Below, in pieces: positions 1 through 64,000 of a stretch of DNA of 64,000 nt (positions are counted from its first letter, which is position 1; every line of letters starts with the position of its first letter). This DNA comes from Metasolibacillus sp. (lineage in GTDB: Bacteria; Bacillota; Bacilli; Bacillales_A; Planococcaceae). The position numbers were made by a program, and so were the translations under genes. The stretch is taken from assembly GCF_025291715.1 (NCBI RefSeq), contig NZ_JAMBIZ010000014.1:1-64000 (forward strand), given 5' to 3'. The notes under the pieces are model-generated. The model saw only the letters and a list, made by a program, of their open reading frames with translations, ran no database searches and was not told where the DNA came from.

Positions 1-264
1 TATAAAATCCTCACGAATATTTCCTCCGTTAGTGAAAATGATTTCACGCCCATATTTTTGTTTAATATAGCTATTAACTTTGTCCACCCAATTATAAATA
101 CTGCGTGGTTCCCAACCTGTATCAGAAAAAATGATGTAGTCTGGAATGACACCGTTTATCTCGCCTTTTAAAGCCATTAGCAACAATGCTGTAGATTGTG
201 TACCTCCGCCGAACGACAACACATGTACATGCTTTTTGCCATCGTCATAACTTTGTTTAATCAT
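1..264 (-). CDS. PP-loop (PAPS reductase-like) phage protein, partial
   Basis: The first 88 codons of a gene that runs off the left edge. Near residue 17 it has S-F-G-G-G-T-Q-S, the pyrophosphate-binding PP-loop of adenine nucleotide alpha hydrolases, followed by an FSDTGWE segment as in phosphoadenosine phosphosulfate reductase/DndC-like proteins. These enzymes bind ATP or PAPS; stand-alone phage versions have unknown substrates and have been linked to sulfur or nucleic-acid modification. The ATG at 264 follows a good AGAGGTGAT ribosome site. It is the most distal early-operon gene seen here, downstream of the ERCC4 nuclease. The PP-loop call is firm; the substrate is unknown. Confidence 0.75.
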   Translation of the reverse strand, partial: MIKQSYDDGKKHVHVLSFGGGTQSTALLLMALKGEINGVIPDYIIFSDTGWEPRSIYNWVDKVNSYIKQKYGREIIFTNGGNIREDFI

Positions 265-305
265 GAATATCACCTCTTTTTTGCTACGCTTAATGGTTCA
301 AATAC

Positions 306-491
306 TTAGTTATCAATTTCTTTCCAACCCTCTTTAACTAGCAACTGACAGATAGGCGAGAAGTCAGGAATCACAGCCGTGACCTCTACGCCCTCCACAG
401 TTGTGAGGAATGTTCTTGTATTTAATTTTTCTTTTGGTTTTTTACGCTTATTACCAATATTACAAATTGGAATACCATGTTTATTGAGCAT
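306..491 (-). CDS. small hypothetical prophage protein (61 aa)
   Basis: A 61-residue ORF whose start shares one base with the stop of the ERCC4 nuclease gene, which suggests translational coupling. It is basic in the first half (KRKKPKEK near residues 15-22) and has no domain I recognise. It carries one copy of the dispersed prophage motif CTGTGGAGGGC (390-400), read here as the codons for T-V-E-G. No function is proposed. Gene status rests on the tight overlap and direction. Confidence 0.55.
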   Translation of the reverse strand: MLNKHGIPICNIGNKRKKPKEKLNTRTFLTTVEGVEVTAVIPDFSPICQLLVKEGWKEIDN

Positions 492-1039
492 TAGAACACC
501 CCATTTTTTAGGTAATACCTTGCTTGATATAAAAACCTGTGTAAAATAACATGTCCCATCATGTCCTTTTCGACTGGACGAATTTCGAAATTATATTTCG
601 CTTGCAGGCTATCTAATCGCCCTCGTAAAGCCTTTGGGTCGTATCGACTACGGTAATTCCCTTGTGCTAAATTACGGTCAAAATGCGGGTCCTCCACAAA
701 GATAACGAATTTGCTACCTTGTGAGCGAATCAACTCATTGATAAATGCTTGTTGAGTATCTTTTTGCAAGTTACCGCATATTTCGTCAACGGAATTTTTA
801 CGCTCAACGTAAGAATTGAAATATAAATCACGTGTTATCCCTAGTTTTTGCGTGTCCTCATTGGACGGAATCATAAAGCTATAATCACCTGTATCAAGTT
901 TTTGCAATTTCATCGGAATATCCTTTTGCTTGAAATATTCGATGATGTGCATAGATGATTTTTCCCTAGTGTCCATGATGATGGTTAAGTGTTTTAACAG
1001 TGCGTCAATTTCTTTGTCAGCAAAGCGGTAATGAATCAT
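491..1039 (-). CDS. ERCC4/XPF-type nuclease domain protein
   Basis: A 182-residue protein with the ERCC4 nuclease signature: D-T-R-E-K near residues 23-27, G-D-Y at 51-53 and E-R-K at 79-81, followed by a conserved aspartate near 85. In XPF/Mus81-type enzymes these acidic and lysine residues bind the metal at the active site and cut branched or flap DNA. Phage versions of this size are single-domain and probably resolve branched replication or recombination intermediates. It overlaps YopX by four bases (ATGA type) and the next small gene by one base. The family call is strong; the exact DNA substrate is inferred. Confidence 0.8.
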   Translation of the reverse strand: MIHYRFADKEIDALLKHLTIIMDTREKSSMHIIEYFKQKDIPMKLQKLDTGDYSFMIPSNEDTQKLGITRDLYFNSYVERKNSVDEICGNLQKDTQQAFINELIRSQGSKFVIFVEDPHFDRNLAQGNYRSRYDPKALRGRLDSLQAKYNFEIRPVEKDMMGHVILHRFLYQARYYLKNGVF

Positions 1040-1440
1040 TTTGTATCACCTAGCAATTCAGGATTTTCGTAAATATTGCCGATGACTTCAAAAACATACT
1101 TACGCTCTACTATTTCGTAAAAAGCGTACTCATCCGTTCCCCAACACCATTCATCCATTGTGACTACTTGCAGTTCATTAGCGTAGCCCTCTTTATGTTC
1201 GAATTTCAAGATATCCCCCTCATAGATTTTCTCGCCGTTCTTGTCCTTTAAGCCTGTGTATTGCATATATTGCAGATGTTCTAACTTTTCAGCATAAAAC
1301 CCCTCAACCGAATCATCAGGAATTAATTTATCTGCTACAATACTGTTACTATCAAAATAAAAATGAATTAATTCTTCTTCGCCTACCCAATACATTTTAT
1401 TTTCAACATTGCACCAAGCACGAAATTTAATTTCCCTCAC
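1036..1440 (-). CDS. YopX family phage protein
   Basis: A 134-residue YopX-type protein. It has the family's typical opening (REIKFRAW), the central Q-Y-T-G-L-K-D-K-N-G-E-K-I-Y-E-G-D-I segment near residues 65-85, and the closing V-I-G-N-I-Y-E-N-P-E. The start is GTG at 1440, chosen because an AGGGGG ribosome site lies eight bases upstream. YopX proteins are common in early regions of Gram-positive phages; their role is not established. It overlaps the nuclease gene by four bases. Confidence 0.85.
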   Translation of the reverse strand: MREIKFRAWCNVENKMYWVGEEELIHFYFDSNSIVADKLIPDDSVEGFYAEKLEHLQYMQYTGLKDKNGEKIYEGDILKFEHKEGYANELQVVTMDEWCWGTDEYAFYEIVERKYVFEVIGNIYENPELLGDTK

Positions 1441-1489
1441 TATAAAAACCCCCTAACATATCATTTTTACCTATCTAGCGCTTTCTGTA

Positions 1490-1542
1490 AGGCGTTTTAA
1501 TATCAAAGTAGTATTATTTATCACCTTTAATCTAAAACGCCT
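1490..1542. other. inverted repeat between hypothetical gene and YopX
   Basis: Perfect 10-bp arms, AGGCGTTTTA (1490-1499) and TAAAACGCCT (1533-1542), flank a 33-base loop. It lies in the only noticeable gap between leftward early genes. It could be a weak intra-operon processing or termination hairpin, or a protein site. No run of T follows in the direction of transcription, so I do not call it a terminator. Confidence 0.4.
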
Positions 1543-1557
1543 AAAAACACGCTTAAA

Positions 1558-1983
1558 TCACTTATTTTGACGTGCATGTAAAATAGCACGTTCATAGATT
1601 TGTTTTTTGAGCTGTTCCGTTTCGGCATTTTCATATTTTCGCCAATCCTCGTATAGCTCTCCCCAACCGTTCACAGCTAACTTAGCTTGATAGTCCATAA
1701 ATAGATTTAAAGCTACTTCATCACTGTTTAAAAAATTGCCAATAGATTCATTACGTTGCCAACCAGCCAAAGCAACTATCATTTTCCATGCTGTCATGTC
1801 TGTTGCGTTCATGCCCTCCACAGATTTGAGGTAGGCATCTATTTCATCAAAAATAGGCTCGGCTGCTTTTAAAACTTCTGACGGTATTTTTTGATGGTTT
1901 TTTAATTCGAGTTGACCGTCACTTTCATCACGTTCAATCACGCCACCAAATTTCCAAATTTGAGCTAAAATATATAAAACCAC
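1558..1983 (-). CDS. hypothetical prophage protein (141 aa), primase-linked
   Basis: The 141-residue product starts at GTG 1983, preceded by AAGGAAG about nine bases upstream. The first 60 residues (G-G-V-I-E-R-D-E-S-D-G-Q-L-E-L, then I-P-S-E-V-L-K-A-A) loosely resemble small docking-type domains that sit beside replication proteins in integrative elements. The rest is helical and rich in Trp and Glu. It lies just past the iteron-rich gap behind the primase-helicase, so a replication role is plausible but unproven. It holds one copy of the dispersed motif (1813-1823, codons for S-V-E-G). Confidence 0.6.
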   Translation of the reverse strand: MVLYILAQIWKFGGVIERDESDGQLELKNHQKIPSEVLKAAEPIFDEIDAYLKSVEGMNATDMTAWKMIVALAGWQRNESIGNFLNSDEVALNLFMDYQAKLAVNGWGELYEDWRKYENAETEQLKKQIYERAILHARQNK

Positions 1984-2008
1984 CGCTTTCCACTTCCTTA
2001 CAATTTAC

Positions 2009-2335
2009 GGGTTACTTAATTTTTTGAATATGTCGTTTTTATGCCCCTTAATTAACCCGGGTTACTTTTCCGTAACCCACTTTACACTTACAGCCACAAG
2101 ACTTTAAGCGTTTCGGGTTAAAAAGGTTACTCGGAAATCGCATTACGCCCTTATAGTAGTATCTTTATATATATTTTATTTTTTTATTTTATATATATTT
2201 AAGTAACCAAAGTAACAAAATAACTACAAAGTATTGATATTACTGATTTTCTGCGGGTTACTTAAAGAATTTAAAGGGTTACTTAAACTAGCTTAAAGTT
2301 ACTTTTCGCTGTTTTTGATGATTCTTCCGTAACCC
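2009..2335. repeat. iteron cluster, candidate prophage replication origin
   Basis: GGGTTAC or its complement recurs at 2009, 2059, 2072 (inverted), 2255, 2276 and 2329 (inverted), with shorter relatives at 2115, 2125, 2201, 2211 and 2298. Three copies extend to GGGTTACTTAA (2009, 2255, 2276). A TAACCCGGGTTA palindrome sits at 2053-2064. Between the two groups lies an almost pure A/T stretch (about 2161-2200), the usual look of a DNA-unwinding element. The cluster spans the gap behind the primase-helicase and enters its last codons. The repeats are seen; origin function is inferred from position and layout. Confidence 0.6.
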
Positions 2336-4637
2336 ATTTAGACGCTCTTTCCTGTAAAGTTATTCCTAAAAAGAAATTTTTGTTTTTTGCACCACGTTCT
2401 TTTTTGAATCCTTTAGTTTCCAACATTCGGTAAAAACTTCTGTTTCCAACAACACGTTCCTTCGCCGTGTAACAAAAACTGTCATACGTTTTATAAAGCT
2501 CTTGCGCTTCAATTTTGATTGATTCATTTTCCTTATCCACATAACAACATTCGACAAGGAAAGGGTCTAATATATCCATATCCTCTTTGTATAGACCTGT
2601 TGCTTTTGTAACAACCAACGGTTCTTTTAATCCGTCCTTCTGCCACTTTAAACAGCCCTCAATCGCCCAGTTGAGTATTCCGCTCATTTCAAGCGATAAT
2701 TTTTCGGGTAGCTTTTTATCGCGTTTGTGTGCTGGCAAGTTTAAATCAAATGGAATCAATTTAACTCGGCGCCATATCCCTTCATCTAAGCCACCAATAA
2801 TCGGCTTATGATTAGTGGTAAAGAATACTTTAAATTCTGGAATGTACTCGAAATACTCTTGACGCAAGAAGCGAGCTAGGACAGGCTCACCACCTGTAAT
2901 TTGCTTTACAAATGATTCGGAAAGCTTTTCCCCTTCCTCTGATTCAATCGCAGATACAAAGCGTGCTCCTACTAATCTAGCAATATCATTGTTAGCGCCT
3001 GTTTCTTTTTTCTTGATAAACGTATCTGATTTAGCTTGCTTACCATATTCGCCTACGAGGTCCTTAATAGTGTTGATAAAAGTAGATTTACCATTTGAGC
3101 CGCCGCCAACCAAAAACATCATGATTTGTTCGCTGATATCGCCTGTTAGCGAGTAACCAATTAAACGTTGCATATATTCTTGTAAGTCTTTGTCACCTAA
3201 AAATATTTGGTCTAAAAATGCTAACCAATTCGGACATTTTGCATTTTCGTCATAATAGATATTTGTTATTTTTGTAAGTTTCAACTCTCGGTCATGTGGC
3301 TGTAATTTTCCTGTTTTTAAATCCACAACCCCATTTTCGACATTTAGCAAATATTTATGTCGGTCAAATTCTTCGCGGTCCGCCGGCACTAAAACACGTA
3401 AATCTTTAATAGCAGCTTCGCGCACATTATGTTTTTCGCAATGGCGCGCCCATTTTTGCTCGTTTTCATCTTCTGATTTACCTAATTTACGCACTACCTT
3501 TGCGACTAATCGCTGTAATTTTCCTTTAGTATCAATCTCCCAATGCTTGCCGTTCCAAATGTACCACCCGACCGTATTTACATGGCGGATAACATGACCA
3601 TATTCGTATGCAATTCGCTCGGCGTTACCTAAATCAGTTAGCTTAAATTTTTTAGCTGGCTTGTCTACTTCCTCTACATCATCACTGTGGACGGCAAATG
3701 AAAATTCACTGTCGTTTTGATGGTCTAACACTGTTGTAGTGGTAGAAGAAATAGCTGTAGCAATCGTTCTTTCGCCGTATGTTTCCCCTGTATCGGAAAA
3801 GTGAATTCTGTCCCATTTATCACGCATAAGACTTGATTCACGAAACATTGAATCCATTCTTGAAGCGCTTTTTCCAGTCCAAAAAGCCAAATGGTTACAT
3901 AGTGCCATATCACTAGATGAATGGTCATCGTTTATTAAATTTCCGTTGTACAATGACCGTATTTCATCGCCGCTTTTCGAACGGAACATTCTTTCCCAAA
4001 GTGCTTCGTTTGACAGCTTAATTTCATCTTTTTCGAACTCTGCTAAATTCACACGACCTTGTACGTCCGAATCGTCAAAATACTTTTCGAAAATCTCTGC
4101 CAACTCGTCCGTTCGGTCATAAATTTCGTTTGAATTTTCACGATTACCAGTCATCGTAAAGTAACGGCCATATTGGTAAATTTCTAAGCCATGCTTTGTA
4201 CTTTTACGTCCAGTTCCCACTACAGACTGTGGAAGGCTACCCTTGATGATTATGTGAATGCCTGTACCTGATACGCTAAACTCTGTATAACTGTCCAACG
4301 CGTTAATGACCTCTTGTGCAAAATCATTAATAATTGGGTTTACTTTGTCTTTATCATCACTCGCATACGTCACACATTTATCAATATCAATGCCGATGTA
4401 GTTGTCTTGTCGGCTAAATACAAAGCCTATGCCGTCAGCGTCCGTTTCTGTATAAAACTTCGCCGCTGTTGCAAATGTAGACCATGTGCGGCGATCATTG
4501 GAACGAGCTTCATTTCCATCAACTTGATATGGTATTTTTGTATAGCGCCCGCCTTTTTTCTCCGCCTTCCACAATATCCATTGGGGCAGCATTCGTAATT
4601 CCGATGGTATTTCATTAAAATTAATTGGTGTTTTCAC
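2283..4637 (-). CDS. phage/plasmid primase-helicase (D5/P4 type)
   Basis: A 784-residue replication protein with two parts. The N-terminal 200 residues look like a primase-polymerase domain, with the metal-binding G-I-D-I-D-K-C at 82-88. The C-terminal half is an SF3/D5 helicase: Walker A G-G-G-S-N-G-K-S at 511-518, an acidic Walker B-like region near 565-575, and F-F-T-T-N-H-K-P-I near 608-616 as sensor motif. Such proteins prime and unwind DNA at the phage origin. The GTG start at 4637 follows GAAGGTGAG. The stop lies inside the iteron cluster. Two copies of the dispersed motif fall inside the gene (3685, 4228), in different frames. Confidence 0.9.
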   Translation of the reverse strand: MKTPINFNEIPSELRMLPQWILWKAEKKGGRYTKIPYQVDGNEARSNDRRTWSTFATAAKFYTETDADGIGFVFSRQDNYIGIDIDKCVTYASDDKDKVNPIINDFAQEVINALDSYTEFSVSGTGIHIIIKGSLPQSVVGTGRKSTKHGLEIYQYGRYFTMTGNRENSNEIYDRTDELAEIFEKYFDDSDVQGRVNLAEFEKDEIKLSNEALWERMFRSKSGDEIRSLYNGNLINDDHSSSDMALCNHLAFWTGKSASRMDSMFRESSLMRDKWDRIHFSDTGETYGERTIATAISSTTTTVLDHQNDSEFSFAVHSDDVEEVDKPAKKFKLTDLGNAERIAYEYGHVIRHVNTVGWYIWNGKHWEIDTKGKLQRLVAKVVRKLGKSEDENEQKWARHCEKHNVREAAIKDLRVLVPADREEFDRHKYLLNVENGVVDLKTGKLQPHDRELKLTKITNIYYDENAKCPNWLAFLDQIFLGDKDLQEYMQRLIGYSLTGDISEQIMMFLVGGGSNGKSTFINTIKDLVGEYGKQAKSDTFIKKKETGANNDIARLVGARFVSAIESEEGEKLSESFVKQITGGEPVLARFLRQEYFEYIPEFKVFFTTNHKPIIGGLDEGIWRRVKLIPFDLNLPAHKRDKKLPEKLSLEMSGILNWAIEGCLKWQKDGLKEPLVVTKATGLYKEDMDILDPFLVECCYVDKENESIKIEAQELYKTYDSFCYTAKERVVGNRSFYRMLETKGFKKERGAKNKNFFLGITLQERASKWVTEESSKTAKSNFKLV

Positions 4638-4647
4638 TTTCTCACCT

Positions 4648-4995
4648 TCATTCGTTGATGCCTTTGATTTTTATACCTAGTGTATCTAATGTATATACAA
4701 TCGCATTTCCGTATGCTGTATGCGCTCGTCTGTCATACGGGTCATTCGTTTCTTGCCAAGTTCGTTGACGTTGATAAGTTGCTAACAATTTTTCTTCCGG
4801 CGTTTCTTCGATTTCGTAACCATTTAGTAACAATGAAACAAAAGCTTCTGTCGAAAGTTCTTTTAAACATCGCAAATGACTAGAATGCCAATTTTCGCTT
4901 AAATGCACTCGCAACGAACTTTCAAACTTATAATTTTCTTTTACATATTCAATCGCTTTCGCAACCTCACGACTAACCTTCACTTTTTCATTCAT
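4648..4995 (-). CDS. hypothetical prophage protein (115 aa)
   Basis: I chose the ATG at 4995 because a GGTGGGG ribosome site sits seven bases upstream; it overlaps the end of the preceding gene by eight bases. The product is helical and soluble, with no membrane segment. It carries E-E-T-P-E-E-K-L-L-A-T-Y-Q-R-Q in the middle and Y-D-R-R-A-H-T-A-Y-G-N-A near the end, a pattern seen in unassigned phage proteins next to primase genes. No domain is recognised. It lies ten bases before the primase-helicase start, so the two are probably co-translated. Confidence 0.65.
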   Translation of the reverse strand: MNEKVKVSREVAKAIEYVKENYKFESSLRVHLSENWHSSHLRCLKELSTEAFVSLLLNGYEIEETPEEKLLATYQRQRTWQETNDPYDRRAHTAYGNAIVYTLDTLGIKIKGINE

Positions 4996-5356
4996 TTGAT
5001 TCCCCACCTGCCATAGATATGATTTCTAAAATGCTGTCAATTACACTTTCTTCTACATAGCTTTCCTTCGCATCTAAACAGACTTTCCGAATATCTCCAA
5101 GCACCTTACATAGTTGCTTATTTTCTGCTAGTAAAGAGCTAAGATAATTAGTACCTGTTTTTATTTTTAACACTTGCAAATAAACCAATAAATCAATGAT
5201 TTCCTCACTTGCATGGTCCAGCCATTCGGCTGTTGATAGCTCACTCGGCCGCACTGTTCGACCATATTTTTCAATACCTTTTTCAGTTTGATTAATCAAT
5301 AATTCTTGCACTTGACTAAGCACATGATTGCTATTAATTTCGCTTTGAATATCCAC
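4988..5356 (-). CDS. MazG-like helical phage protein
   Basis: A 122-residue protein whose first half, K-Y-G-R-T-V then E-W-L-D-H-A-S-E-E-I-I-D-L-L-V-Y-L near residues 30-60, resembles phage relatives of all-helical NTP pyrophosphatases (MazG/dUTPase-like fold), where an EExxD pattern binds magnesium. Such enzymes trim the nucleotide pool. The second half is variable and also helical. It overlaps its upstream neighbour by one base. The fold is suggested only by motif; catalytic activity is not established. Confidence 0.5.
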   Translation of the reverse strand: MDIQSEINSNHVLSQVQELLINQTEKGIEKYGRTVRPSELSTAEWLDHASEEIIDLLVYLQVLKIKTGTNYLSSLLAENKQLCKVLGDIRKVCLDAKESYVEESVIDSILEIISMAGGESNE

Positions 5357-5559
5357 TATATTTTCCCTCCCAATACCTTCATATGATTACTTTTAAAAAA
5401 CTGAAAAACGTTTGTACTGATTTTATACATGCGTTTAATATCCTTGTCGCTCAATCCGAAATTGGATAATTCCAAATAAGTTTTAAACGTCAATTCATTC
5501 GGAAATTGCGCCTTAATTTTTTGTAATTTTTCGTTGCTATATGCATCGTTTTTAGCCAT
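5356..5559 (-). CDS. small prophage protein with HTH-like segment (67 aa)
   Basis: A 67-residue basic protein in the operon between the DUF669 gene and the MazG-like gene. Residues 35-58 (L-S-D-K-D-I-K-R-M-Y-K-I-S-T-N-V-F-Q) could form a helix-turn-helix, as in small phage proteins tentatively called DNA-binding. The ATG at 5559 is clear of the upstream gene but sits behind the hairpin at 5596-5620. Function unknown. Confidence 0.55.
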   Translation of the reverse strand: MAKNDAYSNEKLQKIKAQFPNELTFKTYLELSNFGLSDKDIKRMYKISTNVFQFFKSNHMKVLGGKI

Positions 5560-5595
5560 TTTCAGCCCTCCATAACCGAATTTGGGTATAAGAAA

Positions 5596-5620
5596 AGAGA
5601 GCCCCGAAAAAGAGCCCTCT
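5596..5620 (-). terminator. hairpin inside early operon, weak terminator or processing site
   Basis: On the leftward strand AGAGGGCTC pairs with GGGCTCTCT (nine pairs, two G-U), followed by TTTTCTT. It sits directly after the DUF669 stop and before the next early gene. It could lower expression of the distal replication genes relative to the recombination genes. The structure is visible; termination efficiency is not known. Confidence 0.45.
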
Positions 5621-5628
5621 ATTTAGTT

Positions 5629-6096
5629 TTAGAATGGTAACGCATCATCGCCGACTGTAATTGGCGCCCCTGCCTGTTGTGGTGGATTTACTTTCGATAC
5701 GTCATAATATTTTGCTTTAGCAAAAATTCGTTCTTGACCGTCTTTCGTATTTTTTTCGTGTTTCACATTGATTTCTAAATATTTCCCAATCAATTGATTA
5801 GCCATGTCTTGCGGTGAAGTGAATGGGTGTCCGTGTGGGAACCCACAAGCAGCAATTAACGAGTTTACGATTTTAACTGATACTTCATGCTCAAATGTGA
5901 ACGTATTATATAAAATTTTAGCGCCTTGATGTGGTTGGTTAACATCGCTTCGAATTTCAAAGTCTACGGAAAGCTTGTCCTTTCCAGCTTGCGTTTTACC
6001 AGGTTCAGCATTTACAATACTCGCTTCGTATTTCCCTTCCGCTACTAATTCAAAGCTACTTGATACGTTATTTACATCTAATTTAAAGAATGACAT
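5629..6096 (-). CDS. DUF669 single-strand DNA-binding-like protein
   Basis: A 155-residue DUF669 protein. It opens F-F-K-L-D-V-N-N-V-S, has the family's central F-E-I-R-S-D and K-I-L-Y-N-T-F segments, and ends in D-D-A-L-P-F. That last hexapeptide copies the acidic C-terminal tip by which single-strand-binding proteins recruit partners, which supports an SSB or recombination-accessory role. The start overlaps the ATPase stop by one base (ATGA-like coupling). Pairing of DUF669 with a RecA-like ATPase is typical of siphovirus recombination cassettes. Family strong; role inferred. Confidence 0.85.
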   Translation of the reverse strand: MSFFKLDVNNVSSSFELVAEGKYEASIVNAEPGKTQAGKDKLSVDFEIRSDVNQPHQGAKILYNTFTFEHEVSVKIVNSLIAACGFPHGHPFTSPQDMANQLIGKYLEINVKHEKNTKDGQERIFAKAKYYDVSKVNPPQQAGAPITVGDDALPF

Positions 6097-6815
6097 TATT
6101 TATTTTCCTCCTCTGTGGATGGCACTACATCGCCAATTGTAAAAATTTCATTTTGCAAACAAAATTCACGATTGTCTAATTGATTTTTAGCAAACGTGCC
6201 ATCTGATTTACTTAATATAAAGCCACGTACTTTTGTTTGTGGATTGCGTACTAATCGTCCAACGATAGGGATAATGCCCATGATGTGATTAACTACTTTT
6301 TCGCGAATGTCGGGCAAAAATTGATTGTACAGCTGTCCACTTTCAAGCGTAATTTGTCTTGTTGTTTCCCAAGCTGTAAATATCACATTAACCCCAAGCC
6401 CCTTGAAGGCTTCGACAATGCCGATTAAATGATTGTCAAAAATACCATAGTCTTTTAGTTCAGGCTGACCACTTTTAGTGTTTTTTGCCTTTTCCATCAG
6501 CCACAATTTTTGATAGTGTGATAGATTATCAATTACGATATTTTCATAGTTTGCAATATTTTTTTTGGCATAAACATAAAACTCTTTAATGCTCGCTTCT
6601 GGGTTGTCTGTATCAATCTTTGCAATATCAATATTTTCTTTACCAGCTAAAACACGGCTAGTATGGTCAATATCCAACAACAATGTTTTACCCTCTAAAT
6701 ATTGCATTGTAGATGTTTTTCCCCCGCCTGGTTCTGCGTATAGTAGTTGGCAAAAATTTTCTTCTTTTTTCATTTCGCTAGCGCTTGTAATTTGCAAGCC
6801 TTCCACACTCCTCAT
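6096..6815 (-). CDS. RecA-like phage ATPase (Sak4-type)
   Basis: A 239-residue nucleotide-binding protein with Walker A A-E-P-G-G-G-K-T at 27-34, an L-L-L-D-I-D strand near 45-50 and Walker B N-I-V-I-D-N-L near 91-97. Size and motifs match Sak4-like single-domain RecA homologues used for single-strand annealing during phage recombination and replication. The next gene encodes a DUF669 SSB-like protein, the usual partner. The dispersed motif is present at 6113-6123, near the 3' end, here in a frame that reads P-S-T. The ATG at 6815 follows AGGAGTGTGGAAG. Confidence 0.8.
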   Translation of the reverse strand: MRSVEGLQITSASEMKKEENFCQLLYAEPGGGKTSTMQYLEGKTLLLDIDHTSRVLAGKENIDIAKIDTDNPEASIKEFYVYAKKNIANYENIVIDNLSHYQKLWLMEKAKNTKSGQPELKDYGIFDNHLIGIVEAFKGLGVNVIFTAWETTRQITLESGQLYNQFLPDIREKVVNHIMGIIPIVGRLVRNPQTKVRGFILSKSDGTFAKNQLDNREFCLQNEIFTIGDVVPSTEEENK

Positions 6816-6830
6816 TTATTTCTTTAGCCA

Positions 6831-7280
6831 TTATTTAGCCGCCTTTTCATAGTTTTCGGGAAAGTTTAAAATTGCCTTATCGCCTAACAGCTCATAAGCT
6901 TTTTTGTCGTATGCTTCAGCTGCTGCTGATTCGTGTAAGTAAGACCCACACCAATGCTTTTTGCCATTAACCTGTATCATGGCATAGTAATGATTTCCCT
7001 TTTTCGCAACACCTCTATATTGTGAAGTAGCGCCACGTTGTTTTTTAACTTGATTGATAACTTTTAAAGGCACTTCTTTAATTACTTCTTTTTCGACTAC
7101 CTTTTCCACTTCTACAATCTGTGGAGGGCTAGTAATAATTTCGATTTCACCTTTTAACAGCGATGTGCGATTGAGGAATATTCCCTTTACTGTTTTGCCG
7201 TCCACAGATTTATTTATCTCAGCAATAATATTGTCCAATGACTTAAAACGACTAACTGGAATTGTAATTACTTCGTTCAT
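6831..7280 (-). CDS. AP2-domain DNA-binding prophage protein
   Basis: The start is ATG 7280, six codons inside the open frame, because AGGAGGT lies just before it. The C-terminal 60 residues form an AP2 domain: S-Q-Y-R-G-V, then H-Y-Y-A-M-I-Q-V-N-G-K-K-H-W, then A-A-E-A-Y-D-K-K-A-Y and A-I-L-N-F. This three-strand plus helix fold reads DNA and is found in phage proteins and homing endonucleases. No HNH motif is seen, so this is a binder rather than a nuclease. A hydrophilic valine/glutamate-rich linker precedes it. The gene holds two copies of the dispersed 11-bp motif, facing each other (7119 rightward, 7197 leftward), which makes this protein a candidate reader of that motif. Confidence 0.8.
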   Translation of the reverse strand: MNEVITIPVSRFKSLDNIIAEINKSVDGKTVKGIFLNRTSLLKGEIEIITSPPQIVEVEKVVEKEVIKEVPLKVINQVKKQRGATSQYRGVAKKGNHYYAMIQVNGKKHWCGSYLHESAAAEAYDKKAYELLGDKAILNFPENYEKAAK

Positions 7281-7291
7281 TGGGTTACCTC

Positions 7292-7477
7292 CTACCATTT
7301 GAATTTATTAAACTCTTTACGAGTTTTTGTACCAATGACAACAAATAATAAAATTTGAACAATCACGATTGCACCTATGATGTATGCAGGAATGAACACC
7401 AACCACCATGACCAATCAATGACACTAAATGCTTTTAATAAAATAAACACGATTAATAGAATACCTAGTAAGCCCAT
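7292..7477 (-). CDS. small two-helix membrane protein of prophage
   Basis: Sixty-one residues with two hydrophobic segments (about 3-18 and 24-50) and a short basic tail (K-T-R-K-E-F-N-K-F-K-W). It lies between the AP2 and Gp157 genes with short gaps. Small membrane proteins like this are common among phage early genes and may affect host physiology or superinfection, but nothing in the sequence says which. The ATG follows AGGAGGTAAATA. Confidence 0.6.
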   Translation of the reverse strand: MGLLGILLIVFILLKAFSVIDWSWWLVFIPAYIIGAIVIVQILLFVVIGTKTRKEFNKFKW

Positions 7478-7487
7478 TATTTACCTC

Positions 7488-7961
7488 CTATCGAATACTT
7501 AATGATTGATTTTCTACTAAGCTAGCACCTGCAATTGATTCACCATTTTTAAGTGCTTTTGATAGCTCTGTTTTACTGATTTTTGTTTCAGTTTGAATAA
7601 ATTGCTGTGGAATAAGCGATTCATCAACAATTTGCACCGATGTTGATTTACGCAAGCTGAATGTAAATTTATCCGTTTTTAAGCGATTGCCTTCCACAGT
7701 TAGCAATGCTTCATACATACTGTCTTTCATGCGCTTGACGTTGCTCTCCATTGCCTTACGGCGCTCAGCCAAACGCTTTCCCTCAGCCTTCAAACCTTCA
7801 ATGTCAGATTCGACATTTTTAATCACCATTGCATAGCCTTCCAGCTTGTCCGCTGTCGCAAGTTCAATTGATTCGAGTGTATCTTCTAAGCCTTCGTTAC
7901 CGTCCTCAATCATGCGTTGGATTTGCAATAACGCTCCTTGTAATTCGTAGAGTGTTGCCAT
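7488..7961 (-). CDS. Gp157-family phage protein
   Basis: A 157-residue siphovirus Gp157-type protein. The first 100 residues are a long coiled coil (L-Y-E-L-Q-G-A-L-L-Q-I-Q, then K-N-V-E-S-D-I-E-G-L-K-A-E-G-K-R-L-A). A short beta region follows (F-S-L-R-K-S-T-S-V-Q-I-V) and then I-P-Q-Q-F-I. The family has been linked to phage-resistance phenotypes in Streptococcus thermophilus but its biochemical role is unknown. It overlaps the upstream gene by one base. One dispersed motif copy (7689-7699) reads T-V-E-G. Confidence 0.85.
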   Translation of the reverse strand: MATLYELQGALLQIQRMIEDGNEGLEDTLESIELATADKLEGYAMVIKNVESDIEGLKAEGKRLAERRKAMESNVKRMKDSMYEALLTVEGNRLKTDKFTFSLRKSTSVQIVDESLIPQQFIQTETKISKTELSKALKNGESIAGASLVENQSLSIR

Positions 7962-8839
7962 TATTCAACCACCTCGCTTAAATATTGAGCGTCTGTGTCG
8001 TTGATGATTTTATAATGGCTCGTATACGTACCATTATCATGAGTAGGATATCCATTTGTATCAATTCCACTAACAGCTAAGAAACGTCCAGCTGGCTTAT
8101 TATCTAAAAAACAAACTTCAATCAATTGACCTACCGCCACTATAGGCTGTACCGCCTGTTCAAATTCGCTTACATCTAAATCTAATGCTCGTCCTAATGC
8201 GATGGCTTTGCCAATCCACTCATTAAATACGTCAGTAGGTGTACAACGAGCGCGCCCGACATGTCGTACCTTTTTCTGCACTGTCTTGCCACATGATACC
8301 CAACGAATTAAAGCTGTTACTTTATTGCCCTTTACAATAAATTCAGTTTCATAATAGTATTGTTGACAAGTCTTGTTTCCCTCTCTATGAGATTCATCGC
8401 CTGCACGTACAGCTTGATATTTTTTAACAAACTCTTTAGCCTTTTTAATCATTTCGGCACGCTGCTTATTTGCTGATTTTTCGACAACTGCTACCTTTTC
8501 AACAAGCTGTGCTTCAAGTAATTCAATTCTCTTTAACGCACCTGTTAACTCGCCTCTTAAGCCCTCGCTAAATTTGTCTAAACGCTTAACTTCATTTTCT
8601 AATGCTGTGATACGTTGATTTTTAGTTATTTTTGATTCGACTAACTCTAAATCACAAGGGAGAGCATATCCATAAGCTCTATTTCGTTCGAGTTTAATAC
8701 GTTTTCTTGTATCTCTACCAAAAGTATCTGATGTATATCCAACAACTGTGTAGGTTTGTCCGTTTTCAAAACCAAGTAACGGATAAACATTACCACCATT
8801 CAAAAGCCTAACCTTTTCTCCGATTTTAAACTTTGTCAT
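7961..8839 (-). CDS. large hypothetical early protein with coiled coil (292 aa)
   Basis: Three regions are visible. Residues 1-70 form a small beta domain (K-I-G-E-K-V-R-L-L-N-G-G opening, as in SH3/KOW-like modules). Residues 72-140 are a coiled coil. Residues 145-230 hold G-N-K-V-T-A-L-I-R, a conserved C-G-K segment, R-A-R-C-T-P-T-D-V-F-N and a G-K-A-I-A-L-G-R helix typical of early siphovirus proteins that follow Gp157 genes. Catalytic residues are not recognised. It overlaps the neighbouring genes on both sides by one to four bases. Confidence 0.65.
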   Translation of the reverse strand: MTKFKIGEKVRLLNGGNVYPLLGFENGQTYTVVGYTSDTFGRDTRKRIKLERNRAYGYALPCDLELVESKITKNQRITALENEVKRLDKFSEGLRGELTGALKRIELLEAQLVEKVAVVEKSANKQRAEMIKKAKEFVKKYQAVRAGDESHREGNKTCQQYYYETEFIVKGNKVTALIRWVSCGKTVQKKVRHVGRARCTPTDVFNEWIGKAIALGRALDLDVSEFEQAVQPIVAVGQLIEVCFLDNKPAGRFLAVSGIDTNGYPTHDNGTYTSHYKIINDTDAQYLSEVVE

Positions 8840-8937
8840 TTAAGATATTCTCCTTTGTGTGCTACAATAGCACTGTAGTATTTTGTTTTGCGCTCGTTAA
8901 CTACTGCAATAGTTAGCGAGTTTTTATTCATCCTCAT
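8836..8937 (-). CDS. micro-ORF (33 aa), translationally coupled
   Basis: A short frame overlapping the end of the previous small gene and the start of the 292-residue gene by four bases. The likely start is ATG 8937; ATG 8943 is possible and 8931 less so. The basic product (V-N-E-R-K-T-K-Y-Y-S in the middle) matches nothing I know. It is supported only by its place in the overlapping chain. Confidence 0.4.
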   Translation of the reverse strand: MRMNKNSLTIAVVNERKTKYYSAIVAHKGEYLK

Positions 8938-9058
8938 GGTCATCCCATTCAGATTTGTCGTGTTCGTTATCCACTTCATTTCTGTGGATGGCTCTCCATT
9001 GTTCCCTTGTATAGCCTGTACGGTTAACATGAGTTATGTCAGGGTGCTCAATATCCAT
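8924..9058 (-). CDS. acidic micro-protein of prophage (44 aa)
   Basis: ATG 9058 overlaps the last codons of the upstream gene. The product is hydrophilic and ends in a very acidic tail (D-N-E-H-D-K-S-E-W-D-D-H-E-D-E). Small acidic phage proteins sometimes act as DNA mimics, but nothing here proves it. One dispersed motif (8982-8992) lies inside, read as A-I-H. Confidence 0.5.
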   Translation of the reverse strand: MDIEHPDITHVNRTGYTREQWRAIHRNEVDNEHDKSEWDDHEDE

Positions 9059-9290
9059 CGTTATCAACTCCCAATGCCTTAGTAGCGGCTTCAATACATC
9101 TTTCATGAGCCTGCTCTGCTGTACATAGTGGATACGGTTCTAAAGTCCACCCATCAGAATTCGCTATTTGTTCAAGTGCATCACGTAATCGTTTGTTTTC
9201 TATACGCAAGTTATCACGTTGAAACATCATTCGTGCTGCAAATCTACCCCAAAATCCTTTATTTGCAGGAACTAATTTGTAACGTTTCAT
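9048..9290 (-). CDS. hypothetical prophage protein (80 aa)
   Basis: Eighty residues. The first part is basic with aromatic residues (M-K-R-Y-K-L-V-P-A-N-K-G-F-W-G-R-F). A helical stretch follows (N-L-R-I-E-N-K-R-L-R-D-A-L-E-Q-I-A) with coiled-coil character, as in small phage proteins of unknown role. It sits in the early chain with a 10-bp overlap to the next gene. Confidence 0.55.
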   Translation of the reverse strand: MKRYKLVPANKGFWGRFAARMMFQRDNLRIENKRLRDALEQIANSDGWTLEPYPLCTAEQAHERCIEAATKALGVDNDGY

Positions 9291-9301
9291 TATTTACAAC
9301 C

Positions 9302-9436
9302 TCACTTTGTACGATTATGACGTGACTTTTGCGGACGATTAAATGTTTTGTGATACCACGTTTTAAACTTACGGTTCAACTCGTCTGCTGATAATTTCGC
9401 ATCATGCTTACGGTAATTTTTTAATTCGTTCATCAT
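9302..9436 (-). CDS. basic micro-protein of prophage (44 aa)
   Basis: ATG-ATG start at 9436/9433 behind GGTGAG. The product is strongly basic (K-T-W-Y-H-K-T-F-N-R-P-Q-K-S-R-H-N-R-T-K at the end), suggesting nucleic-acid contact. It overlaps the preceding gene by four bases. The family is not recognised. Confidence 0.5.
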   Translation of the reverse strand: MMNELKNYRKHDAKLSADELNRKFKTWYHKTFNRPQKSRHNRTK

Positions 9437-9591
9437 TTACTCTCACCACCTTTCAAGCGAGCTTTAACAAGCTTTTTAAGCAAGTCTGAATACATAACAT
9501 CATCTAAGGACCGTCCTTCGATTTCATGAATACCAAGCTTGTTTAATTGCTTGATTACGTTATTACGCTTCAACTTCTGCATCATTTCCAT
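9433..9591 (-). CDS. small prophage protein (52 aa)
   Basis: The open frame reaches further upstream, but ATG 9591 is the best start: AAGGATA lies seven bases before it and it overlaps the preceding gene by 29 bases. The product is basic and helical, with K-L-K-R-N-N-V-I-K-Q-L-N-K-L-G-I near the start. Function unknown. Confidence 0.5.
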   Translation of the reverse strand: MEMMQKLKRNNVIKQLNKLGIHEIEGRSLDDVMYSDLLKKLVKARLKGGESK

Positions 9592-10033
9592 AAGCGTAAT
9601 ATCCTTCCGTATAGGCTTTGACTTCCTCGATAGCATCGAGCAATCCCATTAAACGTTGCTGTTTAAACTTGTAATCTCGTTGCTTGTCTACTAGATTTAA
9701 TGCAAACGGTTCTTCTGCATTGCCTTCCATTGCATCTATTGCTAGTTCAATTAATTCTTGATTTTCTCGCTCATGCATTTCATCAAGATGTGCAATCAAT
9801 TTTTCTCGTTCACTAGCAATCTTTTCTTTAACTCCTATGAATCTAAGAGCTTTTGAAAAGTCTAATTTTAGATTTTCTTCTATATAGGAACTTGTAAGTT
9901 TTTCATTACGGTAAGTAATGCAATTTTGACTTTTGTCGAAAATAGTTACTGAATCTGCTACTCCATCACGAAATGTTAAACTAAACACCTCGTATTCCTT
10001 GCCATCCACAGTTAGTGTAGGTTTTAATACCAT
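9563..10033 (-). CDS. hypothetical prophage protein (156 aa)
   Basis: A clear gene with AAAGGAGG before ATG 10033. The N-terminal half is a small beta region (L-T-V-D-G-K-E-Y-E-V-F-S-L-T-F), the C-terminal half charged helices with coiled-coil character. The motif copy at 10001-10011 gives T-V-D-G at residues 8-11. No domain is recognised; many siphoviruses have a protein of this size at this point. Confidence 0.6.
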   Translation of the reverse strand: MVLKPTLTVDGKEYEVFSLTFRDGVADSVTIFDKSQNCITYRNEKLTSSYIEENLKLDFSKALRFIGVKEKIASEREKLIAHLDEMHERENQELIELAIDAMEGNAEEPFALNLVDKQRDYKFKQQRLMGLLDAIEEVKAYTEGYYAYGNDAEVEA

Positions 10034-10125
10034 TTGATAACTTCCTCCTTTGTCGCATTAATTGCGTTACTTACGCTTGCCAGTCGCTTGCGTAATGGAT
10101 ACGATAACCATCGTTTCAAACTCAT
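10024..10125 (-). CDS. basic micro-ORF (33 aa), coupled
   Basis: ATG 10125 overlaps the stop of the upstream micro-ORF (ATGA) and follows AAAGGTGG. The frame ends inside the start of the 156-residue gene, and its own 3' end contains that gene's ribosome site (AAAGGAGG). It may be a coupling leader as much as a protein. The product is basic (P-L-R-K-R-L near the middle). Confidence 0.4.
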   Translation of the reverse strand: MSLKRWLSYPLRKRLASVSNAINATKEEVIKWY

Positions 10126-10202
10126 TGTTTAGCCACCTTTCTTAACGCCGTTTGCTTGTCCTCCACAGTCATTTGTAACCATTGCTTGTTTGTTGTATTC
10201 AT
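10122..10202 (-). CDS. micro-ORF (26 aa) with strong ribosome site
   Basis: ATG 10202 overlaps the stop of the DUF771 gene and is preceded by a near-perfect GGAGGT. The product (M-N-T-T-N-K-Q-W-L-Q then T-V-E-D-K-Q) is small and polar. A variant of the dispersed motif, CTGTGGAGGAC, occupies 10158-10168. The ribosome site and overlap argue that it is translated; function unknown. Confidence 0.45.
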   Translation of the reverse strand: MNTTNKQWLQMTVEDKQTALRKVAKQ

Positions 10203-10513
10203 TTTGTACCTCCGTATATAAGATGAAAATTATCATTCAAAAATTGCGCCATTTCATTTGCTTTAAACGCCCATTTTTCTCCTTGTACATTTGGATAATG
10301 AACTATATCTTTCAATTGTTCTTTGAATTTTGGTACATACAATAAATTTGATTTAAGCCACAATTGACCTCTACCTGTACGTTCTTCTAAATCATCCATT
10401 GTCCACGCTCGCCCTAATAGTTGTTCTTTTTGCATTTGTTCATACTCTATTTTTTCGACAAGTACAAGGTGTTCAGGAATACTAACAGTTAAATTTACTT
10501 GTAAAGCCTGCAT
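10199..10513 (-). CDS. DUF771-family phage protein
   Basis: A 104-residue early protein resembling the DUF771 family found immediately after Cro-like genes in Gram-positive phages. Features include I-P-E-H-L-V-L-V near residues 13-20, G-R-A-W-T-M-D-D-L-E-E-R-T-G-R near 34-48 as a probable helix-turn-helix, and W-L-K-S-N-L. The family is thought to bind DNA, perhaps as an accessory regulator. It is the first gene after the Cro-like gene and may read from its own start region containing the inverted repeat at 10579-10599. Confidence 0.65.
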   Translation of the reverse strand: MQALQVNLTVSIPEHLVLVEKIEYEQMQKEQLLGRAWTMDDLEERTGRGQLWLKSNLLYVPKFKEQLKDIVHYPNVQGEKWAFKANEMAQFLNDNFHLIYGGTK

Positions 10514-10578
10514 GCAATTTCACCTCTCTATTTATTCATTAACGTTGCTACCGTTATATAAGCTATAAGTCCGAATGT

Positions 10579-10599
10579 ATACCGTATTTAGCTCGGTAT
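10579..10599. promoter_or_regulatory. inverted repeat upstream of DUF771 gene
   Basis: ATACCG (10579-10584) and CGGTAT (10594-10599) form a symmetric site with a nine-base centre, between the Cro-like gene and the DUF771 gene. It differs from the AACG-N6-CGTT operators of the main switch, so a second regulator, perhaps the DUF771 protein, may use it. Confidence 0.4.
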
Positions 10600-10618
10600 C
10601 ACAGCGCTTTGAAAATTA

Positions 10619-10840
10619 TTAAACTGCCATATTAGCAACTTCCGAAAATAAATAATCCATAGATAAATTAGGAAAGAAAATATTTTTTATTGCAGTAGCT
10701 TCATCTAAGGTGAACGGGTATTTACCGTTCAATTTGTCCGAAACTGTAGCAACACGAACGCCTATTTTTTCTGCAATGTCTTTACGCTGAATTCCTTTTC
10801 TTGCCAGTTCGGCTTCTAAGTTCGGGAATTTTTTATTCAT
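10619..10840 (-). CDS. Cro-like XRE-family regulator
   Basis: A 73-residue single-domain HTH protein: K-G-I-Q-R-K-D-I-A-E-K-I-G-V-R-V-A-T-V-S-D-K-L-N-G-K is a textbook XRE helix-turn-helix, followed by the P-F-T-L-D-E-A helix. It is divergent from the S24 repressor, which marks it as the Cro-equivalent lytic regulator. Its promoter (10887-10915) overlaps an operator. The ATG follows GGAAGGAGTG. Confidence 0.85.
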   Translation of the reverse strand: MNKKFPNLEAELARKGIQRKDIAEKIGVRVATVSDKLNGKYPFTLDEATAIKNIFFPNLSMDYLFSEVANMAV

Positions 10841-10860
10841 ACGATTTCACTCCTTCCGAA

Positions 10861-10988
10861 AACGCAATTGCGTTGTGTTAATACGAATATTAAACGTAAT
10901 TGAGTTTTAAGTCAATGCAAAAAAACGTTTTTTCGTTAAAATTAAACGAAAATGAGTAAAAGGACCTTGTATAATTACGAAATTTCGT
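10861..10988. promoter_or_regulatory. lysogeny-switch operators
   Basis: A set of related sites of the form AACG-N6-CGTT: AACGCAATTGCGTT (10861-10874, perfect palindrome), AACGTAATTGAGTT (10893-10906), AACGTTTTTTCGTT (10924-10937), a half-degenerate AACGAAAATGAGTA (10945-10958) and a shorter ACGAAATTTCGT (10977-10988). Two of them fill the spacers of the two divergent promoters. They are the expected targets of the repressor and Cro-like protein. Sequence symmetry is seen; binding is inferred. Confidence 0.75.
10887..10915 (-). promoter_or_regulatory. leftward early promoter (PR-like)
   Basis: On the leftward strand TTGACT, a 17-base spacer, then TAATAT, 47 bases from the Cro-like start codon. 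The operator at 10893-10906 lies inside the spacer, so repressor binding would block it. It probably drives the whole leftward early operon. Confidence 0.75.
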
Positions 10989-10995
10989 ATATAAT
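10967..10995 (+). promoter_or_regulatory. repressor promoter (PRM-like)
   Basis: TTGTAT, 17-base spacer, TATAAT, reading toward the repressor. The spacer contains ACGAAATTTCGT (10977-10988), suggesting autoregulation. The repressor ribosome site AAGGAGGTGA follows at 11004-11013. Confidence 0.75.
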
Positions 10996-11019
10996 ATTAG
11001 TATAAGGAGGTGAAAGTAA

Positions 11020-11679
11020 TTGAGCAGAACAGAATATATAAAAAATATGATTGATGAAAAGTGGGATAGTAGAACAAAGTTTGCAAAGCATATTGGTATA
11101 CCGCCAACAACATTGCAATCAATATTAGAACGTGGAGTTGGTAAAGCTTCTATAGATAACGTAATGAAGATATGTAGGGGTCTTGGAATTACGACAGACA
11201 GTTTACAATTTATATCTGATGAAATGGCCATAAAAGAAAATGGAGTTGTGTATGATATAAGTAAACGTAATTATTACCGATACATTCCTTTTTCGGTTTC
11301 AGCAGGCTTACCAATCGAAATTGATAGTATAACAAACTACGATACAATCGCTATAGCTGATGAATTATTAGGCAAGTATGCAGGTAACAAAAATGTATAC
11401 TTCATGCGAGTAAATGGTGACAGCATGAATAATTTATTCCCGCATAATTCATTAATAGCCGTTCTTCCTCAAACTGTGGAGGACATAAAAGACGGTGACA
11501 TTGTAGTGTACAGTCATAACTACGACTATTCGGTCAAAACTTTTTATCGAGATGATAACGAGTTGATTTTTAAATCAAATTCGAACAATCCAAAGTTTCA
11601 CGATTATGTATTTAAAAACACTGATGAAAACTTATGCATACACGGAAAAGTAATTTTGTACATCGTCAATGTTGATTAA
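11020..11679 (+). CDS. CI-like repressor with S24 self-cleavage domain
   Basis: A 219-residue repressor starting at TTG 11020 behind a perfect AAGGAGGTGA. Residues 1-65 form an XRE helix-turn-helix. The C-terminal part is a LexA/CI-type S24 peptidase: cleavage bond Ala95-Gly96 (V-S-A-G-L), nucleophile Ser135 in N-G-D-S-M and general-base Lys173 in S-V-K-T. This predicts RecA-stimulated self-cleavage and SOS induction of the prophage. It sits between the operator region and the integrase, in the lysogenic orientation. The gene carries one dispersed motif variant (11474-11484). Confidence 0.9.
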   Translation: MSRTEYIKNMIDEKWDSRTKFAKHIGIPPTTLQSILERGVGKASIDNVMKICRGLGITTDSLQFISDEMAIKENGVVYDISKRNYYRYIPFSVSAGLPIEIDSITNYDTIAIADELLGKYAGNKNVYFMRVNGDSMNNLFPHNSLIAVLPQTVEDIKDGDIVVYSHNYDYSVKTFYRDDNELIFKSNSNNPKFHDYVFKNTDENLCIHGKVILYIVNVD

Positions 11680-11705
11680 TTAACAAGCGCTTATTAATTA
11701 AAAAA

Positions 11706-11738
11706 AGAAAGACCTTGCTCATTCGCTTGGTCTTTTCT
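11706..11738. terminator. terminator between repressor and integrase
   Basis: AGAAAGACC pairs with GGTCTTTTCT around a short loop, with A-rich and T-rich flanks, so it can act on either strand. It separates repressor and integrase transcription. Confidence 0.6.
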
Positions 11739-11761
11739 TATATACGAAAGGAGATACTATA

Positions 11762-12862
11762 ATGGCAAGTTATCAAAAACGCGGCTCTACATGGCAATAT
11801 ACCATTAGTAATATGGTTGATGGTAAACTTAAACCTATTCGTAAAAGCGGGTTCAGAACAAAAGGTGAAGCGAAAGCGGCAGCAGAAGAAGTTGAAAGAA
11901 GTTTAAGAAAAGGTGCATCTGTAATAGTTAAAAACCAATCATTTGTAGAATACTTTACTAACTGGATCGAAACATTTAAAAAGAATAGACATTACACAAC
12001 GTATAATCGTTATATTAATTCTAAGAATTCAATAAAAGAGCACTTCGCAGATAGACCTATCCAAAAAATTACTCGACAAGAATATCAAGCATTTATAAAT
12101 CAATACGGACAAGGTAAATCAAAAGAAACGGTAAGGAAATTTAATACGCATGTGCGGGCTTGCGTTAAAGATGCAGTTCTTGAAGGTTTAATATTGCATG
12201 ATTTTACACAAAAAATTGAGTTGTACCATACTGTTAAAGCAAAAAAAGAAACAGATAAATATTTGAATTTTGAGGAAGGTAAAGTATTGTACTTTAATTT
12301 GATTGAACAACTAAATCCAAAAAACTTATCAGGTTATATGCTTTTACTAGCTTTAGTAACAGGAGCAAGATATGGTGAATTAGTAGGTTTAACTGATGAT
12401 GATTTTAATTTTAATAATAATACATTAGATATAAATAAAACATGGAAATATAAAAAAGACGATGTAAATGAATTCGGGGAATTGAAAGCTGATAGCAAAC
12501 CACGTGTTATTACAGTTGCCCCTGAGATAATGAATATATTTAAAGAGTTAATAAAGGTACTGCCGGAACGCCCCCATAATCTAATATTTTATTCCGCTTT
12601 TAGTAAGAAGTTGGTCGTAACTAATAACGCTGTTAATAAAGTTTTAAAAAATATTTTAGAGACTTTAGAATTTGATGTAGTCACTATTCACGCTTTAAGG
12701 CATACACACGCATCGTCTTTACTTTATGCAGGCACAACTATACAATATGTGTCAGAACGCTTAGGACACGCTGACATTACAACAACTTACAATACGTATA
12801 CACACGTATTAAAAGAGCTTAAAGAAAAAGATGAAAGTATTGTATTAAATTTATATCAATAA
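11762..12862 (+). CDS. int: tyrosine integrase of the prophage
   Basis: A 366-residue phage integrase. The first 50 residues (Y-Q-K-R-G-S-T-W-Q-Y, then F-R-T-K-G-E-A) are the arm-binding AP2-like domain of Tn916/phi11-type integrases; residues 60-150 are the SAM-like core-binding domain. The catalytic set is visible: Arg203 (T-G-A-R-Y-G-E), His310 and Arg313 (H-A-L-R-H), His336 (L-G-H) and the nucleophile Tyr346 (N-T-Y-T-H). It lies at the end of the prophage, 120 bp before the presumed attachment site, with candidate arm sites between. The ATG follows AAAGGAGAT. Confidence 0.95.
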   Translation: MASYQKRGSTWQYTISNMVDGKLKPIRKSGFRTKGEAKAAAEEVERSLRKGASVIVKNQSFVEYFTNWIETFKKNRHYTTYNRYINSKNSIKEHFADRPIQKITRQEYQAFINQYGQGKSKETVRKFNTHVRACVKDAVLEGLILHDFTQKIELYHTVKAKKETDKYLNFEEGKVLYFNLIEQLNPKNLSGYMLLLALVTGARYGELVGLTDDDFNFNNNTLDINKTWKYKKDDVNEFGELKADSKPRVITVAPEIMNIFKELIKVLPERPHNLIFYSAFSKKLVVTNNAVNKVLKNILETLEFDVVTIHALRHTHASSLLYAGTTIQYVSERLGHADITTTYNTYTHVLKELKEKDESIVLNLYQ

Positions 12863-12933
12863 TAGACTAGACTATTAATAAAAAATCTGATAAAATTTCA
12901 AACGTTGTCTATTCTTGTTCGTAAAATAAAATA

Positions 12934-12955
12934 TTTTACACAAATTTTACACAAA
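12934..12955 (+). repeat. tandem 11-bp repeat, candidate integrase arm sites
   Basis: TTTTACACAAA occurs twice in immediate tandem (12934-12944 and 12945-12955), between the integrase stop and the tRNA-end-like sequence. Arm-type sites of phage integrases are short direct repeats at exactly this place. Binding is inferred. Confidence 0.5.
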
Positions 12956-12981
12956 TAAAAGACAAAACATTATTATATCAA

Positions 12982-13020
12982 GTCCTACGAGGGGTTAATT
13001 CATTCCCTCCGAGGGCGCCA
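12982..13020 (+). other. tRNA-3'-end-like sequence, candidate attachment site
   Basis: The stretch ends ATTCCCTCCGAGGGCGCCA at 13020, resembling the T-loop/acceptor end of a tRNA including terminal CCA. The preceding part is not a normal T-arm: the GAGGG/CCCTC stem has an 11-base loop. No full tRNA is present. Immediately after it the sequence becomes host-like. In related Bacillales a tRNA-Arg gene lies near clpP, next to crh, so I infer that the prophage used that tRNA end and the intact gene lies left of the window. GTCCTACGAGGG and CCCTCCGAGGGC also form a 12-position hairpin with two mismatches. Confidence 0.5.
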
Positions 13021-13046
13021 TTTTACTGTTTCAATATAATATTTTG

Positions 13047-13238
13047 TATAGCAAGACCTGATTTATGAGCAATTAGTTTTAGCAGCCTAATTGACTCATA
13101 AGAGGGAGTCCATGGATAAAGGCGAAATCACACTGTACCGATGGAGCCTTATCCACCTCTCTTTAAACTTACATCGGTTTTAATTAAAGAAAGCTGCCAG
13201 AAAAGCTATGACTTTTCTGGCAGCTATTTTATTTTTTC
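13047..13238 (+). ncRNA. structured RNA with possible pseudoknot and own terminator
   Basis: A rightward element with no gene. Hairpin A (13063-13101) pairs TTATGAGCAATTAG with CTAATTG-A-CTCATAA, 14 pairs with one bulge. Hairpin B pairs TGGATAAAGG (13113-13122) with CCTTATCCA (13147-13155), one A bulged. Its loop holds ACCGATG (13137-13143), complementary to CATCGGT (13172-13178), so an H-type pseudoknot can form. A strong terminator follows (AGCTGCCAGAAAAG 13192-13205 with CTTTTCTGGCAGCT 13212-13225, then ATTTTATTTTTT). A TATAAT lies at 13035-13040 but no good -35. The terminator could also serve crh on the other strand. Transcription is inferred; the family is unknown. Confidence 0.45.
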
Positions 13239-13314
13239 AAAAAATTTTATATTTTGCTAATTCATCCTCAACAAATTGAATTTCTTCGCGTGAGGCTTCT
13301 CTGCATTGATACAT
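13237..13314 (-). CDS. possible 25-residue ORF after crh
   Basis: The ATG at 13314 lies 13 bases downstream of the crh stop with AGAGGG seven bases before it. The product begins M-Y-Q-C-R-E-A-S-R-E-E-I-Q-F and is acidic and helical. It ends just before the shared terminator hairpin. Either a real coupled micro-protein or chance; only the ribosome site and placement support it. Confidence 0.4.
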   Translation of the reverse strand: MYQCREASREEIQFVEDELAKYKIF

Positions 13315-13326
13315 CGCTTTTCCCTC

Positions 13327-13584
13327 TTAGTCTTCCTGTTCAATAAATTGCGTCAATGTAGCAACGGCTTTTTCAGCATCGTCGCCAGCAGCAATTAAAG
13401 TCAGCTGTGTGCCTCTAGCAATCGCTAAGCTCATGACGCCCATAATGGATTTTGCATTTACTTTTTTATTATCCTTTTGTAAAAAAATATCGGATTTATA
13501 GCGATTTGCTTGCTGTACAAAAAGCGCCGCCTGTCTCGCCTGCAATCCTGATTTCAATTTAACTTCTACTTGGTTTTCAATCAT
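13327..13584 (-). CDS. crh: Crh, catabolite repression HPr-like protein
   Basis: An 85-residue HPr-fold protein in which the phosphotransferase histidine is replaced by glutamine (G-L-Q-A-R, Gln15), while the regulatory serine is kept (K-S-I-M-G, Ser46). This defines Crh rather than HPr: it cannot carry PTS phosphate but, once phosphorylated on Ser46 by HprK (encoded here at 28170-29111), acts as CcpA co-effector in carbon catabolite repression. It is the last main gene of the nudix-rapZ-yvcK-whiA-crh operon, as in Bacillus. Confidence 0.93.
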   Translation of the reverse strand: MIENQVEVKLKSGLQARQAALFVQQANRYKSDIFLQKDNKKVNAKSIMGVMSLAIARGTQLTLIAAGDDAEKAVATLTQFIEQED

Positions 13585-13677
13585 CTACGTTTCTCCCTTT
13601 CCTATACCGTTCATCTATCTAGCTTTATCTTACCGAATTAATAGAAAAAGGACAATGTATTCGTTTTCACAATTATT

Positions 13678-14619
13678 TTATATTTTTTCACCACGACGAA
13701 GTGCTTCAGCAATTTCATCAATTTTGCGCAGGCGATGGTTAACACCCGATTTGCTGACAACGCCTGTTGATACCATTTCACCAAGCTCCTTCAATGTTAC
13801 ATCTTGATATTCTACACGTAGGCGTGCAATTTCGCGCAGCTTTTCGGGTAGCTGGTCCAATCCGATAGCATTATCAATATAGCGTATATTTTCAACTTGG
13901 CGCAACGCTGCTCCAATCGTTTTATTCAAATTCGCCGTTTCACAGTTTACAATGCGGTTTACACTGTTCCTCATATCTCTCACAATGCGCACATCTTCAA
14001 ATTTTAGCATTGCTTGATGTGCTCCTACTAAGCTTAAAAAATCTGAAATTTTCTCCGCTTCTTTTAAATACGTCACAAAGCCTTTTTTCCGTTCAATCGT
14101 TTTGGCATTTAGCTGGAATGTATTCATCAAGCTGGCGAGTGCTTCACCATGCTCTTTATATAACGAATAAATTTCTAAATGATAGGACGATGTTTCTGGA
14201 TTATTGACAGAGCCCCCTGCTAAAAAGGCTCCACGTAAATAGGCTCTTTTATGGCTATTTTTTTGTACAAGGGATTCAGAGATGTCATGATTAAATTGAA
14301 ATTCATCTGAAATAATTTGCAAATCTGTTAACAATTCACGTGCACCTTCACGTACACGACAAATATATACATTATTTTTCTTTAAGCGCATCTTTTTACG
14401 CACAAGTAGTTCAACATTATATGGGTAAAGCTTTTTGACGATTGTATAAAGTCGTCTGGCAATTGCTGCATTTTCCGTTTGAATATCTAAGCTAAGCTGA
14501 CGATTTGTAAATGATAAAGAGCCATTCATGCGAATTAATGCAGAAACCTCCGCCTTTAAGCTCTCATCATCAGCCTCGACCTGTGTTAGCTCTTTTTTTG
14601 TTTCTGATGCAAACGACAT
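13678..14619 (-). CDS. whiA: DNA-binding protein WhiA
   Basis: A 313-residue WhiA: an N-terminal LAGLIDADG-derived domain (about 1-200, catalytically dead in this family; [13 protein letters not shown] is the characteristic motif near 128-140) and a C-terminal helix-turn-helix ([16 protein letters not shown] then S-G-V-N-H-R-L). In Bacillus it affects cell division and chromosome segregation. The position between yvcK and crh and the length are standard. The ATG follows AAAGGGGGA. Confidence 0.93.
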
Positions 14620-14666
14620 CGGTAGTTCCCCCTTTCTTCGTTGCGGTTCGTACTTTTATAGCCAAA

Positions 14667-15644
14667 CTACATTTTCTTTTTTCTTTGTTTTTGTTCGCTG
14701 TATTCTTCTAGCCATTGCGCTACATTCGTTGCATGATGGCGCACCGTATTATTTTTAATGCGGGCGATTTCCTTTTGAATCACTTCAATACCCATTTGCT
14801 CAATGCGTTCCACATCTACTTCCACAGGCTCTGCACATTCAGCCTGATAACTATCAATCACTTCTTGTGGCATCGCAAAATTATTAACAAGTGCTTTTTG
14901 AATAAATGGTGCTTTCATGTGTGCATGGATCGCTTCAATATGGTCTGCTGCACTATAATTTAGCGTTTCACCCTTTTGCGTCATCAAATTGCAAATATAT
15001 ATTTTCTCCGCCTTTGAGCGAATAACGGCGGTGCCTAATTCTTCTACTAACAAATTCGGGATAATGCTCGTATATAAGCTTCCTGGGCCAATTAAAATAT
15101 AGTCTGCACTATGTATCGCACGAATTGCTGCTGGCAATGGTGTTACATCTTGGGGCGATAAAAATACGCGCTTTACTGCTGCCTCTGCATGTGGAATGCG
15201 CGATTCGCCTTCAATATATGTTCCATCTACTAGCTCGGCATGCAATGTTATTTTTTTATTAGAAGCAGGTAATACTTTGCCATGTACATTTAATACTTTG
15301 CTCATTTCTGCGATAGCATGGCTAAAGTCACCTGTAATATCCGTCAATGCTGTTAGCATTAAATTCCCTAATGAATGTCCACTTAAATCCTCCGAATGAG
15401 CGAAACGATATTGAAACATTTGTTCAACGAGCGGCTCCACATCAGAAAGTGCAGCAATGACATTACGTATATCGCCTGGTGGCGGAATATCGTAATCATC
15501 GCGAAGGCGCCCTGAAGACCCGCCATCATCGGCTACCGTTACGATAGCCGTGATATCGAAGGGCTTCTTTTTTAGCCCTCGTATAACGGTAGAAAGCCCT
15601 GTGCCCCCACCGATGACTACGATTTTTTTATTGTGTTTTTCCAT
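14667..15644 (-). CDS. yvcK: YvcK, gluconeogenesis/cell-shape factor
   Basis: A 325-residue YvcK/CofD-like protein with the N-terminal V-V-I-G-G-G-T-G-L-S nucleotide-sugar-binding loop and the D-D-G-G-S-S-G-R-L-R segment near 40-49. The family binds UDP-sugars and is needed for growth on gluconeogenic carbon sources and for correct placement of PBP1 in Bacillus. It starts four bases after rapZ, in the conserved rapZ-yvcK-whiA order. Confidence 0.93.
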   Translation of the reverse strand: MEKHNKKIVVIGGGTGLSTVIRGLKKKPFDITAIVTVADDGGSSGRLRDDYDIPPPGDIRNVIAALSDVEPLVEQMFQYRFAHSEDLSGHSLGNLMLTALTDITGDFSHAIAEMSKVLNVHGKVLPASNKKITLHAELVDGTYIEGESRIPHAEAAVKRVFLSPQDVTPLPAAIRAIHSADYILIGPGSLYTSIIPNLLVEELGTAVIRSKAEKIYICNLMTQKGETLNYSAADHIEAIHAHMKAPFIQKALVNNFAMPQEVIDSYQAECAEPVEVDVERIEQMGIEVIQKEIARIKNNTVRHHATNVAQWLEEYSEQKQRKKKM

Positions 15645-15648
15645 CTCA

Positions 15649-16530
15649 TCAAGCCTTTCTATGTTTAATATCTCGATGTGTCACGACAGTATGCTCTATT
15701 TGGCTAAGCAGCTTTCCGAAATATTCAGCTAATGTCACAGAGCGATGCTGCCCACCTGTACAACCAAAGGCTATGACGAGCTGTGATTTCCCCTCTTTTT
15801 TATAAAGAGGCACCATAAATTGAAGTAAATCTGTTAGTTTAGCAATTAACTGCTGTGTCTCCTCTGTTGCTAAAACGTAAGAGGAAACTTCTGTTTGCAA
15901 GCCTGTCTTTTGACGTAGCTCCTCCACATAATATGGATTTTTCAAAAAGCGTACATCAAATACTAAATCTGCATCGATTGGCATACCGTGCTTAAAGCCA
16001 AAGGACATAACGTTCACTGAAAAAATTGGCTTATTTGAATGTGCAAATTTGCTCGTAATCATTTCGCGTAGCTCTCTAGGCTTCAGCTTGGATGTATTAA
16101 TAACGGTTTTTGCCTGGCTTTTAATTTCCGCAAGCAATTGGCGCTCTAATTTAATGCCGTCTAGCAATAAGCCTGCTGGCGCTAAAGGGTGTGAGCGACG
16201 TGTTTCTTTATAGCGTCTCACTAAGGTTTCATCATCAGCATCTAAAAATAAAATATTGCCTTGAGTCTCCTCTTGATTTGCCAGCTCCTTTAACACCTCT
16301 GGTACCGACTCAAAAAATTGATGTCCGCGCAAGTCCATCACAACAGCAATGCGTGAAATTTTTCGCTCTGAATCACGCATTAAGGCTAAAAATGTCGTAA
16401 GTAGCTCTGGCGGGATATTATCGACACAATAAAAACCTAAATCCTCAAAGCTTTGCACTGCCACCGTCTTTCCAGCACCTGACATTCCTGAAATAATTAC
16501 TAGCTCTTGTGCATATACTTGGTTTTCCAT
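15649..16530 (-). CDS. rapZ: RapZ/YvcJ nucleotide-binding protein
   Basis: P-loop protein with G-M-S-G-A-G-K-T (Walker A) near the N-terminus and the RapZ C-terminal signature [12 protein letters not shown] use ATG 16530 (M-E-N-Q) behind AAGGGAGAA; the frame also offers GTG 16551. In Bacillus, YvcJ hydrolyses GTP and affects competence; in E. coli RapZ controls GlmS through small RNAs. It is in operon with nudix and yvcK, separated by four bases or fewer from yvcK. Confidence 0.92.
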
Positions 16531-16554
16531 AATCGATAGTTCTCCCTTCACTTA

Positions 16555-17019
16555 TTATTCCTGTGAATTTTGTATTGTTTCTTTTAAAAGCTCAAATTGC
16601 TCTGTATATTCAAAAGTACCATATTGCATCCCTTGTTGTGATGCAACAAACAATAAATTTGTTCGATCCCCTTCAGCCATTGGTAAATGATGTAATTGCT
16701 CAATATCAAACCAACCGAGCACACCTTCCTTTGTTTCCTTATAAGGAACACCTGCAATACCATGTGCGACAAATGTATAAAGCATCCACTCATTGACGAT
16801 TTCTTGGTCTCGCTTAATAACCATCGTATAAACACCTTTTAAATGAACATTTTGCGGCGTTGTATTTGTCTCTTCTTGAAATTCGCGAATTGCTGCATCA
16901 TAAATGGATTCACCGCTCTCCATTTTTCCACCTGGTGCTACATACCAACCGCGCCTCGGCTTTTGTAATAATAATATTTTTCCATCCTGTATTGCTAATA
17001 AATTGGCGATTCTTTGCAT
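16555..17019 (-). CDS. yvcI: Nudix hydrolase (YvcI-like)
   Basis: A Nudix box is clear: G-K-M-E-S-G-E-S-I-Y-D-A-A-I-R-E-F-Q-E-E-T, fitting GX5EX7REUXEE, around residues 33-53. The enzyme hydrolyses a nucleoside diphosphate linked to another group; the substrate cannot be read from sequence (the family is often annotated as 8-oxo-dGTPase). ATG 17019 was chosen over GTG 17028 because AGAGGTGAG is spaced correctly. First gene of the yvcI-rapZ-yvcK-whiA-crh operon, with TATAAT about 34 bases upstream. Confidence 0.88.
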   Translation of the reverse strand: MQRIANLLAIQDGKILLLQKPRRGWYVAPGGKMESGESIYDAAIREFQEETNTTPQNVHLKGVYTMVIKRDQEIVNEWMLYTFVAHGIAGVPYKETKEGVLGWFDIEQLHHLPMAEGDRTNLLFVASQQGMQYGTFEYTEQFELLKETIQNSQE

Positions 17020-17088
17020 ATTTCTCACCTCTAATTGAATTGCTATTTTTCATTATACATTGCTTGCGACATTTTAAGCACAAAAAAG

Positions 17089-17120
17089 AGGTTGCTTCTG
17101 CAAATAAGCAGAAACAACCT
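17089..17120 (-). terminator. trxB terminator
   Basis: On the leftward strand AGGTTGTTTCTGC pairs with GCAGAAGCAACCT (one G-U), followed by CTTTTTT. It lies downstream of trxB and upstream of the nudix gene, so it separates the two transcripts. Confidence 0.8.
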
Positions 17121-17206
17121 AAAAAATTTCAAAAAGGGAGATTCACTAATACATTTAGTATACCCTTTTATTGTTGCAAGAAAGTTACAGCATTATTAAA
17201 GTTCAA

Positions 17207-18163
<957 letters not shown>

Positions 18164-18187
18164 TTAAAGCTCAACTACACTGCCCTC

Positions 18188-18216
18188 ATCGTATACAATT
18201 CAAAAGCTAGTTTCAA
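18188..18216 (-). promoter_or_regulatory. trxB promoter
   Basis: On the leftward strand TTGAAA, 17-base spacer, TACGAT, about 37 bases before the trxB ATG. No Spx or Fur-like site is obvious. Confidence 0.6.
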
Positions 18217-18225
18217 ATAAAATGC

Positions 18226-19749
18226 CTATTCAGCCTTTGTTGGTACGAATGTTAATAACTCATTCATATACTTCGTTAATGTTGCTACACCTACACAATA
18301 ATTTTCAGCACATTGCTTTTTTGTTATATTTTCGCCAAGTGCCGATTGCAGCATATAATCAATCGCTGCTGCAATCGCCACAGGATTTTTAAAGGCATAA
18401 TTTGCACGTAAAGCAATTTCTCCAATGGAAAACCATAGCTGTAATGCTGAAGCCGCTGTAAAGCTTAGGTCACCATGTACAGCAAACAATTTTTCAGCTA
18501 CTTGTAGAAAACGAACAAAGCTCTTTTCAGATGCTGTTTCCATTTGAAATTCATGCCCAAGTGCGTAAGCTAAGCAAAGCTTTTCTACTTCATTATATTG
18601 CTCAATATCAATCCATTTAGGGTGTGCAACAATTTCCTGCTTATGTGGTGAATGTTTTAGCATAAAAAAGCCAAATAAACGGTCTGATGTGTAACTACTA
18701 TTAATTTTCTCAATAATTAATTCACGATTTTTTTCTAATGAATGCTCCTCTGTAGCAAGCGATTGCGTATGCCACGGCTCCAGCCCTTCCTTTGAAGGGT
18801 CTAAAGCAAGCAATGCTTGCCATGCAGCTTTTGCTATATCCTCCTGCTTCGAAAAATACGCAGACTGTGCTAGCCAATAATAAAAGCCTGGATCGCCTTC
18901 ATATCCTCGTTTATGCATGGAACGTAGCCATTTATAAGCCGTTTCATACTCGCCAATTAACGCTAACGTAGCGCCAAGCTTATAGCGATTTTCCCACTCA
19001 TAAGGCTGGATTTTTTTCAATAATGCCATCAGCCCTTTAAGCTCCTCCTCTTGTCGCTCGTAATAAGCAAAAACAGCTAAATTACAAAGCGCATGGAGGT
19101 TGCCATGATTTTCTCGCAAAACATGCTTTAATAAGGCGTGTGCCTGCTCCGCTTCACCAATATAAAAGTAAGCAAGCGATAAATTATTATAAGCTGGCCA
19201 TGCATCAGGAAATTTTTCGATTAACTGCTCTAGCACCTCAATCGCTTTTTGAAAATCCCCCTGCTCCATAAAGCGGCGTGCCTTCTCCTGCCCGATTAAT
19301 TTTTCCGCATCCTGCTCATCGACATCCTCTGCAATGTTTTCCTCATATTCTACGAAATCTAAAATTTCATATGCATCAAGCGCATATATACCATCTGGCT
19401 CCTGCGCTAAATATTGCTCCGCATATTTTTTAGCATCGCGCATTAAGCCTAAACAGCCTGAAACATCCGCTAGCAAAAAAACAATTTCTGAATTGCTTGG
19501 CTCTAAGCTATATGCCGTATGAATCAATTCATATGCATGCTCATAGTTTTGAGCCTCTATTTCTAATAGTCCATACTGTGTTAGCACTCTTACATCATCT
19601 GGACTTAATTCTTCTGCGCGCTTTAAATATTTATAAGCTTTATCAATTTGCTCCTTTTCAAGTGCCTTTATTGCTTTCTCGTAATAATAATCACCTGTCG
19701 GTAAAAAGGAGACAATCTTTTCTTTTTGGTGTTCTTTATTTTCCAACAA
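18226..19749 (-). CDS. TPR-repeat protein (YvcD-like)
   Basis: A 507-residue protein built of tetratricopeptide repeats: at least five copies of the A-Y-K-Y-L-K-R-A-E-E-L-S-P-D-D type are visible between residues 20 and 290. The C-terminal 200 residues are helical without clear TPRs. The start is TTG 19749 behind GGAGGAAAT. The same TPR gene lies upstream of trxB in Bacillus (yvcD), where its role is unknown; it is presumably a protein-interaction scaffold. Confidence 0.8.
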   Translation of the reverse strand: MLENKEHQKEKIVSFLPTGDYYYEKAIKALEKEQIDKAYKYLKRAEELSPDDVRVLTQYGLLEIEAQNYEHAYELIHTAYSLEPSNSEIVFLLADVSGCLGLMRDAKKYAEQYLAQEPDGIYALDAYEILDFVEYEENIAEDVDEQDAEKLIGQEKARRFMEQGDFQKAIEVLEQLIEKFPDAWPAYNNLSLAYFYIGEAEQAHALLKHVLRENHGNLHALCNLAVFAYYERQEEELKGLMALLKKIQPYEWENRYKLGATLALIGEYETAYKWLRSMHKRGYEGDPGFYYWLAQSAYFSKQEDIAKAAWQALLALDPSKEGLEPWHTQSLATEEHSLEKNRELIIEKINSSYTSDRLFGFFMLKHSPHKQEIVAHPKWIDIEQYNEVEKLCLAYALGHEFQMETASEKSFVRFLQVAEKLFAVHGDLSFTAASALQLWFSIGEIALRANYAFKNPVAIAAAIDYMLQSALGENITKKQCAENYCVGVATLTKYMNELLTFVPTKAE

Positions 19750-19773
19750 TATTTCCTCCGAAACAAGAATAGA

Positions 19774-19884
19774 GGGCTGCCTGAAAAGATAGCATCTTTT
19801 TAGACAGCCTTAACCTATATACTAAATATTTGCATTCGTCGCAAAGGGCACGTCTCAAAATGACTTTTCAGACGCGCCCTTTGC
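19774..19884. repeat. composite of two hairpins (repeat family, copy 1)
   Basis: Hairpin 1 (19774-19810) pairs GGCTGCCTGAAAAGAT with ATCTTTTTAGACAGCC; hairpin 2 (19841-19884) pairs GCAAAGGGCACGTCT with AGACGCGCCCTTTGC. The arrangement and core sequences recur at 55973-56068. Part of the gap 19750-20052, which otherwise holds only AT-rich DNA and the his terminator. Confidence 0.65.
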
Positions 19885-20013
19885 CAACAGCCTAAATACA
19901 TTTGACAGTCCTATATAACTTCATATTATTATAGCACAAACAATGCATTAGTCATGCGAACATACTTAAAAAATTCCTCAACACACTTTAATTTTAAATT
20001 AATATATAAAAAA

Positions 20014-20051
20014 CTATAGGAAAAGCATGTAACAACACACCTTTCCTATAG
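20014..20051 (-). terminator. histidine operon terminator
   Basis: CTATAGGAAA and its complement TTTCCTATAG close an 18-base loop; on the leftward strand TTTTTTAT follows. It sits directly behind hisIE. Confidence 0.75.
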
Positions 20052-20052
20052 C

Positions 20053-20667
20053 TTATTTTTTCTGATGCCTTTCCTCTAACACCTTTAATACTTCGTAAAT
20101 GTCGACCTTTTGCTCCTGTAATAAAACGAGCAAATGATACATTAAATCGGCTGCTTCCCATTTTACTTCCTCCGCATCACGATTTTTTGCACCGATGACG
20201 ACTTCCATCGCTTCCTCACCGATTTTTTTACCGATTTTATCGATGCCTTTATCGAATAAATACGTTGTATAGGCGCCTTCTGGCATTTGTTGCTCTCGCT
20301 CTTTAATTAACTCGCTTAATTTCGATAGAATGCTGACAGAGCCAACATCCTCATTGCGTACAAGCTGCTCTGTAAAGCAAGAGGTTGTACCGTTATGGCA
20401 TGCTGGACCTGCTGGCAATACTTCGACAACTAAAGCATCGCGGTCGCAGTCTGTCGTAATGGCAACGACTTGCTGTGTGTTACCGCTCGTTGCCCCTTTA
20501 TGCCATAATTCATTACGAGAGCGTGAAAAGAACCATGTTTCATTTGTTTCCATTGTTTTCGCTAAAGATTCCTCATTCATATAAGCAACTGTCAATACTT
20601 CCTTCGTTTTTGCATCTTGCACAACAGCCGTTATTAAACCTTGTTCATTAAATTTCACATCTATCAT
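20053..20667 (-). CDS. hisIE: bifunctional phosphoribosyl-AMP cyclohydrolase / phosphoribosyl-ATP pyrophosphatase
   Basis: A fusion catalysing steps 2 and 3 of histidine synthesis. Residues 1-105 are HisI, with [18 protein letters not shown] and the metal-binding D-C-D-x-D near 75-79; residues 115-200 are HisE ([14 protein letters not shown] and E-A-A-D-L-M-Y-H). ATG 20667 overlaps the hisF stop (ATGA). Last gene of the operon. Confidence 0.95.
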
Positions 20668-21416
20668 CGCACACAAACTCCTTTATCACGTAAATACGCT
20701 TTAATCGCTGTTACGCTCGTTTCTTTATAGTGGAAAATGGAAGCAGCTAGTGCAGCATCTGCGTCTTGTAACACCTCGGCAAAATGCTCAGCATTCCCTG
20801 CTCCTCCACTTGCAATAACAGGCACTGTTACCGCATCGCGAATCGCCTTTGTTAAGGCAACATCAAAGCCTGATTTTTCCCCATCTCGATCCATGCTCGT
20901 TAATAAAATTTCACCAGCACCTAAACGTACTGCCTCCTGTGCCCAGTCAATTGCTTGCCAAGCTGTTTTATTGCGACCCCCATGCGTATAGACCATCCAT
21001 GTGCCATCCTCCTCACAAAAATGGGCATCAATCGCCACAACGATACATTGTGAGCCGAAATAATCAGCACCTTCTTGAATTAGCTTCGGTCGCTCCAATG
21101 CGGAAGTATTAATCGATACTTTATCCGCACCTGCTCTCAATATGCGCTTCATATCGTCCAATGTGCGAATGCCACCGCCAACTGTAAACGGAATCGCTAA
21201 CGTCGCTGCTGTTTGACGGACAACATCCTCCATCGTTGCACGCCCTTCCACAGAGGCTGAAATATCTAAAAAAACAAGCTCATCGGCACCTTGCTCGTCA
21301 TAAAATGTTGCAAGCTCTACAGGATCACCCGCATCGCGTAATGACTCAAACTGAATCCCTTTGACAACGCGTCCATCCTTAACGTCTAAGCACGGAATAA
21401 TACGTTTCGTTAACAT
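20664..21416 (-). CDS. hisF: imidazole glycerol phosphate synthase cyclase subunit
   Basis: A 250-residue (beta/alpha)8-barrel HisF. It opens [16 protein letters not shown] with catalytic Asp11, and has V-G-G-G-I-R, catalytic D-R-D-G near 130, and S-G-G-A-G. With HisH it makes IGP and AICAR. It is HisF, not HisA: the [12 protein letters not shown] segment is diagnostic. ATG 21416 uses the last base of the hisH stop, leaving no room for the hisA that normally lies between them. Confidence 0.95.
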
Positions 21417-22018
21417 TACTTCACACCTTCCAGCCACTGCTTTAATAACGATAAGCCAAATTGACCTGATTTCTCAGGGTGGAATTGCATACCTGTAAAA
21501 TTATTTTTCGCTACAATTCCTGGTACTTGCACACCTTCATAATCTGCAAATGCGACAAGCTCCTCCCGCTTTAAGTCGCTTGCAAAAAAGGAATGCACAA
21601 AATAAACGAAGCGCTCATCCTGTAATGCTAGTAACCAAGTTGGTATTTGTGCAAACTGCAAATTATTCCAGCCCATATGTGGAATGCGTGGTATATTCGT
21701 AAACTTTGTAATGCGTCCCGAAAAAATGCCAAGTCCCTTTGTATAGGTCACTTCATCGCTTTCTTCAAATAAAAGCTGCATACCAAGGCAAATGCCAAGT
21801 AGCGGCTTTGTTGTTGACTGAATATATGAAGCAAGCCCTGCGTCATGCAGCCGCTTCATCGCATCTGGAAATGCACCAACCCCTGGTAAAATAAGGGCAT
21901 CCATTGCATTTAGCTGCTCTCGCTCTGCTGTGACAACAACCTCCGTGTCTAAACGCTTTAACGCTTGCTCCACGCTAAATAAGTTGCCCATGCCATAATC
22001 AATGATACCTATTTTCAC
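21416..22018 (-). CDS. hisH: imidazole glycerol phosphate synthase glutaminase subunit
   Basis: A 200-residue class I glutamine amidotransferase with the G-I-C-L-G-M-Q nucleophile elbow near residues 76-82 and the catalytic H-P-E in F-H-P-E-K-S. It supplies ammonia to HisF. The GTG start overlaps the hisB stop (GTGA). Its stop is shared by one base with hisF, so the two subunits of the complex are directly coupled. Confidence 0.95.
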
Positions 22019-22605
22019 GTTAACAGCCCCTTCGTTGACGGCACACCTTTTACGCGTGGGTCAATTTGCACTGCATCATCAAGCGCTCTCGCTAATGCCT
22101 TGAAAATCGCCTCGATAATATGATGTGTATTATGTCCATACGGCACGATGACATGGATATTCATACGCGCCTCTAATGCAAACTTCCATAAAAATTCATG
22201 TACTAGCTCCGTATCAAATGTGCCTACTTTTTCTGTTAATGTTGGCGTGACGCGATATTCTAAATGCGGGCGGTTTGAGCAATCGATGACAACTTGCGCC
22301 AACGCATCATCCATTGGTACAAAAGCATTGCCATAGCGCCTAATGCCTTTTTTATCGCCTAATGCCTCACGCACTACTTGCCCTAAAACGATACCAATAT
22401 CCTCTGTCGTATGATGTGCATCAATATGCGTATCGCCATCTGCGATAATTTTACCGTCAAATAAACCATGCTTTATAAATAAGTCGAGCATATGGTCCAT
22501 AAAAGGTACGCCTGTCTCAATTTGTGCCTGCCCTTCTCCGTCCAAATTTAGCTCTACTGCAATTTTCGTTTCATTTGTGTTGCGTTCTATTTTCGCGTAT
22601 CGCAT
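22015..22605 (-). CDS. hisB: imidazoleglycerol-phosphate dehydratase
   Basis: A 196-residue monofunctional IGPD, without a histidinol-phosphatase domain. The two metal-binding repeats are visible: D-A-H-H-T-T-E-D near 65-72 and H-N-T-H-H-I-I-E-A near 160-170. It starts one base after the hisD stop and ends overlapping hisH. Confidence 0.95.
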   Translation of the reverse strand: MRYAKIERNTNETKIAVELNLDGEGQAQIETGVPFMDHMLDLFIKHGLFDGKIIADGDTHIDAHHTTEDIGIVLGQVVREALGDKKGIRRYGNAFVPMDDALAQVVIDCSNRPHLEYRVTPTLTEKVGTFDTELVHEFLWKFALEARMNIHVIVPYGHNTHHIIEAIFKALARALDDAVQIDPRVKGVPSTKGLLT

Positions 22606-23886
22606 CTATACCTCTCCTTTTTTCCAGCCGCGCGCCTCAACTGCTCTAGCATGTCCTTCTAAGCCTTCTAATCTTGCTAAACGCGCAATTTTTGGCATGT
22701 TTTGCTGCCATGTTTTCTCACTATAATAAACAACGCTTGTGCGCTTAATAAAATCATCTACATTCAAGCCGCTCGCAAAGCGGGCTGTGCTATTTGTTGG
22801 CAAGACATGATTTGTCCCTGCAAAATAATCACCGACAGGCTCTGAGCTGTAACGCCCGATAAAAATAGCACCCGCATGCGTAATTTTTTGTGCATCTGCC
22901 TCTGCATCGACCGTTATAATTTCTAAATGCTCAGGTGCTAAAGAATTCACTGCGGCAATCGCCATTTCCATTGTTTCGGCTAGATAAATTTGACCGAAGC
23001 GCTCAATCGCTTGTCGTGCAATCGCTTCTCTTGGTAATATTGCAAGCTGACGCTCCACTTCCTCCGCAACTTCCTCAGCAAGCGATTCACATGTTGTAAT
23101 TAAAATTGCACATGCTAACGCATCATGCTCTGCTTGTGATAATAAGTCAGCCGCCACTTCATCTGCATAGGCTGTTTCATCTGCTAAAATCGCAATCTCA
23201 CTTGGTCCTGCAATCATATCGATTGCCACTTCGCCAAACACTTCACGCTTTGCTAATGCCACATAAATATTGCCTGGCCCTGTAATTTTATCAACAGGGG
23301 CAATTGTTTCAGTACCATAAGCTAATGCAGCAATCGCCTGCGCACCACCAATTTTATATATTTCCGTTACCCCTAAAATATGTGCTGCAACAAGCACTGC
23401 GTCTGGCAATTTGCCATTTTTACTAGCAGGGGATGTAATAACGATGCGCTTTACTCCCGCAACCTGTGCTGGAATAACATTCATTAAGACCGATGATGGG
23501 TATGCCGCTGACCCTCCTGGCACATATAGTCCTACTGCATCTAACGGGATAATGCGCTGTGCTAAATAGGAGCCATCTGCTAAAGGTAACTTATAACCTG
23601 TGCGATGTTGCTGTTCATGATAAAGGCGAATATTTGCTGCTGCTTCCGTTAAATCCTGCAACAACACTTGGTCAAAGTTAGCAACGGCTTCCTCTATTTC
23701 TTCCTGCAAAACACGGAAATCAGTCAAGGTGACACCATCCCATTTTTCGCTATATGTACGAATGGCCATATCGCCTTGTGCCTTGACGTTTGCAAGCACC
23801 TCACGCACGACAGCTAGTTGCTGTTCATTGCCCCCCTCTAATGGGCGCTTTAATGAAATATTGTTTGTTAATGTTGTAATTTGCAT
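22606..23886 (-). CDS. hisD: histidinol dehydrogenase
   Basis: A 426-residue zinc-dependent HisD, catalysing the last two oxidations of histidine synthesis. Conserved stretches include Y-V-P-G-G-S-A-A-Y-P-S-S-V, G-P-G-N-I-Y-V, A-G-P-S-E-I, A-E-H-D and the C-terminal G-T-N-H-V-L-P-T. Full length. It sits 16 bases after hisG. Confidence 0.96.
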   Translation of the reverse strand: MQITTLTNNISLKRPLEGGNEQQLAVVREVLANVKAQGDMAIRTYSEKWDGVTLTDFRVLQEEIEEAVANFDQVLLQDLTEAAANIRLYHEQQHRTGYKLPLADGSYLAQRIIPLDAVGLYVPGGSAAYPSSVLMNVIPAQVAGVKRIVITSPASKNGKLPDAVLVAAHILGVTEIYKIGGAQAIAALAYGTETIAPVDKITGPGNIYVALAKREVFGEVAIDMIAGPSEIAILADETAYADEVAADLLSQAEHDALACAILITTCESLAEEVAEEVERQLAILPREAIARQAIERFGQIYLAETMEMAIAAVNSLAPEHLEIITVDAEADAQKITHAGAIFIGRYSSEPVGDYFAGTNHVLPTNSTARFASGLNVDDFIKRTSVVYYSEKTWQQNMPKIARLARLEGLEGHARAVEARGWKKGEV

Positions 23887-23902
23887 ATATTAGCCCTTCT
23901 TC

Positions 23903-24526
23903 CTAGTCAACGCATTTTCTTAAACGACTTACTAATTCTTGAATGCGTGCGCTTTTCAAACGATAACTTACAGGATTTGCGATTAAACGTGATGACACAT
24001 CCGCGATATGCTCATATTCCACAAGCCCGTTTTCTTTTAATGTGCGTCCTGTTGATACAATATCAACGATGCGATCCGCTAATCCAATCATCGGTGCCAG
24101 CTCAATCGAACCATTTAATTCGATAATTTCAACCTGCTCACCAATTTCCTTATAATACTTCGTCGCAATATGCGGATACTTTGTTGCTATGCGAGGTGCT
24201 ACTTCATTCATCGTTGTATCAGGCAACCCTGCCGAGGCAATATAGCAGGCGCTGATTTTTAAATCAAGCAGCTCATGCACCGTGCGTTGTTGCTCTAATA
24301 AAACATCTTTTCCTGCAATGCCTATATCTGCAACACCATGCTCTACATAAACAGGCACATCCATCGGCTTCGCTAAAATAAAGCGAATATTTTCCTCTGG
24401 AATTTCAATCATCAGCCTGCGTGTTTCTTCCATTTCATCGGGCAACCTGAAGCCTGCATTTTCTAATATTTTGCATGCCTCCGTAAAAATACGTCCTTTC
24501 GGCATCGCAATTGTTAGCTCTGTCAT
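23903..24526 (-). CDS. hisG: ATP phosphoribosyltransferase, short form
   Basis: A 207-residue HisG of the short class, lacking the C-terminal regulatory domain, so it needs HisZ (next gene upstream) for activity and histidine feedback. The pattern I-A-M-P-K-G-R, then D-I-G-I-A-G-K-D, and the PRPP loop [11 protein letters not shown] near the C-terminus fit. It overlaps hisZ by four bases. Confidence 0.95.
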
Positions 24527-25686
24527 CGCTGCCCCTCCTCTTGCACATAAACAACCTCATTAAATTCCTTCTGATATGCAGCAATGTCTATTAAACTTTC
24601 AATCGCTTGCATTGTCACACGACGACCATCTGCACGTAAATCTGCTGCGTATTGCAACGCCTCATGATACAAAGCTGACTCAAATAACAGCAAAGTTGTT
24701 GTGAATGTCGCATCGCTTGCAGGCACAACCTCTAATAAGCGGTCAACACGTAAACCAAAGCCTGTCGCACCAACCTCTGATCCAAAATGCGCTAAAAGTC
24801 CATCGTAGCGTCCACCATTGCCAAGCGGGAAGCCACTGCCTACTGCAAATACTTCAAACAGCATACCCGTGTAATAATTCATATGGCTTGTAATCGTAAA
24901 ATCAAACGTAATATAGTCCATTAAATTTGCTTGCTTTAACAATTGTTCCAACTCAAACATATACGTTAATTCATTTTGATTGACTACATATTTCTCTATA
25001 TTTAGAACGGTTTTTATGTTCATTGCTTCTTCAATAAATTGCAATAAAATCTCGCTTTTTTCCGTTGGTAAAGCAAAGGATTTAACCGCCTCTTCAAAGC
25101 CAACATAGTTGCGCTCCACCAATAATTTGCGCAGTTGATTCATTTGCTCCTCAGTTGCTGTATATTGCTGCAAAATTGCCTGTAATACACGCGCATGTCC
25201 AATCGTAATCGTAAAAGTTTGAATGCCTAACTGCTGAAGCAATTGAATCGCTGTTATAATAACTTCCGCATCTGCGAAAACAGAGGAATCACCAATTAAT
25301 TCAATGCCCATCTGTTCAAATTCTGCTGGACGTCCACCCTCTGTTTGCTGTGCACGAAAAACACTTGCAAAGTATGCAAGGCGCTGTGGAATTTTTTCCT
25401 TTAATAATTTTGCCGTTGCAATGCGTGCAATCGGGGTCGTCATATCAGGACGAAGAACAAGAAGATTTCCTTGATTATCCACCAGTTTGAATAGAGCAGC
25501 GTCATCAATAGCAGACGCCTTCCCTACTGTGTCGTAATATTCCACTGATGGTGTTTTTATAAAATCGTAGCCTCGAGCGTATAAAAAATGACGCCCCTGT
25601 GCTCGAATGGCTTCTAGTTTTTCATATGTTTGCGGGAATGTATCACGCATCCCAAGTGGTTTTTCAAATAATTTAATCGTAGACAT
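24523..25686 (-). CDS. hisZ: ATP phosphoribosyltransferase regulatory subunit
   Basis: A HisRS-like protein of 387 residues without the anticodon-binding domain of a true synthetase. The class II motifs are recognisable (P-L-G-M-R-D at the start, [19 protein letters not shown]). It forms the octameric HisG-HisZ complex. I start at ATG 25686, with GAGGTG spaced eight bases; the frame reads 15 bases further upstream. First gene of the his operon. Confidence 0.93.
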
Positions 25687-25720
25687 TGCTATGCACCTCA
25701 ATACACTTTAATTCACTAGT

Positions 25721-25770
25721 GTGATAGTATAATAAAGTGAATATGTTGTCAAGCTTCTGACTAGATTGCA
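25721..25770 (-). promoter_or_regulatory. his operon promoter
   Basis: On the leftward strand TTGACA, 17 bases, TACTAT (or TATACT with a 15-base spacer), about 40 bases before hisZ. No T-box (no AGGGTGG antiterminator core) is seen, so control by uncharged tRNA-His is not supported here. Confidence 0.55.
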
Positions 25771-25835
25771 TCTACGTTGGCATAACATGGTATTTAATTG
25801 AAACCTTTGAAATTTTCTATATTGGCGGGTTTTGT

Positions 25836-26105
25836 TTTATTTGCGGATTTTATGATTTATTTGCGGGTTTCTCAGTTTATTTGCGCTTTCCGTGATTTAT
25901 TTGCGAGTTGCTCAGTTTATTTGCGTTTTTTATGATTTATTTGCGGGTTTCTCAGTTTATTTGCGCTTTCCATGATTTATTTGCGAGTTTCTCATTTTAT
26001 TTGCGCTTTCTATGATTTATTTGCGGGTTTCTCAGTTTATTTGCGCTTTCCATGATTTATTTGCGGGTTTCTCAGTTTATTTGCGCTTTCTATGATTTAT
26101 TTGCG
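25836..26105. repeat. 14-copy 20-bp tandem array, TTTATTTGCG core
   Basis: TTTATTTGCG recurs 14 times at exact 20-bp spacing (25836, 25856 ... 26096). The intervening ten bases alternate between GGTTTCTCAG-like and CTTTCCATGA-like sequence, giving a 40-bp higher-order unit. Spacing is invariant; changes are single bases in the separators. It fills the gap between the his promoter and the yvoF terminator and encodes no credible protein. Confidence 0.9.
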
Positions 26106-26134
26106 GGTTTCATGTTTCATCACCATAAAACGCA

Positions 26135-26171
26135 AACAAGCTGATGAGAGCTTCTTTCTCATCAGCTTGTT
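26135..26171. terminator. terminator after yvoF
   Basis: A perfect 15-bp stem, AACAAGCTGATGAGA with TCTCATCAGCTTGTT, and a seven-base loop. On the leftward strand TGCGTTTT follows. It ends the hprK-lgt-ppaX-yvoF transcript. Confidence 0.8.
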
Positions 26172-26175
26172 ATTG

Positions 26176-26682
26176 CTATTTTTGTCGTGCTGCCATTTCC
26201 TCTGCCGTGAAAATAATGCGCATCGGATTTCCCCCTACCATACATCCTGCTGGTACATCTTTATGTACGAGTGTTGCTGCGGAAACAATGGCGCCATCAC
26301 CAATCTCTATACCTGGCAAAATCGTTGTATTGGCACCAACCATAACATTGCTGCCAATTTTCACATCACCTAAACGATACTCATTTATTAAATATTCATG
26401 TGCTAAAATCGTTGTGTTAAAGCCTATAATTGAATTATCTCCAATCGAAATGCGCTCTGGAAACATCGTATCAGGCATGACCATTAGTGCGAGTGATGTT
26501 TTTTCGCCAATCTTCATTCGAAGAAATGTGCGATAAATCCAATTTTTCATTGCCATAAATGGTGTAATGCGTCCAATTTGAATAAAAATAAAGCATTTGA
26601 CGATTTTCCAAAAAGATACCGTTTGATAAACATGCCAAAGTGAATTTGCCCCTTCCACTTTGTAACGCTCTGTTCTTCTCAT
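26176..26682 (-). CDS. yvoF: hexapeptide-repeat acyltransferase YvoF
   Basis: A 168-residue left-handed beta-helix protein: isoleucine/valine-led hexapeptides from about residue 65 (I-S-I-G-D-N, I-G-F-N-T-T, V-K-I-G-S-N, V-M-V-G-A-N, I-E-I-G-D-G) and a G-A-I-V-S-A-A-T-L-V-H-K-D-V-P cap, as in O-acetyltransferases. The acceptor is unknown. It lies four bases after ppaX, in the conserved hprK-lgt-ppaX-yvoF order of Bacillus. Confidence 0.85.
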   Translation of the reverse strand: MRRTERYKVEGANSLWHVYQTVSFWKIVKCFIFIQIGRITPFMAMKNWIYRTFLRMKIGEKTSLALMVMPDTMFPERISIGDNSIIGFNTTILAHEYLINEYRLGDVKIGSNVMVGANTTILPGIEIGDGAIVSAATLVHKDVPAGCMVGGNPMRIIFTAEEMAARQK

Positions 26683-26686
26683 AGGC

Positions 26687-27322
26687 TTATCCTTTCACAA
26701 TTGTTAATAAATCGGTCATATTGTCAAGAATATATGTCGGCGAAAATTGCTTTAAGTAATCCTCGCCTTTAAAAGTCCATGCAACACCTGCCGTTTTCAC
26801 TCCTGCATTATGCCCTGCCTCAATATCATGCGAATTATCCCCAATCATAATGACATCTTCTTTTGCTACTTGGAGCTTTTCTAATGCTAATAAAATTGGC
26901 TCAGGATGTGGCTTGACATGCTGTACACTATCAAAGCCAATAATATGCTCAAATAAATGACCAACACCTAGCACCTTTAAACCGCGTTCAATCATATCCA
27001 CACGTTTTGTCGAAACAATCGCTAACCTTATACCTTGTGCATGCAATTGTTGTAATGTCGAAACAACCCCATCATATTGTGTCACAAGCTCATCATGATG
27101 TTCAATATTCCATTTGCGGTAGCTTGCTACTAGTTCATCTACCATATCTGGAGCTATTTCAGTAAAAGATTGTCTTAATGAAGGACCAATAAAATTTATG
27201 CAATCTTTTGGCGAATATTGCCCAGGAAATTTTTCTTCTAATACATGCATAAATGTTTGGATAATTAACTCATTTGTATCTAACAATGTTCCATCAAAAT
27301 CAAATAATAACGCTTTTACCAT
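26687..27322 (-). CDS. ppaX: pyrophosphatase PpaX
   Basis: A 211-residue HAD hydrolase: nucleophile motif D-F-D-G-T at residues 8-12, motif II V-S-T-K-R near 103 and motif IV G-D-N-S-H-D near 164. PpaX hydrolyses pyrophosphate released by HprK when it dephosphorylates P-Ser-HPr, so placement in the hprK operon fits its function. Confidence 0.9.
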   Translation of the reverse strand: MVKALLFDFDGTLLDTNELIIQTFMHVLEEKFPGQYSPKDCINFIGPSLRQSFTEIAPDMVDELVASYRKWNIEHHDELVTQYDGVVSTLQQLHAQGIRLAIVSTKRVDMIERGLKVLGVGHLFEHIIGFDSVQHVKPHPEPILLALEKLQVAKEDVIMIGDNSHDIEAGHNAGVKTAGVAWTFKGEDYLKQFSPTYILDNMTDLLTIVKG

Positions 27323-27335
27323 TATAATTCACCCT

Positions 27336-28157
27336 TTATTTGTCTAAATAGCGTACAGCAGGCTTTACAGTAATTCGACGATAAATAATACAAGCTAAAC
27401 CAATGACAATACCAAGTATCGACACGACTTGTGCTGAACGTAAATCACCAATTAAATACAGGCTATCTGTTCGTAGTGATTCGATATAGAAGCGTCCAAT
27501 TGAATACCAAATAAGATAGAAGAAAAACATTTCCCCACGACGCCAATTGAATTTACGTGCAATGATTAAAATAATAAAGCCTACGACATTCCATAATGAT
27601 TCATATAAAAATGTTGGGTGTACATATGACCCTAAATTTTCGATATACATTTGCTCAATCAACCAATTAGGTAAATGGAGACTTTCCAAAAAGCTACGCG
27701 ATACTTCCCCGCCATGTGCCTCTTGATTAATGAAGTTGCCCCAACGTCCAATAATTTGTCCTACTAAAATGCTCGGTGCTGCGATATCTGCAATACGCAG
27801 GAAGCTGACATTTCGCCTTTTTGTAAAGATATAAGCTGTAATAAATGCACCAATCAATGCACCATGAATTGCAATTCCACCATTCCATATTTCAATTGCT
27901 CGAAGTGGATTGTCTTTATAAGCCCCCCATTCCATTGCTACATAATAAACACGTGCACTTAGTATTGCAATTGGCACAGCCCAAATGAGCATGTCCGCAA
28001 TAAAATCTTGGTGAATACCTAATCGCACCGCCTCACGCTGTGCTAAAAAGTAAGCTAGTACAATACCTGAAGCAATTAAAATACCATACCATCGCACATC
28101 AATAGGTCCAATGGAGAATGCTACAGGATTGATTTTCATCATAATAAAGTCCATCAT
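27336..28157 (-). CDS. lgt: prolipoprotein diacylglyceryl transferase
   Basis: A 273-residue polytopic membrane enzyme that transfers diacylglycerol to the lipobox cysteine. The signature [13 protein letters not shown] (near residues 134-146) and the essential histidine in G-G-I-A-I-H-G are present, with about seven membrane segments. AAGGAGT precedes the ATG. It sits 12 bases after hprK. Several lipoproteins in this window would be its substrates. Confidence 0.95.
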
Positions 28158-28169
28158 TTTACTCCTTCT

Positions 28170-29111
28170 TTAATTAAAATCATCCATTTCCCCATTTGAT
28201 GCGATAACTGCATCTAGCCTTCGGGAAAATTCCTCTGCTGCATTAACGCCCATTCTTTTTAGACGATAATTCATCGCAGCTACTTCAATAATAACAGATA
28301 CGTTACGTCCAGGCTGAACAGGAATTGTTAGCTTTGTTAGCTCCGTATCAATAATTTTCATTTTTTCCTCATCAAGCCCTAGGCGATCATATGATTTATT
28401 TGGATCCCAGTTTTCTAGCTCTACAACAAGTGTAATTCTTTTATATGGTCGAATAGCACTTGCACCAAATAATGTCATAATATTAATAATACCGATTCCA
28501 CGAATTTCCAATAAATGCTCCAACAATGGGGGTGGGCTACCGATAATCATATTTTCTGATTCTTGACGAATTTCTACAGAGTCATCTGCTACAAGACGAT
28601 GCCCCTTTTTGACAAGCTCTAATGCTGTTTCACTTTTCCCTACACCGCTTTTCCCAAGAATGAGTACCCCGATTCCATAAATATCCACAAGTACCCCATG
28701 AATAGCTGTGGTCGGTGCCAGCTCACTTTCTAAATAATTTGTTAAGCGGCTCGAAAAATGAGTTGTCGTTTGCTTTGAAACTAAAACAGGTACATGATTT
28801 TTATTCGATGCATCAATTAATTCCTTTGGTACTTCCATACTTCTTGAAAGAATAATTGCTGGTGTATTGCGTGCACATAACAAGCACATACGTTCAATTC
28901 TCACATTTTCTGGAAGCATTTCAAAAAAGGAGAGCTCTGTCTTTCCAAGTAGCTGGACACGATTTGCTGGGTAATGTGTAAAGTAACCAGCCATCTCAAG
29001 CCCGGGTCTTGAAATATCACTTGTTGTAATAGCGCGCCCAATCCCTTCATGACCACTCACGATTTGTAAATTAAATTTCTCCATTACATCTCTTGTTGTA
29101 ACTTGAACCAT
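28170..29111 (-). CDS. hprK: HPr kinase/phosphorylase
   Basis: A bifunctional sensor enzyme that phosphorylates Ser46 of HPr and Crh and removes the phosphate by phosphorolysis. Walker A G-K-S-G-V-G-K-S lies near residues 151-158, followed by V-A-D-D-S-V-E-I; the HPrK signature E-I-R-G-I-G-I-I-N is near 202-210. I use ATG 29111 with GAGAGG at eight bases; the frame reads to GTG 29117. Its target gene crh is 15 kb away in this window. Confidence 0.95.
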
Positions 29112-29200
29112 TGGCACAACCTCTCGATCCTTTATAGTCTTTCCTTATTGTAACATGTTCCAGTCATTTTTACGGAAAATGTATCCTTTATAAACCAATA

Positions 29201-29232
29201 AAAGGGGCGCCTCGAAATTCAGACGTCCCCTC
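29201..29232 (-). terminator. hairpin after cytochrome c-551 gene (repeat family)
   Basis: AGGGG(CG)CCTCGAA pairs with TTCAGACGTCCCCT imperfectly. It sits directly behind the cytochrome gene and resembles the GGG-Y-GTCT-GAA...TTC-AGAC-CCC hairpin family of the host region. Confidence 0.55.
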
Positions 29233-29236
29233 CCCA

Positions 29237-29554
29237 TTATTTTTGTTCTGCTAACCATGCCGCTGCTTTTTCAGCATCTTCGCCTTTAATTAAACCACCA
29301 GGCATACCATTTGATGTACCATTTAAAATGACATTTAAAATTTCTTCCTCCGATAAACGTGCACCTACATCATTTAATGCAGGTGTTTTACGCATACCTT
29401 GCAATTGACCGCCGTGACAGCTGGCACAGGTTTGCATCACAATTTTTTCACCTTCTGGCTGCGGTGTTGCATTACCGCTTTCTTCCTCAGCGCCACCACA
29501 CGCAGCTAAAAATAATGCTGAGCTAAATGTAGCTGTTAATAATAATTTTTTCAT
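29237..29554 (-). CDS. cccB: cytochrome c-551, membrane-anchored lipoprotein
   Basis: A 105-residue small cytochrome. It starts at ATG 29554 behind GGAGGGG, with a lipoprotein signal ending L-A-A-C at residue 19. The heme motif C-A-S-C-H lies near residues 42-46 and the axial methionine is likely in G-M-P-G-G near 83. Heme would be attached outside the membrane. It fits the CccB/c-551 group that shuttles electrons to the terminal oxidase. Confidence 0.88.
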   Translation of the reverse strand: MKKLLLTATFSSALFLAACGGAEEESGNATPQPEGEKIVMQTCASCHGGQLQGMRKTPALNDVGARLSEEEILNVILNGTSNGMPGGLIKGEDAEKAAAWLAEQK

Positions 29555-29588
29555 TTCAACCCCTCCAATCCATTTCAGTATAGCAAAG

Positions 29589-30443
29589 TTAGACACGTTT
29601 GAAACCTTCTCCTAGCACCTCATAGGCATCTGAAACGACAACGAATGCTGTTGGGTCCACCATCTTCACAACTTGTTTCAATTTCGTGAATTCAGTTTGA
29701 TAAACAACAACCATAAGAAATGTTTTTTCTTCTCCAGTGTAACCACCGAAGGCAGGAAGCTTCGTTACACCGCGATTCACTTCTCTGTAAATAGCTTCAC
29801 GCATTTCCTCTTCCATGTTTGTAATAATATACGCCATTTTCGATTGGCTAAAGCCAAGCTGAATAATATCAATCGTTTTTGTCGTCACATATAAGCCGAT
29901 AATCGCATACAAGCCTTTTTCTAAATCAAATACTAATGCAGCACTCACAGCGATAATACCATCAATCATCAAAACGCTTGTGCCTAGAGTAAGCCCTGTG
30001 AATTTTGTAATAATTTGCGCTAATAAATCGGTACCGCCTGTTGAAGCTTTACCTTTGAAAACAATGCCTAGTCCTGAACCAACAACAATCCCACCAAAAA
30101 TGGCACCAAGTAGTGGATTTAAAGTCCATGGCTCCCAGCCACTCGTCAATATAACGAATGCAGGCAATGTAATTGTACCAATAAAGGATTTTACACCGAA
30201 TTTCTTACCTAAAACTAAAACACCTGCAATAAATAAAGGAATATTAAATGCATATTGAATAATTCCTGCATTCCAACCAAATAAGCCATTTAAAATGGTA
30301 CTAATTCCACTTACGCCACCAGAGGCTACTTGGTTCGGTAATAAAAAAACATTAAACCCCACTGCAATTATCGCAGCTCCTACAATAACAAATATATACT
30401 CGCTAACTGTATCTTTCATTGTTAACTGCTCACTACTGTTCAC
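29589..30443 (-). CDS. YitT/YvjA-family membrane protein
   Basis: About 284 residues. Five or six membrane helices (20-210) with G-G-V-S-G-I and S-T-G-G-T-D loops typical of the YitT family, and a C-terminal cytosolic DUF2179 domain with G-G-Y-T-G-E-E-K. Function unknown. GTG 30443 has AGAGGAAG before it; an ATG lies 24 bases further upstream. Confidence 0.82.
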   Translation of the reverse strand: MNSSEQLTMKDTVSEYIFVIVGAAIIAVGFNVFLLPNQVASGGVSGISTILNGLFGWNAGIIQYAFNIPLFIAGVLVLGKKFGVKSFIGTITLPAFVILTSGWEPWTLNPLLGAIFGGIVVGSGLGIVFKGKASTGGTDLLAQIITKFTGLTLGTSVLMIDGIIAVSAALVFDLEKGLYAIIGLYVTTKTIDIIQLGFSQSKMAYIITNMEEEMREAIYREVNRGVTKLPAFGGYTGEEKTFLMVVVYQTEFTKLKQVVKMVDPTAFVVVSDAYEVLGEGFKRV

Positions 30444-30489
30444 ACGACTTCCTCTTTCTATATGCAATTTTTATTTATAGCATAAGCTA

Positions 30490-31728
30490 CTAGCTAATAA
30501 CCTCTCTTGCCCATTGCTCTGTTTCATCATAAATTTGGAATACCTTTTCTTGGTTCAAGCCTAGCTGCTGTGATAATTCTGTCAGCTTGTCCCAATCTAA
30601 TTTGTACAATGCTTCACTAAATTGTAAATAGGGTGTCATTTCTGTTTCTACACCGTTAATCGTTTGCACGATTTCCTCTGATAGCGGCATCTTTCTTAAA
30701 ATTAAATGCATCGGTCGCTTTAATAAGGCATCAATTAACGATAATAGACCAATTAAAAAATACTCAGAAAAATTCTTTTTATAATTTAGCTTCGCTACTT
30801 TTTCACATGCTTTCGCTCTAAACAATGACGCTACAACTAGCTCATTAAACGTATCTGTTTGCTCATGAGTATTTAATTCACGCATTGCAAGTAAATACAC
30901 AAGCTTACGTAGCTCCGTTAGCCCTAGCAAAACAATCGCTTGCTTAATTGAACGTATTTTAGATTTTTTGCGATTTTTTGAGCTATTAATGAGCTGTAAA
31001 AGCTTATAAGAAATCGATATTTCCCGTTCAATATTTTCTGCTAATATATTTATATCGGGCTCCTCATCCTTTAAAATCGAAATAATTTGGAAGTAATTAA
31101 TAATATTTGCAGGTATATCAATCGCTCTCATAATTTGTGGCTTCTCAAAAAAATACCCTTGAAACAATACATAGCCCGAATGTATCGCAACTTCATATTG
31201 CTCTCGTGTCTCTACTTTTTCTGCCAAGAGTTGAATATGTGGAAATTTCGATTTTACTTTATTTTCAATTTCCATACGTTTTAATAAAGGAGTAATTAAA
31301 AAATCGACTTTAATATAGTCTATATAATGAAACAATTCATCATACACCGTTACTTCATCATTCAATACAAAGTCATCAAGCGCTAGTTTAAAGCCTTTTT
31401 TCTTTAACTCCTTTACACGTTCTATAAGACCCTGTGTTATGCTGACATCTTCTAAAATTTCGATAACTACTTCTTGTGGGTTCACATAATCGACTAATGG
31501 GCTAAACAATAGCTTTTCAGTAAAATTAATAAAGGCTGGCGCACCACCTGTTGCTTTATCTATACCAATTGCTAAAAATGAGTTGATAATAACATCAATT
31601 GTTGCAGCATCTGCTCCTACGCCCTCTAAAGGAAAAGCATTCATATTTTTACTTCGATATAACAATTCATAAGAGACAATTTGTTCTTTTTCATCAAAAA
31701 TCGGTTGTCTACCAATAAAAACTTCCAC
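30490..31728 (-). CDS. yuxH: EAL-HDOD domain protein (YuxH-like)
   Basis: A 412-residue protein. The N-terminal 200 residues form an EAL-type barrel but the EAL triplet is replaced by E-L-L (Y-E-L-L-Y-R), and metal ligands are partly missing, so it is probably not an active c-di-GMP phosphodiesterase. Residues 200-400 are an HDOD domain, an HD-like signalling module. This two-domain form (YuxH in Bacillus) is of unknown role. It is transcribed away from the enoyl-CoA hydratase gene. Confidence 0.82.
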   Translation of the reverse strand: MEVFIGRQPIFDEKEQIVSYELLYRSKNMNAFPLEGVGADAATIDVIINSFLAIGIDKATGGAPAFINFTEKLLFSPLVDYVNPQEVVIEILEDVSITQGLIERVKELKKKGFKLALDDFVLNDEVTVYDELFHYIDYIKVDFLITPLLKRMEIENKVKSKFPHIQLLAEKVETREQYEVAIHSGYVLFQGYFFEKPQIMRAIDIPANIINYFQIISILKDEEPDINILAENIEREISISYKLLQLINSSKNRKKSKIRSIKQAIVLLGLTELRKLVYLLAMRELNTHEQTDTFNELVVASLFRAKACEKVAKLNYKKNFSEYFLIGLLSLIDALLKRPMHLILRKMPLSEEIVQTINGVETEMTPYLQFSEALYKLDWDKLTELSQQLGLNQEKVFQIYDETEQWAREVIS

Positions 31729-31963
31729 ACTAACTCCTCACTTTATGTATCTTCATAATTTTTTCATTCTTGTTATTACGTTTATTTTATAAAGAAAGCT
31801 AAAATAGCATTCTTTTAACATATTATTTATTAATTTTGCCAACGTACAAATAATAGCAAATTCACTGCTATATTTCAGCAAAATCTTTAGTTGTTTTCAT
31901 GCTTTATGCTTTAAAATCACTTAATTATAGCATACTTATCTTTAATGCATTGTTCAATTATAA

Positions 31964-31992
31964 TTGCCTATATATTTCGAGACATGTAATAT
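31964..31992 (+). promoter_or_regulatory. promoter of enoyl-CoA hydratase gene
   Basis: TTGCCT, 17-base spacer, TAATAT, 36 bases before ATG 32028. The 299-base gap 31729-32027 is otherwise plain AT-rich DNA between divergent genes; no FadR-type palindrome is visible. Confidence 0.6.
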
Positions 31993-32027
31993 AATACTAT
32001 ATACGTTTAAGGGGGAGTAAGTTATTT

Positions 32028-32804
32028 ATGAACATCATTGAATATGAGCAACAGCAATCTATCGCCTATGTAAAACTAAATCGACCTGATGTTTTAAATG
32101 CCTTTAATTTTGAAATGCTATGTGAGCTGCAAGCGATTGTAGAATCCATTCGTATACACCCTGATATTCGACTTGTTATCATTACAGGTGCAGGCGATAA
32201 AGCCTTTTCTGTCGGCGCTGATTTAAAGGAGCGCCAAACATTACCAGAGCCTTTAGTGAAACGAAATTTAAATAAATTTGCTGAAGTATTCAATGCTATC
32301 GAAGCATTGCCACAGCCAACCATTTGTGCGCTGAATGGCTACGCTTTTGGCGGTGGCCTTGAGCTTGCTCTTGCCTGTGATTTTCGCATTGCTGCCAAAA
32401 ATGCAGTTGTTGGCTTAACAGAAACGAAGCTCGGCATTATTCCTGGTGCTGGCGGCACACAGCGCTTGCCTCGCTTAATTGGTGAAGCAAAAGCATTGGA
32501 ATTTATTTTAACAGCGAAAAAAATTGCAGGGGAGGAAGCGTTAGCTTGTGGGTTATTTACACAGCTAGTTGAACAAGAGCATTTAATGCAAGCTACTGAG
32601 AGCTTTGCCAATACAATTTTGCAAAATGCGCCAATCGCTTTACAGCAAGCAAAATTTGCTGTCAAACAAGGAATGAAGGTTGATTTGCAAACAGGCCTAC
32701 AAATCGAGCGTAAAGCATATGAAATCACTTTACCGACTGAAGACCGCATAGAAGCATTAAATGCCTTCGTTGAAAAGCGAGCACCGCAATTTAAAGGGAA
32801 ATAA
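32028..32804 (+). CDS. enoyl-CoA hydratase/isomerase family protein
   Basis: A 258-residue crotonase-fold enzyme. The oxyanion-hole segment G-A-G-D-K-A-F-S-V-G-A-D-L-K-E (about 55-69) and A-L-N-G-Y-A-F-G-G-G-L-E-L-A-L-A (about 102-117) are present. The catalytic glutamates of true hydratases are plausible in G-G-G-L-E and L-T-E-T-K-L-G-I-I-P-G-A-G-G-T. It probably hydrates 2-enoyl-CoA in fatty-acid or branched-chain degradation. GGGGGAG precedes the ATG. Monocistronic, ending in the bidirectional terminator. Confidence 0.88.
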   Translation: MNIIEYEQQQSIAYVKLNRPDVLNAFNFEMLCELQAIVESIRIHPDIRLVIITGAGDKAFSVGADLKERQTLPEPLVKRNLNKFAEVFNAIEALPQPTICALNGYAFGGGLELALACDFRIAAKNAVVGLTETKLGIIPGAGGTQRLPRLIGEAKALEFILTAKKIAGEEALACGLFTQLVEQEHLMQATESFANTILQNAPIALQQAKFAVKQGMKVDLQTGLQIERKAYEITLPTEDRIEALNAFVEKRAPQFKGK

Positions 32805-32808
32805 AAAT

Positions 32809-32833
32809 GAGGAAGTGCATTTTGCACTTCCTC
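32809..32833. terminator. bidirectional terminator, enoyl-CoA hydratase / luxS
   Basis: GAGGAAGTGCA pairs perfectly with TGCACTTCCTC; T-rich flank on the right strand (GCTTTTTATT) and A-rich on the left (AATAAAAA reversed). It serves both converging genes. Confidence 0.88.
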
Positions 32834-32838
32834 GCTTT

Positions 32839-33303
32839 TTATTCAGCAAAAACAGTTGCCCACTCCGCACGCTTTGCAAGCATTTCACGCGCTAATTGCT
32901 GTGCTCCTTCTAAGCTGTGATTCGCAGCCCAGCCGCATTGCACTTCGTTACATGCTGGCACCTCTGTTGCATTGACAACATCCTGCAACGTTTTTTCTAA
33001 AATAGTTAAAATTTCATCATAATTATCATGGTTAATAACAGATAAATAGAAACCTGTTTGACAGCCCATCGGACTAAGGTCAACAACATGTTCTGAATGG
33101 TTACGGATATTTTCAGCCATTAAATGCTCAATCGAATGAAGAGCATCCATTTTCATATACTCTTTATTTGGTTGCTTAAAGCGAATATCATACTTATGTA
33201 CAACATCTCCATGCTGCCCTTCCTTTAATCCAGCTAAACGTACATATGGTGCAGCTACTTTCGTATGGTCTAAGTTAAAGCTTTCTACATTCATTTTTGT
33301 CAT
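32839..33303 (-). CDS. luxS: S-ribosylhomocysteine lyase
   Basis: A 154-residue LuxS. The metal-binding H-S-I-E-H lies near residues 56-60 and the third ligand is the cysteine of V-Q-C-G-W near 126. It cleaves S-ribosylhomocysteine to homocysteine and the autoinducer-2 precursor in the activated methyl cycle. The N-terminus [11 protein letters not shown] is the usual opening. Confidence 0.95.
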
Positions 33304-33318
33304 TTTCCATAACCTCGC

Positions 33319-33975
33319 TTATTTATTTTTTCGTCTCCCATTTAACGCACTAATAACCGCTGGTATAACAGAAATAAAAATAATTAATAACAATACTGTG
33401 GAGAAGTTTTCTTTAATAATAGGGATATTGCCAAAGAAGTAGCCAAGCATCGTACAAATCAATACCCAAGCAAATGCTCCAATAACATTATACATAATAA
33501 AGTATTTATAGTTCATACGGCTAGCTCCTGCCACAAACGGAATAAACGTCCGAATAAATGGCATAAAGCGCGCAATGACAATCGTCTTTCCGCCATGCTT
33601 ATTGAAAAATCGCTGTGCCGCATCCATGCGCTCTTTATTAATAACCCGACCTAAAAAGCTATCAGGTGGGATCGATAAGCCAACAGCTCGTCCGATATGG
33701 TAATTTACCGTATCTCCAATAATTGCAGCTGTAATAAAGACCGCCATTAACAATGGTAAATTAAAGGAGCCTAACGCCGCAAATGTACCTGCTGCAAATA
33801 GTAAGGAATCTCCTGGTAAAAACGGCATAATGACGACGCCTGTTTCTACAAATACAATCGCAAACAAAATTGCGTACGACCAGCCTCCAAATTGCTGAAT
33901 AATTTCCTGTAAATGCTGGTCAATGTGTAAAATAAAATCAATCAAGCCTTGAATAATCGCCATCCATATACTCAC
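33319..33975 (-). CDS. DedA/SNARE-associated family membrane protein
   Basis: A 218-residue DedA protein with about five hydrophobic segments and the family signatures E-T-G-V-V-I-M-P-F-L-P-G-D-S-L-L-F-A near 45-62 and F-G-R-like A-R-F-M-P-F-I-R-T-F-I-P near 135-147. DedA proteins are thought to recycle lipid carriers or flip phospholipids; the role of this paralogue is not clear. It is 15 bases upstream of luxS and may be co-transcribed. Confidence 0.87.
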   Translation of the reverse strand: MSIWMAIIQGLIDFILHIDQHLQEIIQQFGGWSYAILFAIVFVETGVVIMPFLPGDSLLFAAGTFAALGSFNLPLLMAVFITAAIIGDTVNYHIGRAVGLSIPPDSFLGRVINKERMDAAQRFFNKHGGKTIVIARFMPFIRTFIPFVAGASRMNYKYFIMYNVIGAFAWVLICTMLGYFFGNIPIIKENFSTVLLLIIFISVIPAVISALNGRRKNK

Positions 33976-34178
33976 TTTCTCATCAATTTTTACTCTCTCA
34001 TTTTAGCATAATATGATTTACTATGCTTTTTATAATATTAATTTAGAACGAAAATTAATACAAAATGTTGCGAATAAATGGACGCTTCTTTTTAAAATAA
34101 TTGTGCATTCATCATTTTATTTTTTATAAACCCCTTAATGTTTAAGTAAAGAGCCAATTACAAAAAAGCTATTTAGCC

Positions 34179-34814
34179 TCAATCCAAATAGGAAGCGTAT
34201 TTTTCAAGTGCCTGCTGTTTAACCTTATCCTCGCGTGCCCATTCGGATAATTTTTCTGTAGCATAGCTTGTATTTGCCTTTTGTACAGCCTCTCGCAAGG
34301 CACTCGTTTCATTTTGCAAAGGCACTTTTCCATAATTATTCCCTATAATTATATAGTATGGATCTGTCGTTGATTTTCTTAAGAATAATAAGTATTCATT
34401 ATCTTCCTTCATTAACTCATAGCCTGCGATATGATATGCAATATCTTCGCGTTTATTGTATGCCTCGTTTTCTAAAATTGTTATTTCCATACCACTTTGC
34501 ACCTCATCACCACTTATAACTTTTTGGACTAAAAAGTTAGACAAAGTATATGCAACATCGATGCGGTCCTCTTGATTATAAATAACAGTGGGATCTTCTT
34601 GAACAACCTTCTTCCCAATAACAATCATTTCAGCTTTGTTTTCTATAGATGCTAAATCTGGCGTTACATCTGTTTTGGCATCTACAATTAAATTTCTACC
34701 AAATAAGCGCTCTTCCATCCCATTAGTTATTTCTTTTTTATTTCCAAAGATGAACCATCCAACTATAGAAATACATACAATTCCAATAATCATTACTAAG
34801 CTTTTTTTCATCAA
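34179..34814 (-). CDS. membrane-anchored hypothetical protein (211 aa)
   Basis: One N-terminal membrane segment (residues 4-22) with K-K before it, so exported or anchored outside. The extracellular part has a beta-rich look (A-E-M-I-V-I-G-K-K-V-V, then E-Y-L-L-F-L-R-K and Y-Y-I-I-I-G-N-N-Y-G-K) resembling small unassigned Bacillus exported proteins. No enzyme motif is seen. Monocistronic. The gap to the DedA gene (33976-34178) holds nothing recognisable. Confidence 0.6.
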   Translation of the reverse strand: MMKKSLVMIIGIVCISIVGWFIFGNKKEITNGMEERLFGRNLIVDAKTDVTPDLASIENKAEMIVIGKKVVQEDPTVIYNQEDRIDVAYTLSNFLVQKVISGDEVQSGMEITILENEAYNKREDIAYHIAGYELMKEDNEYLLFLRKSTTDPYYIIIGNNYGKVPLQNETSALREAVQKANTSYATEKLSEWAREDKVKQQALEKYASYLD

Positions 34815-34883
34815 AGTACACCGCCTTCTAAATTGAATATTTACAATTTTAATATAGATAATAACCCTTCAACGATAACATAA

Positions 34884-34926
34884 AAAAACAGATTCAAAAA
34901 AATAGAGCTTTTCTGAATCTGTTTTT
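34884..34926 (-). terminator. terminator of S9 peptidase gene
   Basis: ACAGATTCA pairs with TGAATCTGT around an interrupted loop; on the leftward strand a run of T follows. Directly downstream of the peptidase stop. Confidence 0.7.
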
Positions 34927-34952
34927 CATATTTTTATAATAGATAATTCTGA

Positions 34953-36932
34953 TTAAATATATTTCTCAAACCAACCAACAATTTGCTCTAAACGCTGGAT
35001 ACGTAAGTTTGGCGTCCCCGTGCGTGATAAATTGTGGTCGCAATCTGGGAAGCGAACAAAGCCAACTTCTTTGCCCATTGTTTTTAACGTAATATAAAAC
35101 TGCTCTGCTTGCTCAATTGGACAGCGGAAATCTTTTTCACTGTGCAAAATAAGCAATGGTGTTTCTACATTTTTTGCATATTTTAATGGCGAATGGTGCC
35201 ATAGCTTTTCGATATCTGACATATCGCCACCAATTTGCCAATCTGTGAAGTAGTAGCCGATATCCGATACGCCAAAGAAGCTAATCCAGTTCGAAATCGA
35301 GCGCTGTGTTACCGCTGCCTTAAAGCGATTTGTATGTCCCACAGCCCAGTTTGTCATAAAGCCGCCGTAGCTACCACCTGTTAAGCCAAGACGCTCCGTA
35401 TCAATCCAGTCATAATTTGCTAGTGCATAATCTGTTGCTAACATAATATCTTCGAAATCGCCACCACCATAGTCGTTGCGCACCGCATCTACAAATGCTT
35501 GGCTATAACCATGACTGCCACGCGGATTAATATACAATACACCATAGCCTTGCGCTGCTAGAAGCTGCATTTCATGGAAGAAGGTATTAGCATACAATGT
35601 ATGCGGTCCACCATGAACCTCCACAATCAACGGATATTTTTCACCTTCCACGTAGTTGGCAGGCTTCATAATCCAGCCATGTACATCCCAATCCTTCGCT
35701 CCTTTGAAGACGATTGGCTCTGCTTTAGATAATGTCGTTTCTGCTAAATAAGCATCATTGAAATGCGTTAGCTGCTTGCGCTCGCCTGTTGCAATATTGT
35801 GTGTAAATAGCTCGCCAGGGAATGTTGGGTTTGAAACGGCCACAATCGCTTCATTGCCGCTTTTCGCTACAGCATAGCCATAGACATGCTCGCTTTCTGG
35901 TGTTGCAGGGTACAGCTCACCTTCCAATGTTGCATAATATAAACGAATATCGCCCATCGTTGATACTTGGAAATAAAGTGCATTTGTTTCAGTCCAAACG
36001 ACAGCTGGGGCTGCTGCGCCTTGTTGGAAATCGGCTACTGCATAATCACCAACAGGTGCATCAAGGCTTTCTGTTAAATTGCTCGTTTGCCCTGTTTCAG
36101 TATCGTAGACATAAACATTTGTATGTGTCGCATTTTTAAATGTTGCATCACTACCTACATAAGCAATATAACGGTCATCAAATGAATATGCCGCACCGCC
36201 ATAATAGCCATCCTGCTCAACTAAAACCGTTTCTTCCTTCGTAGCTACATCTACAATATAAAGCGGTTGGCGGAATTCAAAGTCTTGATTTTCTGAGCGA
36301 TTGACAGCAATTACTAGCTTTTTGCCATCGTGTGAAACAGCACTTAATGCGTAATCATGATTGCCCTCTGTAAATTGCGTAATTGTGCCATCAAGTGTTA
36401 CTTCTGCCACATGTGTGCTCATGCCTTGTTTGCGCAAACCATTGCCACCAACGCCATCCATTTTATGCTTCATTCTGTCCACAACATACGCTTCAGGTAA
36501 TTTTTTGTCTTCCTTTTCCACTGCATCTGTGAATGCTGTTCCATCTTTCAGACTAGCTGTCACCCAAAGCTTTTGACCGCATGGACTCCATACAAATGAG
36601 CTAACGCCATATGGGAAATCTGCTACTTTTTTCGCTTCTCCACCATTGCGCTTTAAAATATAAAGCTGATTTTTCTCGTCGCGATTTGATAAAAAAGCAA
36701 CTTGTTTACCATCAGGTGACCATTTAGCACCACTTACACGCTCCTTGCCAAATGTCCATTGCGTTACTTCCTCACTCGCTAGCTCAACGTGGAAAAGATG
36801 TGCATAATATTTATTGTCCTCTTGATCAATTAGCGTGCGTACAAATACAGCTTCCTGCCCATTTGGTGCTAGTACTGGTGCTGTTACAGATTGCAATGTG
36901 TATAAATGCTCTTTTGTTAAAAATGCTGTCAT
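34953..36932 (-). CDS. S9-family prolyl oligopeptidase/acylaminoacyl-peptidase
   Basis: A 659-residue S9 peptidase. Residues 1-390 form a beta-propeller (WD-like blades such as W-S-P-D-G-K-Q-V-A-F-L-S near 70-81). Residues 400-659 are the alpha/beta hydrolase: nucleophile in G-G-S-Y-G-G-F-M-T near 508-516, acid in S-E-K-D-F-R-C-P near 592, and base histidine in D-C-D-H-N-L-S. No signal peptide, so cytosolic; it would degrade short peptides. Bacillus YuxL-like in size. Confidence 0.9.
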   Translation of the reverse strand: MTAFLTKEHLYTLQSVTAPVLAPNGQEAVFVRTLIDQEDNKYYAHLFHVELASEEVTQWTFGKERVSGAKWSPDGKQVAFLSNRDEKNQLYILKRNGGEAKKVADFPYGVSSFVWSPCGQKLWVTASLKDGTAFTDAVEKEDKKLPEAYVVDRMKHKMDGVGGNGLRKQGMSTHVAEVTLDGTITQFTEGNHDYALSAVSHDGKKLVIAVNRSENQDFEFRQPLYIVDVATKEETVLVEQDGYYGGAAYSFDDRYIAYVGSDATFKNATHTNVYVYDTETGQTSNLTESLDAPVGDYAVADFQQGAAAPAVVWTETNALYFQVSTMGDIRLYYATLEGELYPATPESEHVYGYAVAKSGNEAIVAVSNPTFPGELFTHNIATGERKQLTHFNDAYLAETTLSKAEPIVFKGAKDWDVHGWIMKPANYVEGEKYPLIVEVHGGPHTLYANTFFHEMQLLAAQGYGVLYINPRGSHGYSQAFVDAVRNDYGGGDFEDIMLATDYALANYDWIDTERLGLTGGSYGGFMTNWAVGHTNRFKAAVTQRSISNWISFFGVSDIGYYFTDWQIGGDMSDIEKLWHHSPLKYAKNVETPLLILHSEKDFRCPIEQAEQFYITLKTMGKEVGFVRFPDCDHNLSRTGTPNLRIQRLEQIVGWFEKYI

Positions 36933-37024
36933 TCCCTATTCCCTGCTTTCTTATTGTTATTTCGAACTTCGTAATATTAAGTTTACCACGATACAAATAT
37001 GTGTCAATATTCGAATAATTCTAG

Positions 37025-37771
37025 TTATAGTCCTCTAACTAAATATTTGCCCCATTCACGCATCGCAACCTTCTCACCCGCCTCTGCTGCCCGCTTTAGC
37101 CAATATTCACCTTCATTAATATTTTGTTCGACATGCTCGCCTCTAATGAGATAAATACCTAACAAGCGCATTGCTACAAGCTCATGTAATTCCTCTGCTG
37201 CTTTTCGTATCCACTTTACCCCTTCGTCTATATTGCGCTCCAAGCTATCACCTGTGATTAAACGATAGCCTAAAATTCTTGTCGCAACACGATCTCCTCG
37301 GTCAACTGCTAATCTTAGCCACTTTTCACCTTCTACAGAATCTTTAGCGAGCACTTCTCCATCAAGCAAGCGAATCGCAATATCAACCATTGCCCATAAA
37401 TCACCATAGCTTGCTGATGTACGTAGCCAATGCTCACCCTCCACTGTATTTTGTGTCACACCTTTTCCTGTTAAATAGCAATAGGCTAACTCATTCATTG
37501 CGCCTGTATCCCCTGCATCCGCAGCAGCCTTCAGCCATTTTAGCCCTTCTTGAACTTTATTTCTTTCCTTTTCCTCTATAAAATTAATGACATTCGATTT
37601 TTGCTCTGATGGGATCGTCTCTGTCGTTGCAGTCACTTGCTGTTCCATATTTTCGACTTGCATTTGTTCCTCAGCTTCTTCTTGCTTTTGCTCCTCTTGT
37701 TCAAACCCTAACGACTTCGAAATTTGATTAAACAATGAAAACTTTTTCTTTTTATCGTTATCCTCATTCAT
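37025..37771 (-). CDS. Sel1-repeat protein
   Basis: I use ATG 37771, since AAGGAGGT sits just before it; the open frame is 93 bases longer. The first 90 residues are very charged and low-complexity (E-E-Q-K-Q-E-E-A-E-E-Q). The rest is five Sel1-like repeats of about 36 residues (G-L-K-W-L-K-A-A-A-D-A-G-D-T-G-A-M, G-E-H-W-L-R, G-E-K-W-L-R, G-V-K-W-I-R, G-E-Y-W-L-K). These are protein-interaction scaffolds; partner unknown. Confidence 0.75.
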   Translation of the reverse strand: MNEDNDKKKKFSLFNQISKSLGFEQEEQKQEEAEEQMQVENMEQQVTATTETIPSEQKSNVINFIEEKERNKVQEGLKWLKAAADAGDTGAMNELAYCYLTGKGVTQNTVEGEHWLRTSASYGDLWAMVDIAIRLLDGEVLAKDSVEGEKWLRLAVDRGDRVATRILGYRLITGDSLERNIDEGVKWIRKAAEELHELVAMRLLGIYLIRGEHVEQNINEGEYWLKRAAEAGEKVAMREWGKYLVRGL

Positions 37772-37867
37772 ATCACATACCTCCTTCATTATATTGTACA
37801 CAATTATCCAAATAATTGAGAAGCAATCGCCTTCTTGTCTAATCAAGCAATTTCTATAACTCAAAAA

Positions 37868-37893
37868 GGAGAGTGCCCTTTAAGACACTCTCC
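37868..37893 (-). terminator. terminator of acyl-CoA ligase gene
   Basis: GGAGAGTG pairs with CACTCTCC, 10-base loop, followed on the leftward strand by TTTTT. Confidence 0.8.
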
Positions 37894-37899
37894 CATCTA

Positions 37900-39459
37900 C
37901 TATTTTGCTGCTTGCTCCTTTAACGAGCGGCGCAAAATTTTGCCTGTTGTATTTTTTGGTAGCTCATCGATAATTTCAATAACTTTTGGCACCTTATATT
38001 TGGCAATATGCTCTGTGCAATATTGCTTTAGCTCCTCAACAGTTACGCTATCATCCTTTACTACAACGTAAGCGCATACTGCTTCACCAAAATCAGGATC
38101 TGGTAAGCCGATAACTGCTGCCTCTACAATATTTGGATGTGAGTAAAGCACTTCCTCTACTTCACGTGGGTACACATTGTAGCCTCCAACGATAATCATA
38201 TCTTTTTTGCGGTCAACGATGTAGAAATAATCCTCCTCATCTTTACGCGCTAAATCGCCTGTGTATAGCCAGCCATCTTGAATTGTCACAGCTGTTTCCT
38301 CCGGCATATTGTAGTAGCCCTTCATCACATTCGGTCCACGTACAATCAATTCGCCCACTTCGCCAACAGGTACTTCATTACCATCTGGATCAACAATTTT
38401 ATTTTCTACATTGATAATTGATTGACCAATGGAGCCTGGCTTGCGCTCCTTATCTAATGGATTAAAGCAGGTTACTGGTGACGCCTCTGATAACCCATAG
38501 CCTTCTGAAATGCGGACATTAAACTTGTCCTCAAAGTTATGCAGCAAAGCAACAGGTAAAGATGCCCCACCTGAAATAGCTAAGCGCAACGTTTTAAATG
38601 CTGCGGCATCTCCTTCTGCAAATTGATAAAGGAAATTATACATTGTCGGTACACCTGCGAAAACTGTTGCCTCCTGCGCTTTTGCCAGCTCAAAAATTTC
38701 GCCTGGGCTAAAGCGCGGTGCTAATAAAATAGTCGCACCTTGGACTAATGGTGCATTGACAACAACCGTTAATGCGAAAACATGGAATACTGGCAATGTC
38801 GCAATAACACGATCCGTCTCCGTTATTTTCAAATATGCGCCAACATCACGTGCATTTGAATATAAATTGCCATGTGTTAAAATAGCGCCTTTTGGATAGC
38901 CTGTTGTGCCAGATGTATATAAAATAACGGCATTATCATCTTCTACTAATGTAGTAGACTTTGCTGTGCCTTCTGTCGTTTTTAATAAAGCTGTGAAAAG
39001 AACGGTTTTCGCCTTTGCATTATCGCTCAATGCAGCAACTTTCTCCCCTGTGTCTGCCGCCGTTTCACAAATAATGTATTTCTCTACTTTCGTAAATGCT
39101 TGTACCCCTTTTTCTACAAGCGGAAGTAGCATATCAAGTGCAATCACCACTTTTACATCACCATTTTGAACAATATATGAAATTTCATCAGGTGTATAAA
39201 TCGGATTCACTGGAATGACTGTTGCACCAATACGCATCGCACTATACAGTGAAATTAAAAAATGAGGTGTGTTCCCCAATAATAATGCTACATGGTCGCC
39301 TTTTTCTACGCCCATATCCTGCAAAGCTTTTGCAAAACGGTCAACCGTTTGCTCAAATTCACTGTAGCTTGTATTTTTCCCCATAAAATGATAGGCCGTT
39401 TTTTCTGGTTGTTCGAGAGCTTGCTGTCTTACCTTTTCTACTAGATTCAATACACCCAT
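37900..39459 (-). CDS. long-chain fatty-acid-CoA ligase
   Basis: An ANL-superfamily acyl-CoA synthetase of about 519 residues. The AMP-binding P-loop Y-T-S-G-T-T-G-Y-P-K-G, then G-Y-G-L-S-E, W-L-Y-T-G-D-L, and the C-terminal lysine in G-K-I-L-R-R are all present. It activates fatty acids for beta-oxidation (LcfA-like). ATG 39459 touches its AGGGGG; TTG 39450 is a better-spaced alternative. The FadR-type palindrome 40 bases upstream predicts induction by long-chain acyl-CoA. Confidence 0.9.
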   Translation of the reverse strand: MGVLNLVEKVRQQALEQPEKTAYHFMGKNTSYSEFEQTVDRFAKALQDMGVEKGDHVALLLGNTPHFLISLYSAMRIGATVIPVNPIYTPDEISYIVQNGDVKVVIALDMLLPLVEKGVQAFTKVEKYIICETAADTGEKVAALSDNAKAKTVLFTALLKTTEGTAKSTTLVEDDNAVILYTSGTTGYPKGAILTHGNLYSNARDVGAYLKITETDRVIATLPVFHVFALTVVVNAPLVQGATILLAPRFSPGEIFELAKAQEATVFAGVPTMYNFLYQFAEGDAAAFKTLRLAISGGASLPVALLHNFEDKFNVRISEGYGLSEASPVTCFNPLDKERKPGSIGQSIINVENKIVDPDGNEVPVGEVGELIVRGPNVMKGYYNMPEETAVTIQDGWLYTGDLARKDEEDYFYIVDRKKDMIIVGGYNVYPREVEEVLYSHPNIVEAAVIGLPDPDFGEAVCAYVVVKDDSVTVEELKQYCTEHIAKYKVPKVIEIIDELPKNTTGKILRRSLKEQAAK

Positions 39460-39498
39460 CCCCCTTTTATCAATGGCGCCTTTTAGACGCCGAACAAA

Positions 39499-39518
39499 AA
39501 ATGAATTATCATTCATTT
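39499..39518. promoter_or_regulatory. FadR-like operator
   Basis: AAATGAAT-TATC-ATTCATTT, a perfect palindrome with eight-base arms, close to the Bacillus FadR consensus TGAATGAMTANTCATTCA. It lies upstream of the long-chain acyl-CoA ligase gene. The symmetry is seen; FadR binding is inferred. Confidence 0.7.
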
Positions 39519-39609
39519 AATATTATTTTAAAATAAACATTACAAGATTACAATAGCTTTCATATCATTATGCAAAAATCTTGTCGCTTATGTCATTTTA
39601 TGCTGAATT

Positions 39610-41541
39610 TTATGAGCGCACATGCGCAATATAACGCCATCTAATCAAATAAAAATAAATAACTTGAATCATAATAATAAAGGAGAAAGCAAAAATAATT
39701 TCCTTTCCAAGAGACACGTGCATGACATTTTTTAAAATAGATTGCAGCACTAAAAAGGCAAACATACTATGCACCAAAGCAAGCCCCCACGGTAGGAAAA
39801 ACTGTGGGAATAAATAGCGTGTAATTAAGCGCTTTTGCTCGTTATCGGTTAGTCCCATACGCTTTAATACATCAAATTGCTTCTTCTCACGCTCTAAGCT
39901 TGTATATAGCTTAAAGTAAATAAAGCTCCCTGCAGCTAGTAAAAATACAGCGACAACTAACAAGCCTACTAAAGTAAATAAAGAGTAGGCAGCTAATATA
40001 TAAGAATAATTTAAGCCTGCATTTTCAAAGTAAAATGGCAGCGTATAACGATCCTTTAAATATTCCTCAGCAACTGTATAATATAGCTCTGCGCCAATAT
40101 TTGCTGCATCAGCCCAGTTCGCAATATCAAATGCGTATAAATGATAGCTTGGCTCCACAATATTTGCATGCTCAAATGGGTTCGTAATTTTTTCAAAATC
40201 CGTATCACTAACAATAATCGCATTGCGGCTAATAATAGCGTCAGGGAAAATAAGCTTTGGATATACGCTATTAATAACAAGCTCAATATTATTTTCTTTT
40301 AACGTTGTACGCACAATTTTATTTTCGAGCTCTTTAATTGAGTCCTCTGAGTAAGCAATGAACATCGCTTCCCCATGCCCAATTCGCACCATTGGATAAC
40401 CATAGGAAAATAGCAGTTGATTAATATCTGATGCGCGAAACACTTCAACTGAATTGGACGTATGTGTAGACGTTTGCTTTTTTACAACAAAACGCGCCAA
40501 ATTGTAGGATAATCCTGCCTCCTCTAATTCATATCGTAACGAGGAAATATGTGCTACCTCATAAGGATTATTGACAGTGCCTTTATAAATGATGCCAAGC
40601 GGATTGAGCTTATCGTATTGAGCTGTGTAGGACGACAATGCGGATAATACACCTACGCATAAAAAAGCTAACGTCGAAACAAGCGTTACAACAACAAACA
40701 TTTTGCGATTGCTGTACATAATATGCCCTTGCTCAGCAAGCGATAACATACGTGTCTTGCGCCAATACACCTTTTTGCGCTTTTTGATTCGTTCAATAAA
40801 GGCTAATATTGTATCCGTAAATATAAAATACGTACCGATTGTCACGATAAGTGGAATGACTAGCAGCATAATTGGAAGTGTCACAAATGTCGTGATAATT
40901 GCTAAAAGATAGCCAAGCCCCACTAAAAAAATACCTAGCCATGCACGAATTTTCGAATACGCATTGGACACATCAACCGATTGGTGTCCCTTTAGTAAGT
41001 CGATTAGCTTTGTTTCCCTTGTCATTAATACACTAATAAAAGAAATCACGACAAAGGCGCTCATAAAGACAGTTAATGTTAAAACAAATGGCTCCCATGA
41101 AAAATAAAGAGGTAGCTCATCTAAATATAAAATTTCGCGTACAATCATAAAGAAAAATTTTGAAAAGGCGTAGCCAAATACAATGCCAAAAAAACTAGAA
41201 ATAACCCCGATTAACATCGTTTCTAAAAAGACCAGCTTGCTTAATTGCCTTTTTTCCATACCGAGATGTAGCAAAATCGCAAACTCTTTAGAGCGTGCCT
41301 CTAAAAAGGCCTTCATTGAATAAAAAATAAAAAACCATGAAAACAGCATTAAAATAATTTCAGCAACAAGCATGCCGAGCAAGGATACATTTCCTAAAAA
41401 GCCTTGTTCACTTGCTGGATGAAACATCAGCATCGAATAAATAAAGAAAACAAAAACTGAGAAAAAGCTTGCCATAAAAAAGGCTGCATATATGCGGAAA
41501 TTGCGAAACACATTACGGTAAGCGAATTGTTGAAAGGTCAC
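39610..41541 (-). CDS. BceB-type ABC transporter permease
   Basis: A 643-residue FtsX-family permease. Ten membrane helices can be counted: four before residue 300, then a large extracellular region of about 200 residues (310-510), then the remainder. This matches BceB-like permeases that recognise peptide antibiotics and signal to a BceS-type kinase. It overlaps the ATPase gene by 29 bases. The antibiotic it handles cannot be read from sequence. Confidence 0.88.
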   Translation of the reverse strand: MTFQQFAYRNVFRNFRIYAAFFMASFFSVFVFFIYSMLMFHPASEQGFLGNVSLLGMLVAEIILMLFSWFFIFYSMKAFLEARSKEFAILLHLGMEKRQLSKLVFLETMLIGVISSFFGIVFGYAFSKFFFMIVREILYLDELPLYFSWEPFVLTLTVFMSAFVVISFISVLMTRETKLIDLLKGHQSVDVSNAYSKIRAWLGIFLVGLGYLLAIITTFVTLPIMLLVIPLIVTIGTYFIFTDTILAFIERIKKRKKVYWRKTRMLSLAEQGHIMYSNRKMFVVVTLVSTLAFLCVGVLSALSSYTAQYDKLNPLGIIYKGTVNNPYEVAHISSLRYELEEAGLSYNLARFVVKKQTSTHTSNSVEVFRASDINQLLFSYGYPMVRIGHGEAMFIAYSEDSIKELENKIVRTTLKENNIELVINSVYPKLIFPDAIISRNAIIVSDTDFEKITNPFEHANIVEPSYHLYAFDIANWADAANIGAELYYTVAEEYLKDRYTLPFYFENAGLNYSYILAAYSLFTLVGLLVVAVFLLAAGSFIYFKLYTSLEREKKQFDVLKRMGLTDNEQKRLITRYLFPQFFLPWGLALVHSMFAFLVLQSILKNVMHVSLGKEIIFAFSFIIMIQVIYFYLIRWRYIAHVRS

Positions 41542-42286
41542 CCACTTGCCCTCCTAATAAACTTAAAACATTTAAAATACGCTGAAAAAACGTTTGGCGG
41601 CGGTCATCACTATAAATTTCATTAAAGAACTCACCATCTTTAATAAATAACACACGGTCACAGTAGCTCGCTGCGATTGGATCATGTGTTACCATAACAA
41701 TCGTCGCCTGTCGCTCCTTATTAATTTTACTTAACAGTTCCAACACCTCTCTTGATGCATGTGAATCAAGATTTCCCGTTGGCTCATCCGCCAATATAAT
41801 AGAAGGTTGGTGAATTAATGCTCGTGCAATCGCTGTACGCTGTGCTTGTCCCCCAGAAATTTCATTTGGACGCTTTTCTAAAATAGCTTCAATGCCTAAT
41901 TTCTCTGCTAAATCAGCAAGACGCTTTTCCATCACTTGCAATGGCTGGTTATCAAGCGTTAACGGCAGAACGATATTTTCCTCGACCGTTAGCATTGGTA
42001 ATAAATTGAAGTCTTGAAACACGAAGCCGAGCTGGCGACGACGAAAATATGCGAGCTCCGTTTTATTTAAGCTTTGTGGCTTAATTTTCTCTAAAATAAT
42101 TTCACCTGACGTCGGATGATCGATTGTTGAAATCATATTCAGTAATGTTGTTTTACCGCTTCCAGATGGTCCCATAATCGCTAAAAACTCACCTTTTTCC
42201 ACTTCAAAGCTTAGCTGATTGAGCGCGCGATGTGTTACTTTTCCTTCATATACCTTTGTTACTTCATTGATTTGTAAAATCGCCAC
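41513..42286 (-). CDS. BceA-type ABC transporter ATPase
   Basis: A 257-residue ATPase: Walker A G-P-S-G-S-G-K-T near 38-45, Q-loop, signature I-S-G-G-Q-A-Q-R near 146, Walker B I-I-L-A-D-E-P-T-G near 165 and H-loop T-H-D-P. It is of the LolD/MacB subfamily. It energises the neighbouring permease. Confidence 0.93.
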   Translation of the reverse strand: MAILQINEVTKVYEGKVTHRALNQLSFEVEKGEFLAIMGPSGSGKTTLLNMISTIDHPTSGEIILEKIKPQSLNKTELAYFRRRQLGFVFQDFNLLPMLTVEENIVLPLTLDNQPLQVMEKRLADLAEKLGIEAILEKRPNEISGGQAQRTAIARALIHQPSIILADEPTGNLDSHASREVLELLSKINKERQATIVMVTHDPIAASYCDRVLFIKDGEFFNEIYSDDRRQTFFQRILNVLSLLGGQVGDLSTIRLP

Positions 42287-42288
42287 AA

Positions 42289-43287
42289 TTATCCCCCATT
42301 TCGCTCGCTTGAAAATGTAATATATACCGTTGTCCCAACCCCGACCTCTGATGTAATGACAAGCTGATGCCCTAGCTTATCGCATATTTCATTTGCTAAA
42401 TATAGCCCCATGCCCGTTGATTCCCCTGTTTTGCGTCCATTTTCTCCTGTAAAGAAAGCCTTTGTAACACGTGATAAATCTGATCTTGGTATGCCAATCC
42501 CTTCATCTTTAATTGATAAAGTGATGCTGCCTCCCTTTTGTCGTGCACAAATCACAATTTTTTTATTCGGCTCAAATGTGTATTTCACCGCATTCGTAAT
42601 AAACTGACTTAATGCAAATTGTAGCGATTTTGAATCGCTTGCAATTGTAAACTCCTCATCAATATGCACTTCTGGAAAAACTCGATTCGTAATAAATAGA
42701 CGTTTATGCTCATTAATAACCGTTGTGACAATCGCCTTCAATGGTACTTGCTCCACCTGCATATCGTCCTCAAAGCTATCCAGGCGCGCACTCATTAATA
42801 CCATATCCAGCCCTCGTTTTAGTCGCTCCACTTCCTCCTGTACACTTTTTTTATCAAGTGGTGCTTCCTCCTGCAAAAGTAGCTCTAAAACAGCAATTGG
42901 TGTTTTCATTTGGTGAATCCATTGATTCATAAATTTGTATTGACGTTTTTGCTTCGCATATAATGCTTGCACTTCATTTTGGTACACATAATATAGCTGG
43001 TGCATATATTTTTCCGTTTGCATATATTCCATTGTTTTTGCATTTTTTTGTAGCGCATCCTCCATCGTCACAGGCAGCTGCATAATTTTACTTAAGTAAC
43101 GACGGCGCAGCATATAACGTACAGCTAAAAAGGATATAATTAAAATTGTGCTAATGACAATGCTATAAACAGCTGTTTCAAAATTACGAAAGCCATCTAA
43201 CCAATATAGAAGTAACACAAATAGCACAAGTAGCACTTGAAAAATAATATAGGAAATATGTTCTTGTAAAAAAAGCTTCAATCCCAT
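42289..43287 (-). CDS. BceS-type intramembrane-sensing histidine kinase
   Basis: A 332-residue kinase with two membrane helices at 11-60 and a very short extracellular loop, as expected for kinases that sense through their ABC partner. Phospho-acceptor His in W-I-H-Q-M-K-T-P-I near residue 128 and ATPase boxes N-A-V-K-Y-T, D-E-G-I-G-I-P, G-E-S-T-G-M-G-L-Y follow. It overlaps the regulator gene by one base. Confidence 0.9.
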   Translation of the reverse strand: MGLKLFLQEHISYIIFQVLLVLFVLLLYWLDGFRNFETAVYSIVISTILIISFLAVRYMLRRRYLSKIMQLPVTMEDALQKNAKTMEYMQTEKYMHQLYYVYQNEVQALYAKQKRQYKFMNQWIHQMKTPIAVLELLLQEEAPLDKKSVQEEVERLKRGLDMVLMSARLDSFEDDMQVEQVPLKAIVTTVINEHKRLFITNRVFPEVHIDEEFTIASDSKSLQFALSQFITNAVKYTFEPNKKIVICARQKGGSITLSIKDEGIGIPRSDLSRVTKAFFTGENGRKTGESTGMGLYLANEICDKLGHQLVITSEVGVGTTVYITFSSERNGG

Positions 43288-43991
43288 TACATTTCCTCCG
43301 CACTTAGAACAAAGCGATAGCCTGCACCACGCACCGTCTCAATTGCCGACTTCACATTGTAATCCGCTAGCTTTTTACGAACGCGCGTCATATTGACATT
43401 GAGCGTATTTTCATCCACAAATGCTTGATCATCCCATAATTGCTCTAACAACGCATCACGCGACACAACCTTTGGCGCTTGTCCAAGCAGTAAATCTAAA
43501 ATAATGCATTCCTTTTTTTGCAAAGGAATCACAATATCCTTCACATGCAGCTCCATGCTTTCTAAATACAGCGTCAGTATCCCTTGCTTTACTGTGCGCT
43601 CCTCCTGTCTTGCTGCATACTCCCCGTATGTACGACGCAAGTGACTACGAATTTTCGCCAGCACAATTTCATAATTGAACGGCTTCGTAATAAAATCATC
43701 CCCACCATTTTCTAACGCAAAAATCTGATCCATCTCTCCAGAACGTGCTGAAATAAACAAAATCGGACATGTCGTATGCTGTCGTAGCTGACGGCACCAA
43801 TAATAGCCATCATACGCGGGTAAATTTATATCAAGCAGCACCATATGTGGTGCAAATGCTAAAAACTCTTCAATCAACGCATCAAAATCCTGCACCACCG
43901 CTACTTCATATTGATATTTACGCAGCGTATCTGCAAGCAAGGAAGCGATCTTCTTATCATCTTCCACAATAAAAATTCGATGCTTCTCCAT
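43287..43991 (-). CDS. BceR-type OmpR-family response regulator
   Basis: Receiver domain with D-D near 9-10, phospho-acceptor Asp in V-L-L-D-I-N near 54 and Lys in I-T-K-P-F near 103; C-terminal winged-helix DNA-binding domain. ATG 43991 was chosen because AAGGAGGG precedes it; the open frame extends 42 bases upstream. First gene of the regulator-kinase-ATPase-permease operon. Confidence 0.9.
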   Translation of the reverse strand: MEKHRIFIVEDDKKIASLLADTLRKYQYEVAVVQDFDALIEEFLAFAPHMVLLDINLPAYDGYYWCRQLRQHTTCPILFISARSGEMDQIFALENGGDDFITKPFNYEIVLAKIRSHLRRTYGEYAARQEERTVKQGILTLYLESMELHVKDIVIPLQKKECIILDLLLGQAPKVVSRDALLEQLWDDQAFVDENTLNVNMTRVRKKLADYNVKSAIETVRGAGYRFVLSAEEM

Positions 43992-44160
43992 CGTCAAATC
44001 CCTCCTTTTTCCAGGTGCCAGGCACTCACACAATTCTCACACAATTTATGTAGACGCTCCAACTAGCCAAGTAGTTGCTAAATGCCTCCTTCTTAAGCTT
44101 ACATGATTTTATGTCAAAAATGAAATCACAAAACAGCCTTAAATTCTTAAAATAAAAATT

Positions 44161-44198
44161 AGGGCTGTCCAGAAAGAAGTTTCTTTCCAGACAGCCCC
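44161..44198 (-). terminator. lplJ terminator hairpin (repeat family)
   Basis: AGGGCTGTCCAGAAAGAA pairs with TTCTTTCCAGACAGCCCC-like bases. Directly after the lplJ stop; same family as the hairpins at 19774, 55973, 61983 and 63195. Confidence 0.7.
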
Positions 44199-44211
44199 TT
44201 ACTACAGCTTA

Positions 44212-45204
44212 TTAATAAATCAACTGCAAAAAGTCTTCGATTGTAATACCGCCAAAATATGTCGCAATATCGATTTTCTTTAATGCCTCAGCAATTGCGG
44301 CACGCTCATATTTACAGCCTGTTAAAAGCTGCTCCACTTCCGCTACATCGCCAACACCGAAGAAGTCTCCATAAATTTTTATTTCCTCAATAATACCGCG
44401 ATTCACCTCTAAGCGAATATCGATACCGCCAGATGGGAAGCGATGTGTTTTTTGAATATTGAAGCGTGGCGATTTGCCGTAATTCCATTCCCATTTTTGA
44501 TAGCGCTCTGCTGATAGCTCATGGATTTTCGTCCAATCCTCGTCTGTTAGCTCATAGTAGCGAATGTTTTCTTCGCCATTGAAAATTGATTTTAAAATTT
44601 CCATACGGAATTGCTCTACTGAAATTTTGTCTGTTAAAAACTCTGAAATGTTGGCAACGCGTGAACGCACTGATTTAATGCCTTTTGATTCGATTTTATC
44701 CTTTTTCACCTTCAATGCTGAGACAACTTGGTCAATATCTGTATCAAACATTAACGTACCGTGGCTAAACATGCGACCACGTGTTGCATATTGAGCGTTG
44801 CCTGAAACTTTGCGCCCTTCCGCTAAAATATCATTACGTCCTGATAGCTCTGCATTGACACCTAATTTCGCTAATGCGTCAACTACAGGCTGCGTGAACT
44901 TTTTATAGTTGTGGAAGCTATCACCGTCATCCTTCGTTAAGAAGCTAAAGTTCAAATTGCCTAAATCATGATAAACAGCACCACCACCTGATAAACGGCG
45001 CACAACGATAATGTTATTATCCTCTACATAATCTGTATTAATTTCTTCAATTGTATTTTGATTTTTGCCAATGATAATAGATGGTTGGTTGATATAGAAC
45101 AGCAAAAAATCATCCTGCTCAATATCCATATTGCGTAGAATATACTCTTCAATTGCTAAGTTAATGCGTGGGTCTGTAATGCCTTTATTATCAATAAAAT
45201 ACAT
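44212..45204 (-). CDS. lplJ: lipoate-protein ligase
   Basis: A 330-residue LplA/LplJ-type enzyme that activates lipoate with ATP and attaches it to E2 and GcvH lysines. R-R-L-S-G-G-G-A-V-Y-H-D (near residues 67-78), G-R-N-D-I and K-V-S-G-N-A-Q are the family motifs; the C-terminal accessory domain is present. ATG 45204 fits GAAGGGA; the open frame is 21 bases longer. It is divergent from yhfH across a perfect inverted repeat, and the two genes are also close in Bacillus. Confidence 0.92.
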   Translation of the reverse strand: MYFIDNKGITDPRINLAIEEYILRNMDIEQDDFLLFYINQPSIIIGKNQNTIEEINTDYVEDNNIIVVRRLSGGGAVYHDLGNLNFSFLTKDDGDSFHNYKKFTQPVVDALAKLGVNAELSGRNDILAEGRKVSGNAQYATRGRMFSHGTLMFDTDIDQVVSALKVKKDKIESKGIKSVRSRVANISEFLTDKISVEQFRMEILKSIFNGEENIRYYELTDEDWTKIHELSAERYQKWEWNYGKSPRFNIQKTHRFPSGGIDIRLEVNRGIIEEIKIYGDFFGVGDVAEVEQLLTGCKYERAAIAEALKKIDIATYFGGITIEDFLQLIY

Positions 45205-45264
45205 GCTGTATCTTCCCTTCATCATATGTTCAAATTTATTTTACATGAAATTAGGCATTTTGTG

Positions 45265-45293
45265 TTGACGAATGCATACTGTTATAATACAAT
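45265..45293 (+). promoter_or_regulatory. yhfH promoter
   Basis: TTGACG, 17-base spacer, TACAAT. The -10 lies across the left arm of the 13-bp inverted repeat, so a protein bound there would block transcription. Confidence 0.6.
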
Positions 45294-45322
45294 ACATATA
45301 AATAAATCAGTATTATAACAGT
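45278..45322. promoter_or_regulatory. perfect 13-bp inverted repeat between lplJ and yhfH
   Basis: ACTGTTATAATAC (45278-45290) and GTATTATAACAGT (45310-45322), exact complements, with a 19-base centre. It overlaps the yhfH promoter and lies 74 bases from the lplJ start. Likely an operator shared by both genes, or a very stable hairpin in a leader. Confidence 0.7.
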
Positions 45323-45340
45323 TAGCTCAAGGAGAGGAAA

Positions 45341-45472
45341 ATGATTATGTTAGAAAACGTAGTGGAATTTTTCAGAAACTTGCCAGAGAAAACTTGTGTA
45401 CAATGCGGCAAAGCAATGGAAGAGCAAAGTGAATGCTACAGCCATTGTTGCGAAAACTGCAATACAAACTAA
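45341..45472 (+). CDS. yhfH: YhfH-family small zinc-ribbon-like protein
   Basis: A 43-residue ORF: a hydrophobic opening E-N-V-V-E-F-F-R-N-L-P, then C-V-Q-C-G-K and C-Y-S-H-C-C-E-N-C, five cysteines and a histidine that could hold one zinc. The N-terminal F-F-R-N-L-P and the cysteine spacing match YhfH of Bacillus, which also lies beside lplJ (yhfJ). AAGGAGAGG precedes the ATG; a second in-frame ATG lies at 45347. Function unknown. Confidence 0.75.
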   Translation: MIMLENVVEFFRNLPEKTCVQCGKAMEEQSECYSHCCENCNTN

Positions 45473-45530
45473 TCCCATGAATCGCATCCCTATGATGATT
45501 CTATAAATGAACTGCTTACGCATAAAGGGC

Positions 45531-45575
45531 AGTAGGAGGGCAAGTGTTCATTTGCCCTCCTACTGTCTTTTTGCA
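45531..45575 (+). terminator. yhfH terminator
   Basis: AGTAGGAGGGCAA pairs with TTTGCCCTCCTACT around a seven-base loop, followed by GTCTTTTTG. Confidence 0.8.
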
Positions 45576-45600
45576 TGGATATGTTTAGCCCACTAAAAAA

Positions 45601-45636
45601 TTGCCTGAAAAGTAGCATGCTACTCTTTCAGGCAAT
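45601..45636 (-). terminator. yhgE terminator hairpin
   Basis: TTGCCTGAAAAGTAGCA pairs with TGCTACTCTTTCAGGCAA; directly downstream of the yhgE stop. Confidence 0.7.
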
Positions 45637-45646
45637 TTCATTTTTA

Positions 45647-47839
45647 TTATGCTTGTTGTTGCTTTGAATAACGACGTGTGAAAACTAATGCGAAGTAGCC
45701 AAGTGTAATTGCTAAGCATACAAGTGTGAAGCCTGCTAATACTGCAAAGTTAAAGCCTAAGAATGCTCCATCACCTGTAGAGATTGCTACTTTAAATGCT
45801 TGCACTGAGTACGTCATTGGGAAGAATGGGTTGAATGCACGTAATGGCATTGGCACTAATTCTAATGGGAACGTACCCGCACTCGTTGTTAATTGGATGA
45901 TTAAAATAAGAATCGCTACGAAGCGTCCTGGGTCACCCATAATCGATACAAGCATTTGAACAATCGCTAAGAACGTAAAGCTTGTTAATACCGTTGTGAC
46001 AATAAACCACGGTAGGCTATCTACTTCAAGTCCTAAAATGCCAACAACAATCGCAATCGTAATCGCAGATTGGATAATACCAACGACTGCTAAAACTGAT
46101 ACTTTACTAAAGAACCAAGCGACAGGATTTGTTGGGCGTACTGCTGGCTCAACAAATGGGAAAACAATCGAAATTAATAATGCCCCTACGAATAAGCCTA
46201 AAGAAATAAAGTATGGTGCAAAACCTGTGCCATAGTTTGGTACATGGTTAACAACTGTTTTATCTACATCAACTGGCTGTGCCACCATTTCATAGTTGGC
46301 ATCACCTGAGTCAATTTTAGCCTCTTCACTTGCATCCTGTAGTTTTGATGTTAATGTTTCTGTACCTTCTGCAAGCTCTTTTGTACCGTCTGCTAACGTT
46401 GTAGAGCCCTCTGCAAGCTCACCAGATTTTTCAGCAAGCAATGATGTACCATCATTTAATTTACCTGAACCTGTTACTAACGTATTTAAGCCCGTTGCTA
46501 ATTCATTAGCACCTTTTTTAGCTGCACCTGCACCTTGTGTTAATTCATTTAACTTTTCAGCCATTGTCGCATTGCCGCCAGCAATATTTTGAATACCGCC
46601 ACGTAATGCATCGCTATTTGCGACTAAATCATTAGCACCCGCACTAATTTGTTGCTGTGCTGCAAGCAATTGGCTGCTGCTTTCGTTTAACTGTGCTGCA
46701 CCTTGCTGCAATGAGCCTGTGCTTGTCGTTAAATTATTTAAGCCACTAGCTAATTGTGTGCTACCTTCATTTAATTGCTTTAATGTTGCCTGTAAGCTGG
46801 CTGCCTGCTCTTCAGGAAGCGTCGCTAAAATTTGCTGCATTTGCTCTGATAATGAGCCAATACCTGCATTTAATTTTGTTGCACTTTCACTTAATTGGCT
46901 TGCACCCGTCTGTAAATTCTCTGTATTTTGCGTTAAAGAATTTAAGCCTTGATTAAATGCTTGTTGCTTTTCTACTAATGTATTTTGACCTTCAGCAACT
47001 TTTGCTGCGCCATCTGTATAATTGTTAATACCTTGTGCTAATTGCTTTGCACCCGCTGATAATTCACCAGCGCCTGCCGATAATTGTGAGCTACCTTGCT
47101 CTAGCTTTGCAACACCATCAGCTAAGCTTGTTGCACCTGTTGCTGCTTTTTGTGCACCTTGCTTTAATTCGCTCGTACCGTCAGCTAGCTCGATTGTGCT
47201 TGATGCTAATTGCTCTAAATAGCCTTGTAAATCTCCAGCACCATCCATTAGCTTTTGTGCACCTTCATCTAATTTTGATGCGCCATCTGCTGCCTCAGCA
47301 AAACCATCTCCAAGCTTTGTAATGGAAGTAAATAATTTTTCAGCATATGTTTTTGATACTTGTGAATTCACTTCAATTTTAATTTTTTCCATTGCTGTTT
47401 CACCAATTTGAGCACTTAAAAAGTTAAAGCCTTCATTTGGTATATAATCAATGACTAATTTTGAAGGTTCTTTATCAAGCAATGTTGTTGCATGCTGTGA
47501 AAAGTTTTCTGGAATGCGAATTAACATATAATAATTGCGATCCTGCAATTGCTTTTCTGCATCCTCTGCTGAGATTTCCTCAAATTTAAATTGCTCACTG
47601 GAGACAAGCTTATCTGTTAGCTCTTCACCAAGATGCATCGTTTCGCCTTCAAAATTTGCACCGCTATCTTCATTGACAATCGCAACTGGTAAATTCGTTA
47701 ATTGTGCATATGGATTCCAAAATGCCCATAAAAACATGCCGCTATATAGTACTGGTATAAATAACACCGCGACAATCGATACTAACATTTTGCGTGTCTT
47801 AAAAATCTGTAACCATTCTGATTTAAACACTGACATCAC
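45647..47839 (-). CDS. yhgE: YhgE/Pip-type membrane protein
   Basis: A 730-residue YhgE/Pip protein. One membrane helix at 20-40, a long extracellular region (to about 520) with repeated heptads of the L-A-D-G-T-S-E-L-K-Q-G-A-Q-K type forming coiled coil, then five membrane helices at the C-terminus (ABC-2-like). It resembles the lactococcal phage-infection protein Pip and EsaA. GTG 47839/ATG 47836 are close to the ribosome site; GTG 47830 (M-F-K-S-E-W) is the best-spaced alternative. Probably repressed by the TetR gene next to it. Confidence 0.87.
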   Translation of the reverse strand: MMSVFKSEWLQIFKTRKMLVSIVAVLFIPVLYSGMFLWAFWNPYAQLTNLPVAIVNEDSGANFEGETMHLGEELTDKLVSSEQFKFEEISAEDAEKQLQDRNYYMLIRIPENFSQHATTLLDKEPSKLVIDYIPNEGFNFLSAQIGETAMEKIKIEVNSQVSKTYAEKLFTSITKLGDGFAEAADGASKLDEGAQKLMDGAGDLQGYLEQLASSTIELADGTSELKQGAQKAATGATSLADGVAKLEQGSSQLSAGAGELSAGAKQLAQGINNYTDGAAKVAEGQNTLVEKQQAFNQGLNSLTQNTENLQTGASQLSESATKLNAGIGSLSEQMQQILATLPEEQAASLQATLKQLNEGSTQLASGLNNLTTSTGSLQQGAAQLNESSSQLLAAQQQISAGANDLVANSDALRGGIQNIAGGNATMAEKLNELTQGAGAAKKGANELATGLNTLVTGSGKLNDGTSLLAEKSGELAEGSTTLADGTKELAEGTETLTSKLQDASEEAKIDSGDANYEMVAQPVDVDKTVVNHVPNYGTGFAPYFISLGLFVGALLISIVFPFVEPAVRPTNPVAWFFSKVSVLAVVGIIQSAITIAIVVGILGLEVDSLPWFIVTTVLTSFTFLAIVQMLVSIMGDPGRFVAILILIIQLTTSAGTFPLELVPMPLRAFNPFFPMTYSVQAFKVAISTGDGAFLGFNFAVLAGFTLVCLAITLGYFALVFTRRYSKQQQA

Positions 47840-47853
47840 CTTTCTTTTTACGT

Positions 47854-47880
47854 AATGACCAAAAACGTCAATTGGTCATT
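47854..47880. promoter_or_regulatory. operator upstream of yhgE
   Basis: AATGACCA (47854-47861) and TGGTCATT (47873-47880) flank 11 bases just upstream of yhgE. The same half-site, AATGACCAG, occurs before the TetR gene (48543), so one regulator probably acts at both. Confidence 0.7.
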
Positions 47881-47926
47881 TTAGACCAATAAAAAATCAA
47901 GTTTCCCTAATCGAAAACTGATTTTG

Positions 47927-48499
47927 TTATTGCTTTTGTAAGCCTCTAAAAATCGTTTGCTTAAAGATATCCAAAATTTGATCCTCACCCATCGGCTCAT
48001 CATGTATTTGCTGCCAATCTACAACAAATGCTAAATAAGATTTAAACAATAAATACGCGACAAGTGGCGCATCACATTCATGCACCTCACCTTTGCTAAT
48101 CCCCGTTTCAATGCGGCTTGCAATATAGGAGATTCCCTCACTTTCAATATCCTGAAGCATCTGTTTAACCGCTGGCGTGCGCAGCTCCTTTTCCTCCTCA
48201 ATTAATTTGGCGAAAAGTACGTGGCGCTCTCTAAATTCCAGCATTTTCATTAATACGCTATGCCCGTTTTCTGTAAAGGACTGATTCGTATCAATCGTTG
48301 CATCCATCGCCACTTTCATTTCCTTAATAAGCGACATCACAACTTCCTTTAAAATTTCTTCTTTATTAGAGAAAAAAGTATAAATCGTCCCTTTACCGAC
48401 ATTCGCAATTTTAGCAACTTGCTCCATTGTCGTTCCTTTATAGCCGAATAAAGAAAACGACTTTGTTGCTGCCTCTAAAATTTCCTGCCTACGATCCAA
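47927..48499 (-). CDS. yhgD: TetR-family regulator (YhgD-like)
   Basis: A 190-residue TetR protein. The N-terminal HTH is typical: A-A-T-K-S-F-S-L-F-G-Y-K-G-T-T-M-E-Q-V-A-K-I-A-N-V-G-K-G-T-I-Y-T-F-F. The C-terminal domain binds an unknown ligand. The start is TTG 48499 behind AAGGGGGG. It lies upstream of yhgE in the same direction, as yhgD-yhgE in Bacillus, and both have the same half-sites upstream, which supports autoregulation and control of yhgE. Confidence 0.87.
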   Translation of the reverse strand: MDRRQEILEAATKSFSLFGYKGTTMEQVAKIANVGKGTIYTFFSNKEEILKEVVMSLIKEMKVAMDATIDTNQSFTENGHSVLMKMLEFRERHVLFAKLIEEEKELRTPAVKQMLQDIESEGISYIASRIETGISKGEVHECDAPLVAYLLFKSYLAFVVDWQQIHDEPMGEDQILDIFKQTIFRGLQKQ

Positions 48500-48542
48500 T
48501 TTATTTCCCCCCTTTTTCCATAAAGAATCACTTTAAAAGCGA

Positions 48543-48577
48543 AATGACCAGAAAACCATTTCGGTCATCTGGTCATT
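48543..48577. promoter_or_regulatory. TetR operator at its own promoter
   Basis: AATGACCAG (48543-48551) and CTGGTCATT (48569-48577), perfect nine-base arms, 17-base centre. A leftward -10 TATAAT (48578-48583) abuts it, so the operator covers the likely transcription start of the TetR gene. Confidence 0.7.
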
Positions 48578-48625
48578 ATTATACATGTCTCAAAAAAATT
48601 TGCAAGCATTTATTCAAAAAAATTT

Positions 48626-49117
48626 TTAATGATGGTGCTCCTCTTCATCCTCATCGTTTTCCTCATGCTCACCATGCTGCATTGAATTGTCGCTTTTATC
48701 CTCCAGTACCTTGCTCATATCTGGATTGCCTACAGTAATTTGCTGCTTCGGCATCACGTGTAAGCTGCGTGCTGTCGTATGTGCAAACATATAATAAACG
48801 CCGTCATGGTCGAATGTAAATGCTGCTTTATAGACACCATCTTTATCTAATTGACCATCAATCATATGGCCCTCATCTCTAAATCCTGATTCCCATACTT
48901 CAAACTGCACTGTTGCATCATCTACATTTTCATCACCTTGTGTCACATATGCTACTAGCTCCACTTCCTCATTTACCGCAACCGCTTCTGGTGTTTGAAT
49001 CTCAACAATTACTTCCTGTGGCATAACCCCACTATCCATCGTATCTACCTCTGGTTCATCATTACAGCCTGCTAACATCATTGGTACTGCTAATAAACTT
49101 AAAAGCCATTTTTTCAT
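48626..49117 (-). CDS. YtkA-like/FixH-type lipoprotein
   Basis: A 163-residue lipoprotein: signal peptide with lipobox L-A-G-C at residues 15-18, then a beta-sandwich YtkA-like domain (V-I-V-E-I-Q-T-P-E-A-V, then Y-K-A-A-F-T-F-D-H-D-G-V-Y-Y-M-F-A-H-T) and an acidic/His-rich tail (D-E-E-E-H-H-H). The tail and the D-H-D-G motif suggest metal binding. It is four bases downstream of a sensor kinase gene, whose signal it may monitor or respond to. Confidence 0.78.
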   Translation of the reverse strand: MKKWLLSLLAVPMMLAGCNDEPEVDTMDSGVMPQEVIVEIQTPEAVAVNEEVELVAYVTQGDENVDDATVQFEVWESGFRDEGHMIDGQLDKDGVYKAAFTFDHDGVYYMFAHTTARSLHVMPKQQITVGNPDMSKVLEDKSDNSMQHGEHEENDEDEEEHHH

Positions 49118-49120
49118 TTT

Positions 49121-50509
49121 TTATTCCTCCATTAATGGTATTTTCACATAAACACATGTGCCTTTATCTATTTCACTTTCAATTGTCAATTGCCCTTTAT
49201 GTAGCTTCACTAACTGCTCTACAATAGACAAACCTAAACCACTACCACCATCTGAACGACTTCTTGCCTTGTTCACACGGTAAAAGCGCTCTGTTATATG
49301 CGGTAAATCCTCAGTTGGGATACCAATACCCGTATCCTTTATGGAAATCAATGCAAACTGCTCATCTGTAGTTGCTGTAATTTGCACTTTAGAGCCAATC
49401 AAAGAATAACGAAGAGCATTTTCTAAAATATTAATAAAAATTTGCTTTAGCTTTTCCTCATTGCCTAAAACAATTAATTCCTCATCAAGTATTTCACTTA
49501 TTTCAATTTGCTTTGTTTGCGCAGTGCCGTGTAAAATAGCTGTCACCTCACGCACCACCTCAGCGAGCACAATCGGATAAAGCTCTAGCTCCTCCTGCTC
49601 CTGCGTTGTACGGGCAAGCTGCAATAATTCATTCGTCAAACGCTCCATACGACCAGCCTCACGTGTAATGAGCTGAATTGCCTCACGCTGCTCAGTCTCT
49701 GTCATATAATTTTGACCAATTGCTTCACTATAGCCTTTGACATAGCTAATCGGTGTTCTCAGCTCATGTGAAACCGTCGCTAAAAAAGCCTTTTGCTGCT
49801 CATCCTCTTGCTGAATAGCATGGGCCATTTGATTGAAGGCTTTAGCCAATTGACCGACTTCATCCTTTGATGTCACATTTACCCTTGCTTCATAATGCCC
49901 TTCTGACATTTTTTCTGCCGCCTGCTGTACCTCATGAAGCGGACGCATAATGCGACGTAGCCCTTGTCCTATAAATAATGCAACAAATATAGAAAATAGG
50001 GCAGCTCCGCCAATTAATAAGCCTACTTCTGTTGTCGCTAGCTCGCTAATTTTTGTTAGTGGATAATATAAATAAATAATTCCCTCTAAGCGGTTTTGCT
50101 CCGTAAATGGTAGAATAACTGAAATAATCGGTCGATCAAAACGCTTTTCATAGCCTACCTTTGTCACCGCTCGACCTTGCAATAGCTGCTCTCGTTCTTC
50201 TGCGCCAATGAGCGTATCATAGTCGATATCGAACGGTACACAGGCGCTCAGCTCACGTGGGTTGCGCACCGCGAATATTTGAAAATGCGAGTATGCATTA
50301 AATTCCTCAATGCGCGCAATTAATGCATCATCTACTTTGCCACCACGATACATCGTTTGCAGCTTTTCGCCAACTTCAATCATCGACTGCTCCATATCGG
50401 AAACGTATAGCTCCTCATAAATAAACTCGGATAAAATATACATAAAAGCAATCGTTGCCAACAGTAAGCTACACATTAATAGCCAAATTTTTGTTGTCAG
50501 CTTTTTCAT
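49121..50509 (-). CDS. two-component sensor histidine kinase
   Basis: A 462-residue kinase. Two membrane helices (about 8-30 and 165-185) enclose an extracellular sensing domain; a HAMP linker follows, then the HisKA box S-H-E-L-R-T-P-I near 250, and N/G boxes (N-A-L-R-Y-S, D-T-G-I-G-I-P, G-S-G-L-G-L-S). ATG 50509 overlaps the regulator stop and has GGAGAG; the open frame extends 33 bases further. Confidence 0.9.
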   Translation of the reverse strand: MKKLTTKIWLLMCSLLLATIAFMYILSEFIYEELYVSDMEQSMIEVGEKLQTMYRGGKVDDALIARIEEFNAYSHFQIFAVRNPRELSACVPFDIDYDTLIGAEEREQLLQGRAVTKVGYEKRFDRPIISVILPFTEQNRLEGIIYLYYPLTKISELATTEVGLLIGGAALFSIFVALFIGQGLRRIMRPLHEVQQAAEKMSEGHYEARVNVTSKDEVGQLAKAFNQMAHAIQQEDEQQKAFLATVSHELRTPISYVKGYSEAIGQNYMTETEQREAIQLITREAGRMERLTNELLQLARTTQEQEELELYPIVLAEVVREVTAILHGTAQTKQIEISEILDEELIVLGNEEKLKQIFINILENALRYSLIGSKVQITATTDEQFALISIKDTGIGIPTEDLPHITERFYRVNKARSRSDGGSGLGLSIVEQLVKLHKGQLTIESEIDKGTCVYVKIPLMEE

Positions 50510-51198
50510 AGTGGCTCTCCAAATCGATAACCAATCCCCCATACCGTTTGAATATATTCACTGGCATCCTTCAATTGTGTACCAAGCTTTAAACGTAGCG
50601 TTTTAATATGCGTATCGACTGTGCGCGTTCCCCCTGCATAGTCCATATCCCAAATGCAATCAAGCAGCTTCTCACGTGAATAGACGATATTCGGATTTTG
50701 CATAAATAAATGGAGAATTTCATATTCCTTTAATGTCAATGGTACAGGCTTGTCCTGTACAAATACTTTTCTCGATATTTCATCTATTTTAATAATACCG
50801 TGCACTAATAACCTTTGTGTTAACTGCATATCAACAGCTTCTGTACGCCTTAACACTGCGAAGATTCGTGCGATCACCTCGTTCGCAGTAAATGGCTTGA
50901 CGATATAATCATCACCGCCAATTGTTAAGCCATTTACTTTATCTTCATTAGCATCCTTTGCTGTTAAAAAAATAATGGGTATATTGGATGTTTGACGAAT
51001 GGTTTTGCAAACGGTAAAGCCATCTATTTCAGGCATCATAATATCTAATAAAATAAGGTCAATTGTGCGTTTATTTAATTGCTCATAAGCCTCATAACCG
51101 TTTGAAGCTGTTATCGTTTGTATATTTTCCTTGCGTAAAACGACTTCCAATAAATTTCGCATATCTCGCTCATCATCTACAATTAATACAGTTGTCAC
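50506..51198 (-). CDS. OmpR-family response regulator
   Basis: A 230-residue regulator with acidic pair D-D at 8-9, phospho-acceptor in L-I-L-L-D-I-M-M-P near 52, K in I-V-K-P-F near 101, and a C-terminal winged helix ending G-Y-R-F-G-E. It lies one base from the lipoprotein gene upstream and overlaps the kinase gene downstream, so the four genes 52149-48626 are one operon. Confidence 0.9.
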   Translation of the reverse strand: MTTVLIVDDERDMRNLLEVVLRKENIQTITASNGYEAYEQLNKRTIDLILLDIMMPEIDGFTVCKTIRQTSNIPIIFLTAKDANEDKVNGLTIGGDDYIVKPFTANEVIARIFAVLRRTEAVDMQLTQRLLVHGIIKIDEISRKVFVQDKPVPLTLKEYEILHLFMQNPNIVYSREKLLDCIWDMDYAGGTRTVDTHIKTLRLKLGTQLKDASEYIQTVWGIGYRFGEPL

Positions 51199-52149
51199 TT
51201 AGGAATCCCCCCTTACAAGCAATTGAAACGGACCTTTATCTACTGAAATGGTTTGATCGATTTGGCCTTCCTTAATAAAATATAGTGTATGATCGTCATA
51301 GCCTGCAACGATAATATGCTCATTAAAATATGCCACAGCAAATGGATTTGCACCTATTTCTAATTGCCATTTTAGCTTCCCTTTTTGCTCTGTGACATAA
51401 AGCATATTGCTGCCATGACTGACAACAGCTAACTCATTTTCATGCTGTGCAAAGCCAATTGGCATCAACGGCATAGATAATGTAGAGAGCACTTCACCTG
51501 ATGCTAAATCGTGTACCTTCACCGTTTCATTCGGACGCATTCCTTCCCCGTGTCCTCCAACTAACAGCTTATTGTCAACAATCGCCAGTCCATGTGATGA
51601 CTTTTCAATGGACCACTCTGCCTGCAATACTAAATCTTCCATAGCAATGACGGATAAAGAAGTATCTTTATAATTAACAACATACAATAAGCCTTCATGT
51701 GCAATCATCGACATCGGGTAATTGCGCAACGCAAGCTCGCCATCGGGCTCACCATATAAATTGTAGCGCATTAATTTATTCGTGCGACTATTTGTTAAAA
51801 AAATCATTTGCTCTTTTTCAGCATAATAGGCATTTGTCGTGCCAATACCTGTTTCTAATGTCGCAAGCTTTTTGCCAGAGGACAGCTCATAAATATCCGC
51901 CTCTGCTAATTGATGCCCATATAATAAAATACGGTCTCGCTGAATTAATATTGCACCTGTGTACGCTTTTTCAAACGTCCAATCTGCAATGAGTTCACCT
52001 TTGCGGTTATAAAATGTCAGCGAAGGCTCTAAAATATTCATTGATGCTACGAATGATTGATGTGTGTTAATACTGTGGAAGCGTTCATTTGTGCATCCTA
52101 CTAATAACGATACAAATACAATGACACATATGATTTTATATTTCATCAC
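51199..52149 (-). CDS. beta-propeller lipoprotein
   Basis: A 316-residue lipoprotein: signal ending L-V-G-C at about residues 16-19, then YncE/quinoprotein-like blades of about 40 residues (K-L-L-V-G-G-H-G-E-G near 195, A-V-A-Y-F-N-E-H-I-I-V-A-G-Y-D-D near 280). No catalytic motif; probably a ligand-binding or sensing partner of the two-component system encoded directly downstream. Confidence 0.75.
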   Translation of the reverse strand: MMKYKIICVIVFVSLLVGCTNERFHSINTHQSFVASMNILEPSLTFYNRKGELIADWTFEKAYTGAILIQRDRILLYGHQLAEADIYELSSGKKLATLETGIGTTNAYYAEKEQMIFLTNSRTNKLMRYNLYGEPDGELALRNYPMSMIAHEGLLYVVNYKDTSLSVIAMEDLVLQAEWSIEKSSHGLAIVDNKLLVGGHGEGMRPNETVKVHDLASGEVLSTLSMPLMPIGFAQHENELAVVSHGSNMLYVTEQKGKLKWQLEIGANPFAVAYFNEHIIVAGYDDHTLYFIKEGQIDQTISVDKGPFQLLVRGDS

Positions 52150-52242
52150 TCACCCTCCCATCCTATCGTACTCGATAATTGTGAAATAATAATGAAAAAC
52201 TTGCGGTAAATTTATGAACAATATATAGTGTTCATCATGAAA

Positions 52243-52282
52243 AAGAGAAATGCAAACTAAAAATTCCGTTTGCATTTCTCTT
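52243..52282 (-). terminator. terminator of TIGR03943 gene
   Basis: AGAGAAATGCAAAC pairs with GTTTGCATTTCTCT, 10-base loop; T-rich on the leftward strand (CTTTTTCAT). Directly behind the gene. Confidence 0.8.
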
Positions 52283-52294
52283 TATATCATTCAG

Positions 52295-53200
52295 CTATGA
52301 CGTAATCCAAACATCAATCGGGTACAAATAAGGCGTTTCAGGCTCTTGAATCTTTACCCATTGTTCTATTTTAATAACAGGTAGTAATGCGCCATCAAAT
52401 TCTGTTACATCGATTGTGCCCATTGCTTCAATCCATGTATCCTCGTCAAGAGAAGCAGCCTCTGGAAATTCTGAAAGGAAGCCGACTATATTGGCATCTG
52501 CAATACAATGAGTGACAAAAAATCTCGATATGACGAGTTGGTCTTCAGCAAATTCCTTTTCTTTTAAAACAAAGCCATTTAATTGAATTCTTTTCCCGAT
52601 ATGCTGTGCTATATTATTATTTATTTCATCATAATAAATAATATAGTCTTCCTCCGTCATAGTGATTTTTTCTTTTTTAGAAAGCTCTGTCCTTAAAAGC
52701 TCATATTCATTTTCCTTCATTTCTTTTCTGCCATCCAATAATGCTGGATCAGGTTCATGATCGTATATATTGTCAACAATCGGTTGATTTGAAGTAACAT
52801 AATCTTCTATTTTCATTTGCTGTTGATTTGTCAGCATCATTACTCCGCCCTTTTTATCGGCTATTGTAGAGCCTAATATTTGAGCGGGCATTAGAAAACC
52901 TGTAAGTATAGGAATGATAATAATTGTATAGGAAAGATACTTTTTTGTTGTGAAAGCTGAGTCTCCATGATCATGCGAGGAACAGCAATGCTGACAATGC
53001 GATTCTTTTTTTAATGAAAGTATTCTAGTGACCTGTACTAAAAACAAAATGAAAAATAACAATGCGGCAACTATGCTTAGATGATTATACTTTGGATTAA
53101 TTAATTTTTTTATGTCTCCAGTCCAATGTAAGCTAAAAATCATAGCGGAAAATGCGAGCAAAATACAGGCTCTAAACGCTTGTTGATAACGAAATTTCAT
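52295..53200 (-). CDS. TIGR03943-family membrane protein (YcgQ-like)
   Basis: A 301-residue protein. The N-terminal half has four hydrophobic stretches and a cysteine/histidine cluster (H-C-Q-H-C-C-S-S-H-D-H) near 68-78 that may bind metal. The C-terminal half is soluble, ending R-F-F-V-T-H-C-I-A-D-A-N-I-V-G-F-L. This family always pairs with a DUF318 permease, the next gene upstream. Function unknown. AGGGAGGGA precedes the ATG. Confidence 0.8.
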   Translation of the reverse strand: MKFRYQQAFRACILLAFSAMIFSLHWTGDIKKLINPKYNHLSIVAALLFFILFLVQVTRILSLKKESHCQHCCSSHDHGDSAFTTKKYLSYTIIIIPILTGFLMPAQILGSTIADKKGGVMMLTNQQQMKIEDYVTSNQPIVDNIYDHEPDPALLDGRKEMKENEYELLRTELSKKEKITMTEEDYIIYYDEINNNIAQHIGKRIQLNGFVLKEKEFAEDQLVISRFFVTHCIADANIVGFLSEFPEAASLDEDTWIEAMGTIDVTEFDGALLPVIKIEQWVKIQEPETPYLYPIDVWITS

Positions 53201-53211
53201 CTTGTCCCTCC

Positions 53212-54216
53212 CTATAGTATCTCCGCCAATAGAAATAAACTAAAATAGACAACAGCTGTAATAAAAATAAATAACCATATAACAAACTTTACTCTAAATA
53301 CACCTAAAAGCATCATTGTATTTTTCAAATCAATCATTGGACCAAAAATTAAAAAGGAGAGGATGGCTGGTGTAGGAAAGATTGAGCTAAACGAAGCACC
53401 TATAAAGGCATCTGCCTCTGAACAAAGTGAGAGGATAAACGCTAACCCCATCATTACCAGCAATGAGGAGGATAAGTCACTTCCTATTGCAACTAATGCC
53501 TTTGTTGACATATAAGTTTGTACAAAAGCCGCTAAAAATGCACCAATAATTAAATACTTGCCCATATCAAAAAACTCGTCTATGGCATGCTTTAGCATGC
53601 TATGTAATTTTTTTAAAAAAGGCTCCTTGTTTGTTTTGACAACATCTTTAGCGTGTAAAAGCTCCCTCTTAAATTGATTTCCTTGAAAAAATAAACTAAC
53701 GAGTAGCGCTATGATGATTGCGAGAATAAAGCCTAAAATCATTCGATATCCCGCTATTTCTAAATTATTTCCGAAAGCCATATATGTTGAAACAATAACA
53801 ATAGGATTAATCAAGGGTCCTGTTAGCATAAATCCAATTGCAGCAGGCAAAGGCACCCCTTTTGTAATCAACCTTCTTACTATTGGTACAATGCCGCATT
53901 CACAGGCTGGAAATAATGCACCTACAAAGCACCCCATAATAACAGCTAGAAATTTATTTTTAGGAATCCATTTTCGAATATGCTCTTCCGTTAAAAATAT
54001 TTGAATAACCCCTGCAATCAATACCCCTATTAATACAAAGGGCAATGCCTCTATTAAAATACTTAAAAATATCGTATTTAAGCTTAAAAATGAAGCTGTT
54101 ACTGTGCTGAAGGAGGTAATGTTATTTAATATCGGTGCTATAAGAAACAGCAATAATAAAATAAACATTCCCCAAGCAATAAATAGACTTCTAGTAATGA
54201 AAGCACCTTTTCCCAT
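53212..54216 (-). CDS. DUF318/UPF0718 permease (YcgR-like)
   Basis: About 334 residues and eight to ten membrane helices. The family signatures F-P-A-C-E-C-G-I-V-P (near 110) and L-C-S-E-A-D-A-F are present; the conserved cysteines may carry a metal or thiol. With the adjacent TIGR03943 protein it forms a conserved pair. ATG 54216 follows GGAGGG. No Zur- or Fur-like box is clear upstream. Confidence 0.85.
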   Translation of the reverse strand: MGKGAFITRSLFIAWGMFILLLLFLIAPILNNITSFSTVTASFLSLNTIFLSILIEALPFVLIGVLIAGVIQIFLTEEHIRKWIPKNKFLAVIMGCFVGALFPACECGIVPIVRRLITKGVPLPAAIGFMLTGPLINPIVIVSTYMAFGNNLEIAGYRMILGFILAIIIALLVSLFFQGNQFKRELLHAKDVVKTNKEPFLKKLHSMLKHAIDEFFDMGKYLIIGAFLAAFVQTYMSTKALVAIGSDLSSSLLVMMGLAFILSLCSEADAFIGASFSSIFPTPAILSFLIFGPMIDLKNTMMLLGVFRVKFVIWLFIFITAVVYFSLFLLAEIL

Positions 54217-54337
54217 AGTTCCCTCCATAGCATTTTGAAGTAGATTATGTTTAAAAGTAACTTATGAGAAATAGCACTGAGATATTCTAATGATTTTTTA
54301 CTGGAGATTGCTAAAATAGAGATGTCAATAAAAAAGT

Positions 54338-54361
54338 GAGCAGGGCTATCTTTCCCTACTC
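54338..54361 (-). terminator. hemY terminator overlapping the stop codon
   Basis: On the leftward strand GAGTAGGG pairs with CCCTGCTC (one G-U), then ACTTTTTTATT. The hemY TAG stop is inside the stem. Confidence 0.7.
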
Positions 54362-55792
54362 ATTTTCAACATCATATTCAAGCAGTTTTGCAAGTATGTT
54401 TTGCGCAGCATCCTTACCTTGTGCAACACATTCCGGTACACTTATCCCCTCATAGGAGCTCCCCGCTATTTGAACATAGGGGAATTGCTGCATTAATTCC
54501 TTTTGCATCGTATGCAGTCGCTTTTCATGCCCTACCGTATATTGTGGCATCCCTTGCTTCCAACGTGTAACAACCGTGAAAAGCGGCTTATCCTGTATAC
54601 CTAATAAACGCGATAAATCCTGTAGCACGGTTTTTTCGATTTCTGTATCTGATAGCTCCACAACAGCCTCATCGCCAACACGCCCAATATAAACACGCAA
54701 TAAATCGCAATCATCTGGCGCTACATTATCCCATTTTCTGTTGCTCCACGTACAGGATGTAATAACAAAATCGCTATTCCTTGAAACGAAAAAGCTCATC
54801 GCTTCTTTATATTTTTCAATTTGCTCACGCTTGAATGCCATCGTTACAGTAGCAATTGTTGCATAATTCATATTCGGTAAATCCTGCATTAAATGATGCG
54901 CTTTAAATGCTTCCTTTGTCGCATTAAAGGGCGATGTCATAATGACAGCATCTGCCTGTATTGGCGTACCATTGTTTACGTGAATCGTCATGGAGTCATC
55001 TAGCCCTTTATCAATCGCTTCTACACGTACCCCTTTTAAAATCGTGCATGCTCCAATTTGCTTCTCTAGCGCTTCTACTAACGTTTCTAAGCCGTTTTGA
55101 AAGGTTTCATAATAAGCTTGCTCGCCTATAATATGAGGATATAAATGCTTACCATTTTTTTTCAAACCGAGCAGTAAGCTACGATGTTCCTTTTCCAATT
55201 GAAAAAATTGTGGAAACATCGCTTGTATGCTTAAATGATCAATATCACCAGCAAATGTTCCTGCTAATAAAGGCTCCACTAAATTTTCAACAACTTCCTT
55301 ACCGAATCGCCGTCTAAAAAAATCACCAATTGGTTCATCTTCTTTTTCTGGCGATTTCGGCAATAATAAATCGCCAATTGCGCGGATTTTTCCTGTCAAC
55401 GAAATTAGACCAGATGTGATAAAGGAAGATACTTGAGGTGCGCCACCTAACATAATACCGCTTGGAATTGGATAAAGCTCCCCCCCAACCGCTACATATG
55501 TTTGGCCTGTATTATGGTGAACCATGTCCTCTTCAATTCCTAAATTAGCAGCTAAGTTACGCACGCTCCCTGACTGATCGAAAAACGATTCTGGACCTCG
55601 CTCAATAATGAAGCCGTCTTTACGCAATGTTTGGATTTTCCCTCCAAGACGCAAAGATGCTTCAATCAATATAATTTCTATAGGTAAATTATTTTTTTTC
55701 GCTTCTTGCTGCAAATAAAAGGCTGCGGATAATCCAGTGATACCTCCACCGACAACAACAACCCTCCGTCTTTTTTTACTTGTCACTCTCAT
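54356..55792 (-). CDS. hemY: coproporphyrinogen/protoporphyrinogen oxidase
   Basis: A 478-residue FAD enzyme with V-V-V-G-G-G-I-T-G-L-S-A-A at residues 13-25, G-G-K-I-Q-T near 50 and the C-terminal dinucleotide loop I-A-G-S-S-Y-E-G-I-S-V-P-E-C. In Firmicutes HemY (CgoX) oxidises coproporphyrinogen III. Last of the hemE-hemH-hemY set, but separated from hemH by a 270-bp gap with several hairpins, so it may have its own promoter. ATG 55792 used. Confidence 0.92.
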   Translation of the reverse strand: MRVTSKKRRRVVVVGGGITGLSAAFYLQQEAKKNNLPIEIILIEASLRLGGKIQTLRKDGFIIERGPESFFDQSGSVRNLAANLGIEEDMVHHNTGQTYVAVGGELYPIPSGIMLGGAPQVSSFITSGLISLTGKIRAIGDLLLPKSPEKEDEPIGDFFRRRFGKEVVENLVEPLLAGTFAGDIDHLSIQAMFPQFFQLEKEHRSLLLGLKKNGKHLYPHIIGEQAYYETFQNGLETLVEALEKQIGACTILKGVRVEAIDKGLDDSMTIHVNNGTPIQADAVIMTSPFNATKEAFKAHHLMQDLPNMNYATIATVTMAFKREQIEKYKEAMSFFVSRNSDFVITSCTWSNRKWDNVAPDDCDLLRVYIGRVGDEAVVELSDTEIEKTVLQDLSRLLGIQDKPLFTVVTRWKQGMPQYTVGHEKRLHTMQKELMQQFPYVQIAGSSYEGISVPECVAQGKDAAQNILAKLLEYDVENE

Positions 55793-55827
55793 CACTCTCT
55801 TGTTATAAGTATCACATATTAGTATTC

Positions 55828-55916
55828 TTTATCTTGATTCAGGAGAAGATTGTGTATCTCCACCAGCTGTATTCAATCAAATAGTTATGTAAACTCCTGC
55901 TGAATCAAGATAAAGC
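55828..55916. repeat. long inverted repeat between hemH and hemY
   Basis: CTTTATCTTGATTCAG-GAG (55828-55846) is the complement of CTC-CTG-CTGAATCAAGATAAAG (55895-55916) apart from a three-base bulge; 48 bases lie between. No coding sequence. It may be a small non-autonomous element or a regulatory hairpin. Confidence 0.6.
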
Positions 55917-55972
55917 TTTCAATCAGTAAGGATTTTTTACTAATTGAGCTAATCAACAGAATTAAACATACG

Positions 55973-56068
55973 AAGGTTGTCTGAAAGGGAATAATCTTTC
56001 AGACAACCCCTATGCTTATTCATTGCAAAGGGCATGCCTCTAAATGACTTTTCAGACATGCCCTTTAT
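55973..56068. repeat. composite of two hairpins (repeat family, copy 2)
   Basis: Hairpin 1 (55973-56009) pairs AAGGTTGTCTGAAAG with CTTTCAGACAACCCC-like bases; hairpin 2 (56025-56068) pairs AAAGGGCATGCCT with AGACATGCCCTTT. The second shares GCAAAGGGCA and AAATGACTTTTCAGAC with copy 1 at 19841. Probably also the hemH terminator. Confidence 0.65.
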
Positions 56069-56072
56069 TCAA

Positions 56073-57005
56073 TTATGCTAGTTTTTTATAAATGGCATCA
56101 ACCATTGCGTCAATAAATAATGGATGTGTATTTGGCATTGCTGGGCGATAATAGCCCACACCTAATTCGTCGCAAACTACTTTACATTCAATATCATTGT
56201 CATAAAGCACTTCTAAATGCTCTGTTACAAACCCTACAGGAGCATACATAAATGCTTTATAGCCATGTGCATTAAATAGCTCACGCGTTAAATCTTGCAC
56301 ATCAGGCCCTAACCAAGGCTCTGGTGTTTTACCTTCTGATTGCCAGCCTACTGCAATATTTTCAATAGTAGCCGCTGCTTTAATTAAGTTTGCTGTTTCA
56401 ATTAATTGATCTTCATACGGATCACCAGCAAGCTTAATTTTTTCAGGTAAAGAGTGATTAGAAATGATTAAGCAGCAGTTTGCACGCTCTTCTGCTGACA
56501 TTTTTTCTAGCTCGCCATCAACAGCTTGGCGCCAATACTCAATAAATTTCGGCTCATCATACCATGCCTCCACAGACGTAATTTTTAGCGTACCACCTAG
56601 CTTGTCCGCCTCTTCCTGTGCACGGCCATTGTATGATTTAATCGAGAATGTAGAGAAATGTGGTGCTAATACAATAGATACAGCCTCTGTAATGCCTTCG
56701 TTGACCATTGCTGCAACGGCATCCTCCACGAATGGCTCGATATGCTTTAAGCCAATAAACACTTTATATTCCACTTCGTCCTGTACTTCATTTAAACGTG
56801 CACATAAAGCATTTGCCTGTGCCTCTGTCATTTTCGCTAACGGTGAAATGCCACCGATTGCACGATAGCGTTCAGCTAAATCATCGATATCCTCTTGTGC
56901 AGGCTTACGCCCATGACGAATATGCGTATAATAACGCTCGATATCCTCTTCCTTGTATGGCGTACCATATGCCATCACTAACAATCCACGTACTTGCTTC
57001 ATCAT
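56073..57005 (-). CDS. hemH: coproporphyrin ferrochelatase
   Basis: A 310-residue ferrochelatase. M-A-Y-G-T-P-Y near residue 10, catalytic histidine in A-P-H-F-S-T-F-S near 180, and E-in-acidic C-terminal region. It inserts iron into coproporphyrin III. ATG pair at 57005/57002 with GAGGTG; the open frame extends 60 bases further into hemE. It follows hemE by 22 bases. Confidence 0.93.
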
Positions 57006-57027
57006 TGTCACCTCGTCTAAATTTTGC

Positions 57028-58077
57028 TTATCTGCGCTTTGCAATTTGCTCGCGGCTATAGTCATGAATAAATGTTGTTAAACGCTTTAATACCGCAGGG
57101 TCCACCTCTGGGAATACCCCATGTCCTAAGTTGAAAATATGTCCTGGCGTTTCAAGTCCTTGGTCAATAATTTCTTTTGCACGTGCTTCAAGCACATCCC
57201 AGCTAGCTAAAAGCATTGTTGGATCTAAATTTCCTTGCACAGGCTTTGTAATGCCTTTTGCGCGCGCCTCACTGATTGATAGGCGCCAATCTAAACCTAC
57301 AACATCAATCGGCAATTCATGCCATTCATTCACTAAATGGCTTGCTCCAACACCGAATTGAATCAATGGTACGTTTAAATGGCGTAGCTCACTAAAAATG
57401 CGCGTCATCACAGGCTTAATATAAATACGATAATCGGCTACATTTAAAGCGCCTACCCATGAATCAAAAATTTGAATGGCCTTTGCTCCAGCTTGAACCT
57501 GTGCCGTAATGTCCGCAATAATCATATCGGCAAGCTTGTCCATTAAAGCAAACCATGCTTGTGGCTCTGACACCATAAACGATTTTGTTTTTGCGTAATT
57601 GCGTGAAGGACCGCCTTCAATCATATAGCTTGCTAATGTAAATGGTGCACCACCAAAGCCAATTAACGGCACGCTTAATTGCTCTTGCGTTAACAGCTTA
57701 ATTGTTTCTAGCACATACGGTGTATGCTCCTTGGCATTAAATTCCCCAAGCTTTTCTACATCTTGCTTTGAACGAATTGGATTAGAAATAACAGGACCTA
57801 CACCTGCTTTAATTTTCACATCCACACCTATTCCTGGCAATGGTGTCACAATATCCTTATAAAGAATCGCTGCATCCACATCATATTGCTCAACTGGTAA
57901 ACGTGTGACATACGCACAGAGCTCTGGCTGCATTGTAATTTCTTCAAGTGAATATTTCTCTTTAATCTCTCTATATTCAGGTTGTGAACGCCCCGCCTGT
58001 CGCATATACCATACAGGTGTGTATTCTGTACGTTCACCGCGTGCTGCTTTTAGCAGTGTATCATTTATTGTTTTCAT
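57028..58077 (-). CDS. hemE: uroporphyrinogen decarboxylase
   Basis: A 349-residue HemE with both signatures: [11 protein letters not shown] at 21-31 and [12 protein letters not shown] near 141-152; the C-terminal F-N-L-G-H-G-V is also typical. First gene of the hemEH operon; a Fur-like box lies 73-87 bases upstream of its start. Confidence 0.95.
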
Positions 58078-58149
58078 GTTTACTTAATTTACTCTCCCCT
58101 CAATGTCATTGCTTTAAAACAAAATTAATTATTATCGCTTAAATTTTAT

Positions 58150-58164
58150 TGATATCTGTTATCA
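58150..58164. promoter_or_regulatory. Fur-like box between hemE and hmoB
   Basis: TGATATCTGTTATCA matches 12 of the 14 informative bases of the 7-1-7 Fur consensus TGATAATnATTATCA. It lies between divergent hemE and hmoB. It may link heme synthesis or heme-iron release to iron supply. Binding not shown. Confidence 0.55.
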
Positions 58165-58305
58165 ATAGTAAGCTGTCCACCATCTATTGTATAGTTTTCT
58201 TATTAAAATGTCATAAAAATGTTGTTTCTATAACCATGCTTTTGACAAATATCGTTTCAATAGCTTTAAATGGAGGTAGTACTGTAAATTAGGAGGCGAA
58301 CAAAT

Positions 58306-58812
58306 ATGTATATTTATTTCACATCAGGCACAGCGGATTATATGGAGAAAATTCGCGCACAGCATAACGGTGATTCCATTTTTATTATGCACGGTGAGGG
58401 CAATACACTTTTACTTGAAGAAAGCGAGAAGAAAAAATCCGTTTTCGCTGTACCACGCAAATATGAGGTATTAGATGCAGTAGGTGATTTGCAGCAAAAA
58501 GGCTATTTTGTTATGAACAATATCCCTGTTTCAGATGAAGGACGCCCTGTTTTCGAGCATCGCTTTTTAAACCGAGCAGGCGCTATTGACGGGGAACCAG
58601 GCTTTATCGCATTTAGGCTGTTACGCCCATTAGATTCCGATACGTATATTGTGCTAACACAATGGGCAGGACCTGCATCGTTCGAGGCATGGCAATCCTC
58701 ACAAGCCTTTAAAAAAGCGCATAGTGAGCGTCCAGCGACTTCTCCTGCGCAAAATATTTTTAGCGGCAAAAGCTATGTAACAAAATATAGCGCGCCAGTA
58801 GACGAGGAATAA
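58306..58812 (+). CDS. hmoB: heme-degrading monooxygenase HmoB-like
   Basis: A 168-residue protein. The C-terminal ABM domain has the heme-oxygenase pattern: N-R-A-G near 90, W in L-T-Q-W near 119, F-E-A-W and the proximal histidine in F-K-K-A-H near 136. The N-terminal 60 residues match the extension of Bacillus HmoB. It opens heme to release iron. TTGACA upstream at about 58252; AGGAGG before the ATG. Confidence 0.85.
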   Translation: MYIYFTSGTADYMEKIRAQHNGDSIFIMHGEGNTLLLEESEKKKSVFAVPRKYEVLDAVGDLQQKGYFVMNNIPVSDEGRPVFEHRFLNRAGAIDGEPGFIAFRLLRPLDSDTYIVLTQWAGPASFEAWQSSQAFKKAHSERPATSPAQNIFSGKSYVTKYSAPVDEE

Positions 58813-58814
58813 TA

Positions 58815-58850
58815 AAACGAGGCACGGGTTTTTGACCCATGCCTCGTTTA
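58815..58850. terminator. bidirectional terminator, hmoB / ecsB
   Basis: AAACGAGGCA-C-GGGT pairs with ACCC-A-TGCCTCGTTT around TTTTG; A/T-rich on both sides. Confidence 0.85.
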
Positions 58851-58891
58851 TATTTTATTCTACGTTTCTGAAGATTTATTCTACGTTCCCT

Positions 58892-60076
58892 CTATTTCTT
58901 CGACAAGCGTAGCGTCAATTCACTTACAGCAATCATCACAACAAAAATCACATAAAAATGCGGCTGCATCATCGCGCAAAGCGTTACAATCACCGCTTGC
59001 ACAACACTTGCAATGCGTAACAGCTTTTCAACTGCCTGCTTTCGCTGTGTTGGAGCAATAGGGAATAGCATATCCATGCGAAATTCACCGTTCGATAGCA
59101 GGGCAACCTTTAGCTGTAGTGTTGTTGCAAAGGCAAGTGCAGCAGCTACAATCCACGCCACAATCGAAATATCGACAAAAGCTGTAATCACTGCGGCAAT
59201 CGCTGTTAAACGCACCCATAAATAAAAATGGTCATCTGTACGAATAAACGTGCGCCATACTAAATAAAGCTGCGTGTTTTTTTGTGCAAATGGTATCCAT
59301 TTATACACGCCATCTAGCCATGCACGATGGCGAATCGTACCACGTAAATGAGGTACATCTGTGAAATAATTCGCAAAACGATAAAAGCGTAGCATGCGAT
59401 TTTGCTCTAAGCGTACAAAATGTTCGTATGGTACAGGCTGGTCTGCCACGCGCTTTTTCAGAGACATATTGTAAGCAATGAATAGCACTAAATAAATGGC
59501 AGCCATATAAATGCTCGCTGTTAACGCTGTTTCAATTGCTAAAATTGACAATGCCCCGCGCGCTAAACGGTCAATGACAATTGCATGTCCACGGTTGGCA
59601 AAGCGATAATTAAATTCAATTTTCACATTCAAATACTTTAAAGCAATAACAAAAGCAAGACCTAACCAAACCTGCAATGACGATAGCTCTGTCACTGTAT
59701 TTAACAACGGAATCGCCACAATATAGACAATAACAGGAACAATCAGCTGTGACCAAAATGTCCAATTAACTGCCTTTTTAAAATAAGCAGGCATTTGCGT
59801 TTCTAAGGGTAATAAATATACTTGGTCGGGCTCTCGAATGAGCGTTGTTGGGCGACTAAATGCGAGCACAAGCCCAACAGCAGCTGCTACAAGCCACTCA
59901 GCAGGAAAGCTTGCTGGTGCTACTTTCAGCCATTCGCTATATTGATAGCCTGCCGCACCTATCACGAAGACAAAAACAATGGCAATATGTCCTGTCACAA
60001 TAAAGCGCATATATTTTTGGACTTCATTAATATAATGCACAAAGCGCGATTTCCATATATTATCCATGTTGTTCAT
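58892..60076 (-). CDS. ecsB: ABC transporter permease EcsB
   Basis: A 394-residue membrane protein with about eight hydrophobic segments, including paired ones at 35-70 and 110-145, as in EcsB. With EcsA it forms a transporter that affects regulated proteolysis (RasP), secretion and competence in Bacillus. The start overlaps the ecsA end by 17 bases; M-D-N-I-W at 60067 is an alternative. Confidence 0.87.
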   Translation of the reverse strand: MNNMDNIWKSRFVHYINEVQKYMRFIVTGHIAIVFVFVIGAAGYQYSEWLKVAPASFPAEWLVAAAVGLVLAFSRPTTLIREPDQVYLLPLETQMPAYFKKAVNWTFWSQLIVPVIVYIVAIPLLNTVTELSSLQVWLGLAFVIALKYLNVKIEFNYRFANRGHAIVIDRLARGALSILAIETALTASIYMAAIYLVLFIAYNMSLKKRVADQPVPYEHFVRLEQNRMLRFYRFANYFTDVPHLRGTIRHRAWLDGVYKWIPFAQKNTQLYLVWRTFIRTDDHFYLWVRLTAIAAVITAFVDISIVAWIVAAALAFATTLQLKVALLSNGEFRMDMLFPIAPTQRKQAVEKLLRIASVVQAVIVTLCAMMQPHFYVIFVVMIAVSELTLRLSKK

Positions 60077-60812
60077 TGTTGTCTTGCTCCTTCGTCATTG
60101 CGATATATAAATCATCCAAGCTCGCATTTGGCATATTGAAGGCTGCTCGCAAATCGTCCATCGTACCTTGTGCACGAACATGTCCTTCGTGCAATAAAAT
60201 AATGCGGTCACAATATTTTTCAGCCGTTGATAAAATATGTGTCGACATTAAAATCGAAGCGCCCTCTCGTTTTTTCATATCCATTTGCTCTAGTAACGAT
60301 TGAATGCCGAGCGGATCTAAGCCAACAAAAGGCTCGTCAATAATATAAAGGCTTGGGTTAATTAAAAAAGCACTCATAATCATGACCTTTTGTCGCATCC
60401 CTTTGGAAAAGTGTGATGGGAACCAGTTTAGGCGCTTCTCCATTCTAAATTCCTTTAATAAAAAGGAGGAGCGTTCCTTTAAAGCCTTCTCATCTAAGCC
60501 ATAAGCCATCGCTGTTAGCTCTAAATGCTCCTTCAATGTCAGTTCATCATATAAAATTGGCGTTTCTGGAATATAGGAAAAAGACGTGCGATAGGCATCC
60601 ATATTTTCCTTTAATGTTACACCGTTTAAGCGAATTTCGCCCTCCTGTGGTAACAGCGTACCGATAATATGCTTAATCGTTGTACTTTTCCCTGCACCAT
60701 TTAGCCCGATTAAGCCAACTAGCTCCCCTTTTTCAATTGTGAACGATAAATTTTTAATTACAGGCTTACGTGTATAGCCACCTGTCACATTTGTCACTTG
60801 TAAAATTGTCAT
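60060..60812 (-). CDS. ecsA: ABC transporter ATP-binding protein EcsA
   Basis: A 250-residue ATPase: Walker A G-L-N-G-A-G-K-S near 36-43, signature S-K-G-M-R-Q-K near 141, Walker B Y-I-I-D-E-P-F near 160 and S-T-H. First gene of the ecsAB operon, divergent from hit as in Bacillus. Confidence 0.93.
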   Translation of the reverse strand: MTILQVTNVTGGYTRKPVIKNLSFTIEKGELVGLIGLNGAGKSTTIKHIIGTLLPQEGEIRLNGVTLKENMDAYRTSFSYIPETPILYDELTLKEHLELTAMAYGLDEKALKERSSFLLKEFRMEKRLNWFPSHFSKGMRQKVMIMSAFLINPSLYIIDEPFVGLDPLGIQSLLEQMDMKKREGASILMSTHILSTAEKYCDRIILLHEGHVRAQGTMDDLRAAFNMPNASLDDLYIAMTKEQDNNEQHG

Positions 60813-60916
60813 AAAACACCACTCCTATCTCTTTGTTTAGTTTAACAAAAATAAGCAGAACAAGCAGTCAATATATGCTAAAATATATGTACATTTTTAT
60901 GAAGGAGTGTTGAACA

Positions 60917-61330
60917 ATGAGTGAGTGCTTATTTTGTAAAATTATCGACGGCTCTATCCCAAGTACGAAAGTATATGAAGACGAGCATGTTTATGCCTTT
61001 ATGGATATTATGCCATTAACCAAGGGACATACTTTACTAATTCCGAAAACGCATTGCCGTGATTTAATGGAAATGCCTGAGGAAGTAGCAAGCCATTTAT
61101 ATGCGGCGGCACCAAAAGTAGCAAAGGCAATTCAAGCAGCGTTCAATCCAGCTGGCTTAAATACAGTAAACAACAATGGAGCCGCTGCTGGACAAACGGT
61201 ATTCCATTACCATTTACATTTCATCCCTCGCTACGATGAAACGGATGGTCTGCGCTTAGTTTGGACAACAACACAGCCTTCACGTGAAGAGTTAACAGAG
61301 GCGGCAGAAGCGATTAAATCATTCCTCTGA
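60917..61330 (+). CDS. hit: HIT-family hydrolase
   Basis: A 137-residue HIT protein. C-L-F-C-K-I-I near the start (zinc-linked cysteines) and the triad motif H-Y-H-L-H-F near 98-103. It cleaves nucleoside phosphate conjugates such as AMP-lysine or Ap4A. GAAGGAGTG precedes the ATG. Divergent from ecsA. Confidence 0.93.
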   Translation: MSECLFCKIIDGSIPSTKVYEDEHVYAFMDIMPLTKGHTLLIPKTHCRDLMEMPEEVASHLYAAAPKVAKAIQAAFNPAGLNTVNNNGAAAGQTVFHYHLHFIPRYDETDGLRLVWTTTQPSREELTEAAEAIKSFL

Positions 61331-61388
61331 AAATTTGAGTTGCTTTTTCATGCATTTATCCGTACAATCAAATATAAGTTTTCGCTAA

Positions 61389-61447
61389 TAGCGATGAGCG
61401 CATATTAGGAGAACGACAAAATTAGCTGAGCTTAGAGGAGACGAGAC
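61389..61447 (+). promoter_or_regulatory. TRAP-type triplet leader overlapping trpP ribosome site
   Basis: Five triplets TAG, GAG, TAG, GAG, GAG at 61423, 61428, 61433, 61438 and 61443, each separated by exactly two bases, with further TAG/GAG at 61389, 61396 and 61406. The last ones contain the Shine-Dalgarno (GAGGAG). In Bacillus, tryptophan-bound TRAP binds such triplets and blocks trpP translation. Triplet spacing is seen; TRAP is inferred, and its gene is not in this window. Confidence 0.75.
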
Positions 61448-61449
61448 AA

Positions 61450-61977
61450 ATGAATACGAAAAATTTAGTTTTAATGGCACTTTTAGTTGGGGTCGGTGCT
61501 ACACTTTATGTGATTATTCCAGGCATTAATGGAGGTATGAAGCCAGACTTTATGCTAACAATGATGTTTATTGGCATTTTATTATTCCCAACCTTTAAGG
61601 AAACATTTTTATTAGCACTTTCAACAGGCGTGCTTTCTGGATTATTTTCAACATTTCCAGGTGGCTTCGTACCAAATATTATTGATAAAGCAGTTACAGG
61701 CTTTTTATTTTTAATTATTGTGCTTGCTTTACGTCAATTAGTACAAAAACTAGCTGTTACAATTAGCTTAGTGGCAATTGGCACAATTGTTTCTGGATCA
61801 ACTTTTTTAGCAATGGCATTGCTATTAACAGATGTACCAATTAAATTTTCCGTTTTATTTTTAACAGTCGTATTGCCAGCAGTTGTTTTAAACACAATTG
61901 CCTTCGTTATTATTTTCCCGATTGTTAGCAAACTATTAAAACGTTCCAGCTTTAAAACAGCAGTATCACACGCATAA
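61450..61977 (+). CDS. trpP: tryptophan transporter TrpP
   Basis: A 175-residue membrane protein with five hydrophobic segments, matching the TrpP (YhaG) family, a probable tryptophan uptake component. G-G-M-K-P-D-F-M-L near residues 29-37 is typical. Position between hit and yhaH agrees with Bacillus gene order, and the TRAP-like leader supports the substrate. Confidence 0.88.
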   Translation: MNTKNLVLMALLVGVGATLYVIIPGINGGMKPDFMLTMMFIGILLFPTFKETFLLALSTGVLSGLFSTFPGGFVPNIIDKAVTGFLFLIIVLALRQLVQKLAVTISLVAIGTIVSGSTFLAMALLLTDVPIKFSVLFLTVVLPAVVLNTIAFVIIFPIVSKLLKRSSFKTAVSHA

Positions 61978-61982
61978 CTTCA

Positions 61983-62013
61983 AGGGGCTGTCTCACAATG
62001 AGACAGCTCCTTT
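61983..62013 (+). terminator. trpP terminator
   Basis: AGGGGCTGTCTCA pairs with TGAGACAGCTCCT, followed by TTTTTG. Confidence 0.8.
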
Positions 62014-62090
62014 TTGATTAGAATGTTTGTATAATCTCTAGATGTAGTGGTTTAATATATATATGAATTGATTAAAGGAGAGATGCTTTT

Positions 62091-62471
62091 ATGAAAGCGA
62101 AGCCATTTTTAATTGGATTAACTACAGGTATTATTGGTGCTGCAGTTGCCACTATTTTATCTACACCACAATCGGGCAAGGAATTAAGAACAAATATCGC
62201 AAAATTCTCTACAGATGCTAAAGGGCAAATCGGCAATGTCAATACCCAAGCGAAAAACGTTAAACAATCTTTCGTAAATTTGTCAAATGAAGCAAAAAAC
62301 AATATTCCACAAATAATAAAAGAATTATCGCAATCAATTACAAGCTTTAAGCAGCAAATCGAGCCAGAAACTGCTTTATTAAAACAAGAAATCGAGGGAT
62401 TACAGAAATCTATTAGCGAAATCGAGCAAAACTTATCCCAATTTACAGAAAAGGACGAGCAAAATAAATAG
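62091..62471 (+). CDS. yhaH: YtxH/YhaH-family protein
   Basis: A 126-residue protein with one glycine-rich membrane segment (residues 4-21, T-T-G-I-I-G-A-A-V-A) followed by S-T-P-Q-S-G-K-E-L-R, the YtxH signature. The remainder is a coiled coil. Related proteins respond to general stress; function unclear. It lies just before hpr, as in Bacillus. Confidence 0.87.
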   Translation: MKAKPFLIGLTTGIIGAAVATILSTPQSGKELRTNIAKFSTDAKGQIGNVNTQAKNVKQSFVNLSNEAKNNIPQIIKELSQSITSFKQQIEPETALLKQEIEGLQKSISEIEQNLSQFTEKDEQNK

Positions 62472-62620
62472 GTATTTTGATTCACCACACACTATGAAAT
62501 CATGCCATTTTTAATGCTTTTTCGTTATTTTTATGTATAAACAAAATTATTTTATTTTTCAAACTTTAAACTTTTTTCTTTTACTGCTATAATATTTTAA
62601 AATCGCTATGAAAGAAGAAG

Positions 62621-63178
62621 GTGAAGGTTTTGTCTGAACAAGTATATACGACTAAAGAAGCAATGCTTTATAGCCAAAGAACGGCACAACTGTCCAAAGC
62701 GTTATGGAAGGCAGTTGAAAAAGACTGGCAGCTATGGATTAAGCCCTACGACTTAAATATTAATGAACATCATATTTTATGGATTTCATTTCATTTGCAA
62801 GGTGCATCGATTTCAGATGTTGCGAAATTTGGCGTAATGCATGTTTCTACAGCCTTTAATTTTTCGAAAAAATTAGAAGAGCGTGGCTTATTGAAATTTT
62901 CGAAACGTGATGATGATAAGCGTAATACATATGTGGAATTAACAGAAGCTGGCTCGCAGCTCATCACGAAGATGAATGAGCATTATCATGATACACCACA
63001 CTGCATTTTAGATGGTTCTCTACCTTTGCGAGAGCTTTATGGCAGATTCCCAGAATTTTTAGATGTCATGGCGGTTATTCGCAATATTTATGGTGATGAC
63101 TTTATTCAAATTTTTGAACGCTCATTTAAAAATTTTAAAGATAATTTTGATCAAGTGCACTCATCTTCCCAGCAATAA
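62621..63178 (+). CDS. hpr: MarR-family regulator Hpr/ScoC
   Basis: A 185-residue ScoC. The stretch [15 protein letters not shown], then [12 protein letters not shown] and [21 protein letters not shown], is near-identical to the Bacillus protein, a transition-state repressor of proteases, motility and peptide uptake. Start GTG 62621 (TTG 62633 possible). Its partner promoters are outside the window. Confidence 0.92.
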
Positions 63179-63194
63179 TATGAACAGATGCTAA

Positions 63195-63234
63195 AGGGCG
63201 TGTCCAAAAAGATAATACTTTTTTGGACACGCCC
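63195..63234 (+). terminator. hpr terminator hairpin (repeat family)
   Basis: GGGCGTGTCCAAAAAG pairs with CTTTTTTGGACACGCCC; followed by ATTTTC. Confidence 0.8.
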
Positions 63235-63322
63235 ATTTTCAGTAAATTGAAAACAATAGCTATTTTATCGCTTTTTCTTTACAATAGTGATACGAAATTA
63301 TTGACTAGAAAGAAGGTGCTTT

Positions 63323-63865
63323 ATGCACTGCTGGAAAACAATTAACGTTGCATCTGAATATGGCATTTTACGGCTTACCTTATTAGCCGTGCTAACATTT
63401 GTTGCTGTTTTTTGCTCATCCTATGTATTAACAAGCTTACAATTGCGCGCACCACATACAGATCGATACATGCTGTTATTTTTTATTGCTTTTTTGCTGC
63501 TATATCCGCTTCATAAAGCGTTTCATTATATACCATTATTCGATTATCGAGGGAAAATGAAATTTCGCTGGAAAAAAATTTTCCGCTTTGTTCCTATTTT
63601 GCGTATGCGCTTGCTAGAGCCAATTTCTAAAAAGCGTTATATATTTGCATTGCTGGCACCTTTTTTATTGTTAAATAGCCTGTTTTTAGCAATTGCAATA
63701 TTTTTCCCTTTATACTCACACTATGCTTGCCTACTACTAGGTTTTCATAGTAGCATATGTTTAATTGATTTAATCAATGCTAAGCATTTATTGCGTGCAC
63801 CTGCCAATGCATTAATTGAAGAAACGCCTAGAGGCTACGAAATATTAATACCATCTGTACTGTAG
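63323..63865 (+). CDS. DUF3267 membrane protein
   Basis: A 180-residue protein with four hydrophobic segments. H-K-A-F-H-Y-I near residues 65-71 resembles an HExxH-like metal site without the glutamate, and D-L-I-N near 155 could supply a third ligand, as in DUF3267 (site-2-protease-like) proteins. Activity is uncertain because the catalytic glutamate is not seen. AGAAGGTGC precedes the ATG. Confidence 0.72.
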   Translation: MHCWKTINVASEYGILRLTLLAVLTFVAVFCSSYVLTSLQLRAPHTDRYMLLFFIAFLLLYPLHKAFHYIPLFDYRGKMKFRWKKIFRFVPILRMRLLEPISKKRYIFALLAPFLLLNSLFLAIAIFFPLYSHYACLLLGFHSSICLIDLINAKHLLRAPANALIEETPRGYEILIPSVL

Positions 63866-63934
63866 CTATAACTTGTCTTACTAGTTACATATTTGGTATG
63901 CTTGACGATGAATCGAAAGAGAGGAGGAATAGGC

Positions 63935-64000
63935 TTGCTATTAGTAGTAATTATATTATTCTCTGTATTTTATTTATTTCAAATAAACCGCATGACCTAT
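63935..64000 (+). CDS. start of a membrane-anchored protein, partial
   Basis: TTG 63935 with GAGGAGGA six bases before it begins a 22-codon stretch, L-L-V-V-I-I-L-F-S-V-F-Y-L-F, one membrane helix, then basic residues; it runs off the edge. An in-frame ATG at 63908 has no ribosome site. Identity unknown. Confidence 0.5.
   Translation, partial: MLLVVIILFSVFYLFQINRMTY

Follow-up and report, generated by a model that had tools for sequence, protein, structure and literature searches.

A dispersed, origin-polarised DNA word in Bacillales temperate phages as a probable start site of the phage AEP primase-helicase

The word TGTGGANGRC, which is repeated at about one copy per kb through a prophage of Metasolibacillus sp., is probably the start (template-recognition) site of the phage's own AEP primase-helicase, with its copies forming an array for lagging-strand priming. 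This assignment draws on sequence comparison and on analogy with characterised primases. That the motif has some function in replication is very probable, and the decisive observation for function is its strand polarity around the putative replication origin.

The window, by which we mean the whole stretch of 64,000 nucleotides that was analysed, contains part of the prophage and, after the integrase gene, the genes crh, whiA and yvcK. The prophage continues beyond the window on a second contig, C18, which carries the late genes (terminase, portal, tail and lysis) and, past them, clpP. A 16-bp sequence found in the window is repeated on C18, and since this repeat fits att sites, the two parts belong to one prophage of approximately 38.9 kb plus an unsequenced gap, with the repeats as its likely att sites. 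The features discussed below are as follows, with window coordinates.

390..399, minus strand: site TGTGGAGGGC, right of the origin in phage direction (lagging template)
689..698, minus strand: site TGTGGAGGAC, right of the origin
1813..1822, minus strand: site TGTGGAGGGC, right of the origin
2010..2304: iterons GGTTACTT/AAGTAACC, putative replication origin, directly downstream of the primase gene
2283..4637, minus strand: AEP primase (PrimPol) with NrS-1-like helix-bundle domain and D5_N helicase, 784 aa, identified from Pfam and PDB matches; proposed reader of the motif, from co-occurrence
3686..3695, plus strand: site TGTGGACGGC, left of the origin, opposite strand
4228..4237, plus strand: site TGTGGAAGGC, left of the origin; kept in most relatives at about -1.95 kb
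4564..4573, minus strand: site TGTGGAAGGC
6114..6123, plus strand: site TGTGGATGGC
6798..6807, minus strand: site TGTGGAAGGC
7120..7129, plus strand: site TGTGGAGGGC
7197..7206, minus strand: site TGTGGACGGC
7689..7698, minus strand: site TGTGGAAGGC
8983..8992, plus strand: site TGTGGATGGC
10001..10010, minus strand: site TGTGGATGGC
10158..10167, minus strand: site TGTGGAGGAC, outside the listed ORFs
11475..11484, plus strand: site TGTGGAGGAC
13002..13017: ATTCCCTCCGAGGGCG, a 16-bp likely att site with a second copy, reverse-complemented as the contigs are oriented, at C18:25891-25906

The motif was confirmed, and it proved larger than a sequence-only reading of the window had described. All 12 copies listed there are present, ten as exact CTGTGGANGGC and two as CTGTGGAGGAC, six per strand, and their positions were correct save for the copy placed at 4228, which should be at 4227. 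A further core copy, TGTGGAGGAC at 689, had been overlooked, as had TTGTGGAAGGC at 4564 and GTGTGGAAGGC at 6798. The statement that all copies lie in coding DNA holds for 14 of the 15 core sites, the one at 10158 being outside the listed ORFs. The copies do occupy more than one reading frame and both strands, so a shared peptide is indeed no explanation, and the reported lack of exact copies elsewhere in the window was borne out, with 0 core copies in the 51-kb host part. With one mismatch allowed, the window holds 17 copies against 1.4 expected (maximum of 4 in 100 shuffles). Exact CTGTGGANGGC occurs 30 times in the 3.83-Mb genome, with 25 copies in the prophage and 5 in the remaining 3.79 Mb, and the reversed control word has 0 copies genome-wide. 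Ten of the prophage copies lie in the window and fifteen in C18:1-25.3 kb; the motif is therefore present in the rest of the prophage, and it is specific to the prophage rather than enriched in the host chromosome. The core TGTGGANGRC is found 44 times in the approximately 38.9 kb of the prophage, where 0.3 copies are expected.

A family-wide scan found the word clustered inside the prophages of many genomes, and TGTGGANGGC is the top over-represented 9-10-letter word in nearly all prophages with such clusters. Among 32 low-density phages carrying the primase, TTGTGGANGA ranks first, which makes TGTGGANGR the shared core; Planococcaceae-type phages lengthen it to GGC. Base tables show the site as [C/T]T-GTGG-ANGRC, with GTGG preceded by a pyrimidine-T; written out as CTGTGGAAGGC, it has a 5' YT, a GTGG and an NGGC part. 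The DnaA box, which was considered and set aside, has TGTGGA in common with the motif and differs in NGRC. Against 200 permuted words as a control, the motif is conserved in aligned relatives at 35% versus 5% where identity is 60-70%, and at 56% versus 11% where it is 75-80%. The sites are thus kept far above the control, with some site turnover also seen among aligned relatives, and this indicates that selection acts on the DNA and not on one peptide. The earlier proposal of a phage-wide protein site stands to that extent, as a site selected at the DNA level; the reader it named, an AP2 protein, does not.

The region 2010-2304 is a putative replication origin because of its iterons. Iteron clusters with phage-specific words also lie directly 3' of the primase gene in A2, PSA, CL2 and phiSP119-3, which have more distant primases. 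The iterons and the motif are not the same site, as the iteron word GGTTACTT differs and TGTGGANGRC is dispersed; the motif was likewise rejected as the replication-origin iteron of the primase-helicase, since it does not form a tandem cluster downstream of the primase gene. For the analysis of polarity, 19 phages were oriented early to late, with zero at the primase stop and iteron origin. From 0 to +8 kb, to the right of the origin, core sites number 65 on the plus strand and 1 on the minus strand; these collapse to 25 non-homologous clusters, of which 24 are plus. Base composition by itself predicts 79% plus for this stretch (P=4e-6). From -2 to 0 kb the ratio is 3:14 plus to minus against 81% plus expected (P=2e-8), the sites there lying within the conserved primase gene so that few are independent. 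In the remaining left arm it is 59:45, about 1:1, though the early genes there share one direction, and farther from the origin copies occur on both strands. GTGG, TGTGG and TGTGGA rank first for strand shift among all 4-, 5- and 6-mers. Near the origin the plus sites are spaced by 1.58 kb on average, with a CV of 0.37 versus 0.77 for random placement; partial homology between the phages means that the counts behind spacing and polarity are not wholly independent. The polarity was discovered by exploration and was then repeated in further loci, taken from viral and genome contigs with this primase: TGTGGANGR stands at 129:12 on the right versus 77:47 on the left in 32 dereplicated low-density phages, mostly new, and at 85:1 versus 87:61 in 17 other dereplicated loci, partly shared with the first set.

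On both sides of the putative origin, itself placed by its iterons, the sites lie on the strand that serves as the lagging template. Copies on one strand beside the origin would be expected if the lagging template there is always the same strand, and copies on both strands farther out if forks may arrive from either side and meet at variable places. Silencing, segregation, packaging and anti-host nuclease signals, all suggested by the sequence-only reading, would give no reason for the polarity to reverse at a replication origin. An unlikely alternative that does deal in polarity is a Chi-like or KOPS-like site, read on double-stranded DNA by an enzyme that moves along it, whether a helicase-nuclease or a DNA pump (AddAB or FtsK of the host, or an enzyme of the phage). 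The motif has the same orientation relative to the origin as E. coli Chi and KOPS, and the early modules of several members contain Sak4-like and Gam-like recombination genes (Pfam AAA_24 and Sipho_Gp157; in related phages the annotations of such genes read Sak4-like and Mu Gam-like). However, the few exact copies in the host chromosome are unlike host Chi or KOPS and led us to reject a chromosomal Chi-like or DUS-like word, neither a phage AddAB nor a phage FtsK gene could be recognised in the window prophage, and the word follows the primase and has a known AEP start word as its core.

The constant companion of the motif is the early module with the AEP primase-helicase. The 784-aa protein has Pfam matches to D5_N and NrS1-1_pol-like_HBD and PDB matches to NrS-1 PrimPol and another primase-helicase (E 1e-52 to 1e-36), the NrS-1 structures matching over the AEP and helix-bundle domains (E 1e-37). 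Relatives with this primase at approximately 67% identity or more carry TGTGGANGR, the core is enriched in every sampled phage with this primase, and within the main genus (g8) copy numbers are higher in genomes that have the primase (Mann-Whitney P=7e-5). Primase identity among the compared motif phages is 71-89% (46% in G095), against 30-60% for most of the neighbouring proteins. It counts against the primase reading that phi105 and A9Y have a helix bundle that is 70-72% identical (AEP 48%), yet no 10-mer, whereas G095, whose more distant primase is at 46%/54% identity, has a variant of the motif. Whether position 9 is G or A did not sort cleanly by primase identity. Replication modules without this primase have the motif at background level, and in phage SDFMU_Pfc, where a DnaB-type module replaces the primase module, there are 0 sites in the early 19 kb and 19 in the late half.

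The motif is thus present with the primase in all sampled phages and gone from replaced early regions, yet there are exceptions that weigh against the primase reading. G163 lacks this primase and has 9 TGTGGANGGC copies, although its replication genes (24-31 kb, DnaB/DnaD type) contain no core site, and the late modules of phage Pfc and of prophages G040a and G124 carry sites without the primase. For G040a we attribute the sites to recent exchange, as it is 83-88% identical to G040b in the same genome. No clear site decay was seen in primase-free phages, which for Pfc leaves the sites without explanation, and primase-free prophages retain copies near the HTH_36 and lysis end. A second, still less probable alternative is that another early-module product reads the word, likeliest the ERCC4-type nuclease (491-1039), which could cut or resolve replication intermediates near the sites. 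Its gene is near that of the primase and is also found in G163. Against this, it is only 44-68% conserved among motif phages, it occurs in phi105, which is without the motif and for which reason we rejected it as the reader, the replication genes of G163 are free of the core site, and ERCC4-type nucleases are structure-specific. Slightly less probable again is that a host replication protein reads the word instead of the phage primase. In its favour, phages of Planococcaceae hosts show the GGC extension most strongly, and Bacillaceae phages carrying the same primase show it less; against it, genome-wide enrichment is missing from other prophage regions of this host genus, and no sites occur in the early half of phage Pfc.

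Several DNA-binding proteins were considered as readers and rejected. AP2, the candidate of the sequence-only reading, has homologues in only 7 of 261 family genomes; most motif-rich phages are without it, so the motif is not an AP2 target site, and two of the 7 genomes, G144 and G060, have no motif at the AP2 locus. The HTH_36 protein at the lysis end is found in many prophages nearly without the motif, and the zinc-HTH protein of the late operon is in about a dozen phages and missing from at least seven others (iterated profile searches with it drifted to unrelated HTH proteins, and those results were discarded). The repressor (CI) does not track the motif, the window CI having few relatives among motif phages. 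That AP2, the repressor or some other DNA-binding protein occupies the word in the prophage state, making it a stoperator-like or silencing site, is accordingly the most improbable of the alternatives: the word is dispersed, asymmetric and phage-specific like the stoperators of mycobacteriophage L5, but the proteins above do not track it, and its sites are inside genes and switch strand at the origin.

For the primase reading, the start rules of NrS-1 and pRN1, taken with a [C/T]T-GTGG word on the lagging template, lead us to propose that the sites are Okazaki start sites of the phage primase; primase binding to the site and bidirectional replication are both inferred. As a fork unwinds phage DNA, the helix-bundle domain would recognise GTGG(A) on the single-stranded lagging template, with the 3' NGRC contributing specificity, and the primer would start opposite the pyrimidine-T immediately 5' of GTGG. 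Evenly spaced copies would then set where Okazaki fragments begin. On balance, we favour the broader view that lagging-strand priming is hard-wired in a large group of temperate Bacillales phages by a genome-wide, origin-polarised array of 9-10-nt AEP-primase start sites at roughly Okazaki spacing, which would constrain coding sequence everywhere, keep the primase nearly fixed and limit module exchange. If so, the Okazaki-fragment starts of these phages could be read from sequence, priming by AEP/PrimPol enzymes in vivo would become directly testable, and primase specificity and origins could be predicted from genomes alone. It would also give a plain reason for a selected word at hundreds of unrelated coding positions, and would tie phage mosaicism to replisome compatibility.

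Among known systems, Chi and KOPS have polarity from the origin, and DUS/USS occur as inverted pairs used as terminators. All are short asymmetric words dispersed in coding DNA, like the word described here, but they are enriched in host chromosomes, whereas the present word is found in phages only and goes with a primase gene. T7 gp4 offers a parallel, since its start sites for the lagging strand are likewise scattered over a phage genome and consist of a core and a 3' flank; the sites are (G/T)2GTC, and the 3' flank helps choose approximately 26 active ones in 37 kb (PMC12839067). It differs in having an unrelated primase fold (DnaG/TOPRIM type) and in that its trinucleotide occurs 504 times on the lagging strand, the sites being picked by binding and not as one enriched word. 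The primase of pRN1 (ORF904) requires GTG, which its helix bundle binds on the template, and places its first two primer bases across from the two template bases 5' of this triplet (PMC8076596), as we predict here for YT; there, however, three bases suffice, and the replicon is an archaeal plasmid. NrS-1 PrimPol, a homologous AEP and helix-bundle protein, recognises GTGG/GTGA and begins its primer at the adjoining 5' base (PMC8718748), so that both the GTGG core of its recognition sites (GTGG/GTGA, TTTGGTTA) and a primer start immediately 5' of the core resemble what we propose for the phage word. In the NrS-1 genome the 8-nt site occurs just twice (PMC7102993), in contrast to the 9-10-nt site here, which is enriched genome-wide, polar and evenly spaced. 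Known AEP sites, at 3-8 nt, are shorter than this word, which counts against the primase reading. The phages combine an encoded AEP primase and helix bundle, a GTG/GTGG with a usable 5' start, and placement on the lagging template. We found no description of such an array in the open literature, which does not prove its absence elsewhere. Start sites of AEP enzymes and scattered priming sites in phages both have precedents; as far as we found, what would be new is a long, polar and evenly spaced array of this kind across the genome.

A variant of the motif, CTGTGGANRG, is found in 41 copies (0.7 expected) at loci L087-L090 of the related genome G095, where it occurs together with a diverged primase whose AEP and helix-bundle domains (HBD) have 46% and 54% identity, respectively. 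Bacillus phage SDFMU_Pfc (OQ884029, L139) carries 19 core sites (TGTGGANGRC) in its late half, which show no clear decay, and none in its early half with the DnaB-type replication genes; this contrast between the two halves is a visible module boundary.

Four further features were noted in the window and on C18, the second contig, which continues the prophage into its late genes:
Window 13002-13017 and C18:25891-25906: 16-bp repeat ATTCCCTCCGAGGGCG, one copy at each place, reverse complement in contig orientation
L022:4826-5698 (C18:24826-25698): gene for an HTH_36 / phrog_1835 protein, attachment end
L021:1181-1789: member of a family of small zinc-finger-like + HTH proteins, opening the late operon
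Window 6831-7298: AP2 protein, preceded by a coiled-coil-like stretch

The repeat is likely the att core of a prophage sitting between crh and clpP, and Staphylococcus phage phiSP119-3 (L210) also has whiA and clpP as flanks. The HTH_36 / phrog_1835 gene lies at the attachment end in many prophages and contains several motif copies within its coding region, two of which are kept even in phages without the primase. The zinc-finger-like + HTH family is present in about a dozen motif-rich phages, no clear member was found among the motif-poor phages checked, and the window phage has a longer version with apparently three HTH units. The AP2 protein retrieved no Pfam match at E 0.01, and in PHROG it matches HNH endonucleases over their C-terminal region only.

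Immediately ahead of the lysis genes, two motif copies facing each other build the stem of a hairpin (L022:327-353; C18:20327-20353) with a predicted folding energy of -17.3 kcal/mol (z -5.5) and a T-run on its 3' side. This arrangement, which recurs at the equivalent position in about 10 related phages, resembles an intrinsic terminator.
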